Assembly: GCF_001399755.1 (NCBI RefSeq)
Contig: NZ_LJCP01000010.1
Span: 62,001 to 126,000 of the forward strand
Length of the DNA stretch: 64,000 bases
Reading direction: 5' to 3'
Source: Thiohalorhabdus denitrificans
GTDB lineage: Bacteria; Pseudomonadota; Gammaproteobacteria; Thiohalorhabdales; Thiohalorhabdaceae
The notes beneath the pieces are model-generated. The model saw only the letters and a program-made list of their open reading frames with translations, searched no databases and had not been told where the DNA came from. Below, in pieces: positions 1 to 64,000 of the stretch; the stretch's first letter is position 1, and the number at the start of each line of letters is the position of its first letter. The position numbers and the translations under genes are program-made.

Positions 1-44
1 TTCTCCTCGAGCATCGCGAAGACTTTCTCGGCACCTTGGGCCAT
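1..44 (-). CDS. glnA: Glutamine synthetase, N-terminal fragment (runs off left edge)
   Basis: Only the first 14 codons are in the window. They read M-A-Q-G-A-E-K-V-F-A-M-L-E-E. This matches the AExVxxMLxE pattern at the start of enterobacterial GlnA, the ATP-dependent glutamate-ammonia ligase that assimilates ammonium. A strong ribosome site (AAGGAGG) lies 6 bases before the ATG. A sigma-54 type promoter stands about 45 bases upstream, as expected for glnA. The identification rests on a short match plus promoter type and nitrogen-metabolism neighbours, so it is probable, not proven. Confidence 0.6.
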   Translation of the reverse strand, partial: MAQGAEKVFAMLEE

Positions 45-86
45 GGTTTGCCTCCTTCAATGGTCGGAAATGTCATTGGGGGCGTT

Positions 87-102
87 TGCATCAGGTGTGC
101 CA
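87..102 (-). promoter_or_regulatory. Sigma-54 promoter of glnA
   Basis: Minus-strand TGGCACACCTGATGCA matches the -24/-12 consensus TGGCAC-N5-TTGCA with one mismatch and exact GG-N10-GC spacing. Transcription would start near 76, leaving a leader of about 30 bases before the glnA ATG at 44. Confidence 0.7.
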
Positions 103-155
103 TGCCGTAGATGGGACAAAACGGGCGGTTTCTGGCGGTCTCCGGGCCCTTTGGA

Positions 156-202
156 TGCACCGATAAAGTACATGCAATGGAGCGTTGCCCTCTTATGGGG
201 CA
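156..202. promoter_or_regulatory. Two NtrC-like enhancer sites shared by glnA and cynS
   Basis: TGCACC-GATAA-AGTACA (156-172) and TGCCCT-CTTAT-GGGGCA (186-202) resemble the NtrC site TGCACC-N5-GGTGCA with 10 and 9 of 12 arm positions. Their starts are 30 bp apart, close to the 32 bp spacing of the two NtrC sites at Escherichia coli glnA. They lie about 88 and 118 bases upstream of the inferred glnA start and 160-190 bases upstream of the inferred cynS start. A single enhancer pair could serve both divergent promoters. Binding is inferred. Confidence 0.5.
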
Positions 203-327
203 AGGGTCTGCGAGGGTTCCGTTGGAGAGGGGGGCCGGGGGCAGTCCAAGGCAACCAGGCTGCCAGCGGGCCCTGAAGGAAGGCGCAAAGGGAAGAATAT
301 TGGCCCTGGTTCCGGTGGGTGGGGGAT

Positions 328-343
328 TGGCATAGAAGGTGCA
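328..343 (+). promoter_or_regulatory. Sigma-54 promoter of cynS
   Basis: TGGCATAGAAGGTGCA keeps the invariant GG-N10-GC and most of the consensus. The inferred start near 355 gives a leader of about 25 bases before the cynS ATG at 380. Confidence 0.6.
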
Positions 344-379
344 GCCAGCCGGGCGTTACCAACCAAGAGGAGCGCCGCC

Positions 380-820
380 ATGGATAAGCTGGCTATGACC
401 GAGACCATCATGGCCGCCAAGGCTGACAAGGGGTGGAGCTGGGAGGAGATTGCCGCCCAGGTGGGCCTCAACCCCGTCTTCGTCACCTCCGCCTGCCTGG
501 GGCAGAGCAGCATGCCGCGGGAATACGGGGAGAAGCTGACTGCAGCCCTGGGGTTGTCCGGTGAGGTGGTTGAGGCCCTGGCGGTCTGCCCCATGAAGGG
601 GACGGAGCAGGCCGTGCCCACCGACCCGCTGGTCTACCGTTTCTACGAGATCATGCAGGTGTACGGCACCTCGGTTAAGGAGATCATCCACGAGAAGTTC
701 GGTGACGGCATCATGTCGGCCATCGACTTCACCCTGGATGTGGATCGCCAGGAGGACCCCAAGGGCGACCGCGTGGTGGTGACCATGAACGGCAAGTTCC
801 TGCCCTACAAGATCTGGTAG
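380..820 (+). CDS. cynS: Cyanate hydratase (cyanase)
   Basis: A 146-aa protein of normal cyanase length. Cyanase is a cytoplasmic decamer that converts cyanate and bicarbonate to ammonia and CO2 by way of carbamate. An N-terminal helical DNA-binding-like fold covers about residues 1-75. The C-terminal catalytic region holds YRFYEIMQVYG and HEKFGDGIMSAI, which place the active-site residues at R87, E90 and S113. The frame is open further upstream, but the ATG at 380 has an AAGAGGAG ribosome site and gives the family's usual N-terminus. No carbonic anhydrase (cynT) or cynR is adjacent. It is divergent from glnA and likely NtrC/sigma-54 controlled, so cyanate would serve as a nitrogen source here. 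Confidence 0.96.
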   Translation: MDKLAMTETIMAAKADKGWSWEEIAAQVGLNPVFVTSACLGQSSMPREYGEKLTAALGLSGEVVEALAVCPMKGTEQAVPTDPLVYRFYEIMQVYGTSVKEIIHEKFGDGIMSAIDFTLDVDRQEDPKGDRVVVTMNGKFLPYKIW

Positions 821-872
821 AAGGCTGCTGCTTACGCGGGGCCCGTTCCTCCCTCCGAGGCCCCGCTCCCGG

Positions 873-901
873 CCCGGCGGAGTCCGTTCCGCCGGGTTTT
901 T
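873..901 (+). terminator. Terminator after cynS
   Basis: A 9-bp perfect GC stem (CCCGGCGGA / TCCGCCGGG) with a 6-base loop is followed by five T. It also lies just beyond the end of the convergent kinase-phosphatase gene. Confidence 0.85.
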
Positions 902-918
902 GCGTTGCCGGGCCGGGC

Positions 919-2643
919 TTAATCCAGGGCGATGGCCAGGGCCAGGAGAACGGCCAGGACCGCGGACACCCCCTGCCAGAAGCTCTCCGGATTGCGCTCG
1001 ATCAAGGGTGGCCGGTGGGCGTCCAGGAATTCCCGGCGCGGGTGGCGCAGGTCGTAGGCGAGCTCGTCCGCGTCGGCGTAGCGGCGTTCGGGATTGGGGT
1101 GGACGGCCCGGCGCAAGGTGGCGTCCACCCAGGCCGGGAGGCTCCGATTGCGGTTCAGGGCGGGCTCGTACTTCAGCTTGTGCTGCGCGGCCCGGGTGCG
1201 GGCCTTGGGAACCTGCGTCCCGTAGGGGAGGGTGCCGGTCAGCATCTGGTAGGTCACCACGCCGAGGGAGAACACGTCCGATCGGACCGAGCCAGCGGCA
1301 CCGAGAAAGTATTCGGGGGCGGAATACTGCTCGGTGCCCAGCAAACGGTCCCCGGCGAACAGGGCCCGACCGTCGGTGAGGCCGGCCAGCCTCGTGGATC
1401 CCAGGTCGATGATGCGGGCGGTGCCGGCCTCGTCGATCAGGATGTTATCCGGGCGGATGTCCTGATGCACCATCTCGTGGCGATGGAAGGCGCGCAGTCC
1501 GCGGGCGATCTGCCCCACGATGTCCCGGACCTTCTCCAGGGGTGGATCGGGGTTGTCCCGCATCCACTGGGTCAGCGTCCGGCCCTCCACGAACTCCATG
1601 ATGAGATAGGTGTAGCTCCGCCGCCGCTCGGGCAGACGGGCCTTGATCACGTGGGGGCTGCTGATCCGGCGGGCGATCCACTCCTCGGTCAGGAATTGGT
1701 CGAGCAGGACCGGATCGTTCTTCAGCTCTGCCGTTGGGGTCTTGAGGGCCACGCGGGTGTTCGACTGGAGGTCCCGGGCGAGGTAGACGTGGCTGCGGTG
1801 GCTTGCGTGGAGCTCGCGCAGGATCTCGAAACCGTCCAAATGGGCGCCGGGCTCCAGCGCAGGGGGGAACGGCAGCTCCGCCCGGCGCCGCTGGTGCTCC
1901 TCGATGTCGTCCTCCGGGAGGGCTTCAACCCGGATCAGCTGGGCCGTCAGATTGTCGGTGCTGCCCTGCTGGTAGGCCTCGTTGACCAGGGTCTTGGCGG
2001 CTGCGTCGAGGTCGCTGCCGTGGCGTCGGACGGTTTCGGTCAGGACCTCGGGGGCGAGGTGCTCGTAGACCCCGTCGGTGGCGAACAGGAAGATGTCGTC
2101 CCGCTCCAGCGGCAGGCTCCAATAGTCGATCTCCACGTGGCGGTCCACGCCCAGGGCCCGGCCCAGGTAGCCCTCGTTCTGGGACAGCCAGATGCGGTGG
2201 TCCTCGGTGAGCTGCTCCAGGCTGTCGCCACGGAGCCGGTAGATGCGGGCGTCGCCCACGTGGAAGATGTGCGCCGTGGTGGCCTTCAGGACCATGGCGC
2301 TCAGGGTGCAGGCGTAGCCCCGCTCCCGGTCGTGGGGATGGGCCCCCCGCCGGCTCAGGGAATGGAGCCAGGAATTGGTGGCCAGGATGACCTGTTGGGC
2401 CGATCGCTTCACCGACCACGCCTCGGAGGTGCAGTAGTAATCCTCGAGGAAGGATCGAACCGCGGTCTGGCTGGCGATCTGCGCGACGTCGCTGCTGCTG
2501 ATCCCGTCGGCGAGGGCGATGGCGGCCCCCTTGGCGCGTAATTGTGGCTCCCTGGGGAGGTAGGCCGCGTAGAAGTCCTGGTTGACGCTCTTGCGGCCCT
2601 TGTCGGAGCTCTGTCCCACGGTGATCTCGAGACGGTCGGGCAT
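919..2643 (-). CDS. Bifunctional PP2C phosphatase / Ser-Thr protein kinase, membrane-anchored
   Basis: 574 aa. Residues 1-245 are a PP2C-type phosphatase with metal-site signatures D46-G47, G130-D131, D190-G191 and D230-N231. Residues 270-540 are a Hanks-type kinase: lysine K301 (VALK), catalytic loop HQDIRPDN (D395, N400), DLG at 413-415 and APE at 442-444. A hydrophobic helix at 560-573 ends the protein, so both domains face the cytoplasm. Having both activities suggests it sets the phosphorylation state of a partner reversibly. It is divergent from a nitrite channel. A related kinase gene sits beside nitrate/nitrite assimilation genes in pseudomonads (PA1782 region), so regulation of nitrite uptake is inferred. 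Its substrate is unknown. Confidence 0.9.
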   Translation of the reverse strand: MPDRLEITVGQSSDKGRKSVNQDFYAAYLPREPQLRAKGAAIALADGISSSDVAQIASQTAVRSFLEDYYCTSEAWSVKRSAQQVILATNSWLHSLSRRGAHPHDRERGYACTLSAMVLKATTAHIFHVGDARIYRLRGDSLEQLTEDHRIWLSQNEGYLGRALGVDRHVEIDYWSLPLERDDIFLFATDGVYEHLAPEVLTETVRRHGSDLDAAAKTLVNEAYQQGSTDNLTAQLIRVEALPEDDIEEHQRRRAELPFPPALEPGAHLDGFEILRELHASHRSHVYLARDLQSNTRVALKTPTAELKNDPVLLDQFLTEEWIARRISSPHVIKARLPERRRSYTYLIMEFVEGRTLTQWMRDNPDPPLEKVRDIVGQIARGLRAFHRHEMVHQDIRPDNILIDEAGTARIIDLGSTRLAGLTDGRALFAGDRLLGTEQYSAPEYFLGAAGSVRSDVFSLGVVTYQMLTGTLPYGTQVPKARTRAAQHKLKYEPALNRNRSLPAWVDATLRRAVHPNPERRYADADELAYDLRHPRREFLDAHRPPLIERNPESFWQGVSAVLAVLLALAIALD

Positions 2644-2730
2644 GTTTGAACCCAGGACGGTCGGTCAGGCGGATGGGTTTGGCCGGGAGCCCCGATGGTG
2701 GCAAAACCGGCCTGCTTACACGGCCGGCGG

Positions 2731-2746
2731 TGCAATGGCCATGCCC
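2731..2746 (-). promoter_or_regulatory. Possible sigma-54 promoter of the kinase-phosphatase gene
   Basis: Minus-strand GGGCATGGCCATTGCA has GG-N10-GC spacing and a perfect TTGCA, but G replaces T at the first -24 position. Transcription would start near 2719, about 75 bases upstream of the ATG. Confidence 0.45.
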
Positions 2747-2786
2747 CATCGGTAACGGGCGCCGGCAGGACCCTCGGGCCCGCGAT

Positions 2787-2863
2787 CGCCCCAAATTTGT
2801 GCCTGCATTTTCCCCTTGCACCCTTTTGGTAGGCGGCTGGCCACGCTTCAGCGGGGCCGTGCC
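2787..2863. promoter_or_regulatory. Three NtrC-like sites between two divergent promoters
   Basis: CGCCCC-AAATT-TGTGCC (2787), TGCACC-CTTTT-GGTAGG (2817) and TTCAGC-GGGGC-CGTGCC (2847) each match 8-9 of 12 arm bases of the NtrC consensus and start exactly 30 bp apart. Each match alone is weak. The regular phasing, and the sigma-54 type elements on either side, make an enhancer plausible for both the kinase gene and the nitrite channel gene. Confidence 0.4.
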
Positions 2864-2969
2864 CCCCCTTCCGATCCCGGCAGCCTCTGGGGCTCGGTCT
2901 CGAAAATTCGCGGGAATGAGCCTTTATAGGACGTTCCATGCCGGGCGTTCCGAAGAGCCTCCAGCAGTT

Positions 2970-2985
2970 TGGCACAGACCATGCT
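2970..2985 (+). promoter_or_regulatory. Sigma-54 promoter of the nitrite channel gene
   Basis: TGGCACAGACCATGCT has a perfect -24 TGGCAC and GC at -12 with exact spacing. The inferred start near 2997 leaves a leader of about 97 bases. Confidence 0.65.
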
Positions 2986-3093
2986 CTCCCCTCCGGGTGA
3001 CTTGGGCGATTCCAGTGGCAGGACGTCGCGGTGGGCCCACGACCTCCAGCCTCTGGAAATCGGCTTGCCACCGGCCAAACAAGGAGGCCTGAA

Positions 3094-3924
3094 ATGTCCT
3101 ATCTCAACCCGTCTGAGTTCGTGACCAAGCTCGTGGACCAGGGCGAATCCAAGGTCTACATGAGCGAGCGCGACACCATCCTGCGCGGTTTCATGGCCGG
3201 TGCCACTCTGGCCCTGGCGGTGGTGTTCGCCGTCTCGATCGCGGTAAATACCGGCTCGTTCCTTCTCGGGGCCATTCTCTTCCCCGTCGGCTTTTCCATG
3301 CTGTATCTCATGGGCTATGACTTGTTGACCGGGGTCTTCACGATTATCCCGATGGCATGGCTCGATGGCCGCCCGGGCGTGACGTTACCGCGCATGCTGA
3401 AGTCCTGGCTGCTTGTTGGTATCGGGAATCTCGCCGGCTCCCTGTTTATCGCCTTTTTCGCCTTTATGTATTTCACTGATGGCTTCAATGCCGCCGTCAA
3501 CGACATTGGTCAGAAAATAATGGCCGTCGGCGAGAAACGCACCAGCATGTACGCCGATGCCGGGTTCTGGGGCCTGCTCCACCTGTTCATGCGCGGCATG
3601 TTCTGTAATTGGATGGTCTCGATGGGTGTCGTCGGCGCGGCGATCTCGACGAGCGTGCCGGGCAAGGTCATCGGCATGTGGATGCCGATCATGGTCTTCT
3701 TCTACCTCGGCTTCGAGCACTCCGTGGTGAACATGTTCCTCTTCCCAACCGGACTCATGATGGGCGCGGATTTCACGTTCACCGACTATCTCCTCTGGAA
3801 CGAGATCCCGACGGTGCTGGGCAATATCGCCGGCGGACTGGTCCTGGTCGGCCTGGTGCTCTATACGACCCATGTCCGTACCGGGGCCAAGAAGGAGTTC
3901 CCCGAGGTGGCCATGGCCAAGTAA
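3094..3924 (+). CDS. nirC: Formate/nitrite transporter family channel (probable nitrite uptake)
   Basis: 276 aa with about six hydrophobic segments, the normal size of the FNT family of pentameric inner-membrane channels for nitrite, formate or hydrosulfide. The conserved pore-histidine region is present as GFEHSVVNMF. The ATG at 3094 follows an AAGGAGG ribosome site; an upstream in-frame ATG lacks one. It lies 300 bases before nirBD and is divergent from the kinase-phosphatase. That context favours nitrite over formate, since no formate genes are near. Specificity within FNT cannot be read from sequence alone, so nirC is a context-based name. Confidence 0.85.
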   Translation: MSYLNPSEFVTKLVDQGESKVYMSERDTILRGFMAGATLALAVVFAVSIAVNTGSFLLGAILFPVGFSMLYLMGYDLLTGVFTIIPMAWLDGRPGVTLPRMLKSWLLVGIGNLAGSLFIAFFAFMYFTDGFNAAVNDIGQKIMAVGEKRTSMYADAGFWGLLHLFMRGMFCNWMVSMGVVGAAISTSVPGKVIGMWMPIMVFFYLGFEHSVVNMFLFPTGLMMGADFTFTDYLLWNEIPTVLGNIAGGLVLVGLVLYTTHVRTGAKKEFPEVAMAK

Positions 3925-3971
3925 ACCACGGAGGGGCCGGTCGCCGGCCTTCTCCCTAAACCCGTGTCATG

Positions 3972-3998
3972 GGCCCGGCCGCAAGGCCGGGCCTTTTT
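3972..3998 (+). terminator. Terminator after the nitrite channel gene
   Basis: A 9-bp perfect stem GGCCCGGCC / GGCCGGGCC with a GCAA tetraloop is followed by five T. Confidence 0.9.
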
Positions 3999-4019
3999 CT
4001 GCTTTTCGGCAAGCGCCAA

Positions 4020-4067
4020 CGCACAGCATTGGTGAGCTTCTCCCTTCCCCTGCACCCCTTCGAGGCA
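4020..4067. promoter_or_regulatory. NtrC-like site pair upstream of nirB
   Basis: CGCACA-GCATT-GGTGAG (4020-4036) and TGCACC-CCTTC-GAGGCA (4051-4067) match 8 and 10 of 12 arm bases. They start 31 bp apart. Their centres lie about 143 and 112 bases before the inferred nirB start, almost the same geometry as the NtrC enhancer at Escherichia coli glnA. Confidence 0.55.
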
Positions 4068-4143
4068 ATGTGCTGGCGGTAGCCAGGACGGTTGAATCCC
4101 GTAAACGGTTGTTTGTGCGCATTTTAAGAAGCTGTGCAGGAAG

Positions 4144-4159
4144 TGGCATTGCCATTGCT
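4144..4159 (+). promoter_or_regulatory. Sigma-54 promoter of the nirB operon
   Basis: TGGCATTGCCATTGCT matches the consensus with a single substitution and exact GG-N10-GC spacing. The start would be near 4171, about 53 bases before the nirB ATG. Confidence 0.7.
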
Positions 4160-4223
4160 TCTTAGGCGGTTAGCGAGGCCGGGTCCATCCGGTCCGGGCA
4201 TTGGGAAGCCAAGGGAAACCGCC

Positions 4224-6662
4224 ATGACGGAACGACTGGTACTTGTGGGAAATGGTATGGCCGGGGTGCGCACCCTGGAGGAACTGCTCAAGCTCGCCCC
4301 GGAGAAATACGCCGTCACGGTGTTCGGCGACGAGCCCTACGCCAACTACAACCGCATCCTGCTGTCCCCGGTGCTCGCCGGCGACAAGACCATCGACGAA
4401 ATCTGCCTCAACGGCCGCGACTGGTACGAGAACAACGGCATAGAGCTGCGGACGGGGACCGCGGTCGCGGAGATCGATCGTGGTGGGCGTCGGATCATCG
4501 CGGCTGATGGCACGACCGCCGACTACGACCGGCTGATCCTGGCCACCGGCTCGCGTCCGGTGCGCCTGCCCATCCCGGGCGCCGACCTCCCCGGGGTGGT
4601 CACCTTCCGTGACATCGCCGACGTCGAGGCCATGACCGAGGCCAGCGCCAAGCACGACAGGGCGGTGGTCATCGGCGGCGGCCTGCTCGGCCTGGAGGCG
4701 GCCCACGGCCTGCGCGAGCGCGGCATGGAAGTGACCGTGGTGCACATCGCCGACCACCTCATGGAACGCCAGCTCGACGCCCCCGCCGGGCGCATGCTGC
4801 AGCAGTCCATGGCCGAGCGCGGCATCCGTTTCGAGCTGCCGGCCACCACCGAGGCCATCCTCGGCGAGGAGGCGGCGACCGGCATTCGCTTGAACGACGG
4901 CCGCGAGCTGGATGCCGGCCTAGTGGTCATGGCCGCCGGCATTCGCCCCAACACCGGGCTGGCCGAATCCTCCGGCATCTACTGCGAGCGCGGCATCTTG
5001 GTGGGCGACACCATGCAGACCTTCGACCCGCGCATCTGGGCGGTGGGCGAGTGCGTGCAGCACCGCGGCGCCACCTACGGCCTGGTGGCGCCCCTGTTCG
5101 ACCAGGCCAAGGTGGCCGCCAACCACTTGGCCGAGGCCGGAACCGCCCGCTACGAAGGCTCGGTGACCTCCACCAAGCTCAAGGTCTCGGGCATCGACCT
5201 GTTCTCCGCCGGCGACTTCCACGGTGGCGCGGACAGCGAGGCCATGGTGTTGGCCGATGCCGCTGGCGGCGTCTACAAGAAGCTGGTGATCGAGGAAAAC
5301 CGCATTGCCGGCGCCGTGCTGTTCGGCGACACCATCGACGGCTCCTGGTACTTCCAGCTCATGCGCGACGGCACGGACATCTCGGAGCTGCGCGACCAGC
5401 TGTTGTTCGGCCAGGCCCACCTGGGCGACGCCGGTCACGGCGAGGGCAACCGCGTGGCGGCCATGGCCGACGACGTGGAGATCTGCGGCTGTAACGGTGT
5501 GAGCAAGGCCGACATCGTCCAGGCCATCGGCGACAAGGGCCTGTTCACCCTGGAGGACGTGCGCGCCCACACCAAAGCTTCTTCCTCCTGCGGCTCGTGC
5601 ACCGGGCTGGTGGAGTCGTTGCTCGCCTCCACGGTAGGCGAGGGCTATGAGACGACCCCGGCGAAGAAGGCCCTTTGCGGCTGCACCGAGTACAGCCACG
5701 ACGAGGTGCGCGCCGCCATCCGCGACCATGCCCTCAAATCCATCCCCGAGGTCATGCACTTCCTGGAGTGGGGGAGCGAGGACGGCTGCAACAAGTGCCG
5801 GCCGGCGCTGAACTACTACCTGTTGTGCGCCTGGCCGGGCGAGTACGCCGACGACCCCGCCTCGCGGTTCGTCAACGAGCGCGCCCACGCCAACATCCAG
5901 AAGGACGGCACCTACTCGGTGGTGCCGCGCATCTGGGGCGGCGTCACCAGCCCCGCCCAGCTGCGCGCCATCGCCGAGGTGGCCGAGAAATACGAGGTGC
6001 CCACGGTCAAGTTCACCGGCGGCCAGCGCGTGGACCTGCTGGGGGTGGCCAAGGAGAACCTGCCCCAGGTGTGGGCCGATCTGGCTGCCCACGGTTTCGT
6101 CTCCGGCCACGCCTACGGCAAGGCGGTGCGCACGGTGAAGACCTGCGTCGGCCAGGAGTGGTGCCGCTTCGGGGTGCAGGATTCCACCAGCCTGGGCATC
6201 GAGCTGGAGCATATGGCCTGGGGCGCGTGGACCCCGCACAAGGTCAAGCTGGCGGTCTCCGGCTGCCCGCGCAACTGCGCCGAGTCCACCGTCAAGGACG
6301 TCGGCGTGGTGGCGGTGGAATCGGGCTGGGAGATCCACGTGGCCGGGAACGGCGGCACCAAGGTGCGCGCCTGCGACTTCCTGACCCGGGTGGATACCGC
6401 CGACCAGGTCAAGGAACACACGGCGGCCTTCCTGCAGCTCTACCGCGAGCAGGCCCACTACCTGGAGCGCACCGCCCACTGGGTGGAGCGCGTCGGCCTG
6501 GCCCCTATTCGGGAGCGGGTGGTGGACGACGGTGACGCCCGGGCGGCCTTGGCCGAGCGATTCTGGTACGCCCAGTCCTTCGCCCAGGTCGATCCCTGGC
6601 GCCAGCACGCCGAAAGCGCCGACCAGCGTCCCTACATCCCCCTCAAGGAGGTGGCCGGCTGA
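4224..6662 (+). CDS. nirB: Assimilatory nitrite reductase [NAD(P)H], large subunit
   Basis: 812 aa, usual for NirB, the cytoplasmic enzyme that reduces nitrite to ammonium with six electrons from NAD(P)H. Domains in order: FAD-binding oxidoreductase with VGNGMAG near residue 8, a second nucleotide-binding GGGLLGLEA near 152, a BFD-type [2Fe-2S] region with C421, C423, C456 and C459, and a second Cys-rich CGC...CNKC segment near 485-530. Last come the sulfite/nitrite reductase half-domains carrying the siroheme-[4Fe-4S] ligands C641-x5-C647 and C681-x3-C685. The ATG at 4224 follows AAGGGAAA. It is the first gene of an operon with nirD and siroheme-pathway genes. No nitrate reductase is in the window. 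Confidence 0.95.
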   Translation: MTERLVLVGNGMAGVRTLEELLKLAPEKYAVTVFGDEPYANYNRILLSPVLAGDKTIDEICLNGRDWYENNGIELRTGTAVAEIDRGGRRIIAADGTTADYDRLILATGSRPVRLPIPGADLPGVVTFRDIADVEAMTEASAKHDRAVVIGGGLLGLEAAHGLRERGMEVTVVHIADHLMERQLDAPAGRMLQQSMAERGIRFELPATTEAILGEEAATGIRLNDGRELDAGLVVMAAGIRPNTGLAESSGIYCERGILVGDTMQTFDPRIWAVGECVQHRGATYGLVAPLFDQAKVAANHLAEAGTARYEGSVTSTKLKVSGIDLFSAGDFHGGADSEAMVLADAAGGVYKKLVIEENRIAGAVLFGDTIDGSWYFQLMRDGTDISELRDQLLFGQAHLGDAGHGEGNRVAAMADDVEICGCNGVSKADIVQAIGDKGLFTLEDVRAHTKASSSCGSCTGLVESLLASTVGEGYETTPAKKALCGCTEYSHDEVRAAIRDHALKSIPEVMHFLEWGSEDGCNKCRPALNYYLLCAWPGEYADDPASRFVNERAHANIQKDGTYSVVPRIWGGVTSPAQLRAIAEVAEKYEVPTVKFTGGQRVDLLGVAKENLPQVWADLAAHGFVSGHAYGKAVRTVKTCVGQEWCRFGVQDSTSLGIELEHMAWGAWTPHKVKLAVSGCPRNCAESTVKDVGVVAVESGWEIHVAGNGGTKVRACDFLTRVDTADQVKEHTAAFLQLYREQAHYLERTAHWVERVGLAPIRERVVDDGDARAALAERFWYAQSFAQVDPWRQHAESADQRPYIPLKEVAG

Positions 6663-6688
6663 TGGCCGCCACCGAACGGGAGAAAACC

Positions 6689-7051
6689 ATGACCGACACC
6701 GAATGGCTCGACCTCGGGCCGCTGGATGCCATTCCCGCCCGCGGTGCGCGCGTGGTTCGCACCGCCGGCGGCGACATCGCCGTATTCCGCACGGGGGACG
6801 ACCATGTGTTCGCCCTCGACGACCGCTGCCCCCATCGCGGCGGCCCGCTTTCCGAGGGCATCGTCTACGGCCACCGGGTGGCCTGCCCCCTGCACGACTG
6901 GCGCATCGAGCTGGCCGGTGGGGAAGCCGTGGCTCCCGACGAGGGCTGCGCCCGAACCTATCCCGTCGCCGTGGTCGAGGAAAAGGTGTTCCTCCAGGTC
7001 CCGACCCAGCGCTCCGCCTCCTCCTCCCGGAAGACGGAGTCAGCCTCATGA
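6689..7051 (+). CDS. nirD: Nitrite reductase small subunit with Rieske center
   Basis: 120 aa. A Rieske [2Fe-2S] fold is indicated by C47-P-H49 and C66-P-L-H69. It partners NirB in nitrite reduction. All four ligands are present, whereas Escherichia coli NirD, as known, lacks Rieske ligands, so this subunit should bind a cluster. The start could be the ATG at 6662, which overlaps the nirB stop. The ATG at 6689 is preferred because GGGAGA precedes it and because the protein then starts like other NirD subunits. Its stop overlaps the ATG of cysG (ATGA), showing translational coupling. Confidence 0.9.
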   Translation: MTDTEWLDLGPLDAIPARGARVVRTAGGDIAVFRTGDDHVFALDDRCPHRGGPLSEGIVYGHRVACPLHDWRIELAGGEAVAPDEGCARTYPVAVVEEKVFLQVPTQRSASSSRKTESAS

Positions 7052-8508
7052 GGGGGGTAACGGCCCGGGAGGATGGGCTGGCCTATCTTCCTCTGTTCCA
7101 CAACTTCCGAACCCAACCCTGTCTGGTGGTGGGCGGCGGTGAGGTGGCCGAACGCAAGGTGGGCATGCTGCGCCGGGCCGGGGCTCGCATCACCGTGGTG
7201 GCCCCGGATCTGACCGATGGGCTGGCGGCCCTTATGGCCGATGGCAGCATCGCCCATAAGGCTCGGGCCTTCCGCGACACCGACGCCGCCGGGCGGGCGC
7301 TGGTCGTGGCCGCCACCGGCAACGCCGAGGTCAATCGGGCGGTGGCGGCGGTGGCCCGGGAGCTTAACGTCCCGGTCAACGCCGTGGACGACCGCGCCGC
7401 CAGTAGCGCCATCATGCCGGCGGTGGTGGACCGGTCCCCCCTGGTAGTGGCGGTGTCCAGCGGCGGGGCTTCCCCGGTGCTGGCCCGCCGCGTGCGGGCG
7501 CGGCTGGAGCGCGACCTCGAGCCCGGCCTCGGGCCCCTGGCCGCCCTGGCCGACGAATACCGCCACCGGGTCCGGGAACGCCTTCCGGACTTCGACGATC
7601 GCCTCCGCTTCTGGGAGCGGGCGCTGGACGGGGAGGCCGGACGGGCAGCGCGCGCCGGGCGGGACGCCGAGGCCCGGGCCGCTATGGAGGCCGAGCTGGC
7701 GGCGGACCGTTCCACCGCCGCTAATACCGGCGAGGTCTACCTGGTGGGAGCGGGGCCCGGGGATCCGGATCTGCTTACCCTCAAGGCGGCGCGCCTGATG
7801 GGGGAGTGCGACGTGGTCCTGCATGACCGCCTGGTGCCGTCGGCCATCCTCGACCGGGTGCGGCGCGATGCCGAGCGCATCCCCGTGGGCAAGGCCGCCG
7901 GCTGCCACAGTCGCCCCCAGGGGGAGATCAACGGCCTGCTCATCGACCTGGCCCGGGCCGGGAAACGGGTTCTGCGCCTCAAGGGCGGCGACCCGCTGGT
8001 GTTTGGACGCGGCGCCGAGGAGTGGGAGGCCGTAACCGCCGCCGGCATCCCCTGCCAAGTGGTGCCGGGCGTTACCGCCGCCAGCGGCTGCGCTGCGGCC
8101 ACTGGCATCCCCCTGACTCACCGGGGGGTCGCTGAATCGGTGACCCTGGCCACCGGCCATGGCTGTCGCGGCGAACCGGAGCACGACTGGGCGGAGCTGG
8201 CGCAGGACCGGCGCACCAGCGTGTTCTACATGGGGCTGGGCAACCTTCCCCGCCTCCGCGACCGCCTGCTGGTTGCGGGCCGGGCACCGGATACCCCCAC
8301 GGCCGTGGTGGTGGGGGGCACCACCCCCGCCCAGGAAGTGGTGACGGCGACCCTTGCGGAGCTTCCGGAGGTCACGGACCGCCTGCCACGCCGGTCCCCG
8401 GCCCTGATCATCGTCGGCGAGGTGGTGCGCCTGCGGGGCCGCCTCCTGGGCACCCCTCTGGAGCCGGCCCCGGCCCCCGGGGGTGGCGAGGTAAGACCGT
8501 CTTGGTAG
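7048..8508 (+). CDS. cysG: Siroheme synthase (dehydrogenase/ferrochelatase + uroporphyrinogen-III methyltransferase)
   Basis: 486 aa, a full CysG fusion. Residues 1-210 are the precorrin-2 dehydrogenase/sirohydrochlorin ferrochelatase part, with the NAD site VVGGGEVAERKV near 26-37 and the SSGGASPVLAR loop. Residues 226-480 are the SAM-dependent uroporphyrinogen-III C-methyltransferase with VGAGPGDPDLLT, LRLKGGDPLVFGRG and VVPGVTAASG. It converts uroporphyrinogen III to siroheme, the prosthetic group of NirB, which explains its place in this operon. The start overlaps the nirD stop. CysG can also supply sulfite reductase, but no sulfur-assimilation gene is adjacent. Confidence 0.96.
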   Translation: MRGVTAREDGLAYLPLFHNFRTQPCLVVGGGEVAERKVGMLRRAGARITVVAPDLTDGLAALMADGSIAHKARAFRDTDAAGRALVVAATGNAEVNRAVAAVARELNVPVNAVDDRAASSAIMPAVVDRSPLVVAVSSGGASPVLARRVRARLERDLEPGLGPLAALADEYRHRVRERLPDFDDRLRFWERALDGEAGRAARAGRDAEARAAMEAELAADRSTAANTGEVYLVGAGPGDPDLLTLKAARLMGECDVVLHDRLVPSAILDRVRRDAERIPVGKAAGCHSRPQGEINGLLIDLARAGKRVLRLKGGDPLVFGRGAEEWEAVTAAGIPCQVVPGVTAASGCAAATGIPLTHRGVAESVTLATGHGCRGEPEHDWAELAQDRRTSVFYMGLGNLPRLRDRLLVAGRAPDTPTAVVVGGTTPAQEVVTATLAELPEVTDRLPRRSPALIIVGEVVRLRGRLLGTPLEPAPAPGGGEVRPSW

Positions 8509-9338
8509 GGGATGGCGCCAAGGGGCGGCTTCGGGGGAGGCGCGTGGCCCTTCCGGAGAGCCGCGAGCTGGACCTGCTGGCCCGCATGCTTGCGGACCGC
8601 GGCGCCGAGCCGGTGCGCTGCCCCCTGGTGAGCATCCGCGACAACCCGGACCGGGAGCCGGTGCTCGATTGGCTCGACCGGCTGTTGGGGGGCGAGCTGG
8701 ACCACCTGGTGCTCTTCACCGGCGAGGGCCTGCGCCGGCTCCTGGCGGTGGCCACGGAGCGCGGGCGACAGCGGGAATTGGTCGCGGCCCTGGCGCGGAT
8801 CCCGGTGACCGCGCGCGGTCCCAAGCCAGCCCGCGAGCTCCGTCGGCTCGGCCTGCAGCCTGACCACGCTCCCCAGGAGGCCACCACCGGCGGCCTCATC
8901 CACAGCCTGTCCGCGCTGGGGCTGAACGGCCGCCGGGTAGGGGTGCAGCTCTACGGAGCCGAGCCCAACGAGCCCTTTATGGCCTTCCTGCGCGAGGCCG
9001 GGGCCGAACCGGATCCCGTGGCCCCCTATATCTACGCCTCCGAGGCCGAGAACCGACGGGTAGCGGAACTGTTGGACGAGCTGGAAGGGGGGCAACTGGA
9101 CTCCATCGCCTTCACCAGCAGGCAGCAGGTGCGCCGGTTGTTCCAGGTGGCGGGGCGGGTCGGCCGGGAGGAGGGGCTGGCGGCCGCCCTGTTGGAGACG
9201 CCGGTGGCCGCCGTGGGCCCGGTGGTGGCGGAGGCCCTGAGCCAACGGGGGGTCCCCCCAGCCATTACCCCCCAAGGCAGCTATTTCATGAAGCCCCTGG
9301 TGCGGGCCCTGGAGTCGGAGCTGGGTGGCTTCGGGTGA
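8502..9338 (+). CDS. hemD: Uroporphyrinogen-III synthase family protein
   Basis: 278 aa. It resembles HemD, which cyclises hydroxymethylbilane to uroporphyrinogen III. The two-lobed pattern is visible: ALPESRELDLLARML at the N-terminus, then YGAEPN in the hinge half, SIAFTSRQQVRRLF and VAAVGPVVAEAL near the C-terminus. HemD sequences diverge strongly, so family context matters. The gene overlaps the end of cysG and makes the substrate that CysG methylates. The start is a TTG at 8502 preceded by GAGG at a long spacing; it is the least certain start in the operon. This may be a siroheme-dedicated second copy; a housekeeping hemD would sit elsewhere. Confidence 0.82.
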   Translation: MVGDGAKGRLRGRRVALPESRELDLLARMLADRGAEPVRCPLVSIRDNPDREPVLDWLDRLLGGELDHLVLFTGEGLRRLLAVATERGRQRELVAALARIPVTARGPKPARELRRLGLQPDHAPQEATTGGLIHSLSALGLNGRRVGVQLYGAEPNEPFMAFLREAGAEPDPVAPYIYASEAENRRVAELLDELEGGQLDSIAFTSRQQVRRLFQVAGRVGREEGLAAALLETPVAAVGPVVAEALSQRGVPPAITPQGSYFMKPLVRALESELGGFG

Positions 9339-9342
9339 GTCG

Positions 9343-9390
9343 CGCCCTGGTTTGGGGCAACTCCCGGGCGCTGGCCTCCAACATGGTGCA
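9343..9390. promoter_or_regulatory. NtrC-like site pair upstream of amtB
   Basis: CGCCCT-GGTTT-GGGGCA (9343-9359) and GCCTCC-AACAT-GGTGCA (9374-9390) match 8 and 9 of 12 arm bases. They start 31 bp apart and are centred about 131 and 100 bases before the inferred amtB start. The first begins five bases after the hemD stop. Confidence 0.5.
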
Positions 9391-9454
9391 TCCGGCCCCC
9401 TCCTGGGCTTCCTTGTTCTGTTTACCTTCCTGATTTTGTGTCTTTGCCCGTCTT

Positions 9455-9470
9455 TGGTGCGGATCTTGCC
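9455..9470 (+). promoter_or_regulatory. Sigma-54 type promoter of amtB
   Basis: TGGTGCGGATCTTGCC keeps GG-N10-GC and the -12 TTGC, but CA in the -24 box is TG. The inferred start near 9482 gives a 25-base leader. It is weaker than the other sigma-54 matches in the window. Confidence 0.5.
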
Positions 9471-9506
9471 TCCCGGTGCCCCCAAACGGACCAACCCGGA
9501 GGCCCC

Positions 9507-10715
9507 ATGGACGTGCATTCCGCCGCTGCCGACACCCTCTTCGTTCTCCTCGGCGCCATCATGGTGCTGGCCATGCACTCCGGCTTCGCCTTCCTCGAAG
9601 TGGGCACAGTGCGCAAAAAGAACCAGGTCAATGCCCTGGTCAAGATCCTGTCCGATTTCTCCGTGTCCACAGTGGTGTATTTCTTCCTCGGCTACACCCT
9701 GGCCTACGGTTCCGGATTCCTGCTGGGAGCCGAGGAGCTGGTGGCGGCCAACGGCTACGAACTGGTCAAATTCTTCTTCCTGGCCACCTTCGCGGCCGCC
9801 ATCCCCGCCATAATCTCGGGCGGAATCGCCGAGCGGGCCCGCTTCGGTCCGCAGCTGGCGGCTACGGCCCTTCTGGTGGGCCTCGTTTATCCCGTGTTTG
9901 AGGGCATCACCTGGAACGGCAATTTCGGCTTCCAGGACTGGCTCGCGGCTACCTTTGGAGCCGGTTTCCACGACTTCGCCGGTTCCGTTGTGGTTCACGG
10001 CGTGGGCGGTTGGGTCGCCCTGGCCGCTGTGCTTTTGCTGGGGCCCCGCCACGGCCGCTACGGGAAGAATGGGGTTGTCTATGCCCACCCGCCCTCCAGC
10101 ATCCCCTTCTTGGCGCTGGGGGCCTGGATCCTGGCGGTGGGCTGGTTCGGCTTTAACGTCATGTCCGCCCAGGCCGTCGACGGGATCAGCGGCTTGGTGG
10201 CCCTAAACAGCCTCATGGCCATGGTGGGCGGCACCCTGGCTGGCCTGTTCGTGGGCCGCAATGACCCGGGGTTTGTGCATAACGGCCCGCTGGCGGGCCT
10301 GGTGGCGGTGTGCGCCGGCTCCGACGTCATGCATCCAGCCGGGGCCTTGGCCACCGGGGCGGTGGCCGGCGCCCTGTTCGTGGGCACCTTTACCCTCACC
10401 CAGAACCGGTGGAAGATCGACGACGTGCTGGGGGTATGGCCGTTGCATGGCCTGTGCGGCGCCTGGGGCGGCATCGCCGCCGGTATCTTCGGGGCCAAGG
10501 CACTGGGCGGCCTGGGCGGAGTGAGCCTGGCCGCGCAGGTGGTGGGCACCCTCCTGGGCGTGGCCATCGCCTTGGCGGGCGGGGTGCTGGTGTACGGCGT
10601 GCTGCGCAACCTGGTCGGTCTCCGCCTCTCCCAGGAGCAGGAGTTCGAAGGCGCCGACCTTTCCCTGCACCACATCGAATCCGAACCGGAGTTTGATGGC
10701 GTTTTACGAGGCTGA
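9507..10715 (+). CDS. amtB: Ammonium transporter (Amt family)
   Basis: 402 aa with about 11 hydrophobic segments and an outward N-terminus, matching trimeric Amt channels of the inner membrane. The twin histidines of the pore are H164 (VVVHGVGG) and H314 (WPLHGLCG). The segment FEGITWNGNFG and the motif DDVLGVWPLHG are typical. The ATG at 9507 follows CGGAGG; the frame is open upstream but without a ribosome site. No glnK lies next to it, unlike many amtB genes, so its PII regulator must be elsewhere. It recaptures ammonium leaking from cyanase, urease and nitrite reduction. Confidence 0.94.
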   Translation: MDVHSAAADTLFVLLGAIMVLAMHSGFAFLEVGTVRKKNQVNALVKILSDFSVSTVVYFFLGYTLAYGSGFLLGAEELVAANGYELVKFFFLATFAAAIPAIISGGIAERARFGPQLAATALLVGLVYPVFEGITWNGNFGFQDWLAATFGAGFHDFAGSVVVHGVGGWVALAAVLLLGPRHGRYGKNGVVYAHPPSSIPFLALGAWILAVGWFGFNVMSAQAVDGISGLVALNSLMAMVGGTLAGLFVGRNDPGFVHNGPLAGLVAVCAGSDVMHPAGALATGAVAGALFVGTFTLTQNRWKIDDVLGVWPLHGLCGAWGGIAAGIFGAKALGGLGGVSLAAQVVGTLLGVAIALAGGVLVYGVLRNLVGLRLSQEQEFEGADLSLHHIESEPEFDGVLRG

Positions 10716-10884
10716 CAGGGCCCGGACCAATTTCCTCCCCAACCCCCTCGGGAAAGGGGGGAGGCAGGGGTAAGCCCTCTGGGGGAAATGGAAGGTAAGG
10801 TTTCGAAGTGGGACACCAGGGGGTATCCAGGTGGTCAGAGGCGAGCGAGGTAATAACCGTCCGCATCCCGGTCCATAGGCCCCG

Positions 10885-10909
10885 AGTTCGAACCCTGTCC
10901 CCGGCGCCC
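10885..10909 (+). other. tRNA 3'-end-like fragment (possible relic or attachment site)
   Basis: The stretch contains a canonical T-loop TTCGAAC (10887-10893) followed by CCTGT, CCCCGGC, G and CCC. These sit exactly where a tRNA has T-stem 3' strand, acceptor 3' strand, discriminator and CCA (here CCC). The 5' T-stem strand (CCGAG) does not pair and no acceptor partner is seen upstream, so it is not a functional tRNA. Such 3' ends are typical scars of elements that integrate into tRNA genes. Chance resemblance is possible. Confidence 0.3.
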
Positions 10910-10927
10910 CCGGCTCCTTCCGGTGCA

Positions 10928-10959
10928 ATGGCTTGCCCTTCCAGGGCAAGCCATTTTTT
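10928..10959 (+). terminator. Strong terminator downstream of amtB and the tRNA-like fragment
   Basis: An 11-bp perfect stem ATGGCTTGCCC / GGGCAAGCCAT with a 5-base loop is followed by a T tract. It lies 213 bases after the amtB stop, so it could end amtB transcription or a separate short transcript. The rest of 10716-11192 holds no gene I can support. Confidence 0.85.
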
Positions 10960-11192
10960 CAACTTGTCGGGGTCTTCCCCCTCCCCCCCATCCCGGAATC
11001 CTGGCTAGTCCTGGGAGCAGTCCGCCAGACGTCCATGGCTCCCTTCAGCTAGCGCCTTACAAGCTCGCGATCCGACCCAATCCTCCTGTCCGTGGCCAAT
11101 GGAAGGGGGCATGCCCGACAAACCGTTTCGCATGGCTGCCGTTGATCCACCCCCATACGGGTAGCGCGTCGGGGCGCGCCCCAACCGGATCC

Positions 11193-11240
11193 CGCACCAA
11201 TATGGGGCGGCGGCGGCAATTCCCGCACCATGCTGGCCTA
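11193..11240. promoter_or_regulatory. NtrC-like site pair upstream of the urease operon
   Basis: CGCACC-AATAT-GGGGCG (11193-11209) and CGCACC-ATGCT-GGCCTA (11224-11240) match 9 and 8 of 12 arm bases and start 31 bp apart. They lie about 170 and 139 bases before the inferred start. Between them and the promoter is an AT-rich stretch (11282-11325) that could allow DNA looping. Confidence 0.55.
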
Positions 11241-11343
11241 GCACCTCCGCCTTCCTTGCATCCACCCGACGGGCCCAAACCTGCCAATTTTCTTTCAAAA
11301 AAACAGTATATTAACCAAAGATCCGGTTAGCTTGGGGGCGTAA

Positions 11344-11359
11344 TGGCACGGCCATTGCG
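11344..11359 (+). promoter_or_regulatory. Sigma-54 promoter of the urease operon
   Basis: TGGCACGGCCATTGCG is the best -24/-12 match in the window: TGGCACG-N4-TTGC with only the last base off consensus. The start would be near 11371, 37 bases before the first urease-operon gene. Confidence 0.8.
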
Positions 11360-11407
11360 ATATCCGCCAATAGAGTTTGGTGGAAACCCGTAGAGGAGAA
11401 GAATCTG

Positions 11408-12037
11408 GTGTTGATGGAACCGGCGGGGATACTTGCCCTGGGCTTCGGTCTGGGCGCCCTCCATGCCCTCGACGCAGACCACCTGCTGGCGGTGACCGGC
11501 CTTTCGGGATCCGAAACCAGGCAGTCCGGCGGTCTACGCTACTGCCTTCCCTGGGCCTTGGGCCACGGGATGGCCCTGTTCGCGGTTGGCGGTGCGGTGC
11601 TGGCCCTCGATCTGGCCATTCCGCACCGTTTGAGTGCCTGGGCCGAGATCCTGGTGGGGGTACTGCTCGCCTACATCGGTGCCCGGCTGGTGGGAAACTG
11701 GTGGACGGAGCGATACCCGCGCGGGGAGGGCGAGGCACCACGGTCCCGGGGCGCCTACCTGGTGGGTTTGATCCATGGCACGGCCGGAACAGCCCCCCTG
11801 CTGGCGGTCCTCCCCGCTGCGGCAATGCACTCGGAATGGGCGGGACTGGCCTACCTGGCCATCTTCTGCGTGGGGGTCCTGACCGCCATGCTGGCCTTCG
11901 GCGGTGTGCTGGGCTCAACCATCGCCGCACTGGCCCGGCGGCGCGACCGCTCCCTGGGCATGGCTCGCGCCGGCATCGGGATCACCGCCTTCACCATGGG
12001 CCTGGTTTTGGTGGGGGAGACCTGGGCCCATGGCTGA
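11408..12037 (+). CDS. Nickel-transporter-like membrane protein of the urease operon (UreH/NiCoT type)
   Basis: 209 aa, hydrophobic throughout with about six membrane segments. The N-terminus has HALDADHL, the HX4DH signature of nickel/cobalt permeases of the NiCoT/UreH group. It is the first gene of the urease operon, so nickel delivery for the urease active site is the likely role. The GTG start at 11408 has AGGAG 10 bases upstream; an ATG two codons on (11414) is the alternative but sits far from that site. It overlaps ureD by 8 bases. It is too short for a full-length NixA, and whether it transports alone is not known. Confidence 0.75.
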   Translation: MLMEPAGILALGFGLGALHALDADHLLAVTGLSGSETRQSGGLRYCLPWALGHGMALFAVGGAVLALDLAIPHRLSAWAEILVGVLLAYIGARLVGNWWTERYPRGEGEAPRSRGAYLVGLIHGTAGTAPLLAVLPAAAMHSEWAGLAYLAIFCVGVLTAMLAFGGVLGSTIAALARRRDRSLGMARAGIGITAFTMGLVLVGETWAHG

Positions 12038-12866
12038 TCCGGCCCTTCTCCACGAGGGTTGGCGCGGCGAGCTGCGCCTCGGCTTCCGGCGGCGCGGCGC
12101 CCGCACCGTCCTCTCGGAGCGCCGCCACCGGGGCCCGCTCCTGGTTCAGCGCCCCTTCTACCCCGAGGCGGACGGCACCTGCCACGCCTATCTCCTCCAT
12201 CCGCCTGGCGGGGTGGTAGGGGGGGACCGGCTGTTCCTCGGGGCGACCCTGCGCCCGGAGAGCCGGGCGGTGATTACCACCCCGGGCGCCAACAAACTCT
12301 ACCGCAGCGAGGGACACGGGGCGGTGGTGGACCAAAGGCTGGTAGTGGGGCGGGACGCCGCATTGGAGTGGCTGCCCCAGGAGACCATCGCCTTCGCGGG
12401 GAGCCGCGCCCGGCTGCGTACCCGCGTGGACCTTGTGGAAGGCGGCCGCTTCCTGGGCTGGGAGGTGCTCTGCCTGGGTCGCCCCGCCGTCGGCGAGGGC
12501 TTCGGCCACGGCGGCTGCCGCCAGGAGCTCGAGATTTGGCGGGAGGGGCGCCCCCTGCTGCTGGAGCGTGCCTCCCTCACCGGTGGTTCCGGACTGCTGC
12601 AGGGCCCCTGGGGCCTTCACGGGCAGCCGGTGACCGCCACTTTCGCTGCCGTTCCCGGAGGTCCCGAGGCGGTGGCGCTAGCACGTGGGGTGCTCGGCGC
12701 CCCTTCGCAGGCCTTCACCGTGACCCTCCTCGACGATGTTCTGGTGGCCCGCTATCGCGGACCGGATGCGGGCGAGGCCCGCCAGGGGTTCCAGGCACTG
12801 TGGGCGGCCCTGCGCCCGGGGCTGCTGGGGAGGCCGCCGGTGGCGCCCCGCATCTGGCGAACCTGA
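12030..12866 (+). CDS. ureD: Urease accessory protein UreD
   Basis: 278 aa, normal for UreD (UreH in some species), the scaffold that binds apo-urease and recruits UreF and UreG during nickel insertion. Typical segments are LVQRPFYPE near residue 33, [10 protein letters not shown] near 56, and [10 protein letters not shown] near 89. It starts inside the end of the preceding membrane-protein gene and precedes ureA by 23 bases, so it is in the operon. It probably acts in the cytoplasm as a UreDFG complex on UreABC. Confidence 0.94.
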
Positions 12867-12889
12867 ATCTGTTACCCAAGGAGAACGGC

Positions 12890-13192
12890 ATGGAGCTGAC
12901 CCCCCGTGAGAAGGACAAGCTGCTGCTGTATACCGCAGCCATGGTCGCCCGGGAGCGCAAGGAGCGCGGCGTGAAGCTGAACTATACCGAGGCCTCCGCC
13001 TACATCGCCTCGGCCCTGGCCGAGGGTGCCCGCGACGGACGGGGGGTGGCGGAGCTCATGGACTACGGCCGCGGCCTGCTCAGCCGCGACGACGTCATGA
13101 GCGGTGTGCCGGAAATGCTGGAGGAGGTGCAGGTGGAGGCCACTTTCCGCGACGGCACTAAGCTGGTCACCGTCCACAACCCTATTCCCTGA
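12890..13192 (+). CDS. ureA: Urease gamma subunit
   Basis: 100 aa, the standard length of a separate bacterial gamma subunit. It begins [20 protein letters not shown], and contains [10 protein letters not shown] and ends in VTVHNPIP, all characteristic. It assembles with UreB and UreC into the (alpha-beta-gamma)3 enzyme. An AAGGAGAA ribosome site precedes the ATG. Confidence 0.97.
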
Positions 13193-13211
13193 CACCACGC
13201 AGGAGCGAACC

Positions 13212-13525
13212 GTGATCCCAGGTGAGATCTTGCCGGCCGAGGAGGCCTTGGCCCTCAACAAGGGCCGCGAAACCGTCCGGGTCACCGTGGCCAACCCCGG
13301 CGACCGCCCGGTCCAGGTGGGCTCCCATTTCCATTTCTACGAGGTGAACCGCGCCCTCGATTTCGACCGCGCCGCCGCCTACGGCTTCCGGCTGAACATT
13401 CCGGCGGGCACCGCCGTGCGCTTCGAGCCCGGCCAGCGCCGGGAAGTGGAGCTGGTGGCCTTCGCCGGGGCCCGGCGGGTCTACGGCTTCAACGGCCAGG
13501 TCATGGGGCCCCTGGAGGAAACGAA

Positions 13526-13529
<4 letters not shown>
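13212..13529 (+). CDS. ureB: Urease beta subunit
   Basis: 105 aa, standard for UreB. It starts IPGEILP after a GTG at 13212, with AGGAG at 13201-13205. Typical segments are SHFHFYEVN and [18 protein letters not shown]-like residues near 55-75, with Y in place of the first F. Its stop overlaps the ureC ATG (ATGA), so the two are translationally coupled. Confidence 0.97.
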
Positions 13530-15229
<1,700 letters not shown>

Positions 15230-15245
15230 ATCGGAGGGTCCACTC

Positions 15246-15707
15246 GTGCAGCGACTGATCGAGCGATACACCGAGCCCACCGAACCCCAGACCACGCTGA
15301 CCCTGCCCTGCGAGGTCCGCCAGCGCAGCCGGGCCCGGGTGCGGCTCGACGACGGCGAGGAGGCGGGGCTGTTCCTGCCCCGCGGCACCTTCCTGCGCGG
15401 CGGCGACCGGCTGCGGGCGGAGTCCGGGCTTGTGGTGGAGGTGGTGGCCGCCCAGGAGCCGGTGACTACCGCCTACGCCCCGGATGAGCCCGCCCTGGCG
15501 CGCGCCTGCTACCACCTCGGCAACCGCCACGTGCCCCTGCAGGTGGGCGAGTTCTGGGTGCGCTACGGCCAGGATCACGTGCTCGACGGCATGGTGGCGG
15601 GGCTGGGCCTCGAGCCGGTGGCCGAATTCACTGTGTTCGAGCCGGAGGAGGGCGCCTTCGCCGGCCACAACCACGGGCACCACGCTCGCCGGGAAATCTC
15701 CGGATGA
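15246..15707 (+). CDS. ureE: Urease nickel metallochaperone
   Basis: 153 aa. UreE is a dimer that carries nickel to the UreDFG-urease complex. The N-terminal peptide-binding domain includes LPRGTFLRGGDRL; the metal-binding domain has CYHLGNRHVPLQV. The C-terminus has a short histidine cluster HNHGHH that can bind extra nickel, shorter than the His-rich tail of Klebsiella UreE. The GTG start at 15246 follows CGGAGG. The stop overlaps the ureF start. Confidence 0.94.
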   Translation: MQRLIERYTEPTEPQTTLTLPCEVRQRSRARVRLDDGEEAGLFLPRGTFLRGGDRLRAESGLVVEVVAAQEPVTTAYAPDEPALARACYHLGNRHVPLQVGEFWVRYGQDHVLDGMVAGLGLEPVAEFTVFEPEEGAFAGHNHGHHARREISG

Positions 15708-16372
15708 CCTCCGGCCTGGTGCGCCTGCTCCAGCTCACCAGCCCGGCCCTGCCGGTAGGGGCCTACGCGTTCTCCCAGGGGTTGGAACAGGCGGTGGCGG
15801 CGGGTTGGGTCACCGGTGAGGAGAGCACCGGGGACTGGCTGGGCGGCCAGCTGGAGCACGGCCTCGGCGGCTGGGACCTGCCGGTCCTCTACCGACTTCA
15901 CGATGCCTGGTCGGTGGGGGATGAAGGGCGCGCCCGGATCTGGAGCCGTTTCCTGCAGGCGGGGCGGGAATCCGGCGAGCTGCTCGCCGAGGACCGCCAT
16001 CTGGGCCAGGCGTTGGCTCGACTGCTGGGTGACCTCGGCATGGAGGGAGCCACGGCGTGGGCAGGCCACCGGGAAGTCACCTTCGCCGCCCTGTTCGCCC
16101 GGGCGGCGGTGGGGTGGGGGATCCCTTGGCGCGAATGCGGCCACGGCTTCGCCTGGGCGTGGCTGGAGAACCAGGTGGCGGCGGCGGTGAAGCTGGTGCC
16201 CCTCGGGCAGACCGCCGGCCAGCGCCTCCAGCTCGCCCTCGGCGACCGGATCCCAGGGGTGGTGGATGCCGCCGCCCACCTGGAGGACGAGGACCTGGGC
16301 GGAACCCTTCCGGGCCTGGCCGCTGCCAGTGCCGCCCACGAGACCCAGTACACCCGCTTGTTTCGTTCGTAA
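15704..16372 (+). CDS. ureF: Urease accessory protein UreF
   Basis: 222 aa, normal for UreF, the GTPase-gating partner in nickel insertion. LLQLTSPALPVGAYAFSQGL at the N-terminus and a C-terminal TRLFRS are family hallmarks. Mostly alpha-helical and cytoplasmic. It is coupled to ureE by an ATGA overlap, and ureG follows after 21 bases. Confidence 0.95.
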   Translation: MTSGLVRLLQLTSPALPVGAYAFSQGLEQAVAAGWVTGEESTGDWLGGQLEHGLGGWDLPVLYRLHDAWSVGDEGRARIWSRFLQAGRESGELLAEDRHLGQALARLLGDLGMEGATAWAGHREVTFAALFARAAVGWGIPWRECGHGFAWAWLENQVAAAVKLVPLGQTAGQRLQLALGDRIPGVVDAAAHLEDEDLGGTLPGLAAASAAHETQYTRLFRS

Positions 16373-16393
16373 GCCAAGGAGAGGGAAACGGTC

Positions 16394-17014
16394 ATGGAGA
16401 GCCAACAACCCCTGCGCGTCGGCATCGGCGGACCCGTGGGATCGGGGAAGACCGCGCTGCTCGACGCCCTGTGCAAACGCATGAGCGCCGATTACAGCCT
16501 GGGGGTGGTCACCAACGACATCTATACCCGCGAGGACGCGGAATTCTTGGTCCGCACCGGAGCGCTGCCCGAGGAGCGCATCCTGGGCGTGGAGACCGGG
16601 GGCTGCCCGCATACCGCCATCCGGGAGGACGCTTCCATGAACCTGAACGCGGTGGGCGAGCTGGCCATCCGCTTTCCGGGCCTGGACCTCGTTCTGGTGG
16701 AGTCGGGGGGCGACAACCTGAGCGCCACATTCAGCCCCGAGCTCTCCGATCTCACCATCTACGTCATCGACGTCTCCGCCGGGGACAAGATCCCGCGCAA
16801 AGGTGGCCCGGGCATCACCGGCTCGGACCTGCTGGTGATCAACAAGACGGACCTCGCCCCCATGGTTGGGGCCTCCCTGGAGGTCATGGACCACGATGCC
16901 CGCACCATGCGGGGTGATCGCCCCTTCGTGTTCACCAACCTGCAATCGGGGGCGGGCCTCGAAGAAGTTGCGCATTTCATCCAGGAAGCCGGCATGCTCT
17001 CGGTTACCACCTAA
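16394..17014 (+). CDS. ureG: Urease accessory GTPase UreG
   Basis: 206 aa, standard. SIMIBI-class GTPase that powers nickel delivery to urease. P-loop [10 protein letters not shown] is near residues 14-23, the [15 protein letters not shown] segment near 38, the metal-site motif [17 protein letters not shown] near 64-80, and NKTDLAP is the guanine-specificity motif. It is the last gene of the urease operon and is followed by a terminator. Confidence 0.97.
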
Positions 17015-17041
17015 CCACCAGAAATTTCCGGTCTCCTCCGG

Positions 17042-17087
17042 CGGCCCATAGGGGGCGAATCTTCGCTCTCCTTTGGGCCGTTTTTTT
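17042..17087 (+). terminator. Terminator of the urease operon
   Basis: The outer stem CGGCCCA / TGGGCCG with an inner GCGAA/TTCGC helix is followed by seven T, 28 bases after the ureG stop. Confidence 0.85.
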
Positions 17088-17136
17088 GGTCCGGAGCATT
17101 ACCTTTTTTCATAAGCCGTACGGGGGGAAGAAGGGC

Positions 17137-17184
17137 CGCTCTAAATTAATGCAGTCTCCTTTCCAAATGCCCCAATAAGGGGCG
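17137..17184. promoter_or_regulatory. NtrC-like site pair upstream of the porin-urt operon
   Basis: CGCTCT-AAATT-AATGCA (17137-17153) and TGCCCC-AATAA-GGGGCG (17168-17184) match 7 and 9 of 12 arm bases and start 31 bp apart. Their centres are about 130 and 99 bases before the inferred start. A very AT-rich stretch (17185-17248) separates them from the promoter. Confidence 0.5.
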
Positions 17185-17247
17185 ATATATTGGTTTAAAT
17201 TCGTATTATAGACAAAAAAGACACGCAAAAACAACAATTTAGGGTTT

Positions 17248-17263
17248 TGGCATCCCGCTTGCT
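17248..17263 (+). promoter_or_regulatory. Sigma-54 promoter of the porin-urt operon
   Basis: TGGCATCCCGCTTGCT matches the consensus with one substitution and exact GG-N10-GC spacing. The start would be near 17275, 26 bases before the porin ATG. Confidence 0.75.
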
Positions 17264-17300
17264 GTGAAAGGACCGCAACCCACTACTGCGGAGGAAATCC

Positions 17301-18398
17301 ATGCGACGAGGAAATTGGGTCCTGGGGGCCGCTTTGGCGGCCGGAATATCGGGATTTTCCTACGCCCCGGACACCGCGGCCGGAGCGACGATCGACATCG
17401 ACGAGGACAGTAGGATCAGCATCGGCGCCGGGGTCCGGACCAGCTTTCGGATGAACGAGGACGCCGCTCCATCCGGGGACGCCTATTCCAAGGACTTCCA
17501 GCTCGACAACATGCGCTTGTATGTATCGGGAACCGTTTATCCCGACTTGGGGCTCGAATTCAACACCGAATTCGACCCCAATACCAACGACCAAGTCCGT
17601 GTGCTCGACGCCCTGGCCAAGTACGAGCCCACCGACCTCCTCAATTTCCGCGCCGGTCGCATGTTGCCCCCTAGCGACCGCTCCAACCTCGACGGCCCCT
17701 ACTACCTCAACACCTACGACTTTCCGCTGGTGGCCAACCGTTATCCAGCCATCTACGCCGGCCGTGACGACGGCGCGGCGGTTTGGGGAACAGTGGGAGA
17801 GGGAGCCTTCAAGTACCAGGTGGGCGCCTTCGAGGGCCGCCAGGGCGGTCCCGACGTGGACGACAACCCGATGTACGCCGGGCGCCTGACCCTCAACTTC
17901 CTCGACCCCGAGCCCGGTTACTACAACTCCAGCACCTACTACGGCAACAAGGACATCCTCGCCCTCGGCCTGGTGGGCATGTTCGAGAAGGACGGGGCGG
18001 GCACCGCGGGTAGCCCGGGAGACTTCACCGGCTGGAACGTGGACGGCCTGTTCGAGAAGAACCTGGGGGCTTTCGGCGTCTTCTCCCTGGAGGGGGCCTA
18101 CTACAGCTACGACCTCGACGGCGCCACCGATTCCACGGTTCGTACCGCGGGCGACTCCGTGCGGGGCCTGATGAGCTTCCTGGTGGGCCCCGAACTGGGA
18201 CCCGGCCAGCTGCAGCCCCATGTCCGCTACCAGTCCTTTGACTACGACGGCGGCGGCGAGGACACCCGTCTGGAAGGCGGCCTCAACTACATCATCGACG
18301 GCCACAACGCCAAGCTCTCCGCCATCGCCGGGGTGGAGGAGGATGCCGGCGGCGTGGAGCAGAACTTCTTCCTGCTCGGCTGGCAGCTCCAGGTCTGA
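17301..18398 (+). CDS. Outer-membrane porin of the urea uptake operon
   Basis: 365 aa. An N-terminal signal peptide (positively charged RRGNW, then a hydrophobic stretch to about residue 30) is followed by alternating hydrophobic/polar beta-strand sequence. The protein ends in an aromatic-rich strand, FLLGWQLQV. The pattern resembles the phosphate-selective porin O/P family (FRAGRMLPPSDRSNLDGP, DNPMYAGRL). It is the first gene after the sigma-54 promoter and 35 bases before urtA, so it probably lets urea or short amides cross the outer membrane under nitrogen starvation. Substrate is inferred from context only. Confidence 0.8.
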   Translation: MRRGNWVLGAALAAGISGFSYAPDTAAGATIDIDEDSRISIGAGVRTSFRMNEDAAPSGDAYSKDFQLDNMRLYVSGTVYPDLGLEFNTEFDPNTNDQVRVLDALAKYEPTDLLNFRAGRMLPPSDRSNLDGPYYLNTYDFPLVANRYPAIYAGRDDGAAVWGTVGEGAFKYQVGAFEGRQGGPDVDDNPMYAGRLTLNFLDPEPGYYNSSTYYGNKDILALGLVGMFEKDGAGTAGSPGDFTGWNVDGLFEKNLGAFGVFSLEGAYYSYDLDGATDSTVRTAGDSVRGLMSFLVGPELGPGQLQPHVRYQSFDYDGGGEDTRLEGGLNYIIDGHNAKLSAIAGVEEDAGGVEQNFFLLGWQLQV

Positions 18399-18433
18399 GC
18401 CGAGCCATCCAGATCCAGAGAAAGGGATTCCCC

Positions 18434-19729
18434 ATGCGTAAAGGACGAATCGGAAAGGCCCTCGCGGCCCTCGTCGCCACCGTCGGTCTGACGGCCGGTG
18501 TGGCCCACGCCGAGAAGGACCCCATCAAGGTGGGCGTGCTGCACTCCCTGTCCGGGACCATGGCCATCAGCGAGACCACGCTGAAGGACACCATGCTCAT
18601 GCTCATCGAGGAGCAGAACGAGCAGGGCGGCCTGCTCGGGCGCAAGCTCAAGCCGGTGGTGGTGGACCCCGCCTCCGACTGGCCGCTGTTCGCCGAGAAG
18701 GCGCGCGAGCTGCTGGCCAAAAAGAAGGTGGACGTCATCTTCGGCAGCTGGACCTCGGTGTCCCGCAAGTCCGTGCTGCCGGTGGTGGAGGAACTGAACG
18801 GCCTGATGTTCTACCCGGTGCAGTACGAGGGCGAGGAGTCCTCGGAGAACATCTTCTACACCGGGGCCGCGCCCAACCAGCAGTCCGTACCGGCGGTGGA
18901 CTACCTGATGAACGAGGTGGGCGTGGAGCGCTGGGTCCTGGAGGGCACGGACTACGTCTTCCCCCGCACCACCAACAAGATCCTCAAGCAGTACCTGGTG
19001 GACCACGGGGTGGCGGAAGCCGACATCCGCATCAACTACACCCCCTTCGGCCACTCCGACTGGCAGAGCGAGGTCTCGCGTATCAAGGAGTTCGGCTCGC
19101 AGGGTAAGAAGACCGCGGTGGTGTCCACCATCAACGGCGACGCCAACGTGCCCTTCTACAAGGAGCTGGCCAACCAGGACGTCTCCGCCGAGGACATCCC
19201 GGTGATCGCTATGTCCGTGGGCGAGCAGGAGCTCTCAGGCATCGACACCGAGCCGCTGGTGGGCCACATGGCGGCCTGGAACTACTTCATGAGCGTGCCC
19301 ACGAAGCGGAACATCCAGTTCATCCGCCAGTGGCACGACCACATCGGCGACAAGGGCCGCGTCACCAACGACCCCATGGAGGCCCACTACCTCGGCTTCA
19401 ACATGTGGGTGAAGGCGGTGCAGCAGGCCGGCACCACGGACGTGGACGCGGTGAAGGACGCCATCATCGGGGTGTCGGTGCCCAACCTCACCGGCGGCAT
19501 CGCCACCATGATGCCCAACCACCACATCACCAAGCCGGTGCTGATCGGTGAGATCCAGCCCGACGGCCAGTTCTCCGTGGTGTGGGAGACCCCCGGCACG
19601 GTGGCCGGCGACGCCTGGTCCGACTACCTGCCCGGCAGCAAGGACCTCATCGCCGACTGGCGCAACCCGCTGTCCTGCGGCAACTACAACGTCGAAACCG
19701 GCGAGTGCTCCGGGCAGAACGTGGAGTAA
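18434..19729 (+). CDS. urtA: Urea ABC transporter, periplasmic urea-binding protein
   Basis: 431 aa. A signal peptide covers about residues 1-26 (cleavage after AHA). The mature protein is a type I amide-binding fold: KVGVLHSLSGTMAISE, DWPLFAEKARELL, FGSWTSVSRKSVLPVVEE and FYPVQYEGEESS are hallmarks of the UrtA/amide-binding group rather than branched-chain amino-acid binders. It delivers urea to UrtBC. It starts 35 bases after the porin stop and belongs to the same transcript, feeding the urease encoded just upstream. Confidence 0.96.
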   Translation: MRKGRIGKALAALVATVGLTAGVAHAEKDPIKVGVLHSLSGTMAISETTLKDTMLMLIEEQNEQGGLLGRKLKPVVVDPASDWPLFAEKARELLAKKKVDVIFGSWTSVSRKSVLPVVEELNGLMFYPVQYEGEESSENIFYTGAAPNQQSVPAVDYLMNEVGVERWVLEGTDYVFPRTTNKILKQYLVDHGVAEADIRINYTPFGHSDWQSEVSRIKEFGSQGKKTAVVSTINGDANVPFYKELANQDVSAEDIPVIAMSVGEQELSGIDTEPLVGHMAAWNYFMSVPTKRNIQFIRQWHDHIGDKGRVTNDPMEAHYLGFNMWVKAVQQAGTTDVDAVKDAIIGVSVPNLTGGIATMMPNHHITKPVLIGEIQPDGQFSVVWETPGTVAGDAWSDYLPGSKDLIADWRNPLSCGNYNVETGECSGQNVE

Positions 19730-19741
19730 CGAGGCCGAGGA

Positions 19742-19764
19742 GGGGGAGCTCCGGCTCCCCCTTT
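19742..19764 (+). terminator. Hairpin between urtA and urtB (partial terminator or mRNA-end stabiliser)
   Basis: An 8-bp perfect stem GGGGGAGC / GCTCCCCC with a 4-base loop is followed by only TTTC. The weak T tract suggests attenuation or 3'-end protection of the urtA message. This would give more binding protein than membrane subunits. Confidence 0.5.
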
Positions 19765-19810
19765 CATTTCCCAGGCGACCCAATTTTCCTTCTTCCAGCA
19801 AGCACGAGCC

Positions 19811-21460
19811 ATGTCCAAAGAGATCCCCATCACATCCCCACACGGGAGACGAGCAGGCGCCGAAAGCCTTGCAGGGCTCCTCATTCTGCTCCTTGGATTG
19901 TTGCTGGCTCCGCCGGCCCATGCGGCCCCCTTCTCCGATCAGGTCCAGGCCCTGCATACCTCCTCCTCCGCCGACAAGGCGGCGGCGGTGAAGGCCCTCG
20001 GGGCCACCGGCCACCCCCGGGCCCAGAAGGTCCTGCAGGCCATGCTCGACGGCCGGCTGTTCCACCAGGTGGACGGCGGCACCGTGGTGTTCGCGGAAAA
20101 GGGCGGCGACGGCTACCAGTACCGGCTCACCGATGCGGCCACCGGGAGCGATCTCGGTACCGCCGAGCGCTGGGGCGTGCGCCGGGTGAAGATCAACAAC
20201 CGCCTGCGTTCCGAGGTGCGCCAGACCCTCGCCGCTCTCCGGCTGCAGAACCCCGAGCCGGAGGCGCGGCTCACCGCCGCCGAGGACCTCATCGGCGAGC
20301 TGGACCCCGACAACACCGCCCTGGTGGAACGGCGCCTGACCGAGGAGTCGGATCCGGCGGTTCGCGCAGCCCTTGAAGCGGCAGTAGGCCTGGCCCGGCT
20401 CGACCGCGAGGACCCGCAGGCCCGCGCCGGGGCCATCGCGCTGCTGGACGGCAGCCTCTACGCCCCGGTGCGCAGCCGCCTGGAAACCCTCGCCGAGGAG
20501 GACCCAGCCCCGGAGGTGCGCAAGGAAGCGGCCGCCATGCTGGACGGCATCCACACCCGGCTCGCCTTCTTCGACGGCGCCGAGACCTTGTTCTTCGGCT
20601 TGAGCCTGGGCTCGGTGCTCATGCTCGCCGCCATGGGCTTGGCCATCACCTTCGGGGTCATGGGGGTGATCAACATGGCCCACGGCGAGCTGATCATGAT
20701 CGGCGCCTACACCACCTACGTGGTGCAGCAGCTCATGCCGGGCCACATCGGCTGGTCCCTGGCGGTGGCCATCCCGGCGGCCTTCCTGGTCTCCGGGGCC
20801 TTCGGCGTGGCCATGGAGCGCAGCGTCATCCGTTTCCTCTACGGCCGGCCGCTGGAGACCCTGCTGGCCACTTTCGGGATCAGCCTGATCCTGCAGCAGC
20901 TGGTGCGCTCGGTGTTCACGGCCCTGAACCGGCCCGTGGAGACACCCGCGTGGATGAGCGGCTCTCTGCAGATCAACCCGGCCTTTTCCCTGACCTTCAA
21001 CCGCCTCTACATCCTGATCTTCGCCCTGGCGGTGTTCTTCGCCCTGCTGCTGGTGCTCAAGCGCACCTCCCTGGGCCTGAAGATCCGCGCGGTGACCCAG
21101 AACCGGCAGATGGCACGGGCACTGGGGGTGCGAAGCAACTGGGTGGACGCCCTGACCTTCGGCCTGGGCTCCGGGATTGCCGGGGTGGCCGGGGTGGCGC
21201 TGTCCCAGCTCACCAACGTGGGCCCCAACCTGGGCCAGGCCTACATCGTCGATTCCTTCCTGGTGGTGGTGCTCGGCGGCGTGGGCAACCTGTGGGGCAC
21301 CCTGGTGGGCGGCCTCTCCCTGGGGGTAATTAACAAGCTGCTGGAGCCCATGGCCGGGGCGGTGCTCGCCAAGGTGCTGCTGCTAGGCCTCATCATCCTG
21401 TTCATCCAACGGCGTCCGCGCGGGCTGTTCCCGCAGCGGGGCCGGGCCGCGGAGGGCTGA
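19811..21460 (+). CDS. urtB: Urea ABC transporter, permease UrtB
   Basis: 549 aa. A signal-like segment (15-38) is followed by a periplasmic alpha-helical region of about 210 residues with HEAT-like charged repeats, typical of UrtB. The branched-chain-type permease domain covers 255-540, with GLAITFGVMGVINMAHGEL and the C-terminal GGVGNLWGTLVGG. It forms the membrane channel with UrtC. The ATG at 19811 comes after a spacer carrying the hairpin, with no obvious strong ribosome site. Confidence 0.95.
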   Translation: MSKEIPITSPHGRRAGAESLAGLLILLLGLLLAPPAHAAPFSDQVQALHTSSSADKAAAVKALGATGHPRAQKVLQAMLDGRLFHQVDGGTVVFAEKGGDGYQYRLTDAATGSDLGTAERWGVRRVKINNRLRSEVRQTLAALRLQNPEPEARLTAAEDLIGELDPDNTALVERRLTEESDPAVRAALEAAVGLARLDREDPQARAGAIALLDGSLYAPVRSRLETLAEEDPAPEVRKEAAAMLDGIHTRLAFFDGAETLFFGLSLGSVLMLAAMGLAITFGVMGVINMAHGELIMIGAYTTYVVQQLMPGHIGWSLAVAIPAAFLVSGAFGVAMERSVIRFLYGRPLETLLATFGISLILQQLVRSVFTALNRPVETPAWMSGSLQINPAFSLTFNRLYILIFALAVFFALLLVLKRTSLGLKIRAVTQNRQMARALGVRSNWVDALTFGLGSGIAGVAGVALSQLTNVGPNLGQAYIVDSFLVVVLGGVGNLWGTLVGGLSLGVINKLLEPMAGAVLAKVLLLGLIILFIQRRPRGLFPQRGRAAEG

Positions 21461-21463
21461 GCC

Positions 21464-22606
21464 ATGGCCAACGGTAGCCTGACCACGACGGCCCCGACCG
21501 TGCTGCCGCTGGGGCCCCTGAGCCGCTTCCTGGCCGGCGACACGGGCGGCACCATCCTGCTCGCCGTGCTGGCCGTGGCCGGGGTGCTGGTGCCGATCCT
21601 CAATCTGGCGGTCCCGGAGGGATCGGCCCTGCACATCTCCACCTACACGGTGACCCTGCTCGGCAAATACCTCACCTACGCCCTGCTGGCGCTGTCGGTG
21701 GACCTGATCTGGGGCTTCTGCGGCATCCTGAGCCTCGGCCACGGCGCCTTCTTCGCCCTGGGCGGCTACGCCATGGGCATGTACCTCATGCGCCAGATCG
21801 GCACCCGCGGCGAATACGGCCATCCGGTGCTGCCGGACTTCATGGTGTTCCTCGACTGGGAGCGCCTGCCCTGGTTCTGGTACGGCTTCGACCAGTTCTG
21901 GTTCGCCGCGCTCATGGTGGTGGCGGTGCCCGGCACGCTCGCCTTCGTCTTCGGCTGGCTGGCCTTCCGCTCGCGGGTCACCGGGGTCTACTTTTCCATC
22001 ATGACCCAGGCCCTCACTTACGCGCTCATGCTTGCCTTCTTCCGCAACGAGATGGGCCTCGGCGGAAACAACGGCCTCACCGACTTCAAGGACCTGCTCG
22101 GCTTCCCCCTGCAGGCCGACGGCACGCGCATCGGCCTGTTCCTGGCCTCGGTGCTCGCCGTGGGCCTGGGCTACCTGGTCTGCCGCTTCATCGTCACCTC
22201 CCGGCTCGGCCGGGTGGTGACCGCCATCCGCGACGCCGAGGCCCGGGTGCGCTTCACCGGCTACCGGGTGGAGCACTACAAGGTGTGGCTGTTCGCCGTC
22301 TCCGCCATGCTCGCCGGCATCGCCGGGGCGCTCTACGTGCCCCAGGTGGGGATCATCAACCCGAGCGAGCTCTCGCCCGTCAAGTCCATCGAGGCGGTGG
22401 TATGGGTGGCCCTGGGCGGCCGCGGCACCCTGTTCGGCGCCGTCGGGGGCGCGGTACTGGTGAGCTACGCCAAGACCCTGTTCACCGGGTGGGCCCCGGA
22501 CATCTGGCCCTTCTTCCTGGGCGGGCTGTTCGTGGTGGTCACCCTGTTCCTGCCCGCCGGCATCGTCGGGCTGCTCAACCGGTTCAAGAAGGAGCCCCAA
22601 TCATGA
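21464..22606 (+). CDS. urtC: Urea ABC transporter, permease UrtC
   Basis: 380 aa with about nine membrane segments, LivM-like. FCGILSLGHGAFFALGGYAM and VWVALGGRGTLFGAVGG are the conserved permease loops. It pairs with UrtB in the inner membrane. It starts three bases after urtB, and its stop overlaps the urtD ATG. Confidence 0.95.
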   Translation: MANGSLTTTAPTVLPLGPLSRFLAGDTGGTILLAVLAVAGVLVPILNLAVPEGSALHISTYTVTLLGKYLTYALLALSVDLIWGFCGILSLGHGAFFALGGYAMGMYLMRQIGTRGEYGHPVLPDFMVFLDWERLPWFWYGFDQFWFAALMVVAVPGTLAFVFGWLAFRSRVTGVYFSIMTQALTYALMLAFFRNEMGLGGNNGLTDFKDLLGFPLQADGTRIGLFLASVLAVGLGYLVCRFIVTSRLGRVVTAIRDAEARVRFTGYRVEHYKVWLFAVSAMLAGIAGALYVPQVGIINPSELSPVKSIEAVVWVALGGRGTLFGAVGGAVLVSYAKTLFTGWAPDIWPFFLGGLFVVVTLFLPAGIVGLLNRFKKEPQS

Positions 22607-23439
22607 GCCTGCTGGAAACGGCCAAGGCCTTCAGCGAGCGGGACCGGGTCTTCGACGCGGTACTGCCCAAAGCGGACTTCCACGGGGACCTGGACACCCG
22701 CCACGGACCGGTCCTGTACGTGGAGGACGTGACCGTCAGCTTCGACGGCTTCCGCGCCCTCGACGCCCTCAACCTCTACATCGACGACGGGGAGCTTCGC
22801 TGCATCATCGGCCCCAACGGCGCGGGAAAGACCACCATGATGGACGTCGTCACCGGCAAGACGCGCCCGGACACCGGTTCCGTCTACTTCGGCTCCCGCA
22901 TCGACCTGCTGAAGCGCTCCGAGACCGAGATCGCCCAGGGCGGGGTGGGGCGCAAGTTCCAGAAGCCCACTGTGTTCCCCCGCCACACCACCGAGGAGAA
23001 CCTGCAGCTGGCCCGGGCGGGCGACAAGGGGGTCTGGGCCAGCCTGTTCCATAGGCCCGAGGAGGCGGAGCGGGCGCGGGTGGCGGACGTCCTGACGCTC
23101 ACCGGACTGGCTGGCGAGGCCGGGCGCCCGGCCGGCGCCCTGTCCCACGGCCAGAAGCAGTGGCTGGAGATCGGCATGCTCCTCATGCAGAACCCGCGGC
23201 TTCTTCTGCTCGACGAGCCAGTGGCCGGCATGACCGGCCAGGAGATGGAGCGCACCGCCGAGCTGTTCCAGTCCCTGGAAGGGAGCCACGCGGTCGTGGT
23301 GGTGGAACACGACATGGAGTTCGTGCGCTCCATCGCCCGCGAGGTGACCGTGCTGCACCAGGGCAGCGTCCTGGCGGAAGGGGACATGGCCACGGTCCAG
23401 AACGACCCGAAGGTGGTCGAAGTGTACCTGGGGGAATAA
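22603..23439 (+). CDS. urtD: Urea ABC transporter, ATPase UrtD
   Basis: 278 aa. Walker A GPNGAGKTT, signature LSHGQKQWLEIGMLL, Walker B RLLLLDEPVAGM and switch histidine in VVEHDMEF are all present. The signature is LSHGQ rather than LSGGQ, which is usual for UrtD. The first ~45 residues form the family's N-terminal extension. The ATG overlaps the urtC stop (ATGA). It energises urea import with UrtE. Confidence 0.96.
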   Translation: MSLLETAKAFSERDRVFDAVLPKADFHGDLDTRHGPVLYVEDVTVSFDGFRALDALNLYIDDGELRCIIGPNGAGKTTMMDVVTGKTRPDTGSVYFGSRIDLLKRSETEIAQGGVGRKFQKPTVFPRHTTEENLQLARAGDKGVWASLFHRPEEAERARVADVLTLTGLAGEAGRPAGALSHGQKQWLEIGMLLMQNPRLLLLDEPVAGMTGQEMERTAELFQSLEGSHAVVVVEHDMEFVRSIAREVTVLHQGSVLAEGDMATVQNDPKVVEVYLGE

Positions 23440-23442
23440 ATA

Positions 23443-24132
23443 GTGCTGGAAGTCAGCGGAATCAATCAGTTCTACGGCGAGAGCCACACGCTCTGGGACC
23501 TCGCCATGGAGGCTCCCCAGGGGGCCTGCACCTGCCTCATGGGCCGCAACGGCGTGGGTAAGACCACCCTGCTCAAGGCGGTGATGGGGCTGCTGCCGGT
23601 GCGCTCCGGGAGCATCCGGGTGAACGGCGCGGACCTCGCCGGCAAGCCCGCCGAGGCGCGGGCGCGGGCCGGGGTGGGCTACGTGCCGCAGGGCCGGGAG
23701 ATCTTCCCGCAGCTCACGGTGGAGGAGAACCTGCGGGTCCCCTTGGGCGTCCGCCGCGGGACCACCATCCCGGACCTGGTATTCGACCTGTTCCCGGTTC
23801 TCAAGGAGATGCGCCGGCGACGGGGCGGGGACCTCTCCGGCGGCCAGCAGCAGCAGCTCGCCATCGGCCGCGCCCTGGTGCTGGAGCCCGAGCTGCTGCT
23901 TCTCGACGAGCCCACCGAGGGCATCCAGCCCAACGTGGTGCGCGAGATCGGCGAGGTGATCCGCTACCTCAACGCCGAGATGGGACTGACCGTCTTGGTG
24001 GTGGAGCAGAAGCTGCACTTCGCCCGCCAGGTGGGCGACCGGTTCTGCATCATGGACCGGGGCCGGGTGGTTACCGACGGGCCCATGGACCGGCTCGACC
24101 AAGAGCTGGTGCAGAGCTACCTGACCGTTTGA
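23443..24132 (+). CDS. urtE: Urea ABC transporter, ATPase UrtE
   Basis: 229 aa, LivF-like. Walker A GRNGVGKTT, the Q-loop region YVPQGREIFPQLTVEEN, signature LSGGQQQQLAIGRAL, Walker B LLLLDEPTEGIQP and VVEQKLHFA. The phrase DEPTEGIQPNVV is typical of UrtE. It begins with GTG three bases after urtD. No terminator with a T tract follows. Confidence 0.96.
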   Translation: MLEVSGINQFYGESHTLWDLAMEAPQGACTCLMGRNGVGKTTLLKAVMGLLPVRSGSIRVNGADLAGKPAEARARAGVGYVPQGREIFPQLTVEENLRVPLGVRRGTTIPDLVFDLFPVLKEMRRRRGGDLSGGQQQQLAIGRALVLEPELLLLDEPTEGIQPNVVREIGEVIRYLNAEMGLTVLVVEQKLHFARQVGDRFCIMDRGRVVTDGPMDRLDQELVQSYLTV

Positions 24133-24597
24133 GGGCAATGGAATGGCCGCGGGGGGGCACCGCTGCTACACCCCCGGTTCGGTATGGGGGGAGCGCCACC
24201 GGACGGTGCCTCAGCCCCTACCTACGTGCATGGGTTGTTTGATCCCGTTTTGGACTTCCCCGAGGGGAGCCCATCTGAACGCGGGTTTCGCCATCGCCGG
24301 GCTGGGTAGAATAGATTGCTCAGGGATGCCCCAGCCATTCACAGGCGGTGCAATCCCTCGGGGGGACCGTGTTTTCCATTGGAGGAATAGGCCTGTCCAT
24401 AAGTAGGGGCCTCGGTAGCGGATAGGGAATCTGGGTCCGGTGGAGGGGGTGCGCCGGCGCTTCGGCGGGGGCAGCTACATGTCGGGAGGGCTACCGAAGC
24501 CCCCCAGGGGTACGGGGGGAAGGCTGCCCATTCCTCCCTATCGATAGGACTGAGGAATTTTTACCAGGTATCGGCTCCGGAACTTCGAGCCTGTGCC
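24133..24597. other. Intergenic region without a supported gene
   Basis: This lies between urtE and the convergently oriented sensor kinase. The short open frames lack ribosome sites and recognisable sequence. Several GC hairpins occur (for instance around 24449-24470), none with a T tract. I see nothing definite here. Confidence 0.5.
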
Positions 24598-26481
24598 CTA
24601 ACTGGCAGAATCCTTGGAGGCGGGTAGGCGGAGTTGGAATATAGCACCGACCCCATCGGGGTTATTGAAGGCCGTCAAACGCCCCCCATGGCCTTCCAGG
24701 ATTGTGTACGCAATCCATAGGCCCAAGCCCGTGCCACCCTCCTTAGTAGTAAAGAAAGGCTCGACAAGGCCATCGTGCTCCATATTTGCTGGCAAACCGG
24801 GCCCTTCATCAATGATGGATATCACTACCTCTCCGTCTTCCACTCGTGTACGGACAGTGACAGGGGGCGGTGCTTGGGGAGTCCGTTCCAAGTTTGCGTC
24901 CCGGGCATTGTTGATCAGGTTGTGCAATACCTCCTGGAGCTGTAACCAATCGGCCCGCACCATAGGCGGGGGATCCTCGGTGAGGTCCAGCTCCAGGGTC
25001 AGCCGCTCCGTATGGGTGCTGTCTTCCAGGAATGGCCTCATACGGGCGATGAGAGTATTCACGTCTAATGGCTTGAAGTCGGCTTCTCCGCCCTTTAGGA
25101 ACCTCCGTACGTGGATGAGGATCTCGCTAGCCTTGTGGATCTCCTGGTGGATGCGCTCCATCAAGTCGTGCATCTGGTCAGCGTTTGGGCACTCGCGGGA
25201 AATCAGCTGGTGCCCGGCGGCCGCATAGTTGCTCAGGGAGGCGAGGGGCTGATTCAGCTGGTGGGCCAGCAGGGAAGTGAGGCCCTCCATGGAAATCAAA
25301 CGGCTGATGCTGCGGAGCTGCTCCCCGTATTTCCGTAGCTGCGCCTCCGTCGCCTCTTGGTTGGAGAGGTCGATACCTACCAGGGAATAGCGCCCGATAT
25401 CCCTCTGTAAGTTCTTGTGTGCCACCAGTGTGACCAGGAAGGGCACCTCATGGCCGTGCTTGTCCAGCAGGGCGCTCTTTCCAACCCATGAGCCCTTCTG
25501 GGCTGCCGTAGGGATGGCCTCCTGGAGCATGTTCTTGGCGGCCCAAGTGGGATGAATGCCCCAGATACCGACATCAGGAGATAGGTCTCCGCCCAGGAGT
25601 TCTTTGGCGTACCGGTTGTTATAGAAAAAGTGCAGCTCGTCATCGCATACCCCCACAACACCCGGGAACGCTTCCAACAGTTCCAGGAGATAGCTGGCCA
25701 GCTCCTGGCTGTGCTTCAGCTGTGACAGGTCGGTGACGAAGGCCACAGAAAGGGCGGGTCGGTCTAGCTTGTTGTTGCAGGTGGCCACATTCATCAGCAC
25801 TGGCACCCGGTTGCCATCAGCACCTACAAGGCGTACCTCGTAGTAGCGGCTCTCCTCCTCCCACCGCCGTTCCGCTTCTTTCCAGAAGTGCGCCAAATCC
25901 TCCTGCTCCAGCCAAGAGGGCACCTGCGTACCAATGATGGAATCCCGTTCATAGCCCAGCATCTGGCAAAAAGACGCATTCACTTCCAGGATCTCCAGGG
26001 ACTGGAAGTCTGCCACCAGGAAGCCTTCTTTGGAGTACTGCAGGAGGTGCCGGAGCAACCGACGGGCGTCTACCCCCAATCGGGTAGCAAGGAGGAGCTC
26101 CTCATGCTCCTGGGAGGTGGGTTCTCGAAGCCGGATATGTATCCAGGGGCCATCCGCCAGGTTTAGAACCACCCCCTGGACTTCAAGATGCCCCTCTTGC
26201 TCATTGGGAGAAGCACGGAGCTGAACAGCATCCGCCTCTTGAGCCCGCACCCGCTCCAAAAAGGCGCGCACTTCTTGCGCCTCTCCCCCGAAACCCTGTT
26301 CAAGAAGCCGACCTTCAATCTCTTTCGAGGGCATCCCCAGAAGGCGACACGCCTCCTGGTTTGATCGGCGAACAAAACCGTCTTCGGGATCTACCAGAAG
26401 ATGCCCGATTCGGCTGTTCGCGATCTGCCGGTCGAATTCGCCATTCGGGCCGGATGAATTCGTGGTCACCGTGCTTCTCAC
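24598..26481 (-). CDS. PAS-domain sensor histidine kinase (orphan)
   Basis: 627 aa with no membrane segment, so cytoplasmic. Three PAS-like regions (roughly 15-130, 145-270 and 275-390) precede a HisKA/HATPase_c core. The phosphorylated histidine is in LLAHQLNQPLASL, the N-box is NLINNARDA, and the G-boxes are DEGPGLP and GTGLGLWIA. The HQLNQPL form of the H-box is common in FixL- and DctB-like kinases. The start is a GTG at 26481. No response regulator is adjacent. Proximity to the nitrogen block is suggestive, but the H-box is not that of NtrB, so its pathway is open. Confidence 0.88.
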   Translation of the reverse strand: MRSTVTTNSSGPNGEFDRQIANSRIGHLLVDPEDGFVRRSNQEACRLLGMPSKEIEGRLLEQGFGGEAQEVRAFLERVRAQEADAVQLRASPNEQEGHLEVQGVVLNLADGPWIHIRLREPTSQEHEELLLATRLGVDARRLLRHLLQYSKEGFLVADFQSLEILEVNASFCQMLGYERDSIIGTQVPSWLEQEDLAHFWKEAERRWEEESRYYEVRLVGADGNRVPVLMNVATCNNKLDRPALSVAFVTDLSQLKHSQELASYLLELLEAFPGVVGVCDDELHFFYNNRYAKELLGGDLSPDVGIWGIHPTWAAKNMLQEAIPTAAQKGSWVGKSALLDKHGHEVPFLVTLVAHKNLQRDIGRYSLVGIDLSNQEATEAQLRKYGEQLRSISRLISMEGLTSLLAHQLNQPLASLSNYAAAGHQLISRECPNADQMHDLMERIHQEIHKASEILIHVRRFLKGGEADFKPLDVNTLIARMRPFLEDSTHTERLTLELDLTEDPPPMVRADWLQLQEVLHNLINNARDANLERTPQAPPPVTVRTRVEDGEVVISIIDEGPGLPANMEHDGLVEPFFTTKEGGTGLGLWIAYTILEGHGGRLTAFNNPDGVGAIFQLRLPASKDSAS

Positions 26482-26839
26482 CCGAGGCAGGATTGAGGTA
26501 ACCAGTATGTACGCCCGAAGAAGGCTTCGAAAAGGAGTGCGACCGCGTTAGGGGGTTATCCGCCAGAGTAGGGTATCCGGGGGGCGTTTCGGCCCTTCTT
26601 CGCCACCTAAAAGCGTTCCCACACCGTTACCTCTCGACCTGATGGCGTATGCCGGGCATGTTGGTGGATATCCAGGGTGTTTCTCCCAGTGGTGCGGTTT
26701 GCCCACCTACAGCGGTGCTGGGATGAAACCCCTGGCCAACGAATTTACACCCCACACCTAGGCGTCGGCGGACAGAGCACCCGGTTCGTACGTGCCGGGT
26801 CAGGTCCGAAGCCCAGTACACCGAGTTTTGCCGGCTGCC
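26482..26839. other. Divergent intergenic region without a supported gene
   Basis: This lies between the sensor kinase and the MCE operon, so both promoters should be here. I could not identify a convincing sigma-70 or sigma-54 element. Open frames in it read as non-coding. Confidence 0.4.
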
Positions 26840-27622
26840 ATGCTCCGCCTGCTCGAGGCCATCGGTCACAAGGCCCTCACCGCCGCGGCCACCATCCGCG
26901 ATATGACCCGCCTGACCGGTCTGTGCGGTGTGCGCGGGCTGATGCCCGCCAGCTACAACCCCGCCGTGCGCCTGGTGCTGATCCGCCAGCTCTACTATAC
27001 CGGCGTGCAGATCCTGCCCCTGTTTTTGCTCATTACCCTGGGCTTCGGGACCGGTGCGGTGGGGGCAGCGGTTGCGGGTATGCTAAGCATGGATCTGGGG
27101 GACAGGGCAGGGGGGATTGTGGTCAACCTGCTGGTGCTGGAACTGGCCCCGCTAATCACCGCCTTGCTCGTGGCTCTGCGCTCGGGCTCTGCCGTCGATG
27201 CGGAGCTGGCCACCATGGCCCAGAGCGGGGAGCTACGCACCCTGGATCTGTTCGGCATCGACCCCGCCACCTACCTGTTCCTGCCGCGCATCATCGCGAC
27301 CATGGTCACGGTTACGCTGCTGACCGGGATCTGCGCCCTGTTAGTGCTGACCAGCGCCTACCTGTTCCTGTTCTGGTACGTGGAGACCGGCCTCAACACC
27401 TACCTGAACTCGGTGATGGACGCGGTGACGGGGACAGTAGCGGCGCTGGTGCTCGCCAAGAGCCTGCTCCTGGGTTTTCTCGTCGCCTTCATCCCCCTGT
27501 ACAGTGGAATTACCGGGCCGCCCGGCCTGGGCGGGATCTCCGTCGCCGTGCAGCAGGGCATGGTGCGGTTGTTCCTGGCCATTATGCTGGTTGAGGTGCT
27601 GACCCTGGGGGAACTGCTATGA
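26840..27622 (+). CDS. mlaE: MlaE-family ABC permease (MCE lipid transporter)
   Basis: 260 aa with about five to six membrane helices. MlaE signatures are YYTGVQILPLFLLITLGFG, LVLELAPLITALLVALRSGSA and the ELATMAQSGELRTLDLFGIDP coupling loop. The fold moves phospholipids or other hydrophobic substrates between the inner membrane and a periplasmic MCE ring. The frame extends upstream to 26792, but the ATG at 26840 gives the usual MlaE start; no clear ribosome site is seen. Its stop overlaps the next gene's ATG. The name marks the family, since substrate and direction are unknown. Confidence 0.88.
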   Translation: MLRLLEAIGHKALTAAATIRDMTRLTGLCGVRGLMPASYNPAVRLVLIRQLYYTGVQILPLFLLITLGFGTGAVGAAVAGMLSMDLGDRAGGIVVNLLVLELAPLITALLVALRSGSAVDAELATMAQSGELRTLDLFGIDPATYLFLPRIIATMVTVTLLTGICALLVLTSAYLFLFWYVETGLNTYLNSVMDAVTGTVAALVLAKSLLLGFLVAFIPLYSGITGPPGLGGISVAVQQGMVRLFLAIMLVEVLTLGELL

Positions 27623-28083
27623 CTATTGAGTTCCTGCCTGATGCCGAGGTCATCGGCCGCCGACTGGATCAGCTGGCGGCGGCCGGTCCGGTGGCGCCGG
27701 TGGCCCCCGATGTTCCCCTCCTTGCCAGCCTCTCGGCCCAGGAGAACCTGGAGCTGATAGGTGCCTTCCACGGCCACCTTACCGCCCGCGACCTGACGGC
27801 GAACGCCTCGGTAACGCTGGCGCGTCTCGGCATCGCTTATTGCGCCCCCCGCCACCGGGACGAGCTGACCGCGCGCGAGGCCTTTCTGGTCCAGCTGGGC
27901 CGGGCCGCCATGCGCCCCCAGGCGATGACGGTCCTGGTCACGCCCTTTTCCCAGGTGCCGGAACTGGATTCCGACGGCCCCATCGAGGAGGCCCTGGCCG
28001 CCCTCGAGGTGACGCGCTTTTGCATCCTTGACTATCCCAGCAACCGGAACCTGTATTCCAGTCTGACCGAGGCCACGCCGTGA
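27619..28083 (+). CDS. Truncated ABC-ATPase-like protein lacking Walker A (MCE operon)
   Basis: 154 aa in the position normally held by the MlaF ATPase, overlapping mlaE and the MCE gene by 4 bases each. It aligns by eye with the second half of an ABC ATPase. PLLASLSAQENLELI (33-47) resembles the stretch after the Q-loop. DELTAREAFLVQLGRAA (81-97) resembles the signature helix with LSGGQ replaced by LTARE. AMTVLVTPFSQ (102-112) resembles Walker B with the DE lost. There is no P-loop and no room for one. It cannot hydrolyse ATP by the normal mechanism, yet the reading frame is intact and coupled, so it looks selected rather than decaying. Its function is unknown. Confidence 0.7.
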   Translation: MTIEFLPDAEVIGRRLDQLAAAGPVAPVAPDVPLLASLSAQENLELIGAFHGHLTARDLTANASVTLARLGIAYCAPRHRDELTAREAFLVQLGRAAMRPQAMTVLVTPFSQVPELDSDGPIEEALAALEVTRFCILDYPSNRNLYSSLTEATP

Positions 28084-29015
28084 ATCAGCGAGGGATCCGC
28101 ATCGCCGTCGGGCTGTTCCTCGTCATCACCCTGGGGGTGATGGTCGGCGCGGCGGGTTATGTCCTCTACCGCAAAGGGCTATTCGAGGAGGAGGTCGCGT
28201 TCACGCTCGTGGCCGAATCCGGCCAGCATCTGTCGCAGGGAATGCCGGTGGTCTTCCAGGGGCACGAGCTGGGATCGGTCCAGCAGGTGGACCTCAAACG
28301 GCAGGGCCACGTGGAGGCCCGGATCGCCATCCCAGCGGACCAGCACCGCTGGTTGCGAACCTCCAGCACCTTCACCGTCGAGAACCCCTTGCTCGGCAAC
28401 GCCCGCATCCTGGTTGCCACCCCGGACATGGACGCGCCGCTGCTTCCCAAAGACGCGCGCGTCCGGACCCGCCTTCAGGACGATTTCAACCAGCTCATCG
28501 AGGAGGCGCAAACGGTCGTCCAGGATCTGCAGCGAATTGGCGCCCATCTCCGCGAGATAACCGGCAAGGTCGCCGATCCCGAAGGCGATTTCAGCCAGAC
28601 AATGGCCCATCTGGAGCGTTTCAGCGGGCGGCTGGCCGACGAGCCCGCGCTGCTCACCCTGCTCACCGACAACCCGGCCACCCCGCGTCACTTCAACGAG
28701 GTTCTGGCCCGCGCCGAGGCCGGCACCGGCGAGGCCGAGGCCACAATTGCAGAGCTGCGCCAGACCATCGCCCGCACCCGGACCCGTCTTCTCAGCAAGG
28801 GGGGCACGGTCTCCCGGGTGGACGCGCTGCTGGAGGACCTCCAGGGCAAGCTCAAGGTCCTGGATCCGGCCGTGCACGAGGCAGCCGCCTCCACCCAAGG
28901 GCTGGAGGAAATGCGCGACGAGCTCCGGATCACCATCGAGGACACCCGCGCCATCCTTCGGCGGGTCGAAGCCGTTCTGGGTGAGGAGCCCTCCACCGAG
29001 GTTCCGTTGCCATGA
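28080..29015 (+). CDS. MlaD-type MCE-domain protein
   Basis: 311 aa. One N-terminal membrane helix (about 9-30) anchors it in the inner membrane. A single MCE domain follows (about 38-125, with GQHLSQGMPVVFQGHELGSVQQV). The C-terminal 170 residues are largely helical and rich in Glu, Leu and Arg, as in proteins whose helices form a tunnel across the periplasm. It is longer than Escherichia coli MlaD (183 aa) and more like the single-MCE proteins of other lipid transporters. The GTG start overlaps the previous stop. Confidence 0.88.
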   Translation: MNQRGIRIAVGLFLVITLGVMVGAAGYVLYRKGLFEEEVAFTLVAESGQHLSQGMPVVFQGHELGSVQQVDLKRQGHVEARIAIPADQHRWLRTSSTFTVENPLLGNARILVATPDMDAPLLPKDARVRTRLQDDFNQLIEEAQTVVQDLQRIGAHLREITGKVADPEGDFSQTMAHLERFSGRLADEPALLTLLTDNPATPRHFNEVLARAEAGTGEAEATIAELRQTIARTRTRLLSKGGTVSRVDALLEDLQGKLKVLDPAVHEAAASTQGLEEMRDELRITIEDTRAILRRVEAVLGEEPSTEVPLP

Positions 29016-29716
29016 AGCCCGGATTCCGGCTGGTGCCGGTCCTGATGGCGGTGCTCGTGGCCGGCTGCCTGGGCGGCCCCCCGGCCGGACCGGCGTGGCG
29101 AATTCGGGCGGCCGAGGCCACCGAGGCCTACTACACGGCCATGCTAACCGGTGACGGCCAGCGCGCCGGCAGCAGTCTGCGCCGGGCCCTGGAGGCGGCC
29201 AGTGCCAGCGACGATCTGACTCCGTTGGCGCGGGTCCACCTGGGCCGGGCCGCCATGCAGGTGGCCCTGCGGCGCGAGGCCGAGCTGGCACGGACCGGCG
29301 AGCTCATCGCCCTTGCCGGGGACCGGGATCTGGAGGCCTATCGGCGCTTCCTGGCGGGCACTCCGGAGGCCGGAGATGCCGGGCTCCTGCCCCCGGAGCT
29401 GATGGATCCGGCCCGGCACCTGCGGGCGGATCGGCCCAGCGCACTGGCCAAAAGCGTCGCCGCCATCGAGGCTCCCCGCATGCGGGTAGTGGCCGCCGCG
29501 GTGGGCCACCGCAGCTACCCCGGCCGCCGGGCCTTCGCCGATGCGGCGGTGGCGGCGGCCTCTCCGAAAGGCTGGCGGGGGGTGCTGCTGGCGTGGCTGC
29601 CGGTGCAGGCCGAGGCGGCCAAGCGCGCGGGCGATACGGCCGAGGCGGCGGCCATCCGCAGCCGCCTGCGCTGGCTGCAGAACCCCCGGGCCGGCCGGTC
29701 AGACGGGGCGGAGTAG
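29012..29716 (+). CDS. Lipoprotein of the MCE operon
   Basis: 234 aa. A signal peptide ends in the lipobox LVAGC, with C19 the likely lipidated residue. The mature part is alpha-helical and Ala/Arg rich with paired helices suggestive of TPR-like repeats (for example ARVHLGRAAMQVALRREAEL). It overlaps the MCE gene by 4 bases and ends the operon. By position it is the likely outer-membrane partner of the MCE tunnel, comparable in role to lipoproteins such as PqiC. I see no sequence match to PqiC or MlaA, and the product is otherwise unrecognised. Confidence 0.75.
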   Translation: MKPGFRLVPVLMAVLVAGCLGGPPAGPAWRIRAAEATEAYYTAMLTGDGQRAGSSLRRALEAASASDDLTPLARVHLGRAAMQVALRREAELARTGELIALAGDRDLEAYRRFLAGTPEAGDAGLLPPELMDPARHLRADRPSALAKSVAAIEAPRMRVVAAAVGHRSYPGRRAFADAAVAAASPKGWRGVLLAWLPVQAEAAKRAGDTAEAAAIRSRLRWLQNPRAGRSDGAE

Positions 29717-29996
29717 TCCGGTGCGGGCCCGGGCCAAGCTTCTCCGGGCCGCGGAGCGAACTTCAGCCTGAGCCCCTGCGGCCCAGGGCTGACCGTACCA
29801 GCCGGCACCGACCTCCTGCCCCATGACCGGGCCAACTCCAGCCTTGCCTTCCATCACCTCCACGGCCAGCCCGAAAAAGGCCCAGATACCGCCGGTGAGC
29901 AGCATCACGGCGGCGAGCAACCAGCTTTCCGGCAGGCTCGGGAGGTTGACTCCAGGAAGGGAAAGGCGTTTGATGAATAGACAACCGGTCAAATAG
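29699..29996 (-). pseudogene. Possible remnant of a membrane-protein gene (PAP2-like N-terminus)
   Basis: On the minus strand a frame reads LPESWLLAAVMLLTGG followed by IWAFFGLAVEVMEGK, a convincing membrane helix followed by a segment reminiscent of the start of PAP2-type phosphatases. The similarity then fades, and the rest of such a protein is absent because the MCE lipoprotein gene lies there. Only a weak TTG start near 29996 is available, and it falls inside the TetR operator. I read this as a decayed 5' fragment, with a small membrane peptide as the alternative. Confidence 0.25.
29978..29996. promoter_or_regulatory. Operator-like repeat upstream of the TetR gene (copy 1)
   Basis: TAGACAACCGGTCAAATAG lies 9 bases before the tetR-family ATG. 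It shares TAGAC-ACCGGT-AAA with 30657-30675 and has a palindromic ACCGGT core. Position suggests autoregulation. Confidence 0.65.
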
Positions 29997-30004
29997 AGGC
30001 AGTC

Positions 30005-30619
30005 ATGGGTCGCTTGAGTAGCGCGCGAGAGGAGCTGATCACCACCGCCGCCGACGAGCTGTGGCAGGGGAGCTACGGTTCGGTGGGCGTGGGGGCCCTG
30101 TGCTCCGCCGCCGGGGTGAAGCGGGGCAGCTTCTACTACTTCTTCGACTCCAAGGACGACCTGGTCCTGGCGGCGCTGGAGCACTCCTGGGAGCGCATGC
30201 AGGCCCAGTTCGAGCGCGTCCTGGGCGACGAATCCGTGCCGCCCCTGCAGCGCCTGCCCCGGTTCTTCGACGCCGTGGCCGAAATGCACGACCGGGTCCG
30301 CCAGGAGTCGGGCCACGTGCCCGGGTGCCCCTTTGGCAACCTGTCCGTGGAGCTGGGCAACTTCCACGACCCGATCCGGGAGCGGGTCGCCGACATCTTC
30401 CGGCGGGCCACCGCCCATTTCGCCGGGCTTCTGCGAGCCGCGCACGCAGCCGGGGAGATCCCCCTGGAGTCCCCGGAGGAGGCCGAGCGCCGGGCCGAGC
30501 AGATCTTCGGCGCCATGCAGGGGGCCCAGGTCCTCGCCAAGACCCATGCCGATCCCGACGCGATCCGCCGCATGGCCCCGGTGGCGGTGGCCATCGCCCG
30601 GGGCGACGCCGAGTCCTGA
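30005..30619 (+). CDS. TetR/AcrR family transcriptional regulator
   Basis: 204 aa. An N-terminal helix-turn-helix (about 25-47, VGALCSAAGVKRGSFYYFF) is followed by a helical ligand-binding domain of normal size. CSAAGVKRGSFYYFFDSKDDL is close to the DNA-binding segment of AcrR/NemR-like repressors. GHVPGCPFGN around residue 107 carries a single cysteine that could act as a sensor, by analogy only. Matching operators sit in front of this gene and of the downstream AhpD-like gene, so it probably represses both. Confidence 0.88.
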   Translation: MGRLSSAREELITTAADELWQGSYGSVGVGALCSAAGVKRGSFYYFFDSKDDLVLAALEHSWERMQAQFERVLGDESVPPLQRLPRFFDAVAEMHDRVRQESGHVPGCPFGNLSVELGNFHDPIRERVADIFRRATAHFAGLLRAAHAAGEIPLESPEEAERRAEQIFGAMQGAQVLAKTHADPDAIRRMAPVAVAIARGDAES

Positions 30620-30656
30620 ACAGAGGCGGTCAGGCTAGGCTTTTGGAACGGACAAG

Positions 30657-30675
30657 TAGACGACCGGTAAACTAT
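30657..30675. promoter_or_regulatory. Operator-like repeat upstream of the AhpD-like gene (copy 2)
   Basis: TAGACGACCGGTAAACTAT shares 13 of its first 14 aligned positions with the copy at 29978. It lies 18 bases before the next ATG, between the TetR gene and its presumed target. Confidence 0.65.
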
Positions 30676-30693
30676 AACCCAAGGAGACTGCAA

Positions 30694-31248
30694 ATGAGCG
30701 ACTACCCCGTGCACACCCCCGAATCCGCCCCGGAAGGCGCCGGCGACTTCATGCGGGAGCTGGAAAAGGCCTACGGATTCGTCCCCAACCTGGCCGGAGT
30801 CATGGCCACCGCCCCGGCCCTCATGCAGGGCTATTTCCAGCTCAACCAGCTCTTCGAGCAGACCAGCCTGACCCCGGCCGAGCGCCAAGTGGTCCTGCTG
30901 TCCGCCAGCTTCACCAACACCTGCGGCTACTGCATGGGCGCCCATACCGCGTTGGCCGAGATGGCCGGGGTTCCCGAGGACTGCATCGGGGCCCTGCGCC
31001 AGGGCGAGCCGCTTCCCGACCCGCGCCTGGACGCCCTGCGGCGCTTCACCCAGGCCGTGGTGGAACAGCGAGGGTTCCTGCCCGAGTCCGAGCTCCAGGC
31101 CTTCCACGACGCCGGGTTCACCCCGCAGAACGTCCTGGAGGTGGTGCTCGGCGTGGGCATGAAGACCCTGTCCAACTACACCAACCACATCGCCGGGACC
31201 CCGCTGGATCAGGCCTTCGCCGGCAAGGAGTGGACCCCGCCGGCGTGA
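30694..31248 (+). CDS. Carboxymuconolactone decarboxylase / AhpD-like protein
   Basis: 184 aa. The CMD/AhpD fold is shown by TNTCGYCMGAHTALAEMAG, with a CxxC pair and histidine as in the peroxidase-type active site. Related proteins reduce peroxides or alkylhydroperoxidase adaptors, using thiols. A strong AAGGAGA ribosome site precedes the ATG. Control by the upstream TetR regulator suggests induction by an electrophile or oxidant, which is inference. It is not a true carboxymuconolactone decarboxylase by context, as no aromatic catabolism genes are near. Confidence 0.85.
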   Translation: MSDYPVHTPESAPEGAGDFMRELEKAYGFVPNLAGVMATAPALMQGYFQLNQLFEQTSLTPAERQVVLLSASFTNTCGYCMGAHTALAEMAGVPEDCIGALRQGEPLPDPRLDALRRFTQAVVEQRGFLPESELQAFHDAGFTPQNVLEVVLGVGMKTLSNYTNHIAGTPLDQAFAGKEWTPPA

Positions 31249-31363
31249 TGACGCGGTTGGCCCCGGAAGGGGGCAGGCCGCGGAGCCCCGCCCCGCCTGC
31301 CGGACTCCAACAACCGGGGGGCATAATCGGCCCGCCCCCACAACTCGAGCAAGGAGCAGGACC

Positions 31364-31738
31364 ATGGAAGAGTCCCAGATTGATTTCGCCATCGTCATGA
31401 CCAGCGGACCGGATACCCCGAAGCGCCTCGCTTCCCCGTTCTTCCTGGCCGCCACCTCCGCCGCGGAGGAAATGAGCGTGGTGGTCTATTTCACCGGGCA
31501 GGGAACCGTTCTGCTCAAGAAGGGGGAGGCGGAGAACGCCTATCCCAAGGAGGGCGGCAAGTCGGTGAAGCACTTCATGGACCAGGCTCTTGGCAACGGC
31601 GCCCAGTTCGTCGCCTGCAAGGCCTCCCTGGACCTGAACGAAATCTCCCCCGACGACCTGGCCTTCGATGTCCCTATGGTGGGCGTTGCCGAGGCGCTGC
31701 CCTACCTGGAGGCCTCCAAGAAGCTCATATCCTTCTAA
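31364..31738 (+). CDS. DsrE/F-like small protein
   Basis: 124 aa. A DsrE-type alpha/beta fold is suggested by the N-terminal beta strand IDFAIVMTSGPDTPKR, the helix FFLAATSAAEEM and the strand SVVVYFTGQGTVLL. Family members bind or relay sulfane sulfur. The single cysteine in FVACKASL is at about position 85, near the active Cys of DsrE, so a sulfur-relay role is possible but unproven. A clear AAGGAGCAGG ribosome site precedes the ATG. It stands alone, convergent with the GH100 gene. Confidence 0.75.
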   Translation: MEESQIDFAIVMTSGPDTPKRLASPFFLAATSAAEEMSVVVYFTGQGTVLLKKGEAENAYPKEGGKSVKHFMDQALGNGAQFVACKASLDLNEISPDDLAFDVPMVGVAEALPYLEASKKLISF

Positions 31739-31804
31739 TCGGACGTCCATCCGCCGGGGCCGTGCGTCCCTCGGTTTGGGGTCGGGGCGGGCGGCCCTGA
31801 CCGC

Positions 31805-33199
31805 CTAAATGGCGCACTTCTCCCCGGCTATGTCGTCGGCGAAGGCGATCCAGTCCAGGGAGGAGGGGTCCGCCAGGAGGCGGTCGGCGAGCAGCACGCC
31901 CGCCACCGTCCAGGTCTGGAAGCGGCGGGCCTGTTTGCCCACCAGCTGCCCGCGTTGGCCGTCGAAGTACTCCGGCCATTCCCTCCCGGGCAGGCGCTCC
32001 GCGGCCGCGGCCAGGGCCGGTTCCGTCAGGGCGGTGGCGCCGCGCAGCTGCTCGGCGGCCGCCAGCAGCCACAGGAAGACCGGCCAGCTCCCCCCGTTGT
32101 GGTAGGACCAGGGGACGTTCTTGGGGTCGCTTCCGGTCACCGTGCGCCAGTCCTGGCCCTCCAGGGCGGGGTAGCACAGCTTCATGGCCATCTCCCCGAT
32201 GAGGTCCTCCGCCCGGGCCTCGATCAGGGTCAGGATGGAACGGGCCTGGCTCCCGCCGGCCAGGCCGGAGAGAACGGCCAGCAGGTTGCCCTGGGTGAAA
32301 AAGCGGAAGTCCATGCGCGACGGGCCCAGATTGCCCGCCAGGTAGCCCCCGGGGTCGGGCAGCCATTCCAGCAGCCAGGCGGGAATGGAGTCGGGAACGA
32401 CGTTGAAGGCATTCACCGCGTTGTCCCCGTACTCCTCCGTCCTGTAGCGGTACATGCGGTTGAGGGTGGGGAAATCCAGCCAGTAGTAGGTGCGCACGTA
32501 GTGCCCCAGCTTGCCGAGGCGGTCGGCCACCGCCTCCCGGTAGGGCCGGCTGTCGGGGCCGTCCCCGAGCAGCTCCTCGGCGGCGCGCAGGGCCATGAAA
32601 AAGAGCGCCTGCACCTCCAGGGGATAGCCGTATACCCCCAGGCGACGGTCCACCATGAAGGAGCCGTCGGGGACCAGGAGGGTGGGGTACATGTCGAACC
32701 GGCTGATAAGGCAAAGCTCCAGGATGCCCCGGATGGCTTCCTGGAAGGCGGGGGTCGCGGCCAGCTCGCGGTCGCCGGTGGCGCGGGTGTAGGCCCGAAG
32801 CAGGTACAGCCACCACAGGCTGGCGTCCACCGCCGCCACCCGGCCGATGGCGTGGCCGCCGAAGTCCGGGATCAGCGATCGGCCGTCCTCCGCCACCTTG
32901 AAGCTGGCGGGAATCAGGCCGGCCCCCGGCCGGTAGCAGTCCATGGAGCGCTTGCGGGCCTGTAGCTCGCGGGTCCGCTCCAGGAAATGGCGCACCATGG
33001 CCGGCTCGCCCTCGGCCAGGTAGTAGAGGGCCACGGGAACGAAATCCCGCACGAAGACCTGGTCGTAATTGAGGGTGGCGGCGTCGGGGTCCGTGCAGGC
33101 GATGGTGCCGACGGGCTCGCCGCCGTAGCGCACCACCGCTGCCTCCATCAGGCTTCGCGCTTGGCCGGTATCGAGGTGGCCGGAGCTTACCGTTCCCAT
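31805..33199 (-). CDS. GH100 neutral/alkaline invertase homologue
   Basis: 464 aa. Very close to the plant/cyanobacterial neutral-alkaline invertase pattern: NYDQVFVRDFVP near 43-54, IPDFGGHAIGRVAAVDASLWW, MVDRRLGVYGYPLEVQALFF, AVNAFNVVPDSIPAW, ARMDFRFFTQGN-like SRMDFRFFTQGN, and SDPKNVPWSYHNGGSWPVFLW. The first aspartate in VRDF and a later catalytic glutamate region match the (alpha/alpha)6 barrel. Enzymes of this family hydrolyse sucrose to glucose and fructose in the cytoplasm. GGAGGGG precedes the ATG. No sucrose synthesis or uptake genes are adjacent, so it may act on internally made sucrose or another glycoside used as osmolyte. Confidence 0.88.
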   Translation of the reverse strand: MGTVSSGHLDTGQARSLMEAAVVRYGGEPVGTIACTDPDAATLNYDQVFVRDFVPVALYYLAEGEPAMVRHFLERTRELQARKRSMDCYRPGAGLIPASFKVAEDGRSLIPDFGGHAIGRVAAVDASLWWLYLLRAYTRATGDRELAATPAFQEAIRGILELCLISRFDMYPTLLVPDGSFMVDRRLGVYGYPLEVQALFFMALRAAEELLGDGPDSRPYREAVADRLGKLGHYVRTYYWLDFPTLNRMYRYRTEEYGDNAVNAFNVVPDSIPAWLLEWLPDPGGYLAGNLGPSRMDFRFFTQGNLLAVLSGLAGGSQARSILTLIEARAEDLIGEMAMKLCYPALEGQDWRTVTGSDPKNVPWSYHNGGSWPVFLWLLAAAEQLRGATALTEPALAAAAERLPGREWPEYFDGQRGQLVGKQARRFQTWTVAGVLLADRLLADPSSLDWIAFADDIAGEKCAI

Positions 33200-33375
33200 C
33201 CGCGAGCCCCTCCCATTCCCTGGCCCCGTATGCGCCCGGGGTCCGTACCTCCACCGTGCCGGGGTTGGAGCCGTTAGTCACCACCCAGAGGGGGCGCTGC
33301 TGGGGGCCGGGACCCCAAGCGGCCTGCGGCCCCTTTCCTCCTGGCCGGCCCCTTCCACCCGGAGGGGCTCAGGAC

Positions 33376-33407
33376 TTGACTCCGTACTTGGGTACGGGGT
33401 CCAGGGT
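33376..33407 (+). promoter_or_regulatory. MerR operator and mer promoter
   Basis: TTGACT at 33376-33381 is a perfect -35. It runs directly into the dyad CCGTAC-TTGGG-TACGG, as in mer promoters of Tn501/Tn21, where MerR binds a stretched 19-bp spacer. The -10 is poor: CCAGGG at 19 bp, or CAGGGT at 20 bp against the usual TAAGGT. The operator is intact but the promoter may be weak. The leader from 33408 to merA (163 bases) holds no merT or merP gene. Confidence 0.85.
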
Positions 33408-33570
33408 TGACCAGACTCCTCAAGCGGAGGAGGAGCAATTCCACCCTGAACGGAGCAATCCGCATGATCCGTCCCCCATGGAAACTCCCCATTCCACCCA
33501 ACCAGCTTGATGGCGCCGACGCGGGCCATCGAAGCCGGTCTCCTCTCCAAACTTCAGGAGGGCCCTGCCG

Positions 33571-35205
33571 ATGAGTGAGCGACGGTTGCGGATCTCGGGG
33601 ATGACGTGCTCCAGTTGCGCGGAGCACGTCCAGCGGGCCCTGGAAGCCTTGGGGGGCGTGACCGCCACGGTCCGTTATCCCGAGGGAACCGCATGGGTGA
33701 GCGCCCCCGCGGAAATGGCCGACGAGCGGCTGGTGGAGGCTGTTCGCGCCTCGGGATACGGCGCGGAAATAGCGGCGGAGCAGGCGGAGGCCGAGCAAAA
33801 AGGCCAGGAGGCCGGCCTCCATGTGGCCGTGGTGGGCGGAGGCTCGGCGGCCTTTGCCGGGGCCATCCGGGCGGCGGATGAAGGGGCCCGGGTGACCCTG
33901 ATCGAGCGCGGGATCCTGGGGGGGACCTGCGTCAACGTGGGCTGCGTACCCTCCAAGATCCGGCTCAAGGCCGCCGAGGCCGCCCACCGTCCCGGGCACC
34001 ACCCGTTCGCGGGTGTCGCCCATCGCCGCCCCGAGGTGGACCTGCCCGCCATGGTTCAGCAGCAACAGGACCAGGTGGCCGCGTTGCGCCGGGCCAAGTA
34101 CCAGAACATCCTGGCAGCTCGGCCGGAGATCACCCACATAAGCGGCACGGCCCGGTTCGAGGATGGGGCCACCCTTCGGGTAACCGGGCCCGAGGGCGAG
34201 GGCACCCGGATACGCCCCGACCGGATCCTGGTGGCCACCGGCTCCCGCCCCGCCATCCCCCGGATTCCCGGACTCGCGGAAAGCCCGTACTGGACCTCCA
34301 CGGAGGCCCTCGCGGCCGAAGCGCTTCCCGAGCACCTTCTGGTCCTGGGGGGCGGCTATATCGGCTGCGAGCTGGGCCAGGCCTTCGCCCGGCTGGGAAG
34401 CCGGGTGACCATCCTTGCCCGCAGAGGCCTGCTGGCCGGCCACGATCCGGAGCTGGGGGCCGTACTGGAGTCCGTGTTCCGGGAGGAGGGCATCCAGGTC
34501 CGAACCGGGACCGAGGTCCGACAGGTACGCTACGAGGGGGGATTCGCCCTGGAGACCACCGACGGGGAAATCCTGGAGGGCGACCGGCTGCTGGTGGCGA
34601 CGGGCCGAACCCCGAACACGGACGACCTCGGGCTCGAGCAGGCGGGCATCGCTACCGACGGCAGCGGCGCCATCCGGGTGGACCACCGGTTGGCCACCTC
34701 GGCCCCCCATGTCTTCGCCGCCGGGGATTGCACAACCCAGCCCCGATTGGTGTACGTGGCCGCCGCCGCGGGAACCCGGGCGGCCGCCAACATGCTGGGC
34801 GGGAAGGAGGCCTTGGACCTTTTCCGGGTGCCGCAGGTGGTCTTCACCGACCCGCAGGTGGCGACCGTGGGCCTCACGGAGCGCGAGGCGGCCGACCAGG
34901 GGCTGGCCGTGACCAGCCGGACCCTGTCCCTGGACAACGTTCCCCGGGCCCTGGCGAATTTCGATACCCGGGGTATGGTCAAGCTGGTGGCCGAGGAGGC
35001 CAGCGGCCGGATCCTGGGGGCCCAGATCGCCGCCGAAGGCGCGGGGGAGGTGGTCCAGAGCGCGGCGTTGGCCATGGATGCGGGCCTCACCGTTGGTCAG
35101 CTGGGTGACCGTCTGTTCCCCTACCTGACCATGGCCGAGGGCCTCAAGCTGTGCGCCCAGACCTTCACCCGCGACGTGACCGAGCTGTCCTGTTGCGCGG
35201 GATGA
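33571..35205 (+). CDS. merA: Mercuric reductase
   Basis: 544 aa. Cytoplasmic flavoenzyme that reduces Hg(II) to volatile Hg(0) with NADPH. One N-terminal heavy-metal-associated domain has GMTCSSC (C13, C16). The FAD site is VAVVGGGSAAFAGA; the redox disulfide is GTCVNVGCVPSK (C120, C125), and the NADPH site is VLGGGYIGCELG. The C-terminal vicinal pair C541-C542 (LSCCAG) delivers Hg to the active site. All diagnostic residues are present. It is the first gene behind the MerR operator, with merB following after 28 bases. Confidence 0.97.
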   Translation: MSERRLRISGMTCSSCAEHVQRALEALGGVTATVRYPEGTAWVSAPAEMADERLVEAVRASGYGAEIAAEQAEAEQKGQEAGLHVAVVGGGSAAFAGAIRAADEGARVTLIERGILGGTCVNVGCVPSKIRLKAAEAAHRPGHHPFAGVAHRRPEVDLPAMVQQQQDQVAALRRAKYQNILAARPEITHISGTARFEDGATLRVTGPEGEGTRIRPDRILVATGSRPAIPRIPGLAESPYWTSTEALAAEALPEHLLVLGGGYIGCELGQAFARLGSRVTILARRGLLAGHDPELGAVLESVFREEGIQVRTGTEVRQVRYEGGFALETTDGEILEGDRLLVATGRTPNTDDLGLEQAGIATDGSGAIRVDHRLATSAPHVFAAGDCTTQPRLVYVAAAAGTRAAANMLGGKEALDLFRVPQVVFTDPQVATVGLTEREAADQGLAVTSRTLSLDNVPRALANFDTRGMVKLVAEEASGRILGAQIAAEGAGEVVQSAALAMDAGLTVGQLGDRLFPYLTMAEGLKLCAQTFTRDVTELSCCAG

Positions 35206-35233
35206 GGGGTCCTTCACTCTGCGGGGGGAAACC

Positions 35234-35866
35234 ATGGACCCGATTCCTGTCCTGACCGACGCACTGCTGCCCATCTTCCCGGACTTCGGGGAAGGCCGGG
35301 AGCTGGTCCCTGTGCTGTTCGCCCGTTTGGGCCGCGGCCAGCCGGTGCGAATGGCGGAACTGGCCGAGGCCGTGGCCTGGCCGGAAGCGCGGTTACGGGA
35401 TTGCCTGGCCGCCTGGTGGGGCATTCGGTTCGACGAATCCGGCCGTATCGCCGGCTTCTGGGGCCTGGATACCGCTCCCACCCAGCATCGTCTGGAGCTG
35501 GAGGGCCGAACCCTCTACGCCTGGTGCGCTTGGGATACCCTGTTCCTCCCCGATCTTCTGGGGGAGCCGGCCCTGGTGGAAAGCAGGTGTCCCCTCAGCA
35601 ACCTCCCCGTTCGGCTTGAAGTGGCTCCCGGAGGGGTTGCTTGGGCCAAGCCGGGGGATTGCCGGTTGGGCCTGGTTCCGCCCGACCCCCGGGCGGTTCA
35701 GGCGGGCGTCCAGGAAGCCTTTTGTTGCGGGGTACGCTTTTTGAGCGATTCAGAGACGGCCGGGAGGTGGCAAATGGAGCACCCTGACGGATACGTGCTA
35801 ACGCCGGACCAGGGCCACCGGCTGGGCCAAAGGGTATGGGAAACCTTGTTGGAAAGGGGGCAGTAA
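35234..35866 (+). CDS. merB: Organomercurial lyase
   Basis: 210 aa. Cleaves the C-Hg bond of organomercurials by protonolysis, giving Hg(II) for MerA. The active-site set is recognisable: C98 in YAWCAWDTLFLP with D101 three residues on, and the second cysteine in AFCCGVRF (C164 or C165). These correspond to C96, D99 and C159 of the plasmid R831b enzyme. CPLSNLPVRLEV is also a family segment. Its stop overlaps the merR start by one base (TAATG). It gives broad-spectrum rather than inorganic-only resistance. Confidence 0.93.
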   Translation: MDPIPVLTDALLPIFPDFGEGRELVPVLFARLGRGQPVRMAELAEAVAWPEARLRDCLAAWWGIRFDESGRIAGFWGLDTAPTQHRLELEGRTLYAWCAWDTLFLPDLLGEPALVESRCPLSNLPVRLEVAPGGVAWAKPGDCRLGLVPPDPRAVQAGVQEAFCCGVRFLSDSETAGRWQMEHPDGYVLTPDQGHRLGQRVWETLLERGQ

Positions 35867-36285
35867 TGGGTAGGGGCCGCACCATCGGTCGTGCTGCGGA
35901 GGAAGCAGGGGTGAACGTTGAAACCATCCGGTACTACCACCGGCAGGGGCTGCTGCCCGAACCGGCCGGATCCTCCAACGGGTTCCGTGAATATCCACAG
36001 AGCTCGGTGGAGCAGGTCCGGTTCATCAAACGGGCCCAGCGGCTGGGCTTCACCTTGTCGGAAATAAAAGAGCTCTTGAGCCTCGGGGGTGGCCACTGCG
36101 AAGAGGTTCAAGCCCTGGCGGAAGAAAAATTGTCCGAGATGGATGCGCGCATCCGGGACCTGTCGAGGATGCGGGAAACGCTAGCCGGACTCCTTCAGGG
36201 GTGTCGGGAAGGGGAAGGAAATCCGGAGTGCCCCATTATTCGAGCCGTGGCTGGGGACGAGGAGCAACAAAAGGATGACTATTGA
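35866..36285 (+). CDS. merR: Mercury-responsive MerR regulator
   Basis: 139 aa. A MerR winged-helix DNA-binding domain occupies residues 5-70 (TIGRAAEEAGVNVETIRYYHRQGLL), followed by the dimer helix. The three Hg(II) ligands are conserved as C78 (GGHCEEV), C113 and C122 (CREGEGNPECPII), matching C82, C117 and C126 of Tn501 MerR. It represses and, on binding Hg, activates the promoter at 33376. It is the last gene of the same transcript rather than divergent from it, so it would be induced along with merA. Confidence 0.94.
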   Translation: MGRGRTIGRAAEEAGVNVETIRYYHRQGLLPEPAGSSNGFREYPQSSVEQVRFIKRAQRLGFTLSEIKELLSLGGGHCEEVQALAEEKLSEMDARIRDLSRMRETLAGLLQGCREGEGNPECPIIRAVAGDEEQQKDDY

Positions 36286-36550
36286 TCGTCCCGTATAAGG
36301 GCACCTCCATTTCCTCGGTGCGGGGCCTCCGGTAGCGCGTGGCTCGGTTCCTTGGCCAAGAAGCCCGCGGGTGGGCAACGGTCGTCCCCGTGGCCGATGC
36401 ACGGACCTCCATCGTGAACTTGCCCCGATAGCGGCTGACAAAGGAGGGGACAGGCTTCCGAAACGGGCGGAACTGTTTTCTCCGGGGAAACCGGGCCCGG
36501 AGCTCCCCCCGTTTCGCCTCCGGATTGCACAGAATCACCGAAAGGAACCT

Positions 36551-38023
36551 ATGTCTTCGCAACGTCCCATCGCAGGACTCTGGAAAGCCGCCGTTCTGGG
36601 GCTCGGGCTGGTGACCACCGCCTGCGCGGGCTCCGGCGACGACGACCGCAAGGGCCAGTCCGGTCCCGCCGCCGTGGAGGAGGCGTCCGCGTCCTCCGCG
36701 GCCGGCCTGCCGGCCTTCAGCGAGATCGTCCAGGACAACCGCGAGGCCGTGGTCAACATCAGCACCACCCGCAAGGTGGACGGACCCGGCCAGGAGATCC
36801 CCGAGCGCTTCCGCGGCACCCCCTTCGAGGACTTCTTCAAGCGCTTCTTCGAGGGTCCCGGGGGCGGCCAGGAGCGGGAGGTCCAGTCCCTCGGCTCCGG
36901 CTTCGTGGTCTCCAGCAACGGCCACATCGTCACCAACGCCCACGTGGTCCGGCAGGCCAGCGAGATCGTGGTCCAGTTCGCCGACCGTCGGCAGCGCAAG
37001 GCCGAGGTCCTGGGCAAGGACATGGCCACCGACCTGGCCGTGCTCAAGGTGGACGCCGAGGACCTGCCGACGGTGCGCTGGAGCGAGGATGAGGCCCCGC
37101 AGGTGGGGGAATGGGTCCTCGCCATGGGCTCGCCCTTCGGCTTCGAGCACAGCGTCACCTCCGGGATCATCAGCGCCAAGGGCCGCAGCATCCCCGGCCA
37201 GGCGGGCAGCTACGTGCCCTTCCTGCAGACCGACGTGGCCATCAATCCCGGCAGCTCCGGCGGTCCGCTGTTCAACCTCGACGGCGAGGTGGTGGGCGTC
37301 AACGCCCAGATCTTCTCCAAGTCCGGCGGCTACATGGGCCTGTCCTTCGCCATCCCCAGCGACGTGGCCCGGGACGTGGTCGCCGAAATCAAGGAGAACG
37401 GCGAGGTCAGGCACGGCTACCTGGGCGTGGGCATCCAGGACATGGACCGCGACCTGGCCCGCTCCATGGGCCTGGACAAGCCGCGCGGCGGCCTGGTGGC
37501 CGATGTCAAGCCGGGCTCCCCGGCGGACGAGGGGGGCCTCCAATCGGGGGACATCATCCTGGAGGTGGACGGCGAGTCCATCGGTCAGGCCGGGGACATT
37601 CCGCCCCTCATCGGCCGCCTGGAGCCGGGCACCGAGGTGACCCTGACCCTCCTGCGGGAGGAAGAGCGCATCGAGAAGACGGTGACGCTGGGCTCCCTCC
37701 GGGAGGCTCGCGGGCAGGGCAAGGAGGCCGCCGCCGAGCCAACCAGCGCCGCCGGCATGCGCCTGGTCCCGGTGCCGGACCGTCTCCGCGAGCGGCGTTC
37801 GCTGCCGGAGTCCGGCGGCGCCCTGATCAAGGCCCTGGAGGACGGCCCCGCCCGGGAGGCCGGCTTCCAGCCCGGCGACGTGATCCTGAAGGTGGGCGAC
37901 GCCCGCATCGCCGGCCCCGGCGAGGTGGAGGAGCTGCTCGGCCAGGTGGAGTCGGGGGCCCGGGTCCCCGTCCTGGTCCAGCGCGGCGAGGGCATGCAGT
38001 ACCTGCCCCTCCGGGTGCCGTAG
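36551..38023 (+). CDS. degP: DegP/DegQ-type periplasmic serine protease (HtrA family)
   Basis: 490 aa. A signal peptide comes first; LVTTAC with C25 is a possible but weak lipobox. The trypsin-like domain has H131 (TNAHVV), D161 (TDLAVLKV) and S236 (NPGSSGGPL). Two PDZ domains follow (about 275-370 and 395-485; AGLQSGDIIL-like GGLQSGDIIL and AGFQPGDVIL). Length and two PDZ domains fit DegP/DegQ quality-control proteases of the periplasm. The ATG at 36551 follows AAAGGAAC; an upstream in-frame extension would precede the signal peptide and is rejected. A terminator follows. Confidence 0.92.
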   Translation: MSSQRPIAGLWKAAVLGLGLVTTACAGSGDDDRKGQSGPAAVEEASASSAAGLPAFSEIVQDNREAVVNISTTRKVDGPGQEIPERFRGTPFEDFFKRFFEGPGGGQEREVQSLGSGFVVSSNGHIVTNAHVVRQASEIVVQFADRRQRKAEVLGKDMATDLAVLKVDAEDLPTVRWSEDEAPQVGEWVLAMGSPFGFEHSVTSGIISAKGRSIPGQAGSYVPFLQTDVAINPGSSGGPLFNLDGEVVGVNAQIFSKSGGYMGLSFAIPSDVARDVVAEIKENGEVRHGYLGVGIQDMDRDLARSMGLDKPRGGLVADVKPGSPADEGGLQSGDIILEVDGESIGQAGDIPPLIGRLEPGTEVTLTLLREEERIEKTVTLGSLREARGQGKEAAAEPTSAAGMRLVPVPDRLRERRSLPESGGALIKALEDGPAREAGFQPGDVILKVGDARIAGPGEVEELLGQVESGARVPVLVQRGEGMQYLPLRVP

Positions 38024-38054
38024 CGCGATTCCTTCCCCGCGCACTCCCCGCGCG

Positions 38055-38080
38055 ACCGGCCCTTCGGGGCCGGTTTTTTT
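38055..38080 (+). terminator. Terminator after the DegP-type protease gene
   Basis: An 8-bp perfect stem ACCGGCCC / GGGCCGGT with a TTCG tetraloop is followed by six T. The next 320 bases (38081-38401) stay open in frame with the downstream gene, but I see no supported coding or regulatory element in them. Confidence 0.9.
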
Positions 38081-38401
38081 GTGTCCGTTTCCGGTTTGAG
38101 GGAACCGTGGGAGGGGTCCGCGACCCCGAGCGCGTACCCGGGCTCGCTGCCCGTCGCGGTCCCGGACGGCTCCCACAGGCCGCCTTCGGCGAATGCCCCC
38201 AGTAACACGCTCCTTTCGTTCGCCCTGGGACGCGACGTCAGCCAGGAGGACGCCGTCCTTGTGGCGCGGGGGCCGGGCGTGGTTCCCTTTCCCGTCCTGG
38301 ACAGGCCACTTCCCACAATGGACAGGAAGGTCCCGCTTCGCGACGCGGACGGTCGCGGCGCTCGGTTATCCTTCCGCCGTGGCTGCGAAAGGGACCGAAC
38401 C

Positions 38402-39976
38402 ATGTCCGCCGATCCAATCCGCATCGATGCCGTCGACCTCCCGGACACCGGGCGCCTCGGCCTGACCTTCTGCCCGGGAAAGACCGACCCCCACGGCCTT
38501 GCCGGCCCGCATACGCGGGACCTTGGCGAGGACCTGCGGGGCATTGTCCACTGGGGCGCGGACCACCTGGTCACGCTGCTCCAGCCCCACGAATTCGACC
38601 TGCTGGGCGTCGCCGGGCTGGGCGAGGCCGCCGAGATGGCCGGCCTCGACTGGAGCTGGCTGCCCATCCCCGACGGCGGCGTGCCCGACGCCGCCTTCGA
38701 GCGCCACTGGGGCTACACGGGCCTCCGCCTCCGCCGCGCCCTCCGTGCGGGGCGACGGGTGGTGGTGCACTGCCGCGGCGGCCTGGGCCGGGCGGGGCTG
38801 GTGGCGACCCGGCTGCTGGTGGAGCTGGGCCGGGAGCCAAAGGCCGCCCTGGGCGCGGTCCGCCGGGCCCGGCGAGGAGCGGTGGAGACGGCGGTGCAGG
38901 AGGCCTACGTTGGCGCCCTGCGCCCCGGGCCGGCCGCCGACGAGGCCCGGGACCGCCTGTACGGCACCCTCCTCGGCGGCGCCCTGGGCGACGCCTTCGG
39001 CTACCCGGTGGAGTTCTGGGTGGAGGAGCAGGTCCGCGAGGAGCTCGGCCCCCGGGGCCTGACCCGGCCGCGGTTCTCCGCGGAGGGCCTGCTGGAGGTC
39101 AGCGACGACACCCAGATGACCCTGTTCACCCAGGCGGGCCTCCTGGAGGCCGGGTCCCCGCCCGAGGAAGAGGCTGCCCTGGATGCCATCCGCGACGCCT
39201 ACCGGGCTTGGCTGGATACCCAGGAAGGGGTCCCCGCGGCCATCGCCGACGGTCCTGTGGAGGGGCTGGCGGCCGATCCCCGCCTGCAGAAGCGCCAAGC
39301 CCCGGGCATGACCTGCCTGCGGGCCCTGCGGGACGGCGGCCGCGGAACGCCGGAGGAGCACGTCAACGACAGCAAGGGCTGCGGGGGCGTCATGCGGGTC
39401 GCCCCCGTGGGGCTGGTGGCGGCCTGGGGCCCGGAGCAGGCCTACGAGGTGGGTGCGCGCAGCGCCGCGCTCACCCACGGCCACCCGGCCGGATACGCCG
39501 CCGCCGGGGCCATGGCGGCCACCGTCCGCCTCCTGCGGGACGGGCGGGGCCTCGCCCAGGCGGCGGAGTCCGCCCTGCCCATGCTGGCCGGGCACCTGGG
39601 CAGCGCCGAGGTCCGCGAGGCCCTGCGCGACGCCCTGGCGCGCGCCGCCGCGCCCGACCCCGACCCTTTCGCCGATGTGCGGGCGCTGGGGGAGGGCTGG
39701 GTGGCCGAGGAGGCCCTGGCCATCGGCCTGTACGCCGCTCTGCGCGGGGCGGATTTCCCGGACGTGGTGCGCATCGCCGCCAGCCACGGCGGCGACAGCG
39801 ATTCCACCGCCGCCATCGCCGGGCAGGTGTTCGGCGCCTGGCGGGGGACCGGCGGGCTGCCCCAACCCTGGGTGCGCCGTCTCGATGTCCTGGAGCCCCT
39901 GCTGGACCTTGCGGCCCGCTTCCCCGAAGAAGACCACGAACCCCACACCCCCTCCACGGCAAGGGAGGCCCCATGA
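38402..39976 (+). CDS. Dual-specificity-phosphatase / ADP-ribosylglycohydrolase fusion
   Basis: 524 aa. Residues 1-170 resemble CDKN3-like dual-specificity phosphatases, with the active loop HCRGGLGRAG (C124-x5-R130). Residues 182-510 are an ADP-ribosylglycohydrolase: GTLLGGALGDAFGYPVEF, SDDTQMTLF and HGGDSDSTAAIAGQVFGA supply the binuclear Mg-binding acidic residues. The second domain removes ADP-ribose from proteins or small molecules; the first would remove phosphate. Joined, they suggest processing of a phosphorylated and ADP-ribosylated substrate, or of an ADP-ribose phosphate. AAAGGGA precedes the ATG. It is coupled to a WYL regulator by a 4-base overlap. Confidence 0.85.
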   Translation: MSADPIRIDAVDLPDTGRLGLTFCPGKTDPHGLAGPHTRDLGEDLRGIVHWGADHLVTLLQPHEFDLLGVAGLGEAAEMAGLDWSWLPIPDGGVPDAAFERHWGYTGLRLRRALRAGRRVVVHCRGGLGRAGLVATRLLVELGREPKAALGAVRRARRGAVETAVQEAYVGALRPGPAADEARDRLYGTLLGGALGDAFGYPVEFWVEEQVREELGPRGLTRPRFSAEGLLEVSDDTQMTLFTQAGLLEAGSPPEEEAALDAIRDAYRAWLDTQEGVPAAIADGPVEGLAADPRLQKRQAPGMTCLRALRDGGRGTPEEHVNDSKGCGGVMRVAPVGLVAAWGPEQAYEVGARSAALTHGHPAGYAAAGAMAATVRLLRDGRGLAQAAESALPMLAGHLGSAEVREALRDALARAAAPDPDPFADVRALGEGWVAEEALAIGLYAALRGADFPDVVRIAASHGGDSDSTAAIAGQVFGAWRGTGGLPQPWVRRLDVLEPLLDLAARFPEEDHEPHTPSTAREAP

Positions 39977-40971
39977 GCCGGAGCCACGACGCCATCTACC
40001 GGCAATGGCTGATCCTCCAGCAGATCCCCCGGCAGCCCCAGTCCAAGAGCACCGCCGAGCTCCACGAGGTCCTGCGGGAGGAGGGCCTGGAGGTGGAACG
40101 GCGCACTGTGCAGCGGGACCTGGAGCGCCTTTCCACCCTGTTCCCCCTCTGCGCCGACCCTGACGGCCCCGGCTACCGTTGGTCCTGGCTCCAGGACGGG
40201 GCCATGGTGGAGCTCCCCTCCATGGCCCCCTCCACGGCCCTGACCTTCCTCCTGGCCCGCGACCACCTCGCCGGGTTCTTCCCGCCCTCCCTGATGGCGT
40301 TTTTGGCCCCGTACTTCCAGCGGGCCGAGGGGGTCCTCGCCGAATCCCACCTGGCCCACTGGCGCGAGAAGGTCCGGCTGGTGCACAGCGGCCCCGACCT
40401 GGACGTGCCCGAGGTGCCGGAGGACGTGCGGGACGTGGTGTATAGCGGCCTGCTGGAGGAGCGGCAGCTGGAGGCGGGCTACTTCAGCCGCAGCCGGGAC
40501 AGCTACGGCCGCCGCCGCATCCATCCCCTGGGCCTGGTGGGGCGGGGCGGGGTCTACTACCTTGTGGCCCGCGTCGACGACAAGCCCGAGCCCCGGCAGC
40601 TGGCCCTGCACCGCATGGACGGCCCCGCGCTCCTGGACGCGCCCGTGGCCGCCCCGGAGGGCTTCGACCTGGACCACTACCTCCAGGAGCAGGCCGCCTT
40701 CTCCTATCCCCGCAACCCGGAGTGCCTCGCCCTCCGCCTGCGGGTCGCCGAAGAGGTGGCCTTCCACCTGGCGGAGCGCCCCCTCGCCACGGACCAGGAG
40801 ATCGAGCCGGAGGACGGGGACACCTACGCGGTGCGCGCCACGGTGCCGGATACCGAGGCGCTGCGGTGGTGGCTGCTGGGCTTCGGCCCCAGCGTGCGGG
40901 TGGAAGGGCCGGAGGGCCTGCGCGGCGAGATGGTGCGCCTCACCCGGGAGGCGGCGGCGCAGTACGGCTGA
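39973..40971 (+). CDS. WYL-domain transcriptional regulator
   Basis: 332 aa. An N-terminal helix-turn-helix (about 8-60, RQWLILQQIPRQPQSKSTAE then RTVQRDLERLS) is followed by a WYL domain (about 150-225, with RRRIHPLGLVGRGGVYYLVA) and a WCX-like C-terminal part. WYL proteins bind nucleotides or single-stranded nucleic acid and often control defence or DNA-damage genes. Its ATG overlaps the stop of the phosphatase/ARH gene, so it probably controls that gene. The hsd operon lies 2 kb downstream. Confidence 0.9.
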   Translation: MSRSHDAIYRQWLILQQIPRQPQSKSTAELHEVLREEGLEVERRTVQRDLERLSTLFPLCADPDGPGYRWSWLQDGAMVELPSMAPSTALTFLLARDHLAGFFPPSLMAFLAPYFQRAEGVLAESHLAHWREKVRLVHSGPDLDVPEVPEDVRDVVYSGLLEERQLEAGYFSRSRDSYGRRRIHPLGLVGRGGVYYLVARVDDKPEPRQLALHRMDGPALLDAPVAAPEGFDLDHYLQEQAAFSYPRNPECLALRLRVAEEVAFHLAERPLATDQEIEPEDGDTYAVRATVPDTEALRWWLLGFGPSVRVEGPEGLRGEMVRLTREAAAQYG

Positions 40972-41073
40972 GCCCGCAGGGGCCGGGGTTCCCTCCCTTG
41001 CCGGGGCGCGGGAACTGGGGCCCGGCGCCGATGGGCGTCGACCGGGCGGGCACGGCCTGCCCGAGCGGCCGCC

Positions 41074-42675
41074 TCAGCCGTCCTCTTCCTGCTGCTCCGT
41101 TTTCAACGTGATGTCCCCGCCCTCGGGGGCCTCGATCTCCTCCTGGTCGCGGAGGTATTCCTCCACGATCACCACCACCTTGCGGTCCGTCTCCTTGAAG
41201 TCGCTGCCCTCGCCGAAGGTGTCGTAGCCGTGGAGGCCGGCGAGCATGCCGGAGTGGGTGACGACGCTGTAGCGCTCGTCCTCGGCCAGCGCCTCGCCGC
41301 CCACCTCGACATCGCCGACCCGGTCCCCCGCGGGCCGCGAAAGGTCCACCGTCCAGCGCATCCCCGAGGTCTGGACGAGCCCTCCCACCGCGTCCTGGGG
41401 GTCCGGCGGGGCCAGGTTCGTCGCGCTTTGCTCCAGGACCGCCCGGATCTGCTCGCCGGTGAGCTCGAGGGTGACCAGCGTGGAAGGGTGGGGAATCAGG
41501 CTGTAGAGGGCCTCCCGGGTGATGGGCCCCTTCCGGAGCGTCACCCCGTAGCCCACCCCCGGCAGGAAGGCGACGTCCGCGCCCGTCTCGTCGATAAGGA
41601 TGTTTCCCACCAGCCGGTCGAAGGGGCTCTCGGAGCGGTAGTTCCGCCCGATGGGCCCCAGGGCCTTCGCCAGGACGGCTTCCAGGTCCTCCTTGTGGGG
41701 ATCGCGCAGCTTGCCCACCCGTTCGGCCATGTTGGCGTTGGGGTGGTAGTCCGCCGTCCACAGGACGTGGTTGGTGGCGTCCACCTTCGTGATCCGCCCC
41801 TTCTCCACCTGCACGGTCACTTCCCCGAGCATGGCCCCGTCCGCCAGGGACTGGACCCGCCAGGCGCCGTTGTCCCGGACATAGGCGTCGTGGGAGTGCC
41901 CGCCAACGATGAGGTCGATGCCCGGTACCTCCCGGGCGAGCAGCTCGTCCACCTCCGCCCCCTGATGCGAGACCACCACCACCACATCGGCACGCTTGCG
42001 CAGCTCTGGGACGTATTCCCGGGCCGTCGCGATGCCGCTGGTGAACTCCAGGCCCTGCACCTTCTTCGGGCTCGTGGTCAGGGGCGTGTTGTGGTAGCCG
42101 AGCGCCAGGAGGCCGACGCGAATGCCGCCGGCCTCCACCACCTTGGTGGGGTCGCCCAGGAAGGGCTTCCCGGTCTCCGCGACGAGGGCGTTGGCGGCCC
42201 GCATGGGGAAGGCGGCGGCCGCGTCGAGCTCCCGCGTCCGTTCCAGGCCGTAGTCGAAATCGTGGTTGCCGAGGGCGGCGAAATCGTATTCCAGGGCGTT
42301 CATGAGCTCGATCATCGCCTTGCCCCGGGTTCGGTTGCCGAGCAGGCCGTTGCTGAAGCTGTCGCCGGCGTCCACCAAAAGAACGGCGTCTCCGCCCCGG
42401 GACTCCCGGATGCTCCGAACCGCCGTGGCTAGGGGAGCGAGCCCGCCCACCGTGCCCGGACGCCCGAACTCGAAAGGATCCTCCTTGCCGGGGTCCCCCG
42501 TCTGGGCGGTAGCGTTTCCGGGCCCCACCTTGAAGGGCTTGTGGCGGCCGTGAAAATCGTTGGTGTGCAGGATCGTGACGCGGCCCGATGGAGCGCCGGA
42601 ATCCTGCGCCGCCGCCGTCCCCTGTCCGGCGGACAAGGCCAGCCCGGCCAACAGGGCCATCGCAAGGGCTTTCAT
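41074..42675 (-). CDS. 5'-nucleotidase/UshA-family periplasmic metallophosphatase
   Basis: 533 aa. A signal peptide covers residues 1-23 (cleavage near AAA-QD). The calcineurin-type domain has HTNDFHGR, DAGDSFS, GNHDFDYG, VVSHQG and GGHSHDA as metal ligands. The C-terminal 5_nucleotid_C domain (from about 340) has DRLVGNILIDETGADVAF and SGMRWTVDL. Members hydrolyse nucleotides, UDP-sugars or cyclic nucleotides in the periplasm; SoxB belongs to the same superfamily, but no sox genes are near. GGAGG precedes the ATG. The tail is unusually acidic (EEYLRDQEE...EQQEEDG). Confidence 0.88.
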   Translation of the reverse strand: MKALAMALLAGLALSAGQGTAAAQDSGAPSGRVTILHTNDFHGRHKPFKVGPGNATAQTGDPGKEDPFEFGRPGTVGGLAPLATAVRSIRESRGGDAVLLVDAGDSFSNGLLGNRTRGKAMIELMNALEYDFAALGNHDFDYGLERTRELDAAAAFPMRAANALVAETGKPFLGDPTKVVEAGGIRVGLLALGYHNTPLTTSPKKVQGLEFTSGIATAREYVPELRKRADVVVVVSHQGAEVDELLAREVPGIDLIVGGHSHDAYVRDNGAWRVQSLADGAMLGEVTVQVEKGRITKVDATNHVLWTADYHPNANMAERVGKLRDPHKEDLEAVLAKALGPIGRNYRSESPFDRLVGNILIDETGADVAFLPGVGYGVTLRKGPITREALYSLIPHPSTLVTLELTGEQIRAVLEQSATNLAPPDPQDAVGGLVQTSGMRWTVDLSRPAGDRVGDVEVGGEALAEDERYSVVTHSGMLAGLHGYDTFGEGSDFKETDRKVVVIVEEYLRDQEEIEAPEGGDITLKTEQQEEDG

Positions 42676-42925
42676 GGGATCGCCTCCCTCCTGACTGGCC
42701 GCGGAATCAGGCCCGTAGGCCCTCTTTCCACCATTGCTGTCCCCGGGGACCGGGGAAATACGGGATTACCCGGAGGACAGCGCGATACACTCGACGCAAC
42801 CGGGCCTTGGACGGCCCCGCGACACATTGCGACGCAAGGGCCGGGAGAATAGGGGGCGACCGCGCCCAGCCGGACGGCCACGCAGGGAGAGAGCCGGCCG
42901 ACACCCGGAAGAGGAGGAGCCAGCC

Positions 42926-43090
42926 ATGAACGGATTCCGCAGCTTTCTCTACGCCCTCGCCAAGCTCCTGGGCGACATCAACGCCATCGCCAAGGGCCGC
43001 ATTGGGCGCCGCATCGGGCGGCGGATCGCCGGGAAGGGGACGGGGCGGTTGTTGGGGGAGGATCTTTCGCTGACGGCCGGGGAGCTATAA
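42926..43090 (+). CDS. Small basic protein, unrecognised function
   Basis: 54 aa, with a strong GAGGAGGAG ribosome site 6 bases before the ATG. The first 20 residues can form an amphipathic helix (FRSFLYALAKLLGDINAI). A cluster of Gly and Arg follows (KGRIGRRIGRRIAGKGTGR). Small proteins with this GRIGRRIGRR pattern occur as conserved hypotheticals, to my recollection. The charge suggests nucleic-acid or membrane-surface binding, but nothing shows which. Confidence 0.65.
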   Translation: MNGFRSFLYALAKLLGDINAIAKGRIGRRIGRRIAGKGTGRLLGEDLSLTAGEL

Positions 43091-43251
43091 GGTCTGTCAC
43101 CGTAAGAAATGGTATGCGGTTCGGGACCAGGCAGAGGACACCAGCCTGCGCCTGAAAGACTGTGGCATCATAGGCGATCCCGTACTGGCTTGATTTCCGG
43201 CCAGCAGGAAACCAGCTTCCTTTGGAAGCTCCCCGGCCAATGGACCCCGGC

Positions 43252-45711
43252 ATGGTTGACAAGAAGTCGCTGAGCGAGCGGGACATCTGTACCAAGTACA
43301 TCACCCCGGCCCTGGAGCAGGCGGGGTGGGACATCCAGGCCCAGGTGCGGGAGGAGTTCTCCTTCACCGCCGGGCGGGTGATCGTCAAGGGGCGGCTCCA
43401 TGCCCGGGGCAAGCAGAAGCGGGCCGACTACCTCCTGAGCTACCGCAAGAATCAGCCCCTGGCGGTCATCGAGGCCAAGGACAACAAGCACAGCCTCGGC
43501 GCCGGCATGCAGCAGGCCCTGTCGTACGGGGAGGATCTGGACGTCCCCTTCGTCTTCTCCAGCAACGGCGACGGCTTCCTGTTCCACGACCGCACCGGCC
43601 TGGGGCCGCAGACCGAGACGCAGCTCTCCCTGGAGGAATTTCCCTCTCCGGAGGAGCTCTGGGAGCGCTACTGCCAGTGGAAGGGCATCGACAACACCGC
43701 CCGGCCGGTGGTGGAGCAGCCCTACTACGACGACGGCAGCGGCCGCGTCCCGCGCTACTACCAGATGGTGGCCATCAACCGCACCGTGGAGGCCGTCGCC
43801 AAGGGCCAGGACCGCATCCTGCTGGTGATGGCCACGGGTACCGGCAAGACCTTCACCGCCTTCCAGATCATCTGGCGGCTCTGGAAGGCGCGGCAGAAGA
43901 AGCGGATCCTCTTCCTCGCCGACCGCAACGTCCTCGTGGACCAGGCCAAGAACAACGACTTCCGGCCCTTCGGCCAGGCCATGACCAAGGTCACCAACCG
44001 CACGGTGGACAAGTCCTACGAGGTCTACCTCTCCCTCTACCAGGCCGTCACCGGGAACGAGGAAGAGAAGAACATCTACAAGGAGTTCTCCCCGGACTTT
44101 TTCGATCTGGTGGTCATCGACGAGTGCCACCGGGGCAGCGCGGCGGAGGACTCCGCTTGGCGCCGCATCCTCGAATACTTCAGCAGCGCCACCCACATCG
44201 GCCTCACGGCCACCCCGAAGGAGACCAAGGAGGTCTCCAACATCGACTACTTCGGGGCGCCCGTCTACACCTACTCCCTCAAGCAGGGCATCCAGGACGG
44301 TTTCCTCGCCCCCTACAAGGTGATCCGCGTGGACCTGGACAAGGACCTCCAGGGCTTTCGGCCGAGCAAAGGGCAGACCGACAAGCACGGCCACGTCATC
44401 GAGGACCGCATCTACAACCAGAAGGACTTCGACCGGAAGATGGTCCTGGAGCAGCGCACCCAGGCGGTGGCGCAACGGATCACCGAGTACCTGGCGGGCA
44501 GCGACCCCTACCAGAAGACCATCGTCTTCTGCGAGGACATCGACCACGCCGAGCGCATGCGCCAGGCCCTGGTCAACCTGAACCCCGAGCGGGTGGCGGA
44601 AAACCGCAAGTACGTCATGCGCATCACCGGCGACGAGGACGAGGGCAAGGCGGAGCTGGACAACTTCATCAACCCCGAGGAGCGCTACCCGGTCATCGCC
44701 ACCACCAGCAAGCTGATGACCACCGGGGTGGACGCCCAGACCTGCAAGCTCATCGTCCTCGACCGCCGCATCAACTCCATGACCGAGTTCAAGCAGATCA
44801 TCGGCCGCGGCACCCGCATTAACGAGGACTACAACAAGCACTGGTTCACCATCCTCGACTTCAAGAAGGCCACCGAGCTGTTCGCCGACCCCGACTTCGA
44901 CGGCGAGCCGGTGCAGGTCTACCGGCCCAAGGAGGGCGGTTCGGTGCTCCCCGGGGACGAGGGGGGCGAGGCGGAGCCGGTGCCCGAAGGCATCGGCGAC
45001 GACTTCGGCCCCTACGAGACGGGGGAGGAGAAAGGGGAGGGCACCGAGCCCGAGACCCCCTGGTCCTCCGACGACCCCGCCGGGCCCGAAGCGGGCTGGG
45101 ACACCGGCGGCCCGGGGGAGGGCGACCCGGGGCCCAAGCGGTACGTCGTTGACGACGTGGAGGTGGAGGTCCTCGCGGAGCGGGTCCAGTACCTGGACGC
45201 CAACGGCGACCTCATCACCGAGAGCCTCAAGGACTACACCCGCAAGCGGGTCAAGCAGCAGTACGCCTCCCTGGACGACTTCCTGAAGCGCTGGGACCGC
45301 GCCGGCCGCAAGCAAGCCATCATCGAGGAGCTGGCCGATCAGGGCGTCTTCTGGGACGACCTGATCCGCGAGGTGGGCGACTCCCTCGGCGAGGAGCCGG
45401 ACCCCTTCGACGTCATCTGCCACATCGTCTACGACCAGCCCCCGCACAGCCGCAAGGAGCGCGCCGAGAACGTCCGCAAGCGGGACTATTTCACCGAGTA
45501 CGGCGAAACCGCCCGCCAGGTGCTCGACGGCCTCCTGGAGAAGTACGCCGAGGCCGGCATCGAGCCCATCGAGGACCGCAAGGTCCTCACCCTCGACCCC
45601 TTCAACCGCCTGGGCTCCCCCATGGAGCTGATCCAGGCCTTCGGCGGCAAGGAAGGCTACGAGCAGGCGGTACGCGAGCTGGAAGAGGCCCTCTACCACC
45701 AGCAAGCGTAG
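43252..45711 (+). CDS. hsdR: Type I restriction enzyme, R (motor and nuclease) subunit
   Basis: 819 aa. The N-terminal PD-(D/E)xK nuclease is marked by [19 protein letters not shown] (near 55-75). The SF2 translocase has Walker [17 protein letters not shown] in VVIDECHRG, motif III GLTATP and motif VI IGRGTRI. It restricts unmethylated DNA with HsdM and HsdS. An acidic low-complexity linker (about 560-620, [10 protein letters not shown] to PGEGDPG) precedes the C-terminal HsdM/S-binding part. Three in-frame starts lie close together (43222, 43240, 43252), none with a good ribosome site. 43252 gives the common [17 protein letters not shown] start. Confidence 0.94.
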
Positions 45712-45799
45712 CACCCGGAACCCCACCGGCCGCGGGCCGCCCCTGTCCGGGCGCGGCCCCCCGGCCCAGGAACCGCTTTACAAGGGACCCGAATCACCC

Positions 45800-47269
45800 A
45801 TGGCCATCAGCACCACCATTAAATCCATCCAGGACATCATGCGCACGGACGTGGGCGTGGACGGCGACGCCCAGCGCATCGGCCAGCTCGTATGGATGCT
45901 CTTCCTCAAGATCTACGACGACCGGGAGCAGGAGTGGGAGCTGCTGGAGGACAACTACGTCTCGCCCATTCCCGAGCGGCTGCGCTGGCGCAACTGGGCG
46001 GCCGACCCCGAGGGCATGACCGGCGACGAGCTGAAAAAGTTCGTGGACGACGAGCTGTTCCCCGGCCTGCAGTCCCTGGAGGCCCGCGGCGAAGACCTCC
46101 GCCCCCTGGTGATCCGGGGCGTCTTCGAGGACGCCTACAACTACATGAAGTCCGGCCAGCTCATGCGGCAGGTCATTAACAAGCTGCAGGAGATGGACTT
46201 CAACGTCTCCAGCGAGCGTCATGAGCTGGGCGACGTCTACGAGCAGATCCTCAAGGACCTGCAGAGCGCCGGTAATGCCGGCGAGTTCTACACGCCCCGT
46301 GCCGTAACCGAGTTCATCGTCAACCGAGTGGATCCCAAGCTGGAGGAGCAGGTGATGGACCCCGCCTGCGGCACCGGCGGCTTCCTCACCAACACCATCG
46401 AGCACAAGCGCGAGCACTACGTCGACACCCCGCAGGATTGGGAGACCCTCCAGGGCACCATCCGGGGCATCGAGAAAAAGCCCCTGCCGCACCTGCTTGC
46501 CAGCACCAACCTGATCCTGCACGGCATCGAGGTGCCCAGCCAGATCCGGCACGACAACACCCTGGCCCGGCCCTGGACGGACTGGGGCCCCCGCGACCGC
46601 GTGGATGCCATCGTCGCCAACCCGCCCTTCGGCGGCATGGAAGAGGCCGGCATCGAGACCAACTTCCCCCAGGCCTTCCGCACCCGGGAGACCGCCGACC
46701 TGTTCATGGCCCTGTTCATTCACCTGCTCAAGGACGGCGGCCGGGCTGGTGTGGTCCTGCCGGACGGGTTCCTGTTCGGCGAGGGCATCAAGACCCGCAT
46801 CAAGGAGAAGCTGCTCACCGAGTGCGACCTGCACACCATCGTCCGCCTGCCCAACGGCGTGTTTAACCCCTACACCAACATCAAGACCAATCTCCTGTTC
46901 TTCACCAAGGGTCGGCCCACCAAGGAGGTGTGGTACTACGAGCACCCCTACCCCGAGGGCTACAAGAACTACAGCAAGACCAAGCCCATGCGCTTCGCGG
47001 AGTTCGAGCGGGAGATCGCCTGGTGGGGCACGGAGGCCGATGGTTTCCAGGCCCGGGAGGAGACCGAGTACGCCTGGCGGGTGCCGGTGGAGGAGATCCA
47101 GGCCGACAACTACAACCTGGACCGCAAGAACCCCTACGCCGAAGAGGAAGCCGACCACGACCCCGAGGAGCTGCTGGCCAAGTACGAGCGGCAGCAAGCG
47201 GAGATCCAGGAGCTGCGCGACCAGCTCAAGGACATCCTGGGCGACGCCCTGGGGGAGCAACAGCAATGA
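45800..47269 (+). CDS. hsdM: Type I restriction enzyme, M (methyltransferase) subunit
   Basis: 489 aa. N6-adenine methyltransferase. An N-terminal helical domain (1-150) is followed by the SAM site DPACGTGGFLTNTIEH and the catalytic NPPFGG motif (IVANPPFGGME). GEFYTPRAVTEFIV is typical of HsdM. It methylates the host site and forms the M2S core. Its stop overlaps the hsdS ATG. The 88-base gap after hsdR has no terminator, so the three genes are one operon. Confidence 0.95.
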   Translation: MAISTTIKSIQDIMRTDVGVDGDAQRIGQLVWMLFLKIYDDREQEWELLEDNYVSPIPERLRWRNWAADPEGMTGDELKKFVDDELFPGLQSLEARGEDLRPLVIRGVFEDAYNYMKSGQLMRQVINKLQEMDFNVSSERHELGDVYEQILKDLQSAGNAGEFYTPRAVTEFIVNRVDPKLEEQVMDPACGTGGFLTNTIEHKREHYVDTPQDWETLQGTIRGIEKKPLPHLLASTNLILHGIEVPSQIRHDNTLARPWTDWGPRDRVDAIVANPPFGGMEEAGIETNFPQAFRTRETADLFMALFIHLLKDGGRAGVVLPDGFLFGEGIKTRIKEKLLTECDLHTIVRLPNGVFNPYTNIKTNLLFFTKGRPTKEVWYYEHPYPEGYKNYSKTKPMRFAEFEREIAWWGTEADGFQAREETEYAWRVPVEEIQADNYNLDRKNPYAEEEADHDPEELLAKYERQQAEIQELRDQLKDILGDALGEQQQ

Positions 47270-49014
47270 GCGCCGAGCACCTGATTACCGAACATCTGGA
47301 CCTCTGGACCAGCGCCGTTACCTACAACAATGGCAGGGGGCGCGGCAACAACGGCGAGCCGGAGCTTACCGGCATCGACAAGCTGCGCGAGTTAATCCTG
47401 GAGCTGGCTGTGCGCGGCAAGCTGGTGCCGCAGGACCCCGAGGACGAGCCTGCCTCCAAGCTGCTGGAGCGCATCGAGGGGGAGAAGGCGCGGCTGTACA
47501 AGGAAGGGAAGAGCAAGAAGCCGAAGAAGCTTCCAGAAATTGAGGATGAGGAGCAGCCGTTTTCAGTACCAAAAAGCTGGGTTTGGAAGAGGCTTGGCGA
47601 CCTCGGATTTACTCAAACGGGGACCACGCCTTCTAAGAATGATTCAAATTATTATGGCGATTTTATACCGTTTGTTAAACCAGCCGATATTCTTGGGTGG
47701 AAAGTCCGGTATAGGTCTGAAGGTCTTTCCGAAGAAGGGAAGAAGGCTCTAGGGAAATGGGGTGAAAAGGGTTCCATATTGATGGTTTGTATTGGAACTA
47801 TTGGAAAATGCGGAATATTGACTGAAGAGGCTTCTTTTAATCAGCAAATAAACGCAGTAACTCCATACGATAGGTCTTCGTCGCGGTTTATTTTGCAGTG
47901 TTTGGCTTCTAGGTACTTTCAAAATGAAGCTTGGGAGCGCTCGTCAAGCACTACTATCCATATTTTAAATAAGAGTAAATGGGAGCGGATTCCCGTCCCT
48001 GTTCCACCAATTGAGGAACAGACCAGAATCGCTGAGAAAGTCGACGAGCTCATGGCTCTCTGCGACCGCCTGGAGCAGCAGACCAGCGACCAGCTCAGCG
48101 CCCACGGGACCCTCGTGGACACCCTGCTGGACACCCTTACCCGCTCGCAGGACGCGGCCGAGCTGGCCGAAAACTGGGCCCGCCTGGCCGCCCACTTCGA
48201 CACCCTGTTCACCACCGAGCACAGCATCGACCGCCTCGAACAGACCATCCTCCAGCTCGCCGTCATGGGCCGCCTTGTGCCCCAGGATCCTGATGATGAG
48301 CCGGCTTCCAAGCTATTGGAGCGAATCGAGGGGGAGAAGGTCCGGCGGTACAAGGAAGGGGAGATTAAAAAACCAAAACAGTCCCAGGAAGTTGAAGAGG
48401 GGGAAAAACCCTTTTCCCTGCCAAAGGGTTGGGCTTGGTCGCGTATAGGCCAATTAACTACCCAAGTTACGGATGGAGTTCATAAGACCCCTGACTACAA
48501 GGATAAAGGGGTTCCTTTCATTTCGGTAAAAGACATTAATGGGAAGACTGTTTCTTTTGAAGAAGCCAAATTTATTTCAGAAGAACAGCATAAGGAAATA
48601 AATCGGCGTTGCAACCCCGAAAAAAATGACATTCTCATTTGCAGGATTGGAACTCTTGGCAGGCCAACAATCGTTGACACGGAACGACCTTTTAGCATTT
48701 TTGTGAGTGTCGGTTTACTTAAGTATCCTGACCATTTAGTAGTTCCAGAATACTTTCATTTGGCATTAAAAAGTCCATTTTTGGCCGCCCAATATCATAA
48801 GGTTAAGGCTGGGGGTAGCCATACCAACAAATTGAATTTGGGTGATATACCAAAGCTGGTAATACCTCTTCCTCCTTATCCTGAACAGAGGCGTATTTCG
48901 GAGAAAGTTAATGAGTTTATGGCTATCTGCGATCGCCTTAAGGCCCGCCTGAATGAGGCCGGAGAGACTCAGACCAGGCTGGCCGAAACCCTTGTGAAAC
49001 AAGCGGTCGCCTGA
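47266..49014 (+). CDS. hsdS: Type I restriction enzyme, S (specificity) subunit
   Basis: 582 aa. Two target-recognition domains (about 95-255 and 380-550) are separated and followed by coiled-coil conserved regions (IAEKVDELMALCDRLEQQ, ISEKVNEFMAICDRLKAR). Each half-site of a bipartite DNA sequence is read by one TRD. The TRD segments (about 47540-48010 and 48380-48940) are markedly AT-rich compared with the GC-rich conserved regions and neighbours, which suggests they were exchanged in by recombination. The N-terminal conserved unit is repeated before the second TRD. Recognition sequence cannot be predicted. Confidence 0.94.
   Translation: MSAEHLITEHLDLWTSAVTYNNGRGRGNNGEPELTGIDKLRELILELAVRGKLVPQDPEDEPASKLLERIEGEKARLYKEGKSKKPKKLPEIEDEEQPFSVPKSWVWKRLGDLGFTQTGTTPSKNDSNYYGDFIPFVKPADILGWKVRYRSEGLSEEGKKALGKWGEKGSILMVCIGTIGKCGILTEEASFNQQINAVTPYDRSSSRFILQCLASRYFQNEAWERSSSTTIHILNKSKWERIPVPVPPIEEQTRIAEKVDELMALCDRLEQQTSDQLSAHGTLVDTLLDTLTRSQDAAELAENWARLAAHFDTLFTTEHSIDRLEQTILQLAVMGRLVPQDPDDEPASKLLERIEGEKVRRYKEGEIKKPKQSQEVEEGEKPFSLPKGWAWSRIGQLTTQVTDGVHKTPDYKDKGVPFISVKDINGKTVSFEEAKFISEEQHKEINRRCNPEKNDILICRIGTLGRPTIVDTERPFSIFVSVGLLKYPDHLVVPEYFHLALKSPFLAAQYHKVKAGGSHTNKLNLGDIPKLVIPLPPYPEQRRISEKVNEFMAICDRLKARLNEAGETQTRLAETLVKQAVA
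47395..48377 (+). repeat. Direct repeat within hsdS (copies 47395-47525 and 48244-48377)
   Basis: Two copies encode LAVxGxLVPQDPxDEPASKLLERIEGEK followed by YKEG and a Lys-rich tail. At DNA level ATCGAGGGGGAGAAGG and TACAAGGAAGGG are identical in both. One copy precedes each TRD. Recombination between copies would swap or delete a TRD. Confidence 0.8.
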
Positions 49015-49017
49015 GCA

Positions 49018-49215
49018 TTGTTTGCCAATTTAGCCTACCTCACCGGGATCAACCTCACGGGATCGGTCCTGGACAAGGTCCGCCGGGTTATTGACCTGTT
49101 TAAGGAGCATGAAGCCGTCGACTGGCTGGGCCTGGGGCCGATCTGGGGCTTCCTCTTGAATTCGCTGTTCCCGGGCACCTCCGTTCTACATGTCAGGCCC
49201 CGGGGTATTGCACAC
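49018..49215 (+). pseudogene. DUF6361-like gene remnant
   Basis: A frame reading IDLFKEHEAVDWLGLGPIWG then LLNSLFPGTSVLHVRPR resembles the N-terminal part of DUF6361 proteins, whose usual form is xLFREPGTVDELGIG...LFPGTSTIQTRARYF. The similarity stops after HVRPR, and the long remainder of such proteins is missing. No ribosome site or clear start is present. It follows hsdS by three bases. DUF6361 genes are often found in defence loci, so this looks like island debris. The resemblance is from memory of the family. Confidence 0.4.
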
Positions 49216-49336
49216 CCGGCTACGCTGCGAGCTGCCCAACCTCTGGATCCTCGGACTCTTATCAACCATGAAACCGTCAGGCATGTGATTTAGAATTTAG
49301 AATTTCCTTTTTGACACTTTCTAAGGACAGGTTGTT

Positions 49337-50425
49337 ATGGCTATCGAGCAGGGAATTTGGAAGCTCGGGGAACGCCCGCAAGAACTGAAACCCTCCCCGC
49401 TTTCCGATGAAAGCCTACTTGAAGAACAGGTCATGCATGATGTGGCTATCCTTAATCGCGACTGGTTGATCATTGGGCGTCAGGTTCGGACTTCTTTTGA
49501 CAAGTACATTGATTTGTTAGCTATGGATGCTAATGGGTCCATAATTGTTATTGAGTTGAAACGCCAGAAGACGCCAAGAGAAGTAGTCGCCCAAGTGATC
49601 GACTATGCCTCATGGGTAACGAACCTGTCGGATTCCGAAATAGTGGATATCTACCTTGAATTTGCAAGGCGGTATGGGATAAAAAGCCAAACGCTCGATG
49701 CAGCATTTTATGAAAAGTTCGGGATCCCTCTCTCTGATATATCTATCAACGAAAGCCATCAGATGGTGGTGGTTGCGACCGAATTGGATGCCAGCACAGA
49801 ACGCATAATTAACTACCTGAATGATTATGCGAATATTTCGGTTAATGCGCTTTTTTTTAAAGCTTTTCACGACAACGGCAATCATTATCTAAGCCGCGCT
49901 TGGATGATTGACCCTCAGGAAAACCAGGAACGGGCCGTAGCCCGAAACGGGAAAGAGTCTTGGAACGGTGAGTTCTATGTCTCCTTCGGCGATGATCGAC
50001 CTTGGGAGGTGGCCAGGCAATATGGGTTTATAGCCGGAGGTGGTGCTTCCTGGTATTCCAATACACTTTCCATGCTGTCGGAAGGTAATCGCGTATGGGT
50101 CAATATCCCGAAAACAGGCTATGTTGGGGTAGGCATTGTTACGGGGGAGCGTTGCCGTGCCGATCAGTATCAGTTTGATACGCCCGATGGGCCAAAGACT
50201 TTGACGCAGCTAAAATTGCATGAAAATTATGAGCATTTAAATCCTTCCGCTGATGCGGATAAAGCAGAGTATTTGGTACCAGTTAAGTGGTTATACACAG
50301 TTGATCGGGCCCATGCTTTCTGGGAGGTGGGGCTTTTTGGAAACCAAAATACAGTTTGTAAACCACGAACTCCCAAATGGAGTCATACGGTAAATCGGCT
50401 TAAGCAGGCCTGGGATATAGAATAA
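49337..50425 (+). CDS. DUF91/NucS-like PD-(D/E)xK nuclease-fold protein
   Basis: 362 aa. The N-terminal region has DKYIDLLAMDANGSIIVIEL then KRQKTPREVVAQVIDYASWV, the D-(x)n-ExK core of a restriction-endonuclease fold as in DUF91/NucS proteins. The C-terminus has FWEVGLFGNQNTVCKPR, a segment that recurs in hypothetical nucleases of this type. No helicase or mutL-like partner is present. The gene is visibly AT-richer than the surrounding chromosome and follows the hsd operon, so it was probably acquired with it. AAGGACAG precedes the ATG. Substrate (branched DNA, modified DNA or phage DNA) is unknown. Confidence 0.75.
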   Translation: MAIEQGIWKLGERPQELKPSPLSDESLLEEQVMHDVAILNRDWLIIGRQVRTSFDKYIDLLAMDANGSIIVIELKRQKTPREVVAQVIDYASWVTNLSDSEIVDIYLEFARRYGIKSQTLDAAFYEKFGIPLSDISINESHQMVVVATELDASTERIINYLNDYANISVNALFFKAFHDNGNHYLSRAWMIDPQENQERAVARNGKESWNGEFYVSFGDDRPWEVARQYGFIAGGGASWYSNTLSMLSEGNRVWVNIPKTGYVGVGIVTGERCRADQYQFDTPDGPKTLTQLKLHENYEHLNPSADADKAEYLVPVKWLYTVDRAHAFWEVGLFGNQNTVCKPRTPKWSHTVNRLKQAWDIE

Positions 50426-50523
50426 CTTTTCTGAACGAGAACAGTGCGCTTCCATGATGAGCAGTCCGGCCTTTTTTACCCCGAACAAGCTCACCGCTAC
50501 GGATTGAACTGGCTGAGTGGCTA

Positions 50524-50796
50524 ATGACCTCCTTCGCCCGGCCCGAAATCGTCCGCTGTCCTTCCTGTGGGCGTCCGGTTCGGCGGCTCCGCTTTGCCAG
50601 CATCAATGTGTCGGGGGGATTGTTCCCGCCGGCTTTCCGGAAGCTCGCCCGGGGCGAGGTCTCCTGTCCCCGGTGCGGCGCAGCGGTCGACGCCCACACC
50701 CTGACGCCCATTGCCCGCCTGGATGCGCCCTGGAAGGAGGGGATATGGGCGGGGATTCCGGAGCTTTGGCCCGAGGGTTTCGGAGAGGAAACCTGA
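50524..50796 (+). CDS. Small double-CxxC zinc-ribbon protein
   Basis: 90 aa. CPSCGRPVRRLRF near residue 12 and CPRCGAAVD near 48 supply four cysteines for one zinc ribbon. Between them is a stretch rich in Phe and Pro (GGLFPPAFRKLARGEV). The start ATG at 50524 has only a weak ribosome site. Codon use is GC-rich, unlike the nuclease gene before it. It is convergent with the RES toxin gene. No function can be assigned; binding to nucleic acid or protein is possible. Confidence 0.6.
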   Translation: MTSFARPEIVRCPSCGRPVRRLRFASINVSGGLFPPAFRKLARGEVSCPRCGAAVDAHTLTPIARLDAPWKEGIWAGIPELWPEGFGEET

Positions 50797-50820
50797 GCGG
50801 CCGTACCCGTGGCGCCCTTC

Positions 50821-51591
50821 TCACCCCACCGGCGCCGGCATCTCGAACATGGACCGCGGAAACACGAACCGCTCGTCGGGGTCGGCCAGGGCCCGGCGGG
50901 CGCTGGCCTCCACCTCGCCCAGGTACAGGTACCAGGTCTGCGGGCCGACGTGGTGCGGGGGCTGGAAGGCCGCCGGGGCCAGGATCGCCAGGTTGCGGCC
51001 GACGCCGTTGCCCTGGCCATCCGTGGCCGGGTCGCGGGCCGATTCGTAGCGGATCGCCTGCATGCCCGCGTTTGCGGCGTGCTCGCCCAGGGCCTGGGTG
51101 GCGGTGTAGTCGGCGGGGTGGGTCCACCGCTCGCGGTCCCGGGCCAGCTCGCCGACGGTGAGGTCCAGGGCCTGTCCGGTGCGGTAGCCGGCGGCGAAGG
51201 CGGTGAGCTGGGCCTCCTGGTGGGGGAGGTCGGTGCCCTCGGAGACGTAGAAGAAGCGGTAGCGGTGGAAGGCGAGTTCGGCGAGGGCGGTGCGGCGGTG
51301 CTCGGCGGCGTAGAAGGCGCCGTAGGGCGCGTGGGGCCGCCGGAAGCGGCTGCCGCCCCGCTTGGGCGGCTGGTAGCGGAAGGGGGTCTTGAGCAGGTAG
51401 TCGAGGTGCTCCGTGCCCGCCGGGTAGGCGGGCTTGCTGCCCTCCAGGAGCTCCTCCAGGCGCGCCTGATCGGCCTGCGTCTCCACGAGCTGGCGGGTGA
51501 GGGCGTAGTGCTGGCCCTCCACCATCCGCCACACCCAGCCGCCCAGGATCCGGGCGTGGCCGGCCAGCTCGTCCGGCTCCGGCACCCGCAT
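50821..51591 (-). CDS. RES-domain toxin
   Basis: 256 aa. The RES family consists of NAD-degrading or ADP-ribosylating toxins of type II toxin-antitoxin systems. The conserved arginine, glutamate and serine positions appear in the order WRMVEGQHYAL, then GAFYAAEHRRTALAEL (about 90-105) and AIRYESARD near 200. The ATG overlaps the stop of the Xre gene in TGATG, so antitoxin and toxin are coupled. The toxin is longer than the usual ~150-160 aa RES core because of an N-terminal extension of about 60 residues. Confidence 0.85.
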   Translation of the reverse strand: MRVPEPDELAGHARILGGWVWRMVEGQHYALTRQLVETQADQARLEELLEGSKPAYPAGTEHLDYLLKTPFRYQPPKRGGSRFRRPHAPYGAFYAAEHRRTALAELAFHRYRFFYVSEGTDLPHQEAQLTAFAAGYRTGQALDLTVGELARDRERWTHPADYTATQALGEHAANAGMQAIRYESARDPATDGQGNGVGRNLAILAPAAFQPPHHVGPQTWYLYLGEVEASARRALADPDERFVFPRSMFEMPAPVG

Positions 51592-51968
51592 CAGGCCACG
51601 GCGCGATGGGCGTCCAGGTAGTCCACCACCTCCACCAGGCCGTCCACGCGGCGGATCGCCTCCTCGGGGACGCCGCGGAGGTCCCGGTTATGGCTGGCCA
51701 TCCACTGGCGCATGACCGCCCCGTCCCCGGCGCAGATGGCGCCGAGGGAGCGGAACAGGCGCACCAGCAGCAGGCTCAGCTCCCATTCCTTGGCCCCGGG
51801 GTCCAGGTGGTACCGCCCCCGTTTCATGCGGGAGACGGTGGAATCGCTCACCCCGATCACCTCGGCGAGCCGGCTGTTGGTGAGGCCAAGCTGGGTGGCG
51901 GCGTTCACGGTGGCCTCGGTGAGGATGCGGCGGTCCTGCTCGGTCTGGTCCGGCGCCGGTATGGCCAT
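51591..51968 (-). CDS. Xre/ParS-type antitoxin of the RES pair
   Basis: 125 aa. A helix-turn-helix lies near residues 25-55 (TNSRLAEVIGVSDSTVSRMK). The C-terminal antitoxin domain follows, with SLLLVRLFRSLGAICAGD and WMASHNRDLRGVPEEAI, close to the DUF2384 (MbcA/ParS) toxin-binding pattern. It neutralises the RES toxin and represses the operon. The ATG at 51968 has AGGGGGCAGGG in front; a longer frame starting upstream is less likely. Confidence 0.88.
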   Translation of the reverse strand: MAIPAPDQTEQDRRILTEATVNAATQLGLTNSRLAEVIGVSDSTVSRMKRGRYHLDPGAKEWELSLLLVRLFRSLGAICAGDGAVMRQWMASHNRDLRGVPEEAIRRVDGLVEVVDYLDAHRAVA

Positions 51969-52058
51969 GGCCCTGCCCCCTGGTTGGGTTCTCCAGAAAA
52001 GAATAGGCCTTCTCTTTTCTGTGGACAAGGGGTAGGGCGTCCGGTTCCGGGCGGGCTG

Positions 52059-52826
52059 CTAGGCCTGGCGCCCGGTGAAGGCCTCGGTGCCAAAGGGGGC
52101 GCGGCAGCACCCGCTCTGGTAGCGGGTGCCGTCGCGCTGGATGCGGTTGTGGCGGGTGGTGGAGAGCCAGAGATCCTGGCCGCAGCCCGGGCAGGCGTAG
52201 GCGAAGCGCCGCTGGCGGCCGGCGGCCTTCTTCTTTCGGGCCGGGCGGCGCTTGCTGTAGGCCTTGCCCACCTCGCGGGTGGCGGCGTCGGCCGGGGCCA
52301 GGGGCTCGCGGCACTTGCGGCAGATGCGGGAGCCCGGATTCTGCACCACCTGCGCCACCAGCCGGGCGGTGACGTGGTGGGTCATGCAGCCGCAGGCCAG
52401 GGGATAGCGGGCCTGGGTGCGGCGGGCGGCGTTGGTGACGTCGTACTGGTGGCAGCGGGAGGGGTCGGCGCCGTACAGGTCGCGCATGACGGCCTTCCAT
52501 TCCCGGCCGTGCGGCCGGGTCGCCGGGCCGTACACCCGCGCCACCACCACGTGGGCCACCTCGTGGGGTACGGTCCGTGCCAGGAAGTCCTCGGGGTTCT
52601 CGCGCAGGAGCACGGTGTTGAAGCGGACGAAGGCTCCGCCGCGCTCCGCCTGCCCGGCGGTCTTGCCGGTGAGGTCGAAGCGGATCTCCGGCCGGGGGAT
52701 GCGCCGCCCGAAGTGGCGCTCGGCCTGGGTCAGGCGCTCCTCCACCAGCGTGCGCACGCGCTGCCGGAGGGCGTCGTCCGAAAGGCTGTCGGTGGTGGTG
52801 CCGGAGGCCCGGGCTCCCTGGGCCAT
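52059..52826 (-). CDS. SprT-like zinc metalloprotease-fold protein
   Basis: 255 aa. SprT fold: zinc motif PHEVAHVVVARVYG with the third ligand in PHGREWKAVM. Three Cys pairs follow (CGC, CRKC, CPGC), forming zinc ribbons. Human SPRTN in the same family cleaves DNA-protein crosslinks; the role of bacterial SprT is not settled. The first ATG (52835) touches the GAGGA ribosome site, so the second ATG three codons later, at 9 bases spacing, is preferred. The C-terminal lysine-rich linker (KRRPARKKKAAGRQRR) could bind DNA. Confidence 0.85.
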   Translation of the reverse strand: MAQGARASGTTTDSLSDDALRQRVRTLVEERLTQAERHFGRRIPRPEIRFDLTGKTAGQAERGGAFVRFNTVLLRENPEDFLARTVPHEVAHVVVARVYGPATRPHGREWKAVMRDLYGADPSRCHQYDVTNAARRTQARYPLACGCMTHHVTARLVAQVVQNPGSRICRKCREPLAPADAATREVGKAYSKRRPARKKKAAGRQRRFAYACPGCGQDLWLSTTRHNRIQRDGTRYQSGCCRAPFGTEAFTGRQA

Positions 52827-52871
52827 GAGCGACATTCCTCGCGGTTCGGCGGGTCCGCTTGGCCGTTCCCG

Positions 52872-53510
52872 CTAGTGGAACGTGTCGGCCCGCTCCAGGA
52901 GCATGACGTACTGGGCGTGGAGGCCGGGCAGGCTGCGGCGGCCTTCCACCAGGCGCAGGCCGGCGTGCGCAAGCTGTTCCTCCAGGCCGCGGAGGCTGTG
53001 GCGGCTCAGGCGCTTGTGGCCGCGGCTGCGGTGGAAGGCGGCGTGGAGGGGGGATTCCAGGTAGGTGGTGACGACGGCGTGGCGCCGGGTCACCCGGCCG
53101 ATCTCGTCCATGACCCCCTGGCGCAGCTCCGGGCCGTGCAGGTGCTGGAACAGGCGGATGCAGGTGACCACGTCGAAGCTGTCGTCGGCGAAGGGCAGGG
53201 CGTCGGCGGAGAGGCGCGCCAGGGGCAGGTCCGTGCCCCAGGTCTCCCGGCAGAGCTCCAGCATGGCCGCCTTGCGGTCGCCGCCCACCACCATGTCCCC
53301 GCGCTGAAGCAGGTCGTCCACGAAGCGCCCGTAGCCCACCGGCATGTCCAGGATGGCCTCGTCCCCGTCGCAGACCCGGTCGAGGTAGCCGCTGATGATC
53401 CGCGCCTCGATGCCGTGGATGATGCGCTGGTCCAGGCCCTTGTAGCGGCGCTCGCGGTAGGTGCGGACGTGGTCGGACGCGCCCTGCGTCCCGTTCGGTT
53501 CGGTGCCCAT
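52872..53510 (-). CDS. Class I SAM-dependent methyltransferase
   Basis: 212 aa. SAM-binding motif I is AILDMPVGYGRFVDDLL (about 52-68), the acidic motif II residue is in VVGGDRKAAML, and motif IV is FDVVTCIRLFQHL. The fold matches methyltransf_11-type enzymes acting on small molecules. Substrate is unknown. AAGGGGGA precedes the ATG. It stands upstream of the SprT gene on the same strand with about 45 bases between, so the two may be cotranscribed. Confidence 0.82.
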   Translation of the reverse strand: MGTEPNGTQGASDHVRTYRERRYKGLDQRIIHGIEARIISGYLDRVCDGDEAILDMPVGYGRFVDDLLQRGDMVVGGDRKAAMLELCRETWGTDLPLARLSADALPFADDSFDVVTCIRLFQHLHGPELRQGVMDEIGRVTRRHAVVTTYLESPLHAAFHRSRGHKRLSRHSLRGLEEQLAHAGLRLVEGRRSLPGLHAQYVMLLERADTFH

Positions 53511-53589
53511 GGGGTCCCCCTTGTTTTGGGGCCGAAGTGTAGCACGGGAAACCGTTTTTACAGCAGGGTCTTCCGTGCGGGGCGCGGCC

Positions 53590-55437
53590 TCAGGCCGGGC
53601 CCGGGCCGGTCTGTTCGCCGCCGGCGGCCATCTTCGGCCCCAGCCCGGAGGCCCGGGCCAGGGGCTGGGTCACCGCCCGGCGCAGGGTGGCCTCGTCGGC
53701 CCGCAGGGTGAGGCCCCGCTTGGCCCGGGAGATGCCCGTATAAAGCAGCTCCCGGCTGTTGAGGGCGGAGGCGGATTCGGGGAGCAGCAGCTCCACGCGC
53801 CCCAGCTCGGAGCCCTGGCTCTTGTGGACGGTGAGGGCGTAGGCCGGCTCGAAGGCGGGCAGGCGGGCGGGGGTGAGGCTGCGGTGGCCGCCGTCCGGGG
53901 TCTCGAAGACTACCCGGATCCCGCCCTGTTGGCGAACCGCGATGCCCACGTCGCCGTTGAACAGCCCCAGCCGGTAGTCGTTGTGGGTGATGAGCACGGG
54001 CCGGCCCGGGTACCAGGTGCCGTGCGCCGGGATGCGGCCCTGCCGCCGCAGGGCCGTCTCCAGGCGCCGGTTGAGGGCCTCGGTGCCCCAGGGGCCGTGG
54101 CGCATGGCGTCCAGCACCCCGAAGGACCGGTAGGCCCGGAAGGCGGCCTCGGGGTCGCCGGCGGTGGCCGCCTCGATCAGGTCGGCGAAGCCCGCCGCCA
54201 GCTCGCGGATCAGGGCCTCCCCCTCGGCGGCCTCCTGGGGCAGGGGCCGCCGCTCCACCCCCGGCTGGCCGGGGTCGTCGAGCACCTCCAGGGCGGCCTC
54301 CGCGTCCCCGGCCTTCACCGCCCGCACCAGGGGCCCCAGGCCGCCGTCGTCGCCGAAGCGGTGGGTGTGCCGCAGGGCTACCAGGGTATTCGCCAGGGGC
54401 CCGGGGCGGTCGGCGGCGGGCGGCTCGGCCCCCGCCAGGGGCGCCAGCGCCCGGGCGAATTCCGGGGTGAAGGCGGGCTCGCCGGCCGCCACCTCGCCGA
54501 GCACCGAGCCCGCCTCCACCGGGGCCAGCTGGTCCCGGTCGCCGACGATGACGAGCCGGGCGCCGTGCGGCACGGCGTCCAGCAGCTTGGCGAACAGGGC
54601 CACGTCCACCATGGAGGCCTCGTCCACCACCACCACGTCGAAGGGCAGGGGGTTGTCGCGATGGTGGCGGAACTGGGTGGAGCCCATGCGCGAGCCCAGC
54701 AGGCGGTGCAGGGTGCGGGCCTCCTCGGGGATGCGTGCCTTGAGCCCGTCGTCCAGGGGCAGCTCCGCCTTGGCGTGGCGGATGGCCTCCTGCATGCGGG
54801 CGGCGGCCTTGCCGGTGGGGGCGGCGAGGGCGATGCGCAGGCCCCCGGTGCTGGGCTGCTCCAAGAGGGCGGCCAGGAGGCGGGCGACGGTGGTGGTCTT
54901 GCCGGTGCCGGGGCCGCCGGTGATCAGGGTCAGCGGGCGCAGCGCCGCCACCGCCGCGGCCACCCGCTGCCAGTCGAGCCCCTCCGCCGGGGGATCCGGG
55001 AACAGCCGCTCCAGGGCGGCGCGCAGGGCGTCGCCGTCCACGGCCCGGGTGGGGGCCGCCGCCCGCGCGCGCAGGTCCTCGGCGATGCGCGCCTCGTAGG
55101 CCCAGTAGCGCTGCAGGTAGAGGCGGTCGCCCTCCAGGATCAGGGGCCGGAAGTCTTCGGGTGCGCCCACCAGCGCAGAGGCCGCCAGCGCCTCCCGCCA
55201 GGCCTCCCGATCCGGGGCCGTGGCCAGGGGCTCCTCGCCCTCGGGCAGGGGGCGCCCGGCGCGGGCGGCGAGGTCCACGCAGGTGTCGCCCTGCTGCGGC
55301 GCGTGGCTGGCCAGGCAGGCGCCGAGCAGCACGGGCCAGTCCGCGGCGGGCTCCTGCTCGGCGAGCAGGCGGGCCAGCTCCACGTCCACGTCGTCCAGGG
55401 CGCCCCGGCCGCGCAGCGCCTCCAGCGTCTCCCACAT
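53590..55437 (-). CDS. recD: RecBCD nuclease/helicase, alpha subunit (RecD)
   Basis: 615 aa. The 5'-3' SF1 helicase of RecBCD. Walker A is GGPGTGKTTTVARLL, Walker B VVVDEASMVDV, motif III GDRDQLAPVE, and the late motif is YALTVHKSQGSELG. The ATG at 55437 has GGGGAG at good spacing; a GTG at 55443 overlaps the recB stop. Last gene of the recC-recB-recD operon. Together they unwind and digest broken DNA ends and load RecA at Chi sites. Confidence 0.95.
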   Translation of the reverse strand: MWETLEALRGRGALDDVDVELARLLAEQEPAADWPVLLGACLASHAPQQGDTCVDLAARAGRPLPEGEEPLATAPDREAWREALAASALVGAPEDFRPLILEGDRLYLQRYWAYEARIAEDLRARAAAPTRAVDGDALRAALERLFPDPPAEGLDWQRVAAAVAALRPLTLITGGPGTGKTTTVARLLAALLEQPSTGGLRIALAAPTGKAAARMQEAIRHAKAELPLDDGLKARIPEEARTLHRLLGSRMGSTQFRHHRDNPLPFDVVVVDEASMVDVALFAKLLDAVPHGARLVIVGDRDQLAPVEAGSVLGEVAAGEPAFTPEFARALAPLAGAEPPAADRPGPLANTLVALRHTHRFGDDGGLGPLVRAVKAGDAEAALEVLDDPGQPGVERRPLPQEAAEGEALIRELAAGFADLIEAATAGDPEAAFRAYRSFGVLDAMRHGPWGTEALNRRLETALRRQGRIPAHGTWYPGRPVLITHNDYRLGLFNGDVGIAVRQQGGIRVVFETPDGGHRSLTPARLPAFEPAYALTVHKSQGSELGRVELLLPESASALNSRELLYTGISRAKRGLTLRADEATLRRAVTQPLARASGLGPKMAAGGEQTGPGPA

Positions 55438-55439
55438 GC

Positions 55440-58400
55440 TCACGTCTCCCCCCGGAACAGGGCGTCCAGCGCCTCGATGAGCCCGCGCTCGGGCCGGTCG
55501 AAGTAGACCCCGGCGCCCGGGCCGCGCCGCGGGTCCATGCCGCGCAGGAACAGGTAGTAGGCCCCGCCGAAGTGGCGGTCGTAGTCGTAGCCGGGCAGGT
55601 GGCGGTCCAGGAAGCGGTGCAGGGCCACCGTATAGAGCAGGTACTGCAGGGTGTAGCCGTGCTGGTGCACCGCCTCCGCCATGGCTTCGGCGGTGTAGGC
55701 CGCCGGGGTGGGGCCGAGGCGATTGGACTTGTAGTCGGCCAGGTAGTAGCGGCCGTCCACCTCGAAGGTGAGGTCGATGAAGCCGCGCAGGTAGCCCTCC
55801 AGGGGCCGGAAGGCCAGGGCGGCGCCCTGCTCGGGGCTGGCGGAGCCGGGGGGGTAGCCGTGGTCGCTCAGCACCCGGTTGAGGGCCTCGGGGCCCAGGC
55901 GGGCCAGGGGGTAGTAGAACTCCAGCTCGTCGCGGCGCTTCCCGGGCGCCACGCCGCCCAGGCCGGTGTCGCCCAGGGGGCCGCCCAGAGGCGTGGCGGC
56001 GGTCGCCTCCAGCATGGCCGTCACCGTCCCCGTCCACCGCTCCGCATCAAAGCCGAAGCCGCGCAGCGCCCCCGCCACCTCGGGCTCCCAGTCCTCCGGC
56101 GCGGCGGTGAAGTCCACGGCCTCCATCACCGCGTGCAGGCAGTCGCCGGCGCGGGGGCCCCGGGGGAAGGCGGCGATGCCCTCGGCCGCCCCCTCCGGCT
56201 CCGCAGCGGCCGGGGCCGCCTCGCCCAGGTCGAAGGCCGGGCGCTCCTCCTCCGTGCCCCGGATCAGGCCGCTGAAGCTGGTGACGAAGCGGTCCGGGGG
56301 GAGGCCGCCGGCGAAGCTCCGCTGGGCGAGCGGGGTGGCGGGCTCCGCGGTCTCGGCGACGTCGGCCTTCGGCGTCTCGGGGTCGTGGTCCTCCACGGCG
56401 AAGGCCCCCGGGGTCGCGCCGGTGAGGGCGCGCAGGTCGTTGCGGAGGTCCTCCTCGCCGCGGGCCTTGAGGGCGTCCTTGAAGGCCTCGGGATCCCGCG
56501 CCTCCCCGGCCTGCTCCTTGGGCAGGTGGAGCAGGTAGCCCAGGGCGGACTGCTCCAGCTGGTTGATGCGGCCGGTGACCGCGTAGAGGCGGTGGGCGGC
56601 GCGGGTCACGGCCACGTAGAGCAGGCGCAGGCTCTCCGCCAGGCTCTCCTCGCGGAAGCGGGCCTCCGCTTCCTCCCGGTCCGCCGATCCCAGGTCCAGG
56701 GTCAGGCGGTTGCCGTCGCCAGGGTCGTGGAATTCCAGGAGGTCGCCGTCCGCCTTCCGGATGGGCAGGTCCCACAGGAAGGGGCAGAAGACCACCGGGT
56801 ATTCCAGGCCCTTGCTCTTGTGGATGGTGACCAGCTGCACCAGGTTCTCGTCGCTCTCCAGGCGGAGCTGCTCCTCGTTGCCGGCCTGGGCCCCGGACTG
56901 CCGACGGCCCGCCAGCCAGGACAGCAGCCCCTCGGGGCCGAGGTTGGCCTCCACGCTCTGGCGCTGCAGGAGCTCGCCGAGGTGCAGGAGGTTGGTTAGG
57001 CGGCGCTCCCCCTGGGGCAGGTCCAGGATGCGGGTGCGGACGTCGTGGTCCGCCAGCCACTGGCGGAACATGGGGATGAAGCCCTCACCGCGCCAGCGGT
57101 CGTGGAGGGCCTGGAAGCCGTCCATGACGCGGTCCCAGCCTTCCTCGTCGCCGGCCAGCGCGTGCAGCGCCTCGCCGGTGTAGCCGTGGAAGGGCGAGGC
57201 CAGGGCGCCGCGCGCCAGGGGCTCGTTCTGCGGGTCCGCCACCGCCAGCAGCACGCGCTCCAGGGCCTCCGCCTCGGCGGTGTGGAAGACGCTGGACTGG
57301 GAGTGCTCCACGCTGGCAATGCCGAGGCCGCCGAGGGCCGCGCGCAGCTGCTGGGCCTGGCGGTGGGTACGCACCAGGACGGCGATGTCGCCGCCGCTCA
57401 GGGGCCGCCAGTCGCCCTTGGCGCCGCGCAGACCCGCCTCGCCCCGGCGGCCGGCGGCCAGCAGGCGGGCGATCTCCGCGGCGGTGGCCGCCACCGCCTC
57501 CTCGGCGGCTGCGCCCTTGCTCCTGGGCTTCTCCTTGAGCTCGCCGTTCTTCTTCGTTTCCGTGGTGCCTTCCAGGAACCACCAGCGGAAGGGCTCCGCG
57601 CCGAAGCCCGCGGGCAGCACCAGCTCGTCGTGGGCCTTGGGGGCGGGCTCCACCGGCTGGTAGGGGATGGCCTCGAACCAGAAGGGCGGGTGCGCGGGCC
57701 GGAACAGGGCGTTGAAGGCGTCCACGAGGGCCGGCGTGGAACGCCAGTTGCGCGGCAGGCTGTAGGTGCCGCCCCGGGCGTCGTCCTCCACGTCGCCCTT
57801 GGCCCTCAGATAGGCGAACACGTCGGCGCCGCGGAAGGCGTAGATGGCCTGCTTGGGGTCCCCCACCAGGAACAGCGGGCCCTCGGCCTCCGCGTAGACG
57901 CGCCGGAGGATGCGGTACTGGGTGGGGTCGGTGTCCTGGAACTCGTCGATGAGGGCCACGGGGTGGCGCCGGCGCAAAGCCTCCGCCAGGCCGTCGCCGC
58001 CGGGCCCGGCCAGGGCGCGGTCCAGGTTGAGCAGCAGGTCGTCGAAGGACTGGACCCGGCGGGCGGCCTTGCGGCGCGGCAGCTCCTCCCAGGCGTAGTC
58101 CAGGGCCCGCCGGAGGAATTCCCGGCGCCGGAAGTCGAGGCAGTCCGCCAGCGATGCGCTGGCCTCCAGGAGCTCGTCGAAGGCGGCGAAGAAGGGGTGC
58201 TCCGGGGTCTCGTGGCCCTTTTTGGTTCCCTTCTTCAGGGCGGTCGCGCCGAGCTTTTGCGGCTCCTTGATCCCCCCGGGCGGCGGGTCCTCGGCGGCCA
58301 GGACCTCCTGCAGGCCGTCCAGCCAGCCTTCCACCTTGTCCCGGGAATACTGGTTGGCGTTCAGGCCCGGAAGGGCCTCCATGAGGCGGTCGCGGATGGA

Positions 58401-59099
58401 TTCCGCCCCCTCGGCCCAGAGCCGCCGGACCTCGGCGTAGGCCCTGCGGTAGCGGTCCGGGGCGGCGTCGCAGCCTTCCACCGGGTCCGGGGGCCGCACG
58501 GCGAGGTCGGGCTTGCCCAGGTAGGGCCTTAGCCGGGCGGCCAGGTCCTCGGGGGACAGGCGGTTCTCCCGGAGGTGGGCGACGAAGTCCGCGTCGGCGC
58601 CGTGGGTCTCGCGGCGCCAGAAGTCGTTGCAGACCTCCTGGATGAGGGGCTCCTGGTCGGGGAGCAGTTCCACGTCGAAGGGCCGGCCGCCCTCGAAGGC
58701 GTGGTCCGCCAGGGCGCGCTGGCAGAAGCCGTGGATGGTGTGGATGGCGGCCTGGTCGAAGGACTGCACCGCCCGCTGCAGGAGCAGGTCGGCGCGGCGG
58801 AGGTCGGGCAGCCGCTCCAGGAGCGCGGCCAGGAAGGGGTCGTCGCTGGTCCCCGCGGCCACCGCGGCCCGGGCGGTCTCCAGGCGGTCGCGGATGCGCT
58901 CCCGCAGCTCCTCGGTGGCCGCCTCGGTGAAGGTCACCACCAGGATCTCGCCCACCCGGCGCTCGGCCTCCACCACCAGGCGCAGGTAGAGCCCGGCGAT
59001 GGTGAAGGTCTTGCCCGTGCCGGCGCTGGCCTCGATGAGGTTGTGGCCGGTGAGCTCCCCCCACAGAGGGTCCGGGGTCCGGTTCTCCGCCGCGCTCAT
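55440..59099 (-). CDS. recB: RecBCD nuclease/helicase, beta subunit (RecB)
   Basis: 1219 aa, normal. The 3'-5' UvrD-type helicase has Walker A EASAGTGKTFTIAGLY at the N-terminus, VVTFTEAATEELRERI, and Walker B ALIDEFQDTDPTQYRIL. The C-terminal RecB nuclease domain has FIDLTFEVDGRYYLADYKSN, with the D-(x)-D-x-K catalytic residues intact. The ATG overlaps the recC stop (ATGA). Confidence 0.97.
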   Translation of the reverse strand: MSAAENRTPDPLWGELTGHNLIEASAGTGKTFTIAGLYLRLVVEAERRVGEILVVTFTEAATEELRERIRDRLETARAAVAAGTSDDPFLAALLERLPDLRRADLLLQRAVQSFDQAAIHTIHGFCQRALADHAFEGGRPFDVELLPDQEPLIQEVCNDFWRRETHGADADFVAHLRENRLSPEDLAARLRPYLGKPDLAVRPPDPVEGCDAAPDRYRRAYAEVRRLWAEGAESIRDRLMEALPGLNANQYSRDKVEGWLDGLQEVLAAEDPPPGGIKEPQKLGATALKKGTKKGHETPEHPFFAAFDELLEASASLADCLDFRRREFLRRALDYAWEELPRRKAARRVQSFDDLLLNLDRALAGPGGDGLAEALRRRHPVALIDEFQDTDPTQYRILRRVYAEAEGPLFLVGDPKQAIYAFRGADVFAYLRAKGDVEDDARGGTYSLPRNWRSTPALVDAFNALFRPAHPPFWFEAIPYQPVEPAPKAHDELVLPAGFGAEPFRWWFLEGTTETKKNGELKEKPRSKGAAAEEAVAATAAEIARLLAAGRRGEAGLRGAKGDWRPLSGGDIAVLVRTHRQAQQLRAALGGLGIASVEHSQSSVFHTAEAEALERVLLAVADPQNEPLARGALASPFHGYTGEALHALAGDEEGWDRVMDGFQALHDRWRGEGFIPMFRQWLADHDVRTRILDLPQGERRLTNLLHLGELLQRQSVEANLGPEGLLSWLAGRRQSGAQAGNEEQLRLESDENLVQLVTIHKSKGLEYPVVFCPFLWDLPIRKADGDLLEFHDPGDGNRLTLDLGSADREEAEARFREESLAESLRLLYVAVTRAAHRLYAVTGRINQLEQSALGYLLHLPKEQAGEARDPEAFKDALKARGEEDLRNDLRALTGATPGAFAVEDHDPETPKADVAETAEPATPLAQRSFAGGLPPDRFVTSFSGLIRGTEEERPAFDLGEAAPAAAEPEGAAEGIAAFPRGPRAGDCLHAVMEAVDFTAAPEDWEPEVAGALRGFGFDAERWTGTVTAMLEATAATPLGGPLGDTGLGGVAPGKRRDELEFYYPLARLGPEALNRVLSDHGYPPGSASPEQGAALAFRPLEGYLRGFIDLTFEVDGRYYLADYKSNRLGPTPAAYTAEAMAEAVHQHGYTLQYLLYTVALHRFLDRHLPGYDYDRHFGGAYYLFLRGMDPRRGPGAGVYFDRPERGLIEALDALFRGET

Positions 59100-62000
59100 T
59101 GGGCCAGCCCCTCCGCGATGGGGCCGAAGAGGGTCTCCGCCAGCTCCTCGAAGGCCTCGGCGTGGTCGGTGAGGGGGCTGTCGTGCTGGAAGGCCAGCGC
59201 GAGGTAGGGGTCGTCCCGCTCCCCGGCGGCCCCGTTGAAGTCGTTGGGGGTCCAGGTATCGCGCGCGGCCCGGAACGCCTGGTCCGGGTTGCCGGTGCGG
59301 GCCAGGGCGTGGGCGTAGGCGAAGGCCGTCCGGGCGGGGAAGGGCAGCGGGCTGCGCAGTCCCTCCCAGTAGCGGGAACCGAGCCAGGCGAGGGTCTCGC
59401 GGGCTTCTTCCGTCCCCGGGGCCTTCAGGTGCAGGTGCGCATTCAGGGTCACCACCCGGGTGACGCCCTCGACCCCCTGGGGCGCGAGGGCGCCGAGCAG
59501 GAGGCGGCGGATGGCGGTGTCGAGGGCGAAGCCCTCGTTCAGCCGGCCGCAGCGTTCGGCGAGCAGGCCCTCGGCGCGGAGGCCGGGCAGCCAGCCCACG
59601 AGCCGCACCGGCCCGGCCTGGAGGTCCACCGGCACGGGATCGAGGGGGGCGGAGTCCGGCTCCTCCGCCAGCCTGTCGAGGAAGCCCTCCACCCGCTTGC
59701 GCTCCGCCGCGAAGGCGATCTCCCCGGCGGTGCCGTGGGGCAGCAGCCCCTCCGCCTGGAGGAGGGGATAGGCTGCCCCGGTGTCGGCGGTCTTGCGCTG
59801 GACCTCGAGGATGCGCTGGCGCACCTGGTGGGCCTCCAGGCCGGACAGGGCGAAGGGCTCCTGCTCCTCCAGCTCCTCCTCGCCCGCCTCCAGCTGGATG
59901 CCCAGGCGCTGGCGCAGGAGGTAGCGGGCCGGATGGCGGAAAAACCGGACGAAATCGCCGACCTCCACGGTGCGCCAGTCCTCGTCGGGCTCCGGCAGGG
60001 CCTCGGTGAGGAAGGCCGGGGGCTCCGGCGGGGTCCGGCCCTGCTGGGCCAGGACCCGTTCGGCGGCCTCGCGCAGGCCGGGGGAGTAGCTGAACAGGCT
60101 GGAAGCTCCCTGGTCCTGGAAGTAGCGCGGGCTGAAGGCCTGGAGGGGATGGCGCGTGACCAGGGCCTCGGAGGCGCGGCCGAAGCCTTCCGGGGGGGTG
60201 AAGGTGGCGTCCACCGTGTCCAGCAGCTCGCTCACCAGCACCGAGGGCGGACGCGGCGAGTCCTCGCGGATGTCGCTGCCCACGTAGCTGATGTAGAGGT
60301 GGCGGCGGGCAGCCAGCAGGGCCTCCAGGAAGAGGTAGCGGTCGTCCTCGCGGCGGGAGCGGTCGCCGGGGCGGTAGTCCTCCCCCATGCGGTCGAAGGA
60401 GGCGGGGCGCTGGACGCGGGGGAAGGCGCCGTCGTTCATGCCGATCATGGCCACCACCTTGAAGGGGATGGCGCGCATGGGAACCATGGCGCAGAAGGTT
60501 ACGCCGTGGCCGAGGAAGCCCGCCCCCTCCACGTTCAGGCGCAGGTGGGCCTCCAGCTCCTCCAGCACGATCTCGCGAGGAACGGGGGCCTCGGCCTCCG
60601 CCTCGCCGGCGCAGCTCTCCATGCGGGCAAGGGCGCGGTGGAAGGCCTCCAGGTCCTCCTCCTGCTCCGGCTCCGGGGCGGCCAGGAAACGGGCCAGGAA
60701 GTCGCGGAGCAGCGCGGCCCACTCGGCGGGGGCGCGGGTGCGGGTGAGGGGCTCGCGCCAGCGGAACAGGTCGCGGACGAAGGCCTGGAAGCGGCCCAGG
60801 GTGCGCGCCCAGGCGCCCTCCGCCTCCGGATACGGCAGCACGCCGTGGAACAGGGTGTCGCCGTCGCCGGGGAGGGCGTAGCCGAGGAGCTGGCGGTCCA
60901 GGCCCGCCTTCCAGGTGTGGGCGGCGGTGGCGGGCAGGTCCTGGGCGGCGCGAAACTCGGCGTCGATCCCCCAGCGGATCCCCGTCTCCCGCACCCAGGT
61001 GCGGATGCGGTCGCGCTCGGCCTCGGTGAGCTCCAGGGCGGCCCGGATGGGGCCCAGCTCCAGCAGATCGAGGATCTCGTTGACGCCGAAGCGGCCGTCG
61101 GGCAGCTCCAGGAGGCGGAAGGCGGTCTCCACCACCGGCGACCGGGCCCGCATGCCCCGGTCGGCGATGCGGTAGGGGATGCGCGGGCGGTCCTCGGCGT
61201 GGCCGAGCACGGCCTCGATGAAAGGCGTGTAGGCATCGATGTCCGGGGTCATCACCACCACGTCGCCGGGCCGCAGGTCCGGATGGGCCTGGAACAGGGC
61301 CAGGAGCTGGTCGTGGAGGACCTCCACCTCGCGCAGGGGGCTGTGGCAGGCATGGACGGCGAGGTCGGCCGCTGGGGAGCCGGGCTCCGGCGCGGGCAGG
61401 GGCGGGTGTCCCGCCCCGGGGCCGCGGTCGCGCAGGTTGAGGATGTCGGACTGCAGGGCGCCGAGCAGCGTGTCGGTGCCGGGGTCGGCGAAGGCTTCGG
61501 CGCCCGGGGCCGCGCCGTGCTCCTGCACAAGGCCCTGGAACTCCGCCCACTGCCGGCCCAGGGAGGCCACCAGGCGGTTGCCGGTGTCCAGGTAGGGGGC
61601 GTCGGCGGCCCCGGAGAGGGCCCGGCCGGCGATGGCCGCGGGGGTCAGGAGGTCGGCGGCGTACTCCCGGCTGGGCGCCAGTTGGTAGAGGTCCACGGCC
61701 ACGTACCGGGCGAGGCGGCCCAGGATGTCGAGGAGGGCCGGCGGCAGCCCGGGGATGCCGAACAGCGCCACGCGCTCGGGGAGGGCGGCGCGGGTCTCCG
61801 GAGGGAGCTCCTGCCCGTCCCTGGGCAGGCCCTCCTGCACCGCCGCCAACAGGCGGGGGCGGTGCCGGGCCCCGGAGGCGTCCTCCGCCACCAGGGCCCG
61901 CCAGAGCCGCGCCTGCCAGTGGTCCTCCTCCCCCGCCTCCCAGGCCAGGATCCAGTCGGGGCGGTAGACCAGGTACTGGTCGAAGACGTCGGCGATGCGG

Positions 62001-62377
62001 GCGGCCAGCTGGTAGCGGGGCAGGGCCCCCTCCTGGCGGAGGTAGGCCTCCAGCTCGGGGGCGGTGGGCTCCTCGCCCAGGAGGCGGAACAGGCGCCAGG
62101 TGAGGACCACGGTCTGGAAGGCCTCCCCCGGCCGGGTACGCTCGTCGGGCAGGACCGCGCGCACCAGCTCCCAGACCAGGCTGGCGGGGAAGGGGAAGCG
62201 GAGGTTGGCCGCTATGCCGTTGCGGTCCGCCAGCCGCATGGACAGCCAGCGGGCCATGCCGTTGCTGTGGACGGCGACCACGGAGGGGCGCAGCAGGTCG
62301 GCGCGGGCTTCGCGGAGGTGGTCGGCGAGCAGGTCGGCGAGGTGCTCGAGGCGGTTGCCGGTGTGCAGGGTCAGCAA
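59096..62377 (-). CDS. recC: RecBCD nuclease/helicase, gamma subunit (RecC)
   Basis: 1093 aa, slightly shorter than Escherichia coli RecC (1122). Inactive helicase-like protein that recognises Chi. LTLHTGNRLEHLADLLADHL opens the protein, followed by VAVHSNGMARWLSMRLA and FPFPASLVWELV; the motif VVAMIGMNDGAFPR lies mid-protein. The only near start giving the family N-terminus is a TTG at 62377 with GGGAGAG upstream. No ATG or GTG is in frame between the PilZ stop and that point. Confidence 0.93.
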   Translation of the reverse strand: MLTLHTGNRLEHLADLLADHLREARADLLRPSVVAVHSNGMARWLSMRLADRNGIAANLRFPFPASLVWELVRAVLPDERTRPGEAFQTVVLTWRLFRLLGEEPTAPELEAYLRQEGALPRYQLAARIADVFDQYLVYRPDWILAWEAGEEDHWQARLWRALVAEDASGARHRPRLLAAVQEGLPRDGQELPPETRAALPERVALFGIPGLPPALLDILGRLARYVAVDLYQLAPSREYAADLLTPAAIAGRALSGAADAPYLDTGNRLVASLGRQWAEFQGLVQEHGAAPGAEAFADPGTDTLLGALQSDILNLRDRGPGAGHPPLPAPEPGSPAADLAVHACHSPLREVEVLHDQLLALFQAHPDLRPGDVVVMTPDIDAYTPFIEAVLGHAEDRPRIPYRIADRGMRARSPVVETAFRLLELPDGRFGVNEILDLLELGPIRAALELTEAERDRIRTWVRETGIRWGIDAEFRAAQDLPATAAHTWKAGLDRQLLGYALPGDGDTLFHGVLPYPEAEGAWARTLGRFQAFVRDLFRWREPLTRTRAPAEWAALLRDFLARFLAAPEPEQEEDLEAFHRALARMESCAGEAEAEAPVPREIVLEELEAHLRLNVEGAGFLGHGVTFCAMVPMRAIPFKVVAMIGMNDGAFPRVQRPASFDRMGEDYRPGDRSRREDDRYLFLEALLAARRHLYISYVGSDIREDSPRPPSVLVSELLDTVDATFTPPEGFGRASEALVTRHPLQAFSPRYFQDQGASSLFSYSPGLREAAERVLAQQGRTPPEPPAFLTEALPEPDEDWRTVEVGDFVRFFRHPARYLLRQRLGIQLEAGEEELEEQEPFALSGLEAHQVRQRILEVQRKTADTGAAYPLLQAEGLLPHGTAGEIAFAAERKRVEGFLDRLAEEPDSAPLDPVPVDLQAGPVRLVGWLPGLRAEGLLAERCGRLNEGFALDTAIRRLLLGALAPQGVEGVTRVVTLNAHLHLKAPGTEEARETLAWLGSRYWEGLRSPLPFPARTAFAYAHALARTGNPDQAFRAARDTWTPNDFNGAAGERDDPYLALAFQHDSPLTDHAEAFEELAETLFGPIAEGLAQ

Positions 62378-62448
62378 GGGGCTGGGGCTCTCCCGAGCGG
62401 AAATGCGGTACGGAGCGCGGAGACGGTGGCGGGACGCCGGGTCCCGGG

Positions 62449-62838
62449 TTATGGCTCCCCGGCGGTGGTGGCGTCGTCCCGCGCCGCCTGCACTGCCGCG
62501 TCCAGGAGCCACTGCGGCGGCCAGTCCATGAACTCCAGGCCCAGCTTCAGGGTGCCCTCGGCGGTCTCCGAAAGGTGGGCGCCCTTGGCGAGGATCTCCA
62601 TCTGCGGCTCCCCCGCCTCGATGAATACCACCGTGGCCACCTCGTCCACCAGGCCGGGGTCGTGCTCGGCCGGTGACCGGGGGGTGTCCAGCAGCAGGCC
62701 CATGCCCTCCCCGGAGACGTCCATCGGGCGACCCCGGGCCAGCACACCGCCGTCGTGATCCTTCAGGAGCACCTCCACGTCCAGGTTCTCCGGCACGGGG
62801 AACCGGTCTTCCTTGCGGTGGGGCTGGGGTAGGGGCAT
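62449..62838 (-). CDS. PilZ-domain protein
   Basis: 129 aa, a stand-alone PilZ domain. RKEDR near residue 8 is the RxxxR c-di-GMP motif, and DVSGEGMGLLLD (39-50) is the DxSxxG motif, so c-di-GMP binding is likely. It lies 71 bases upstream of recC on the same strand, probably by chance of cotranscription. The effector partner is unknown. The start ATG has a weak ribosome site (CCTACC context). Confidence 0.82.
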   Translation of the reverse strand: MPLPQPHRKEDRFPVPENLDVEVLLKDHDGGVLARGRPMDVSGEGMGLLLDTPRSPAEHDPGLVDEVATVVFIEAGEPQMEILAKGAHLSETAEGTLKLGLEFMDWPPQWLLDAAVQAARDDATTAGEP

Positions 62839-62989
62839 GGGGATCTACCTAACCGTATCCGGGAACATGCTTATAAGGTGGCGCAACCGGGGGGCTGGTT
62901 GCAAGCGCGGGCGCCGGGTTGGAGGGATGGCGCGGCCGCTTTATAGGGAAATTCCCGCGGTAACTAGGTATTTTCCCCATTTGTCCGGA

Positions 62990-63126
62990 TTTTCATGGGC
63001 TCTATGGTGAATAGAAGAGCCCGCATGCTCTTCTCTCCCTTCGGGCAATGGGCTTGCCGGGTGCTTCTGGTGCTTGCTCCGGCATGGGTGCGCCGGCCTG
63101 CCTTCGGGCAGGCCGGCGTTTTTTTT
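62990..63126 (+). ncRNA. Possible small RNA ending in an orphan terminator
   Basis: No protein gene lies upstream of the strong plus-strand terminator at 63091, yet the preceding 100 bases contain ordered helices: GGGCTCT/AGAGCCC (63 kb region start) and GGCAA/TTGCC around 63050. This layout suits a short noncoding transcript. I could not match it to a known RNA family, and the 5' end is a guess. Confidence 0.3.
63091..63126 (+). terminator. Strong terminator in the PilZ-GAF intergenic region
   Basis: A 12-bp perfect stem CGCCGGCCTGCC / GGCAGGCCGGCG with a TTCG tetraloop is followed by eight T. Confidence 0.92.
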
Positions 63127-63251
63127 GCCCGGTGCGCCCCGCGGGGTGGCCCTTTCGGGACTCGATTCCCACCCCAACCCCCTGACCCCCCTTTTCTCCC
63201 GTTCCAACGCGCGGTTCCGCCCGCGCCAGGCCCCGTGCGCGGGGCCCGGCC

Positions 63252-63274
63252 GGCCCGGGTGTCCGGGCCTTTTT
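63252..63274 (+). terminator. Second terminator in the same intergenic region
   Basis: A 7-bp stem GGCCCGG / CCGGGCC with a GTGT loop is followed by five T. It lies 126 bases after the first terminator. No gene between the two is supported. Confidence 0.75.
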
Positions 63275-63407
63275 AGGGAAAACCCTTATTCCTCTTATAG
63301 GGACTGGGGGTTACGGTTAGGCGCTATCGGGTACGGCTTCCCGGCATCCCGTTTTACCGGAAGCCGGTTTCCCATTTTTTCACTTTTTCATGGGAGCAGC
63401 ACCGGCT

Positions 63408-64000
63408 ATGGGCGAAAACCCTTCCTCCCTCTCCTCCCGCCTCCTGTCCCGCTATTCCTTCGATCCGGGCGAGAACCCGTCGCCGGCCGAAGTGGAGTCC
63501 CGCCTCAAGCAACAGGCGGTGGTCGCGGAGCTGGGGGAGATGGGCCTGCGGGGGGCCTCCCTCGAGACCCTGTTCGATGAGGCCGTGGCGGTGCTCGCCG
63601 AGGTCCTGGACGTGGAGCTCACCAAGGTCCTGAAGCTCCTGCCGGGGGAGGGGGCGCTCCTGGTTTCGGGGGTGGGCTGGGGGGAGGGCCTGGTGGGCGA
63701 GGCCGTCGTCCCCACCGGGTGGGGCTCCCAGGCCGGCTATACCCTGCTCTACGAGGAGCCGGTGATTGCGGCGGACCTGCGCACCGAGGACCGCTTCACC
63801 GGACCGGATCTGCTCCATGAGCACGGCGTGATCAGCGGCATGAGCGTGGTCATCCAGGGGCACGACGGTCCCTACGGCGTGGTCGGCGTCCATAGCCGCC
63901 GGGAGCGGCAATTCACCCAGTACGACGTCAACTTCCTGAAGGGGGTGGCCAACGTGCTCGGCGCTACCGTTCAGCGCGCGGCCACGGAGGCCGCCCTGCG
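63408..64000 (+). CDS. GAF-domain sensor protein, N-terminal part (runs off right edge)
   Basis: At least 197 residues are visible. After a polar N-terminus (about 45 residues), a GAF domain spans roughly 50-185: LETLFDEAVAVLAEVLDVEL, LLPGEGALLVSGVGWGEGL, PVIAADLRTEDRF and GPYGVVGVHSRRERQFTQYDVNFL. The last visible residues, ATEAAL, are typical of the linker into a PAS, GGDEF or histidine-kinase domain. GAF domains bind small ligands or chromophores. The output domain is outside the window. GGGAG lies 11 bases before the ATG at 63408; an in-frame ATG at 63390 is an alternative. Confidence 0.8.
   Translation, partial: MGENPSSLSSRLLSRYSFDPGENPSPAEVESRLKQQAVVAELGEMGLRGASLETLFDEAVAVLAEVLDVELTKVLKLLPGEGALLVSGVGWGEGLVGEAVVPTGWGSQAGYTLLYEEPVIAADLRTEDRFTGPDLLHEHGVISGMSVVIQGHDGPYGVVGVHSRRERQFTQYDVNFLKGVANVLGATVQRAATEAAL

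Follow-up and report, generated by a model that had tools for sequence, protein, structure and literature searches.

MlaFEDB of E. coli, the system for maintenance of lipid asymmetry, is a close point of comparison for the operon analyzed here, and its MlaF ATPase is contained in structures 6XBD and 6XGZ. In ABC transporters, the core of the ATPase holds the coupling helix of the permease. In E. coli MlaE, this helix links TM2 and TM3 and contacts MlaF (PMC7790496). The mycobacterial Mce1 and Mce4 systems share MceG, a complete and active ATPase that is encoded separately, in trans (PMC9947336). In the Pqi and Let systems the membrane subunit has no ATPase domain, and for Brucella a homologue of MlaF, MpcF, has been described as a conserved ABC ATPase (PMC12436622). 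In the open-access literature we found no degenerate or miniature ATPase and no ATPase-less MlaE-type operon described for MCE systems, nor any account of a transporter whose subunits include a conserved mini-ATPase lacking the P-loop, in agreement with a sequence-only reading of this locus that knew of no role for such a protein.

The window, which is the whole 64,000-nucleotide stretch of Thiohalorhabdus denitrificans DNA that was analyzed, contains a tight operon with the gene order mlaE, mini-MlaF, mlaD and lipoprotein (Table 1). As in MlaFEDB, MlaE and MlaD homologues were identified in one operon with an MlaF fold at the place of mlaF, but no gene for a functional ATPase subunit, MlaB or MlaC was found in it, the ATPase motifs are nonfunctional, MlaD has a long helical C-terminus, and a TPR-like lipoprotein comes next. 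The operon resembles those of Mce1 and Mce4 in having no active ATPase gene of its own, but unlike them it encodes a dead mini-ATPase itself. With Brucella MpcEFDA it shares the short MCE operon and the long MlaD-like protein, whereas MpcF is described as a conserved ABC ATPase. Pqi (PqiABC) and Let (LetAB) are similar in that MCE transport has no ATPase domain in the membrane subunit, and Pqi also has a lipoprotein partner; however, PqiA and LetA are unrelated to MlaE, and PqiB and LetB stack several MCE domains, whereas the window operon, with MlaE and a single MlaD domain, is not of this type and would have reached its ATP-free state by loss from an ABC system.

Table 1 Features of the mini-MlaF operon in the window
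Feature	Position	Strand	Remarks
MlaE-type permease, 260 aa	26840..27622	+	PF02405, E 1e-39; coupling-helix motif retained
Coupling-helix position in the cytoplasmic loop between TM2 and TM3 of MlaE, AVDAELATMAQSGELRTLD	27191..27247	+	alignment with canonical MlaE; by homology only
Mini-MlaF, 154-aa degenerate ABC ATPase subunit	27619..28083	+	ATG at 27619, stop ends at 28083
Residues 6-8 (LPD) at the expected P-loop (Walker A) site, between strand 2-5 and helix 9-22	27634..27642	+	AF2 secondary structure and VIA alignment range
Post-Q-loop segment PLLASLSAQENL	27715..27750	+	among the best-conserved parts of the family; P33, L34 and N43 invariant in 16 sequences
Signature-motif site, LTAREA for LSGG[QM]	27865..27882	+	
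Walker B site, TVLVTP, neither acidic residue present	27928..27945	+	family consensus ILIDRP
H-loop site, family motif ILDYxWNxxLY instead, here RFCILDYPSNRNLY	28015..28056	+	D138, Y139 and Y146 invariant
MlaD-type protein: TM helix, single MCE domain, long helical C-terminus	28080..29015	+	PF02470, E 1.7e-7
Predicted lipoprotein, all-alpha, TPR-like solenoid	29012..29716	+	conserved partner in this operon type

The permease has an alternative GTG start at 26792. The lipoprotein, whose signal and lipobox were assigned by eye, is 30-34% identical to lipoproteins from three ATPase-less operons. Its AF2 model (pLDDT 91.4) contains helices only, and comparison with PDB structures gave no significant match, the weak matches being mostly TPR proteins.

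The sequence-only reading had placed a 154-aa protein where MlaF should be, with the layout of the C-terminal half of an ABC ATPase. The ORF is at the coordinates it gave, flanked by MlaE (PF02405) and MlaD (PF02470). Pfam gave no ABC match for the window protein alone, and Pfam and NCBIfam together assigned it to no confident family; of the 16 members of the mini family, three were matched by ABC_tran, with a best E of 0.075. When a profile of the family was compared with PDB sequences, ABC ATPases were matched at E 1.6e-9. The AlphaFold2 model of mini-MlaF, made with the family alignment as input, had a pLDDT of 92.7 and a pTM of 0.88, and its Foldseek and VIA-align matches were ABC ATPases, E. 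coli MlaF among them, so the predicted structure bears out the similarity that had been read from the letters. Against MlaF (6xbd_I), VIA aligned 150 of 154 residues (Z 14.2, rmsd 2.8), with model residues 1-154 on MlaF 36-230. Relative to that range mini-MlaF is without the P-loop and about 45 residues, including internal stretches, and the model begins with a strand, a loop of three residues where the P-loop would be, and a helix, after which comes the core, extending from the Q-loop as far as the H-loop strand. Thus the ABC core of the earlier description stood but its extent did not, because the model spans MlaF 36-230 and, by secondary structure, keeps both the strand before the P-loop and the helix after it. 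A profile built from the 15 other family members found mini-MlaF as its sole match among 936 frames of the window (E 7.9e-22, 73 bits), and the best of the shuffled copies scored 6.9 bits. Mini-MlaF is a genuine ABC ATPase homologue, a miniature MlaF without the catalytic motifs.

The motif losses that had been read from the sequence were all found. Walker A (GxxxxGK[ST]) is absent, its P-loop being deleted according to the motif alignment and the AF2 secondary structure, and the signature LSGG[QM] is replaced, LTARE standing for LSGGQ. At Walker B, the window copy has VLVTP against LDEP, so that Val and Thr replace Asp and the catalytic Glu. Most members of the family still have an acidic residue at the Asp position (ILIDRP or ILIERP) and the catalytic Glu is replaced throughout, in most members by Arg, so loss of both acids is peculiar to the window copy. 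The window copy belongs to the mini-MlaF family as defined here, namely a P-loop-less ABC homologue of 130-190 aa that carries PLxxxLxxxEN and DYxWN motifs and is encoded between mlaE and mlaD, with a TPR-like lipoprotein after mlaD.

With the mini-MlaF protein alone as the query against genome contigs, no relative was found; in relatives, this query matched only ABC ATPases, weakly, and one weak match led to a further operon. The window MlaD as the query in 94 relatives gave three operons of the form mlaE, ATPase-like gene, mlaD, lipoprotein, and when 369 genomes of the class were searched with a profile, about 18 operons of this form scored clearly apart from ordinary MCE operons, and three ATPase-less operons were also retrieved. 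The window MlaD was then aligned with the MlaDs of three ATPase-less operons, and a scan of 84,980 genomes with this alignment returned 363 relatives. Among the best 80 of these 363, a mini-MlaF homologue of about 146-188 aa lay between mlaE and mlaD in 16 (that of L059 was read from an internal start), mlaE was directly followed by mlaD in 63, and one contig was cut. The distance from the MlaE stop to the MlaD start was 404-538 nt with the mini gene, compared with -3 to 199 nt without it. A further copy in the complete single-contig genome G569 brought the operons with this gene order, which the sequence-only reading had proposed to look for, to 17 besides the window; the comparison operons are mostly from metagenome-assembled genomes. 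Hosts of the family are Thiobacillaceae, Hydrogenophilales and other Betaproteobacteria, Syntrophaceae (Thermodesulfobacteriota) and the gammaproteobacterium of the window, and the family is rare, being present in 2 of the 398 genomes that were sampled from the phylum. The window MlaD had no match in two same-genus genomes, G001 and G002, one of which is 82% complete, and on this count the genus has a patchy distribution of the operon.

Two other kinds of operon are related to those of the mini family. In a gammaproteobacterial set (L012/L023, L017, L018, L019, L025-L037), mlaE is followed by a full-length degenerate ATPase gene, mlaD and a lipoprotein gene, the lipoprotein often TPR-like. LSGG[QM] was found in none of the 15 readable ATPases of the gammaproteobacterial full-length relatives and GxxxxGK[ST] in four (L020, L021, L035, L037), while the ATPases of the other MCE operons from the same search kept all motifs. 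The degenerate ATPase of L028 (G335:C74, rc 577-1161 and 693-1496) is divided between two frames after the Walker A region, which may be a sequencing error or real decay. The second kind, about 60 Burkholderiales-type operons among the best 80 of the 363 relatives, has no ATPase gene at all. Such MlaE-MlaD-lipoprotein operons occur in Polaromonas, Ramlibacter, Hydrogenophaga, Massilia and others (L054-L058, L062, L065, L115 and others, L115 being the locus of Polaromonas sp. JS666), and these systems merit study in their own right.

A tree of MlaE plus MlaD was rooted with canonical systems, and four ATPase states (canonical, degenerate full-length, mini and none) were placed on it, the mini group having been named before the tree was built. 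The four states required three changes, which is the minimum, and a tree of MlaD only also gave three. The ATPase-less operons group in a single clade (100/100), which is nested inside a grade of mini operons, and monophyly of all mini operons was rejected (p-AU 0.00016). The window operon is a long branch within the mini-plus-none clade, at 100/100. At the base, a node with support of 84/85 joins part of the degenerate full-length set to the mini set, the base of the MlaD-only tree is not resolved and may join all degenerate full-length operons, and the sequences of the mini proteins are no closer to degenerate than to canonical ATPases; the order canonical, degenerate full-length, mini is thus weakly supported, and the mini form would have descended from a signature-less full-length form.

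We then used the ratio of pairwise identity in the coupling helix to that in the rest of MlaE. This ratio was 1.38 in canonical, 1.34 in degenerate full-length and 1.33 in mini operons, compared with 0.44 in ATPase-less ones, and among pairs matched on identity elsewhere in MlaE (0.30-0.50), coupling-helix identity was 0.52 in mini compared with 0.16 in ATPase-less operons. The ATPase-less operons were themselves split, with 1.15 in three early branches and 0.43 in the others; L054 and L055 are among the early branches in which the helix has not decayed. By these ratios, the dock of the ATPase is kept for as long as there is a dead subunit and decays following loss of its gene. This pattern is the best evidence that mini-MlaF docks on the MlaE coupling helix, as we infer from conservation, and likewise the best evidence that the ATPase-less systems work without a trans ATPase.

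Our main reading, to which we give a probability of roughly 0.7, is that mini-MlaF is catalytically dead and has been retained for its structural role beside MlaE, in an MCE lineage that lost ATP hydrolysis. Mini-MlaF would be a miniature, nucleotide-free descendant of MlaF, retained in an MCE transporter as a structural subunit: the N-terminal beta subdomain, P-loop, signature, catalytic glutamate and H-loop histidine are lost, and the core that in ABC transporters holds the permease coupling helix is kept. It may cap the coupling helix and keep the MlaE dimer in shape, and this dimer would sit below an MlaD tube that reaches the outer-membrane lipoprotein. Lipid, the presumed substrate, would then move without ATP hydrolysis, as proposed for the Pqi- and Let-type MCE systems. 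For the lineage as a whole, we lean slightly towards a stepwise change from ABC transporter to ATP-independent conduit that is still legible in living genomes, from loss of the signature, through loss of the other motifs and shrinkage to a mini-ATPase that merely holds the permease, to disappearance of the gene, after which the coupling helix decays. Homologous permeases with a working, a dead, a miniature and an absent ATPase form a natural series in which the role of the ATPase can be tested directly and its structural function told apart from its catalytic one. The series also offers compact systems for structure work and reconstitution, and bears on the mechanism and direction of lipid movement in MCE systems and on what requires ATP.

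An ATP-free permease was one of the two mechanisms offered by the sequence-only reading, and it is favored by the close relatives in which the ATPase gene has gone altogether and the MlaE coupling-helix motif was lost afterwards. The other, in which an adaptor lets MlaE borrow an ATPase, is unlikely. Here mini-MlaF would help MlaE to recruit an active MlaF encoded elsewhere, possibly with a mini subunit on one MlaE coupling helix and a canonical subunit on the other, and transport would still be driven by ATP. The window genome does have two other Mla operons, whose canonical mlaF genes keep all motifs, and the conserved coupling helix of mini-bearing MlaE is what an active trans ATPase would also predict. 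MceG provides a precedent, with an EExDA loop as the proposed docking site (PMC9947336). However, the fall from 1.33 to 0.44 on loss of the mini gene is what would be expected if mini-MlaF were the sole partner of the helix, and the signature is gone in all full-length relatives, so ATP use was probably abandoned earlier.

In place of the H-loop region, the mini family has a new motif that is strongly conserved, I-x-DY-x-W-N-x-x-x-Y, and the window copy has DYPSN where the family has DYxWN. Such a motif would suit a new job for mini-MlaF, with MlaE as its anchor and DYxWN serving regulation or the binding of a cytoplasmic partner or ligand; but no partner was found, and the derived operons without the mini gene keep the rest under selection, which leaves this quite improbable.

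Selection was analyzed with Nei-Gojobori estimates in pairs of close relatives within the family; dS was saturated in some pairs, and the window copy is a single long branch. The mini-ATPase gave dN/dS of 0.08-0.37 in these pairs, comparable to the 0.02-0.33 of its operon partners MlaE, MlaD and lipoprotein; thus the mini-ATPase family is under purifying selection, as are the ATPase-less operons. The full-length dead ATPases of G045 and G185 gave 0.085. A decaying mlaF pseudogene would account for the loss of all catalytic motifs and for loss of the gene in some lineages, but this explanation was rejected as highly improbable, because the frames are open at a constant spacing (404-538 nt in 16 operons), dN/dS is well below 1, 15 columns are invariant across two phyla (16 sequences) and the model is compact and confident. 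The argument of the sequence-only reading against simple decay therefore holds.

The overlaps of start and stop codons that it had noted are 4 nt on each side, ATGA (27619-27622) with mlaE and GTGA (28080-28083) with mlaD, and the frame is intact. GC by codon position in the ORF (0.73/0.48/0.83) agrees with the adjoining genes. No hidden full ATPase frame was found at the locus, where the ORF begins at the MlaE stop, and because of the overlaps at both junctions there is no space for an upstream Walker A segment. A sequencing or assembly error that hides a full ATPase, for which nothing but the short length speaks, is refuted by these overlaps and by the mini form in 17 other operons, one of them in a complete single-contig genome, and its probability is negligible.

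Sulfur-related genes were observed near several of the operons. A Sulf_transp (YeeE/YedE, PF04143) membrane protein is encoded downstream of the mini-ATPase operon at nine loci (L052, L060, L066, L076, L109, L117, L084, L105 and L111), with both Thiobacillaceae-type and Syntrophaceae represented, and was absent from the 12 ATPase-less loci that were checked for it. The mini-ATPase operon may thus have a link with sulfur compounds; a literature search on MCE plus sulfur oxidation found no papers. DsrE/DsrF-like proteins are sulfur-related in many bacteria, and one (PF02635, 5.9e-11) is encoded at 31364-31738 of the window, about 1.6 kb downstream of the operon. It is followed by a GH100-family invertase on the minus strand at 31808-33199 (PF12899, 1.1e-191) and, on the plus strand at 33571-35205, by a mercuric reductase-like disulfide reductase with an N-terminal HMA domain.
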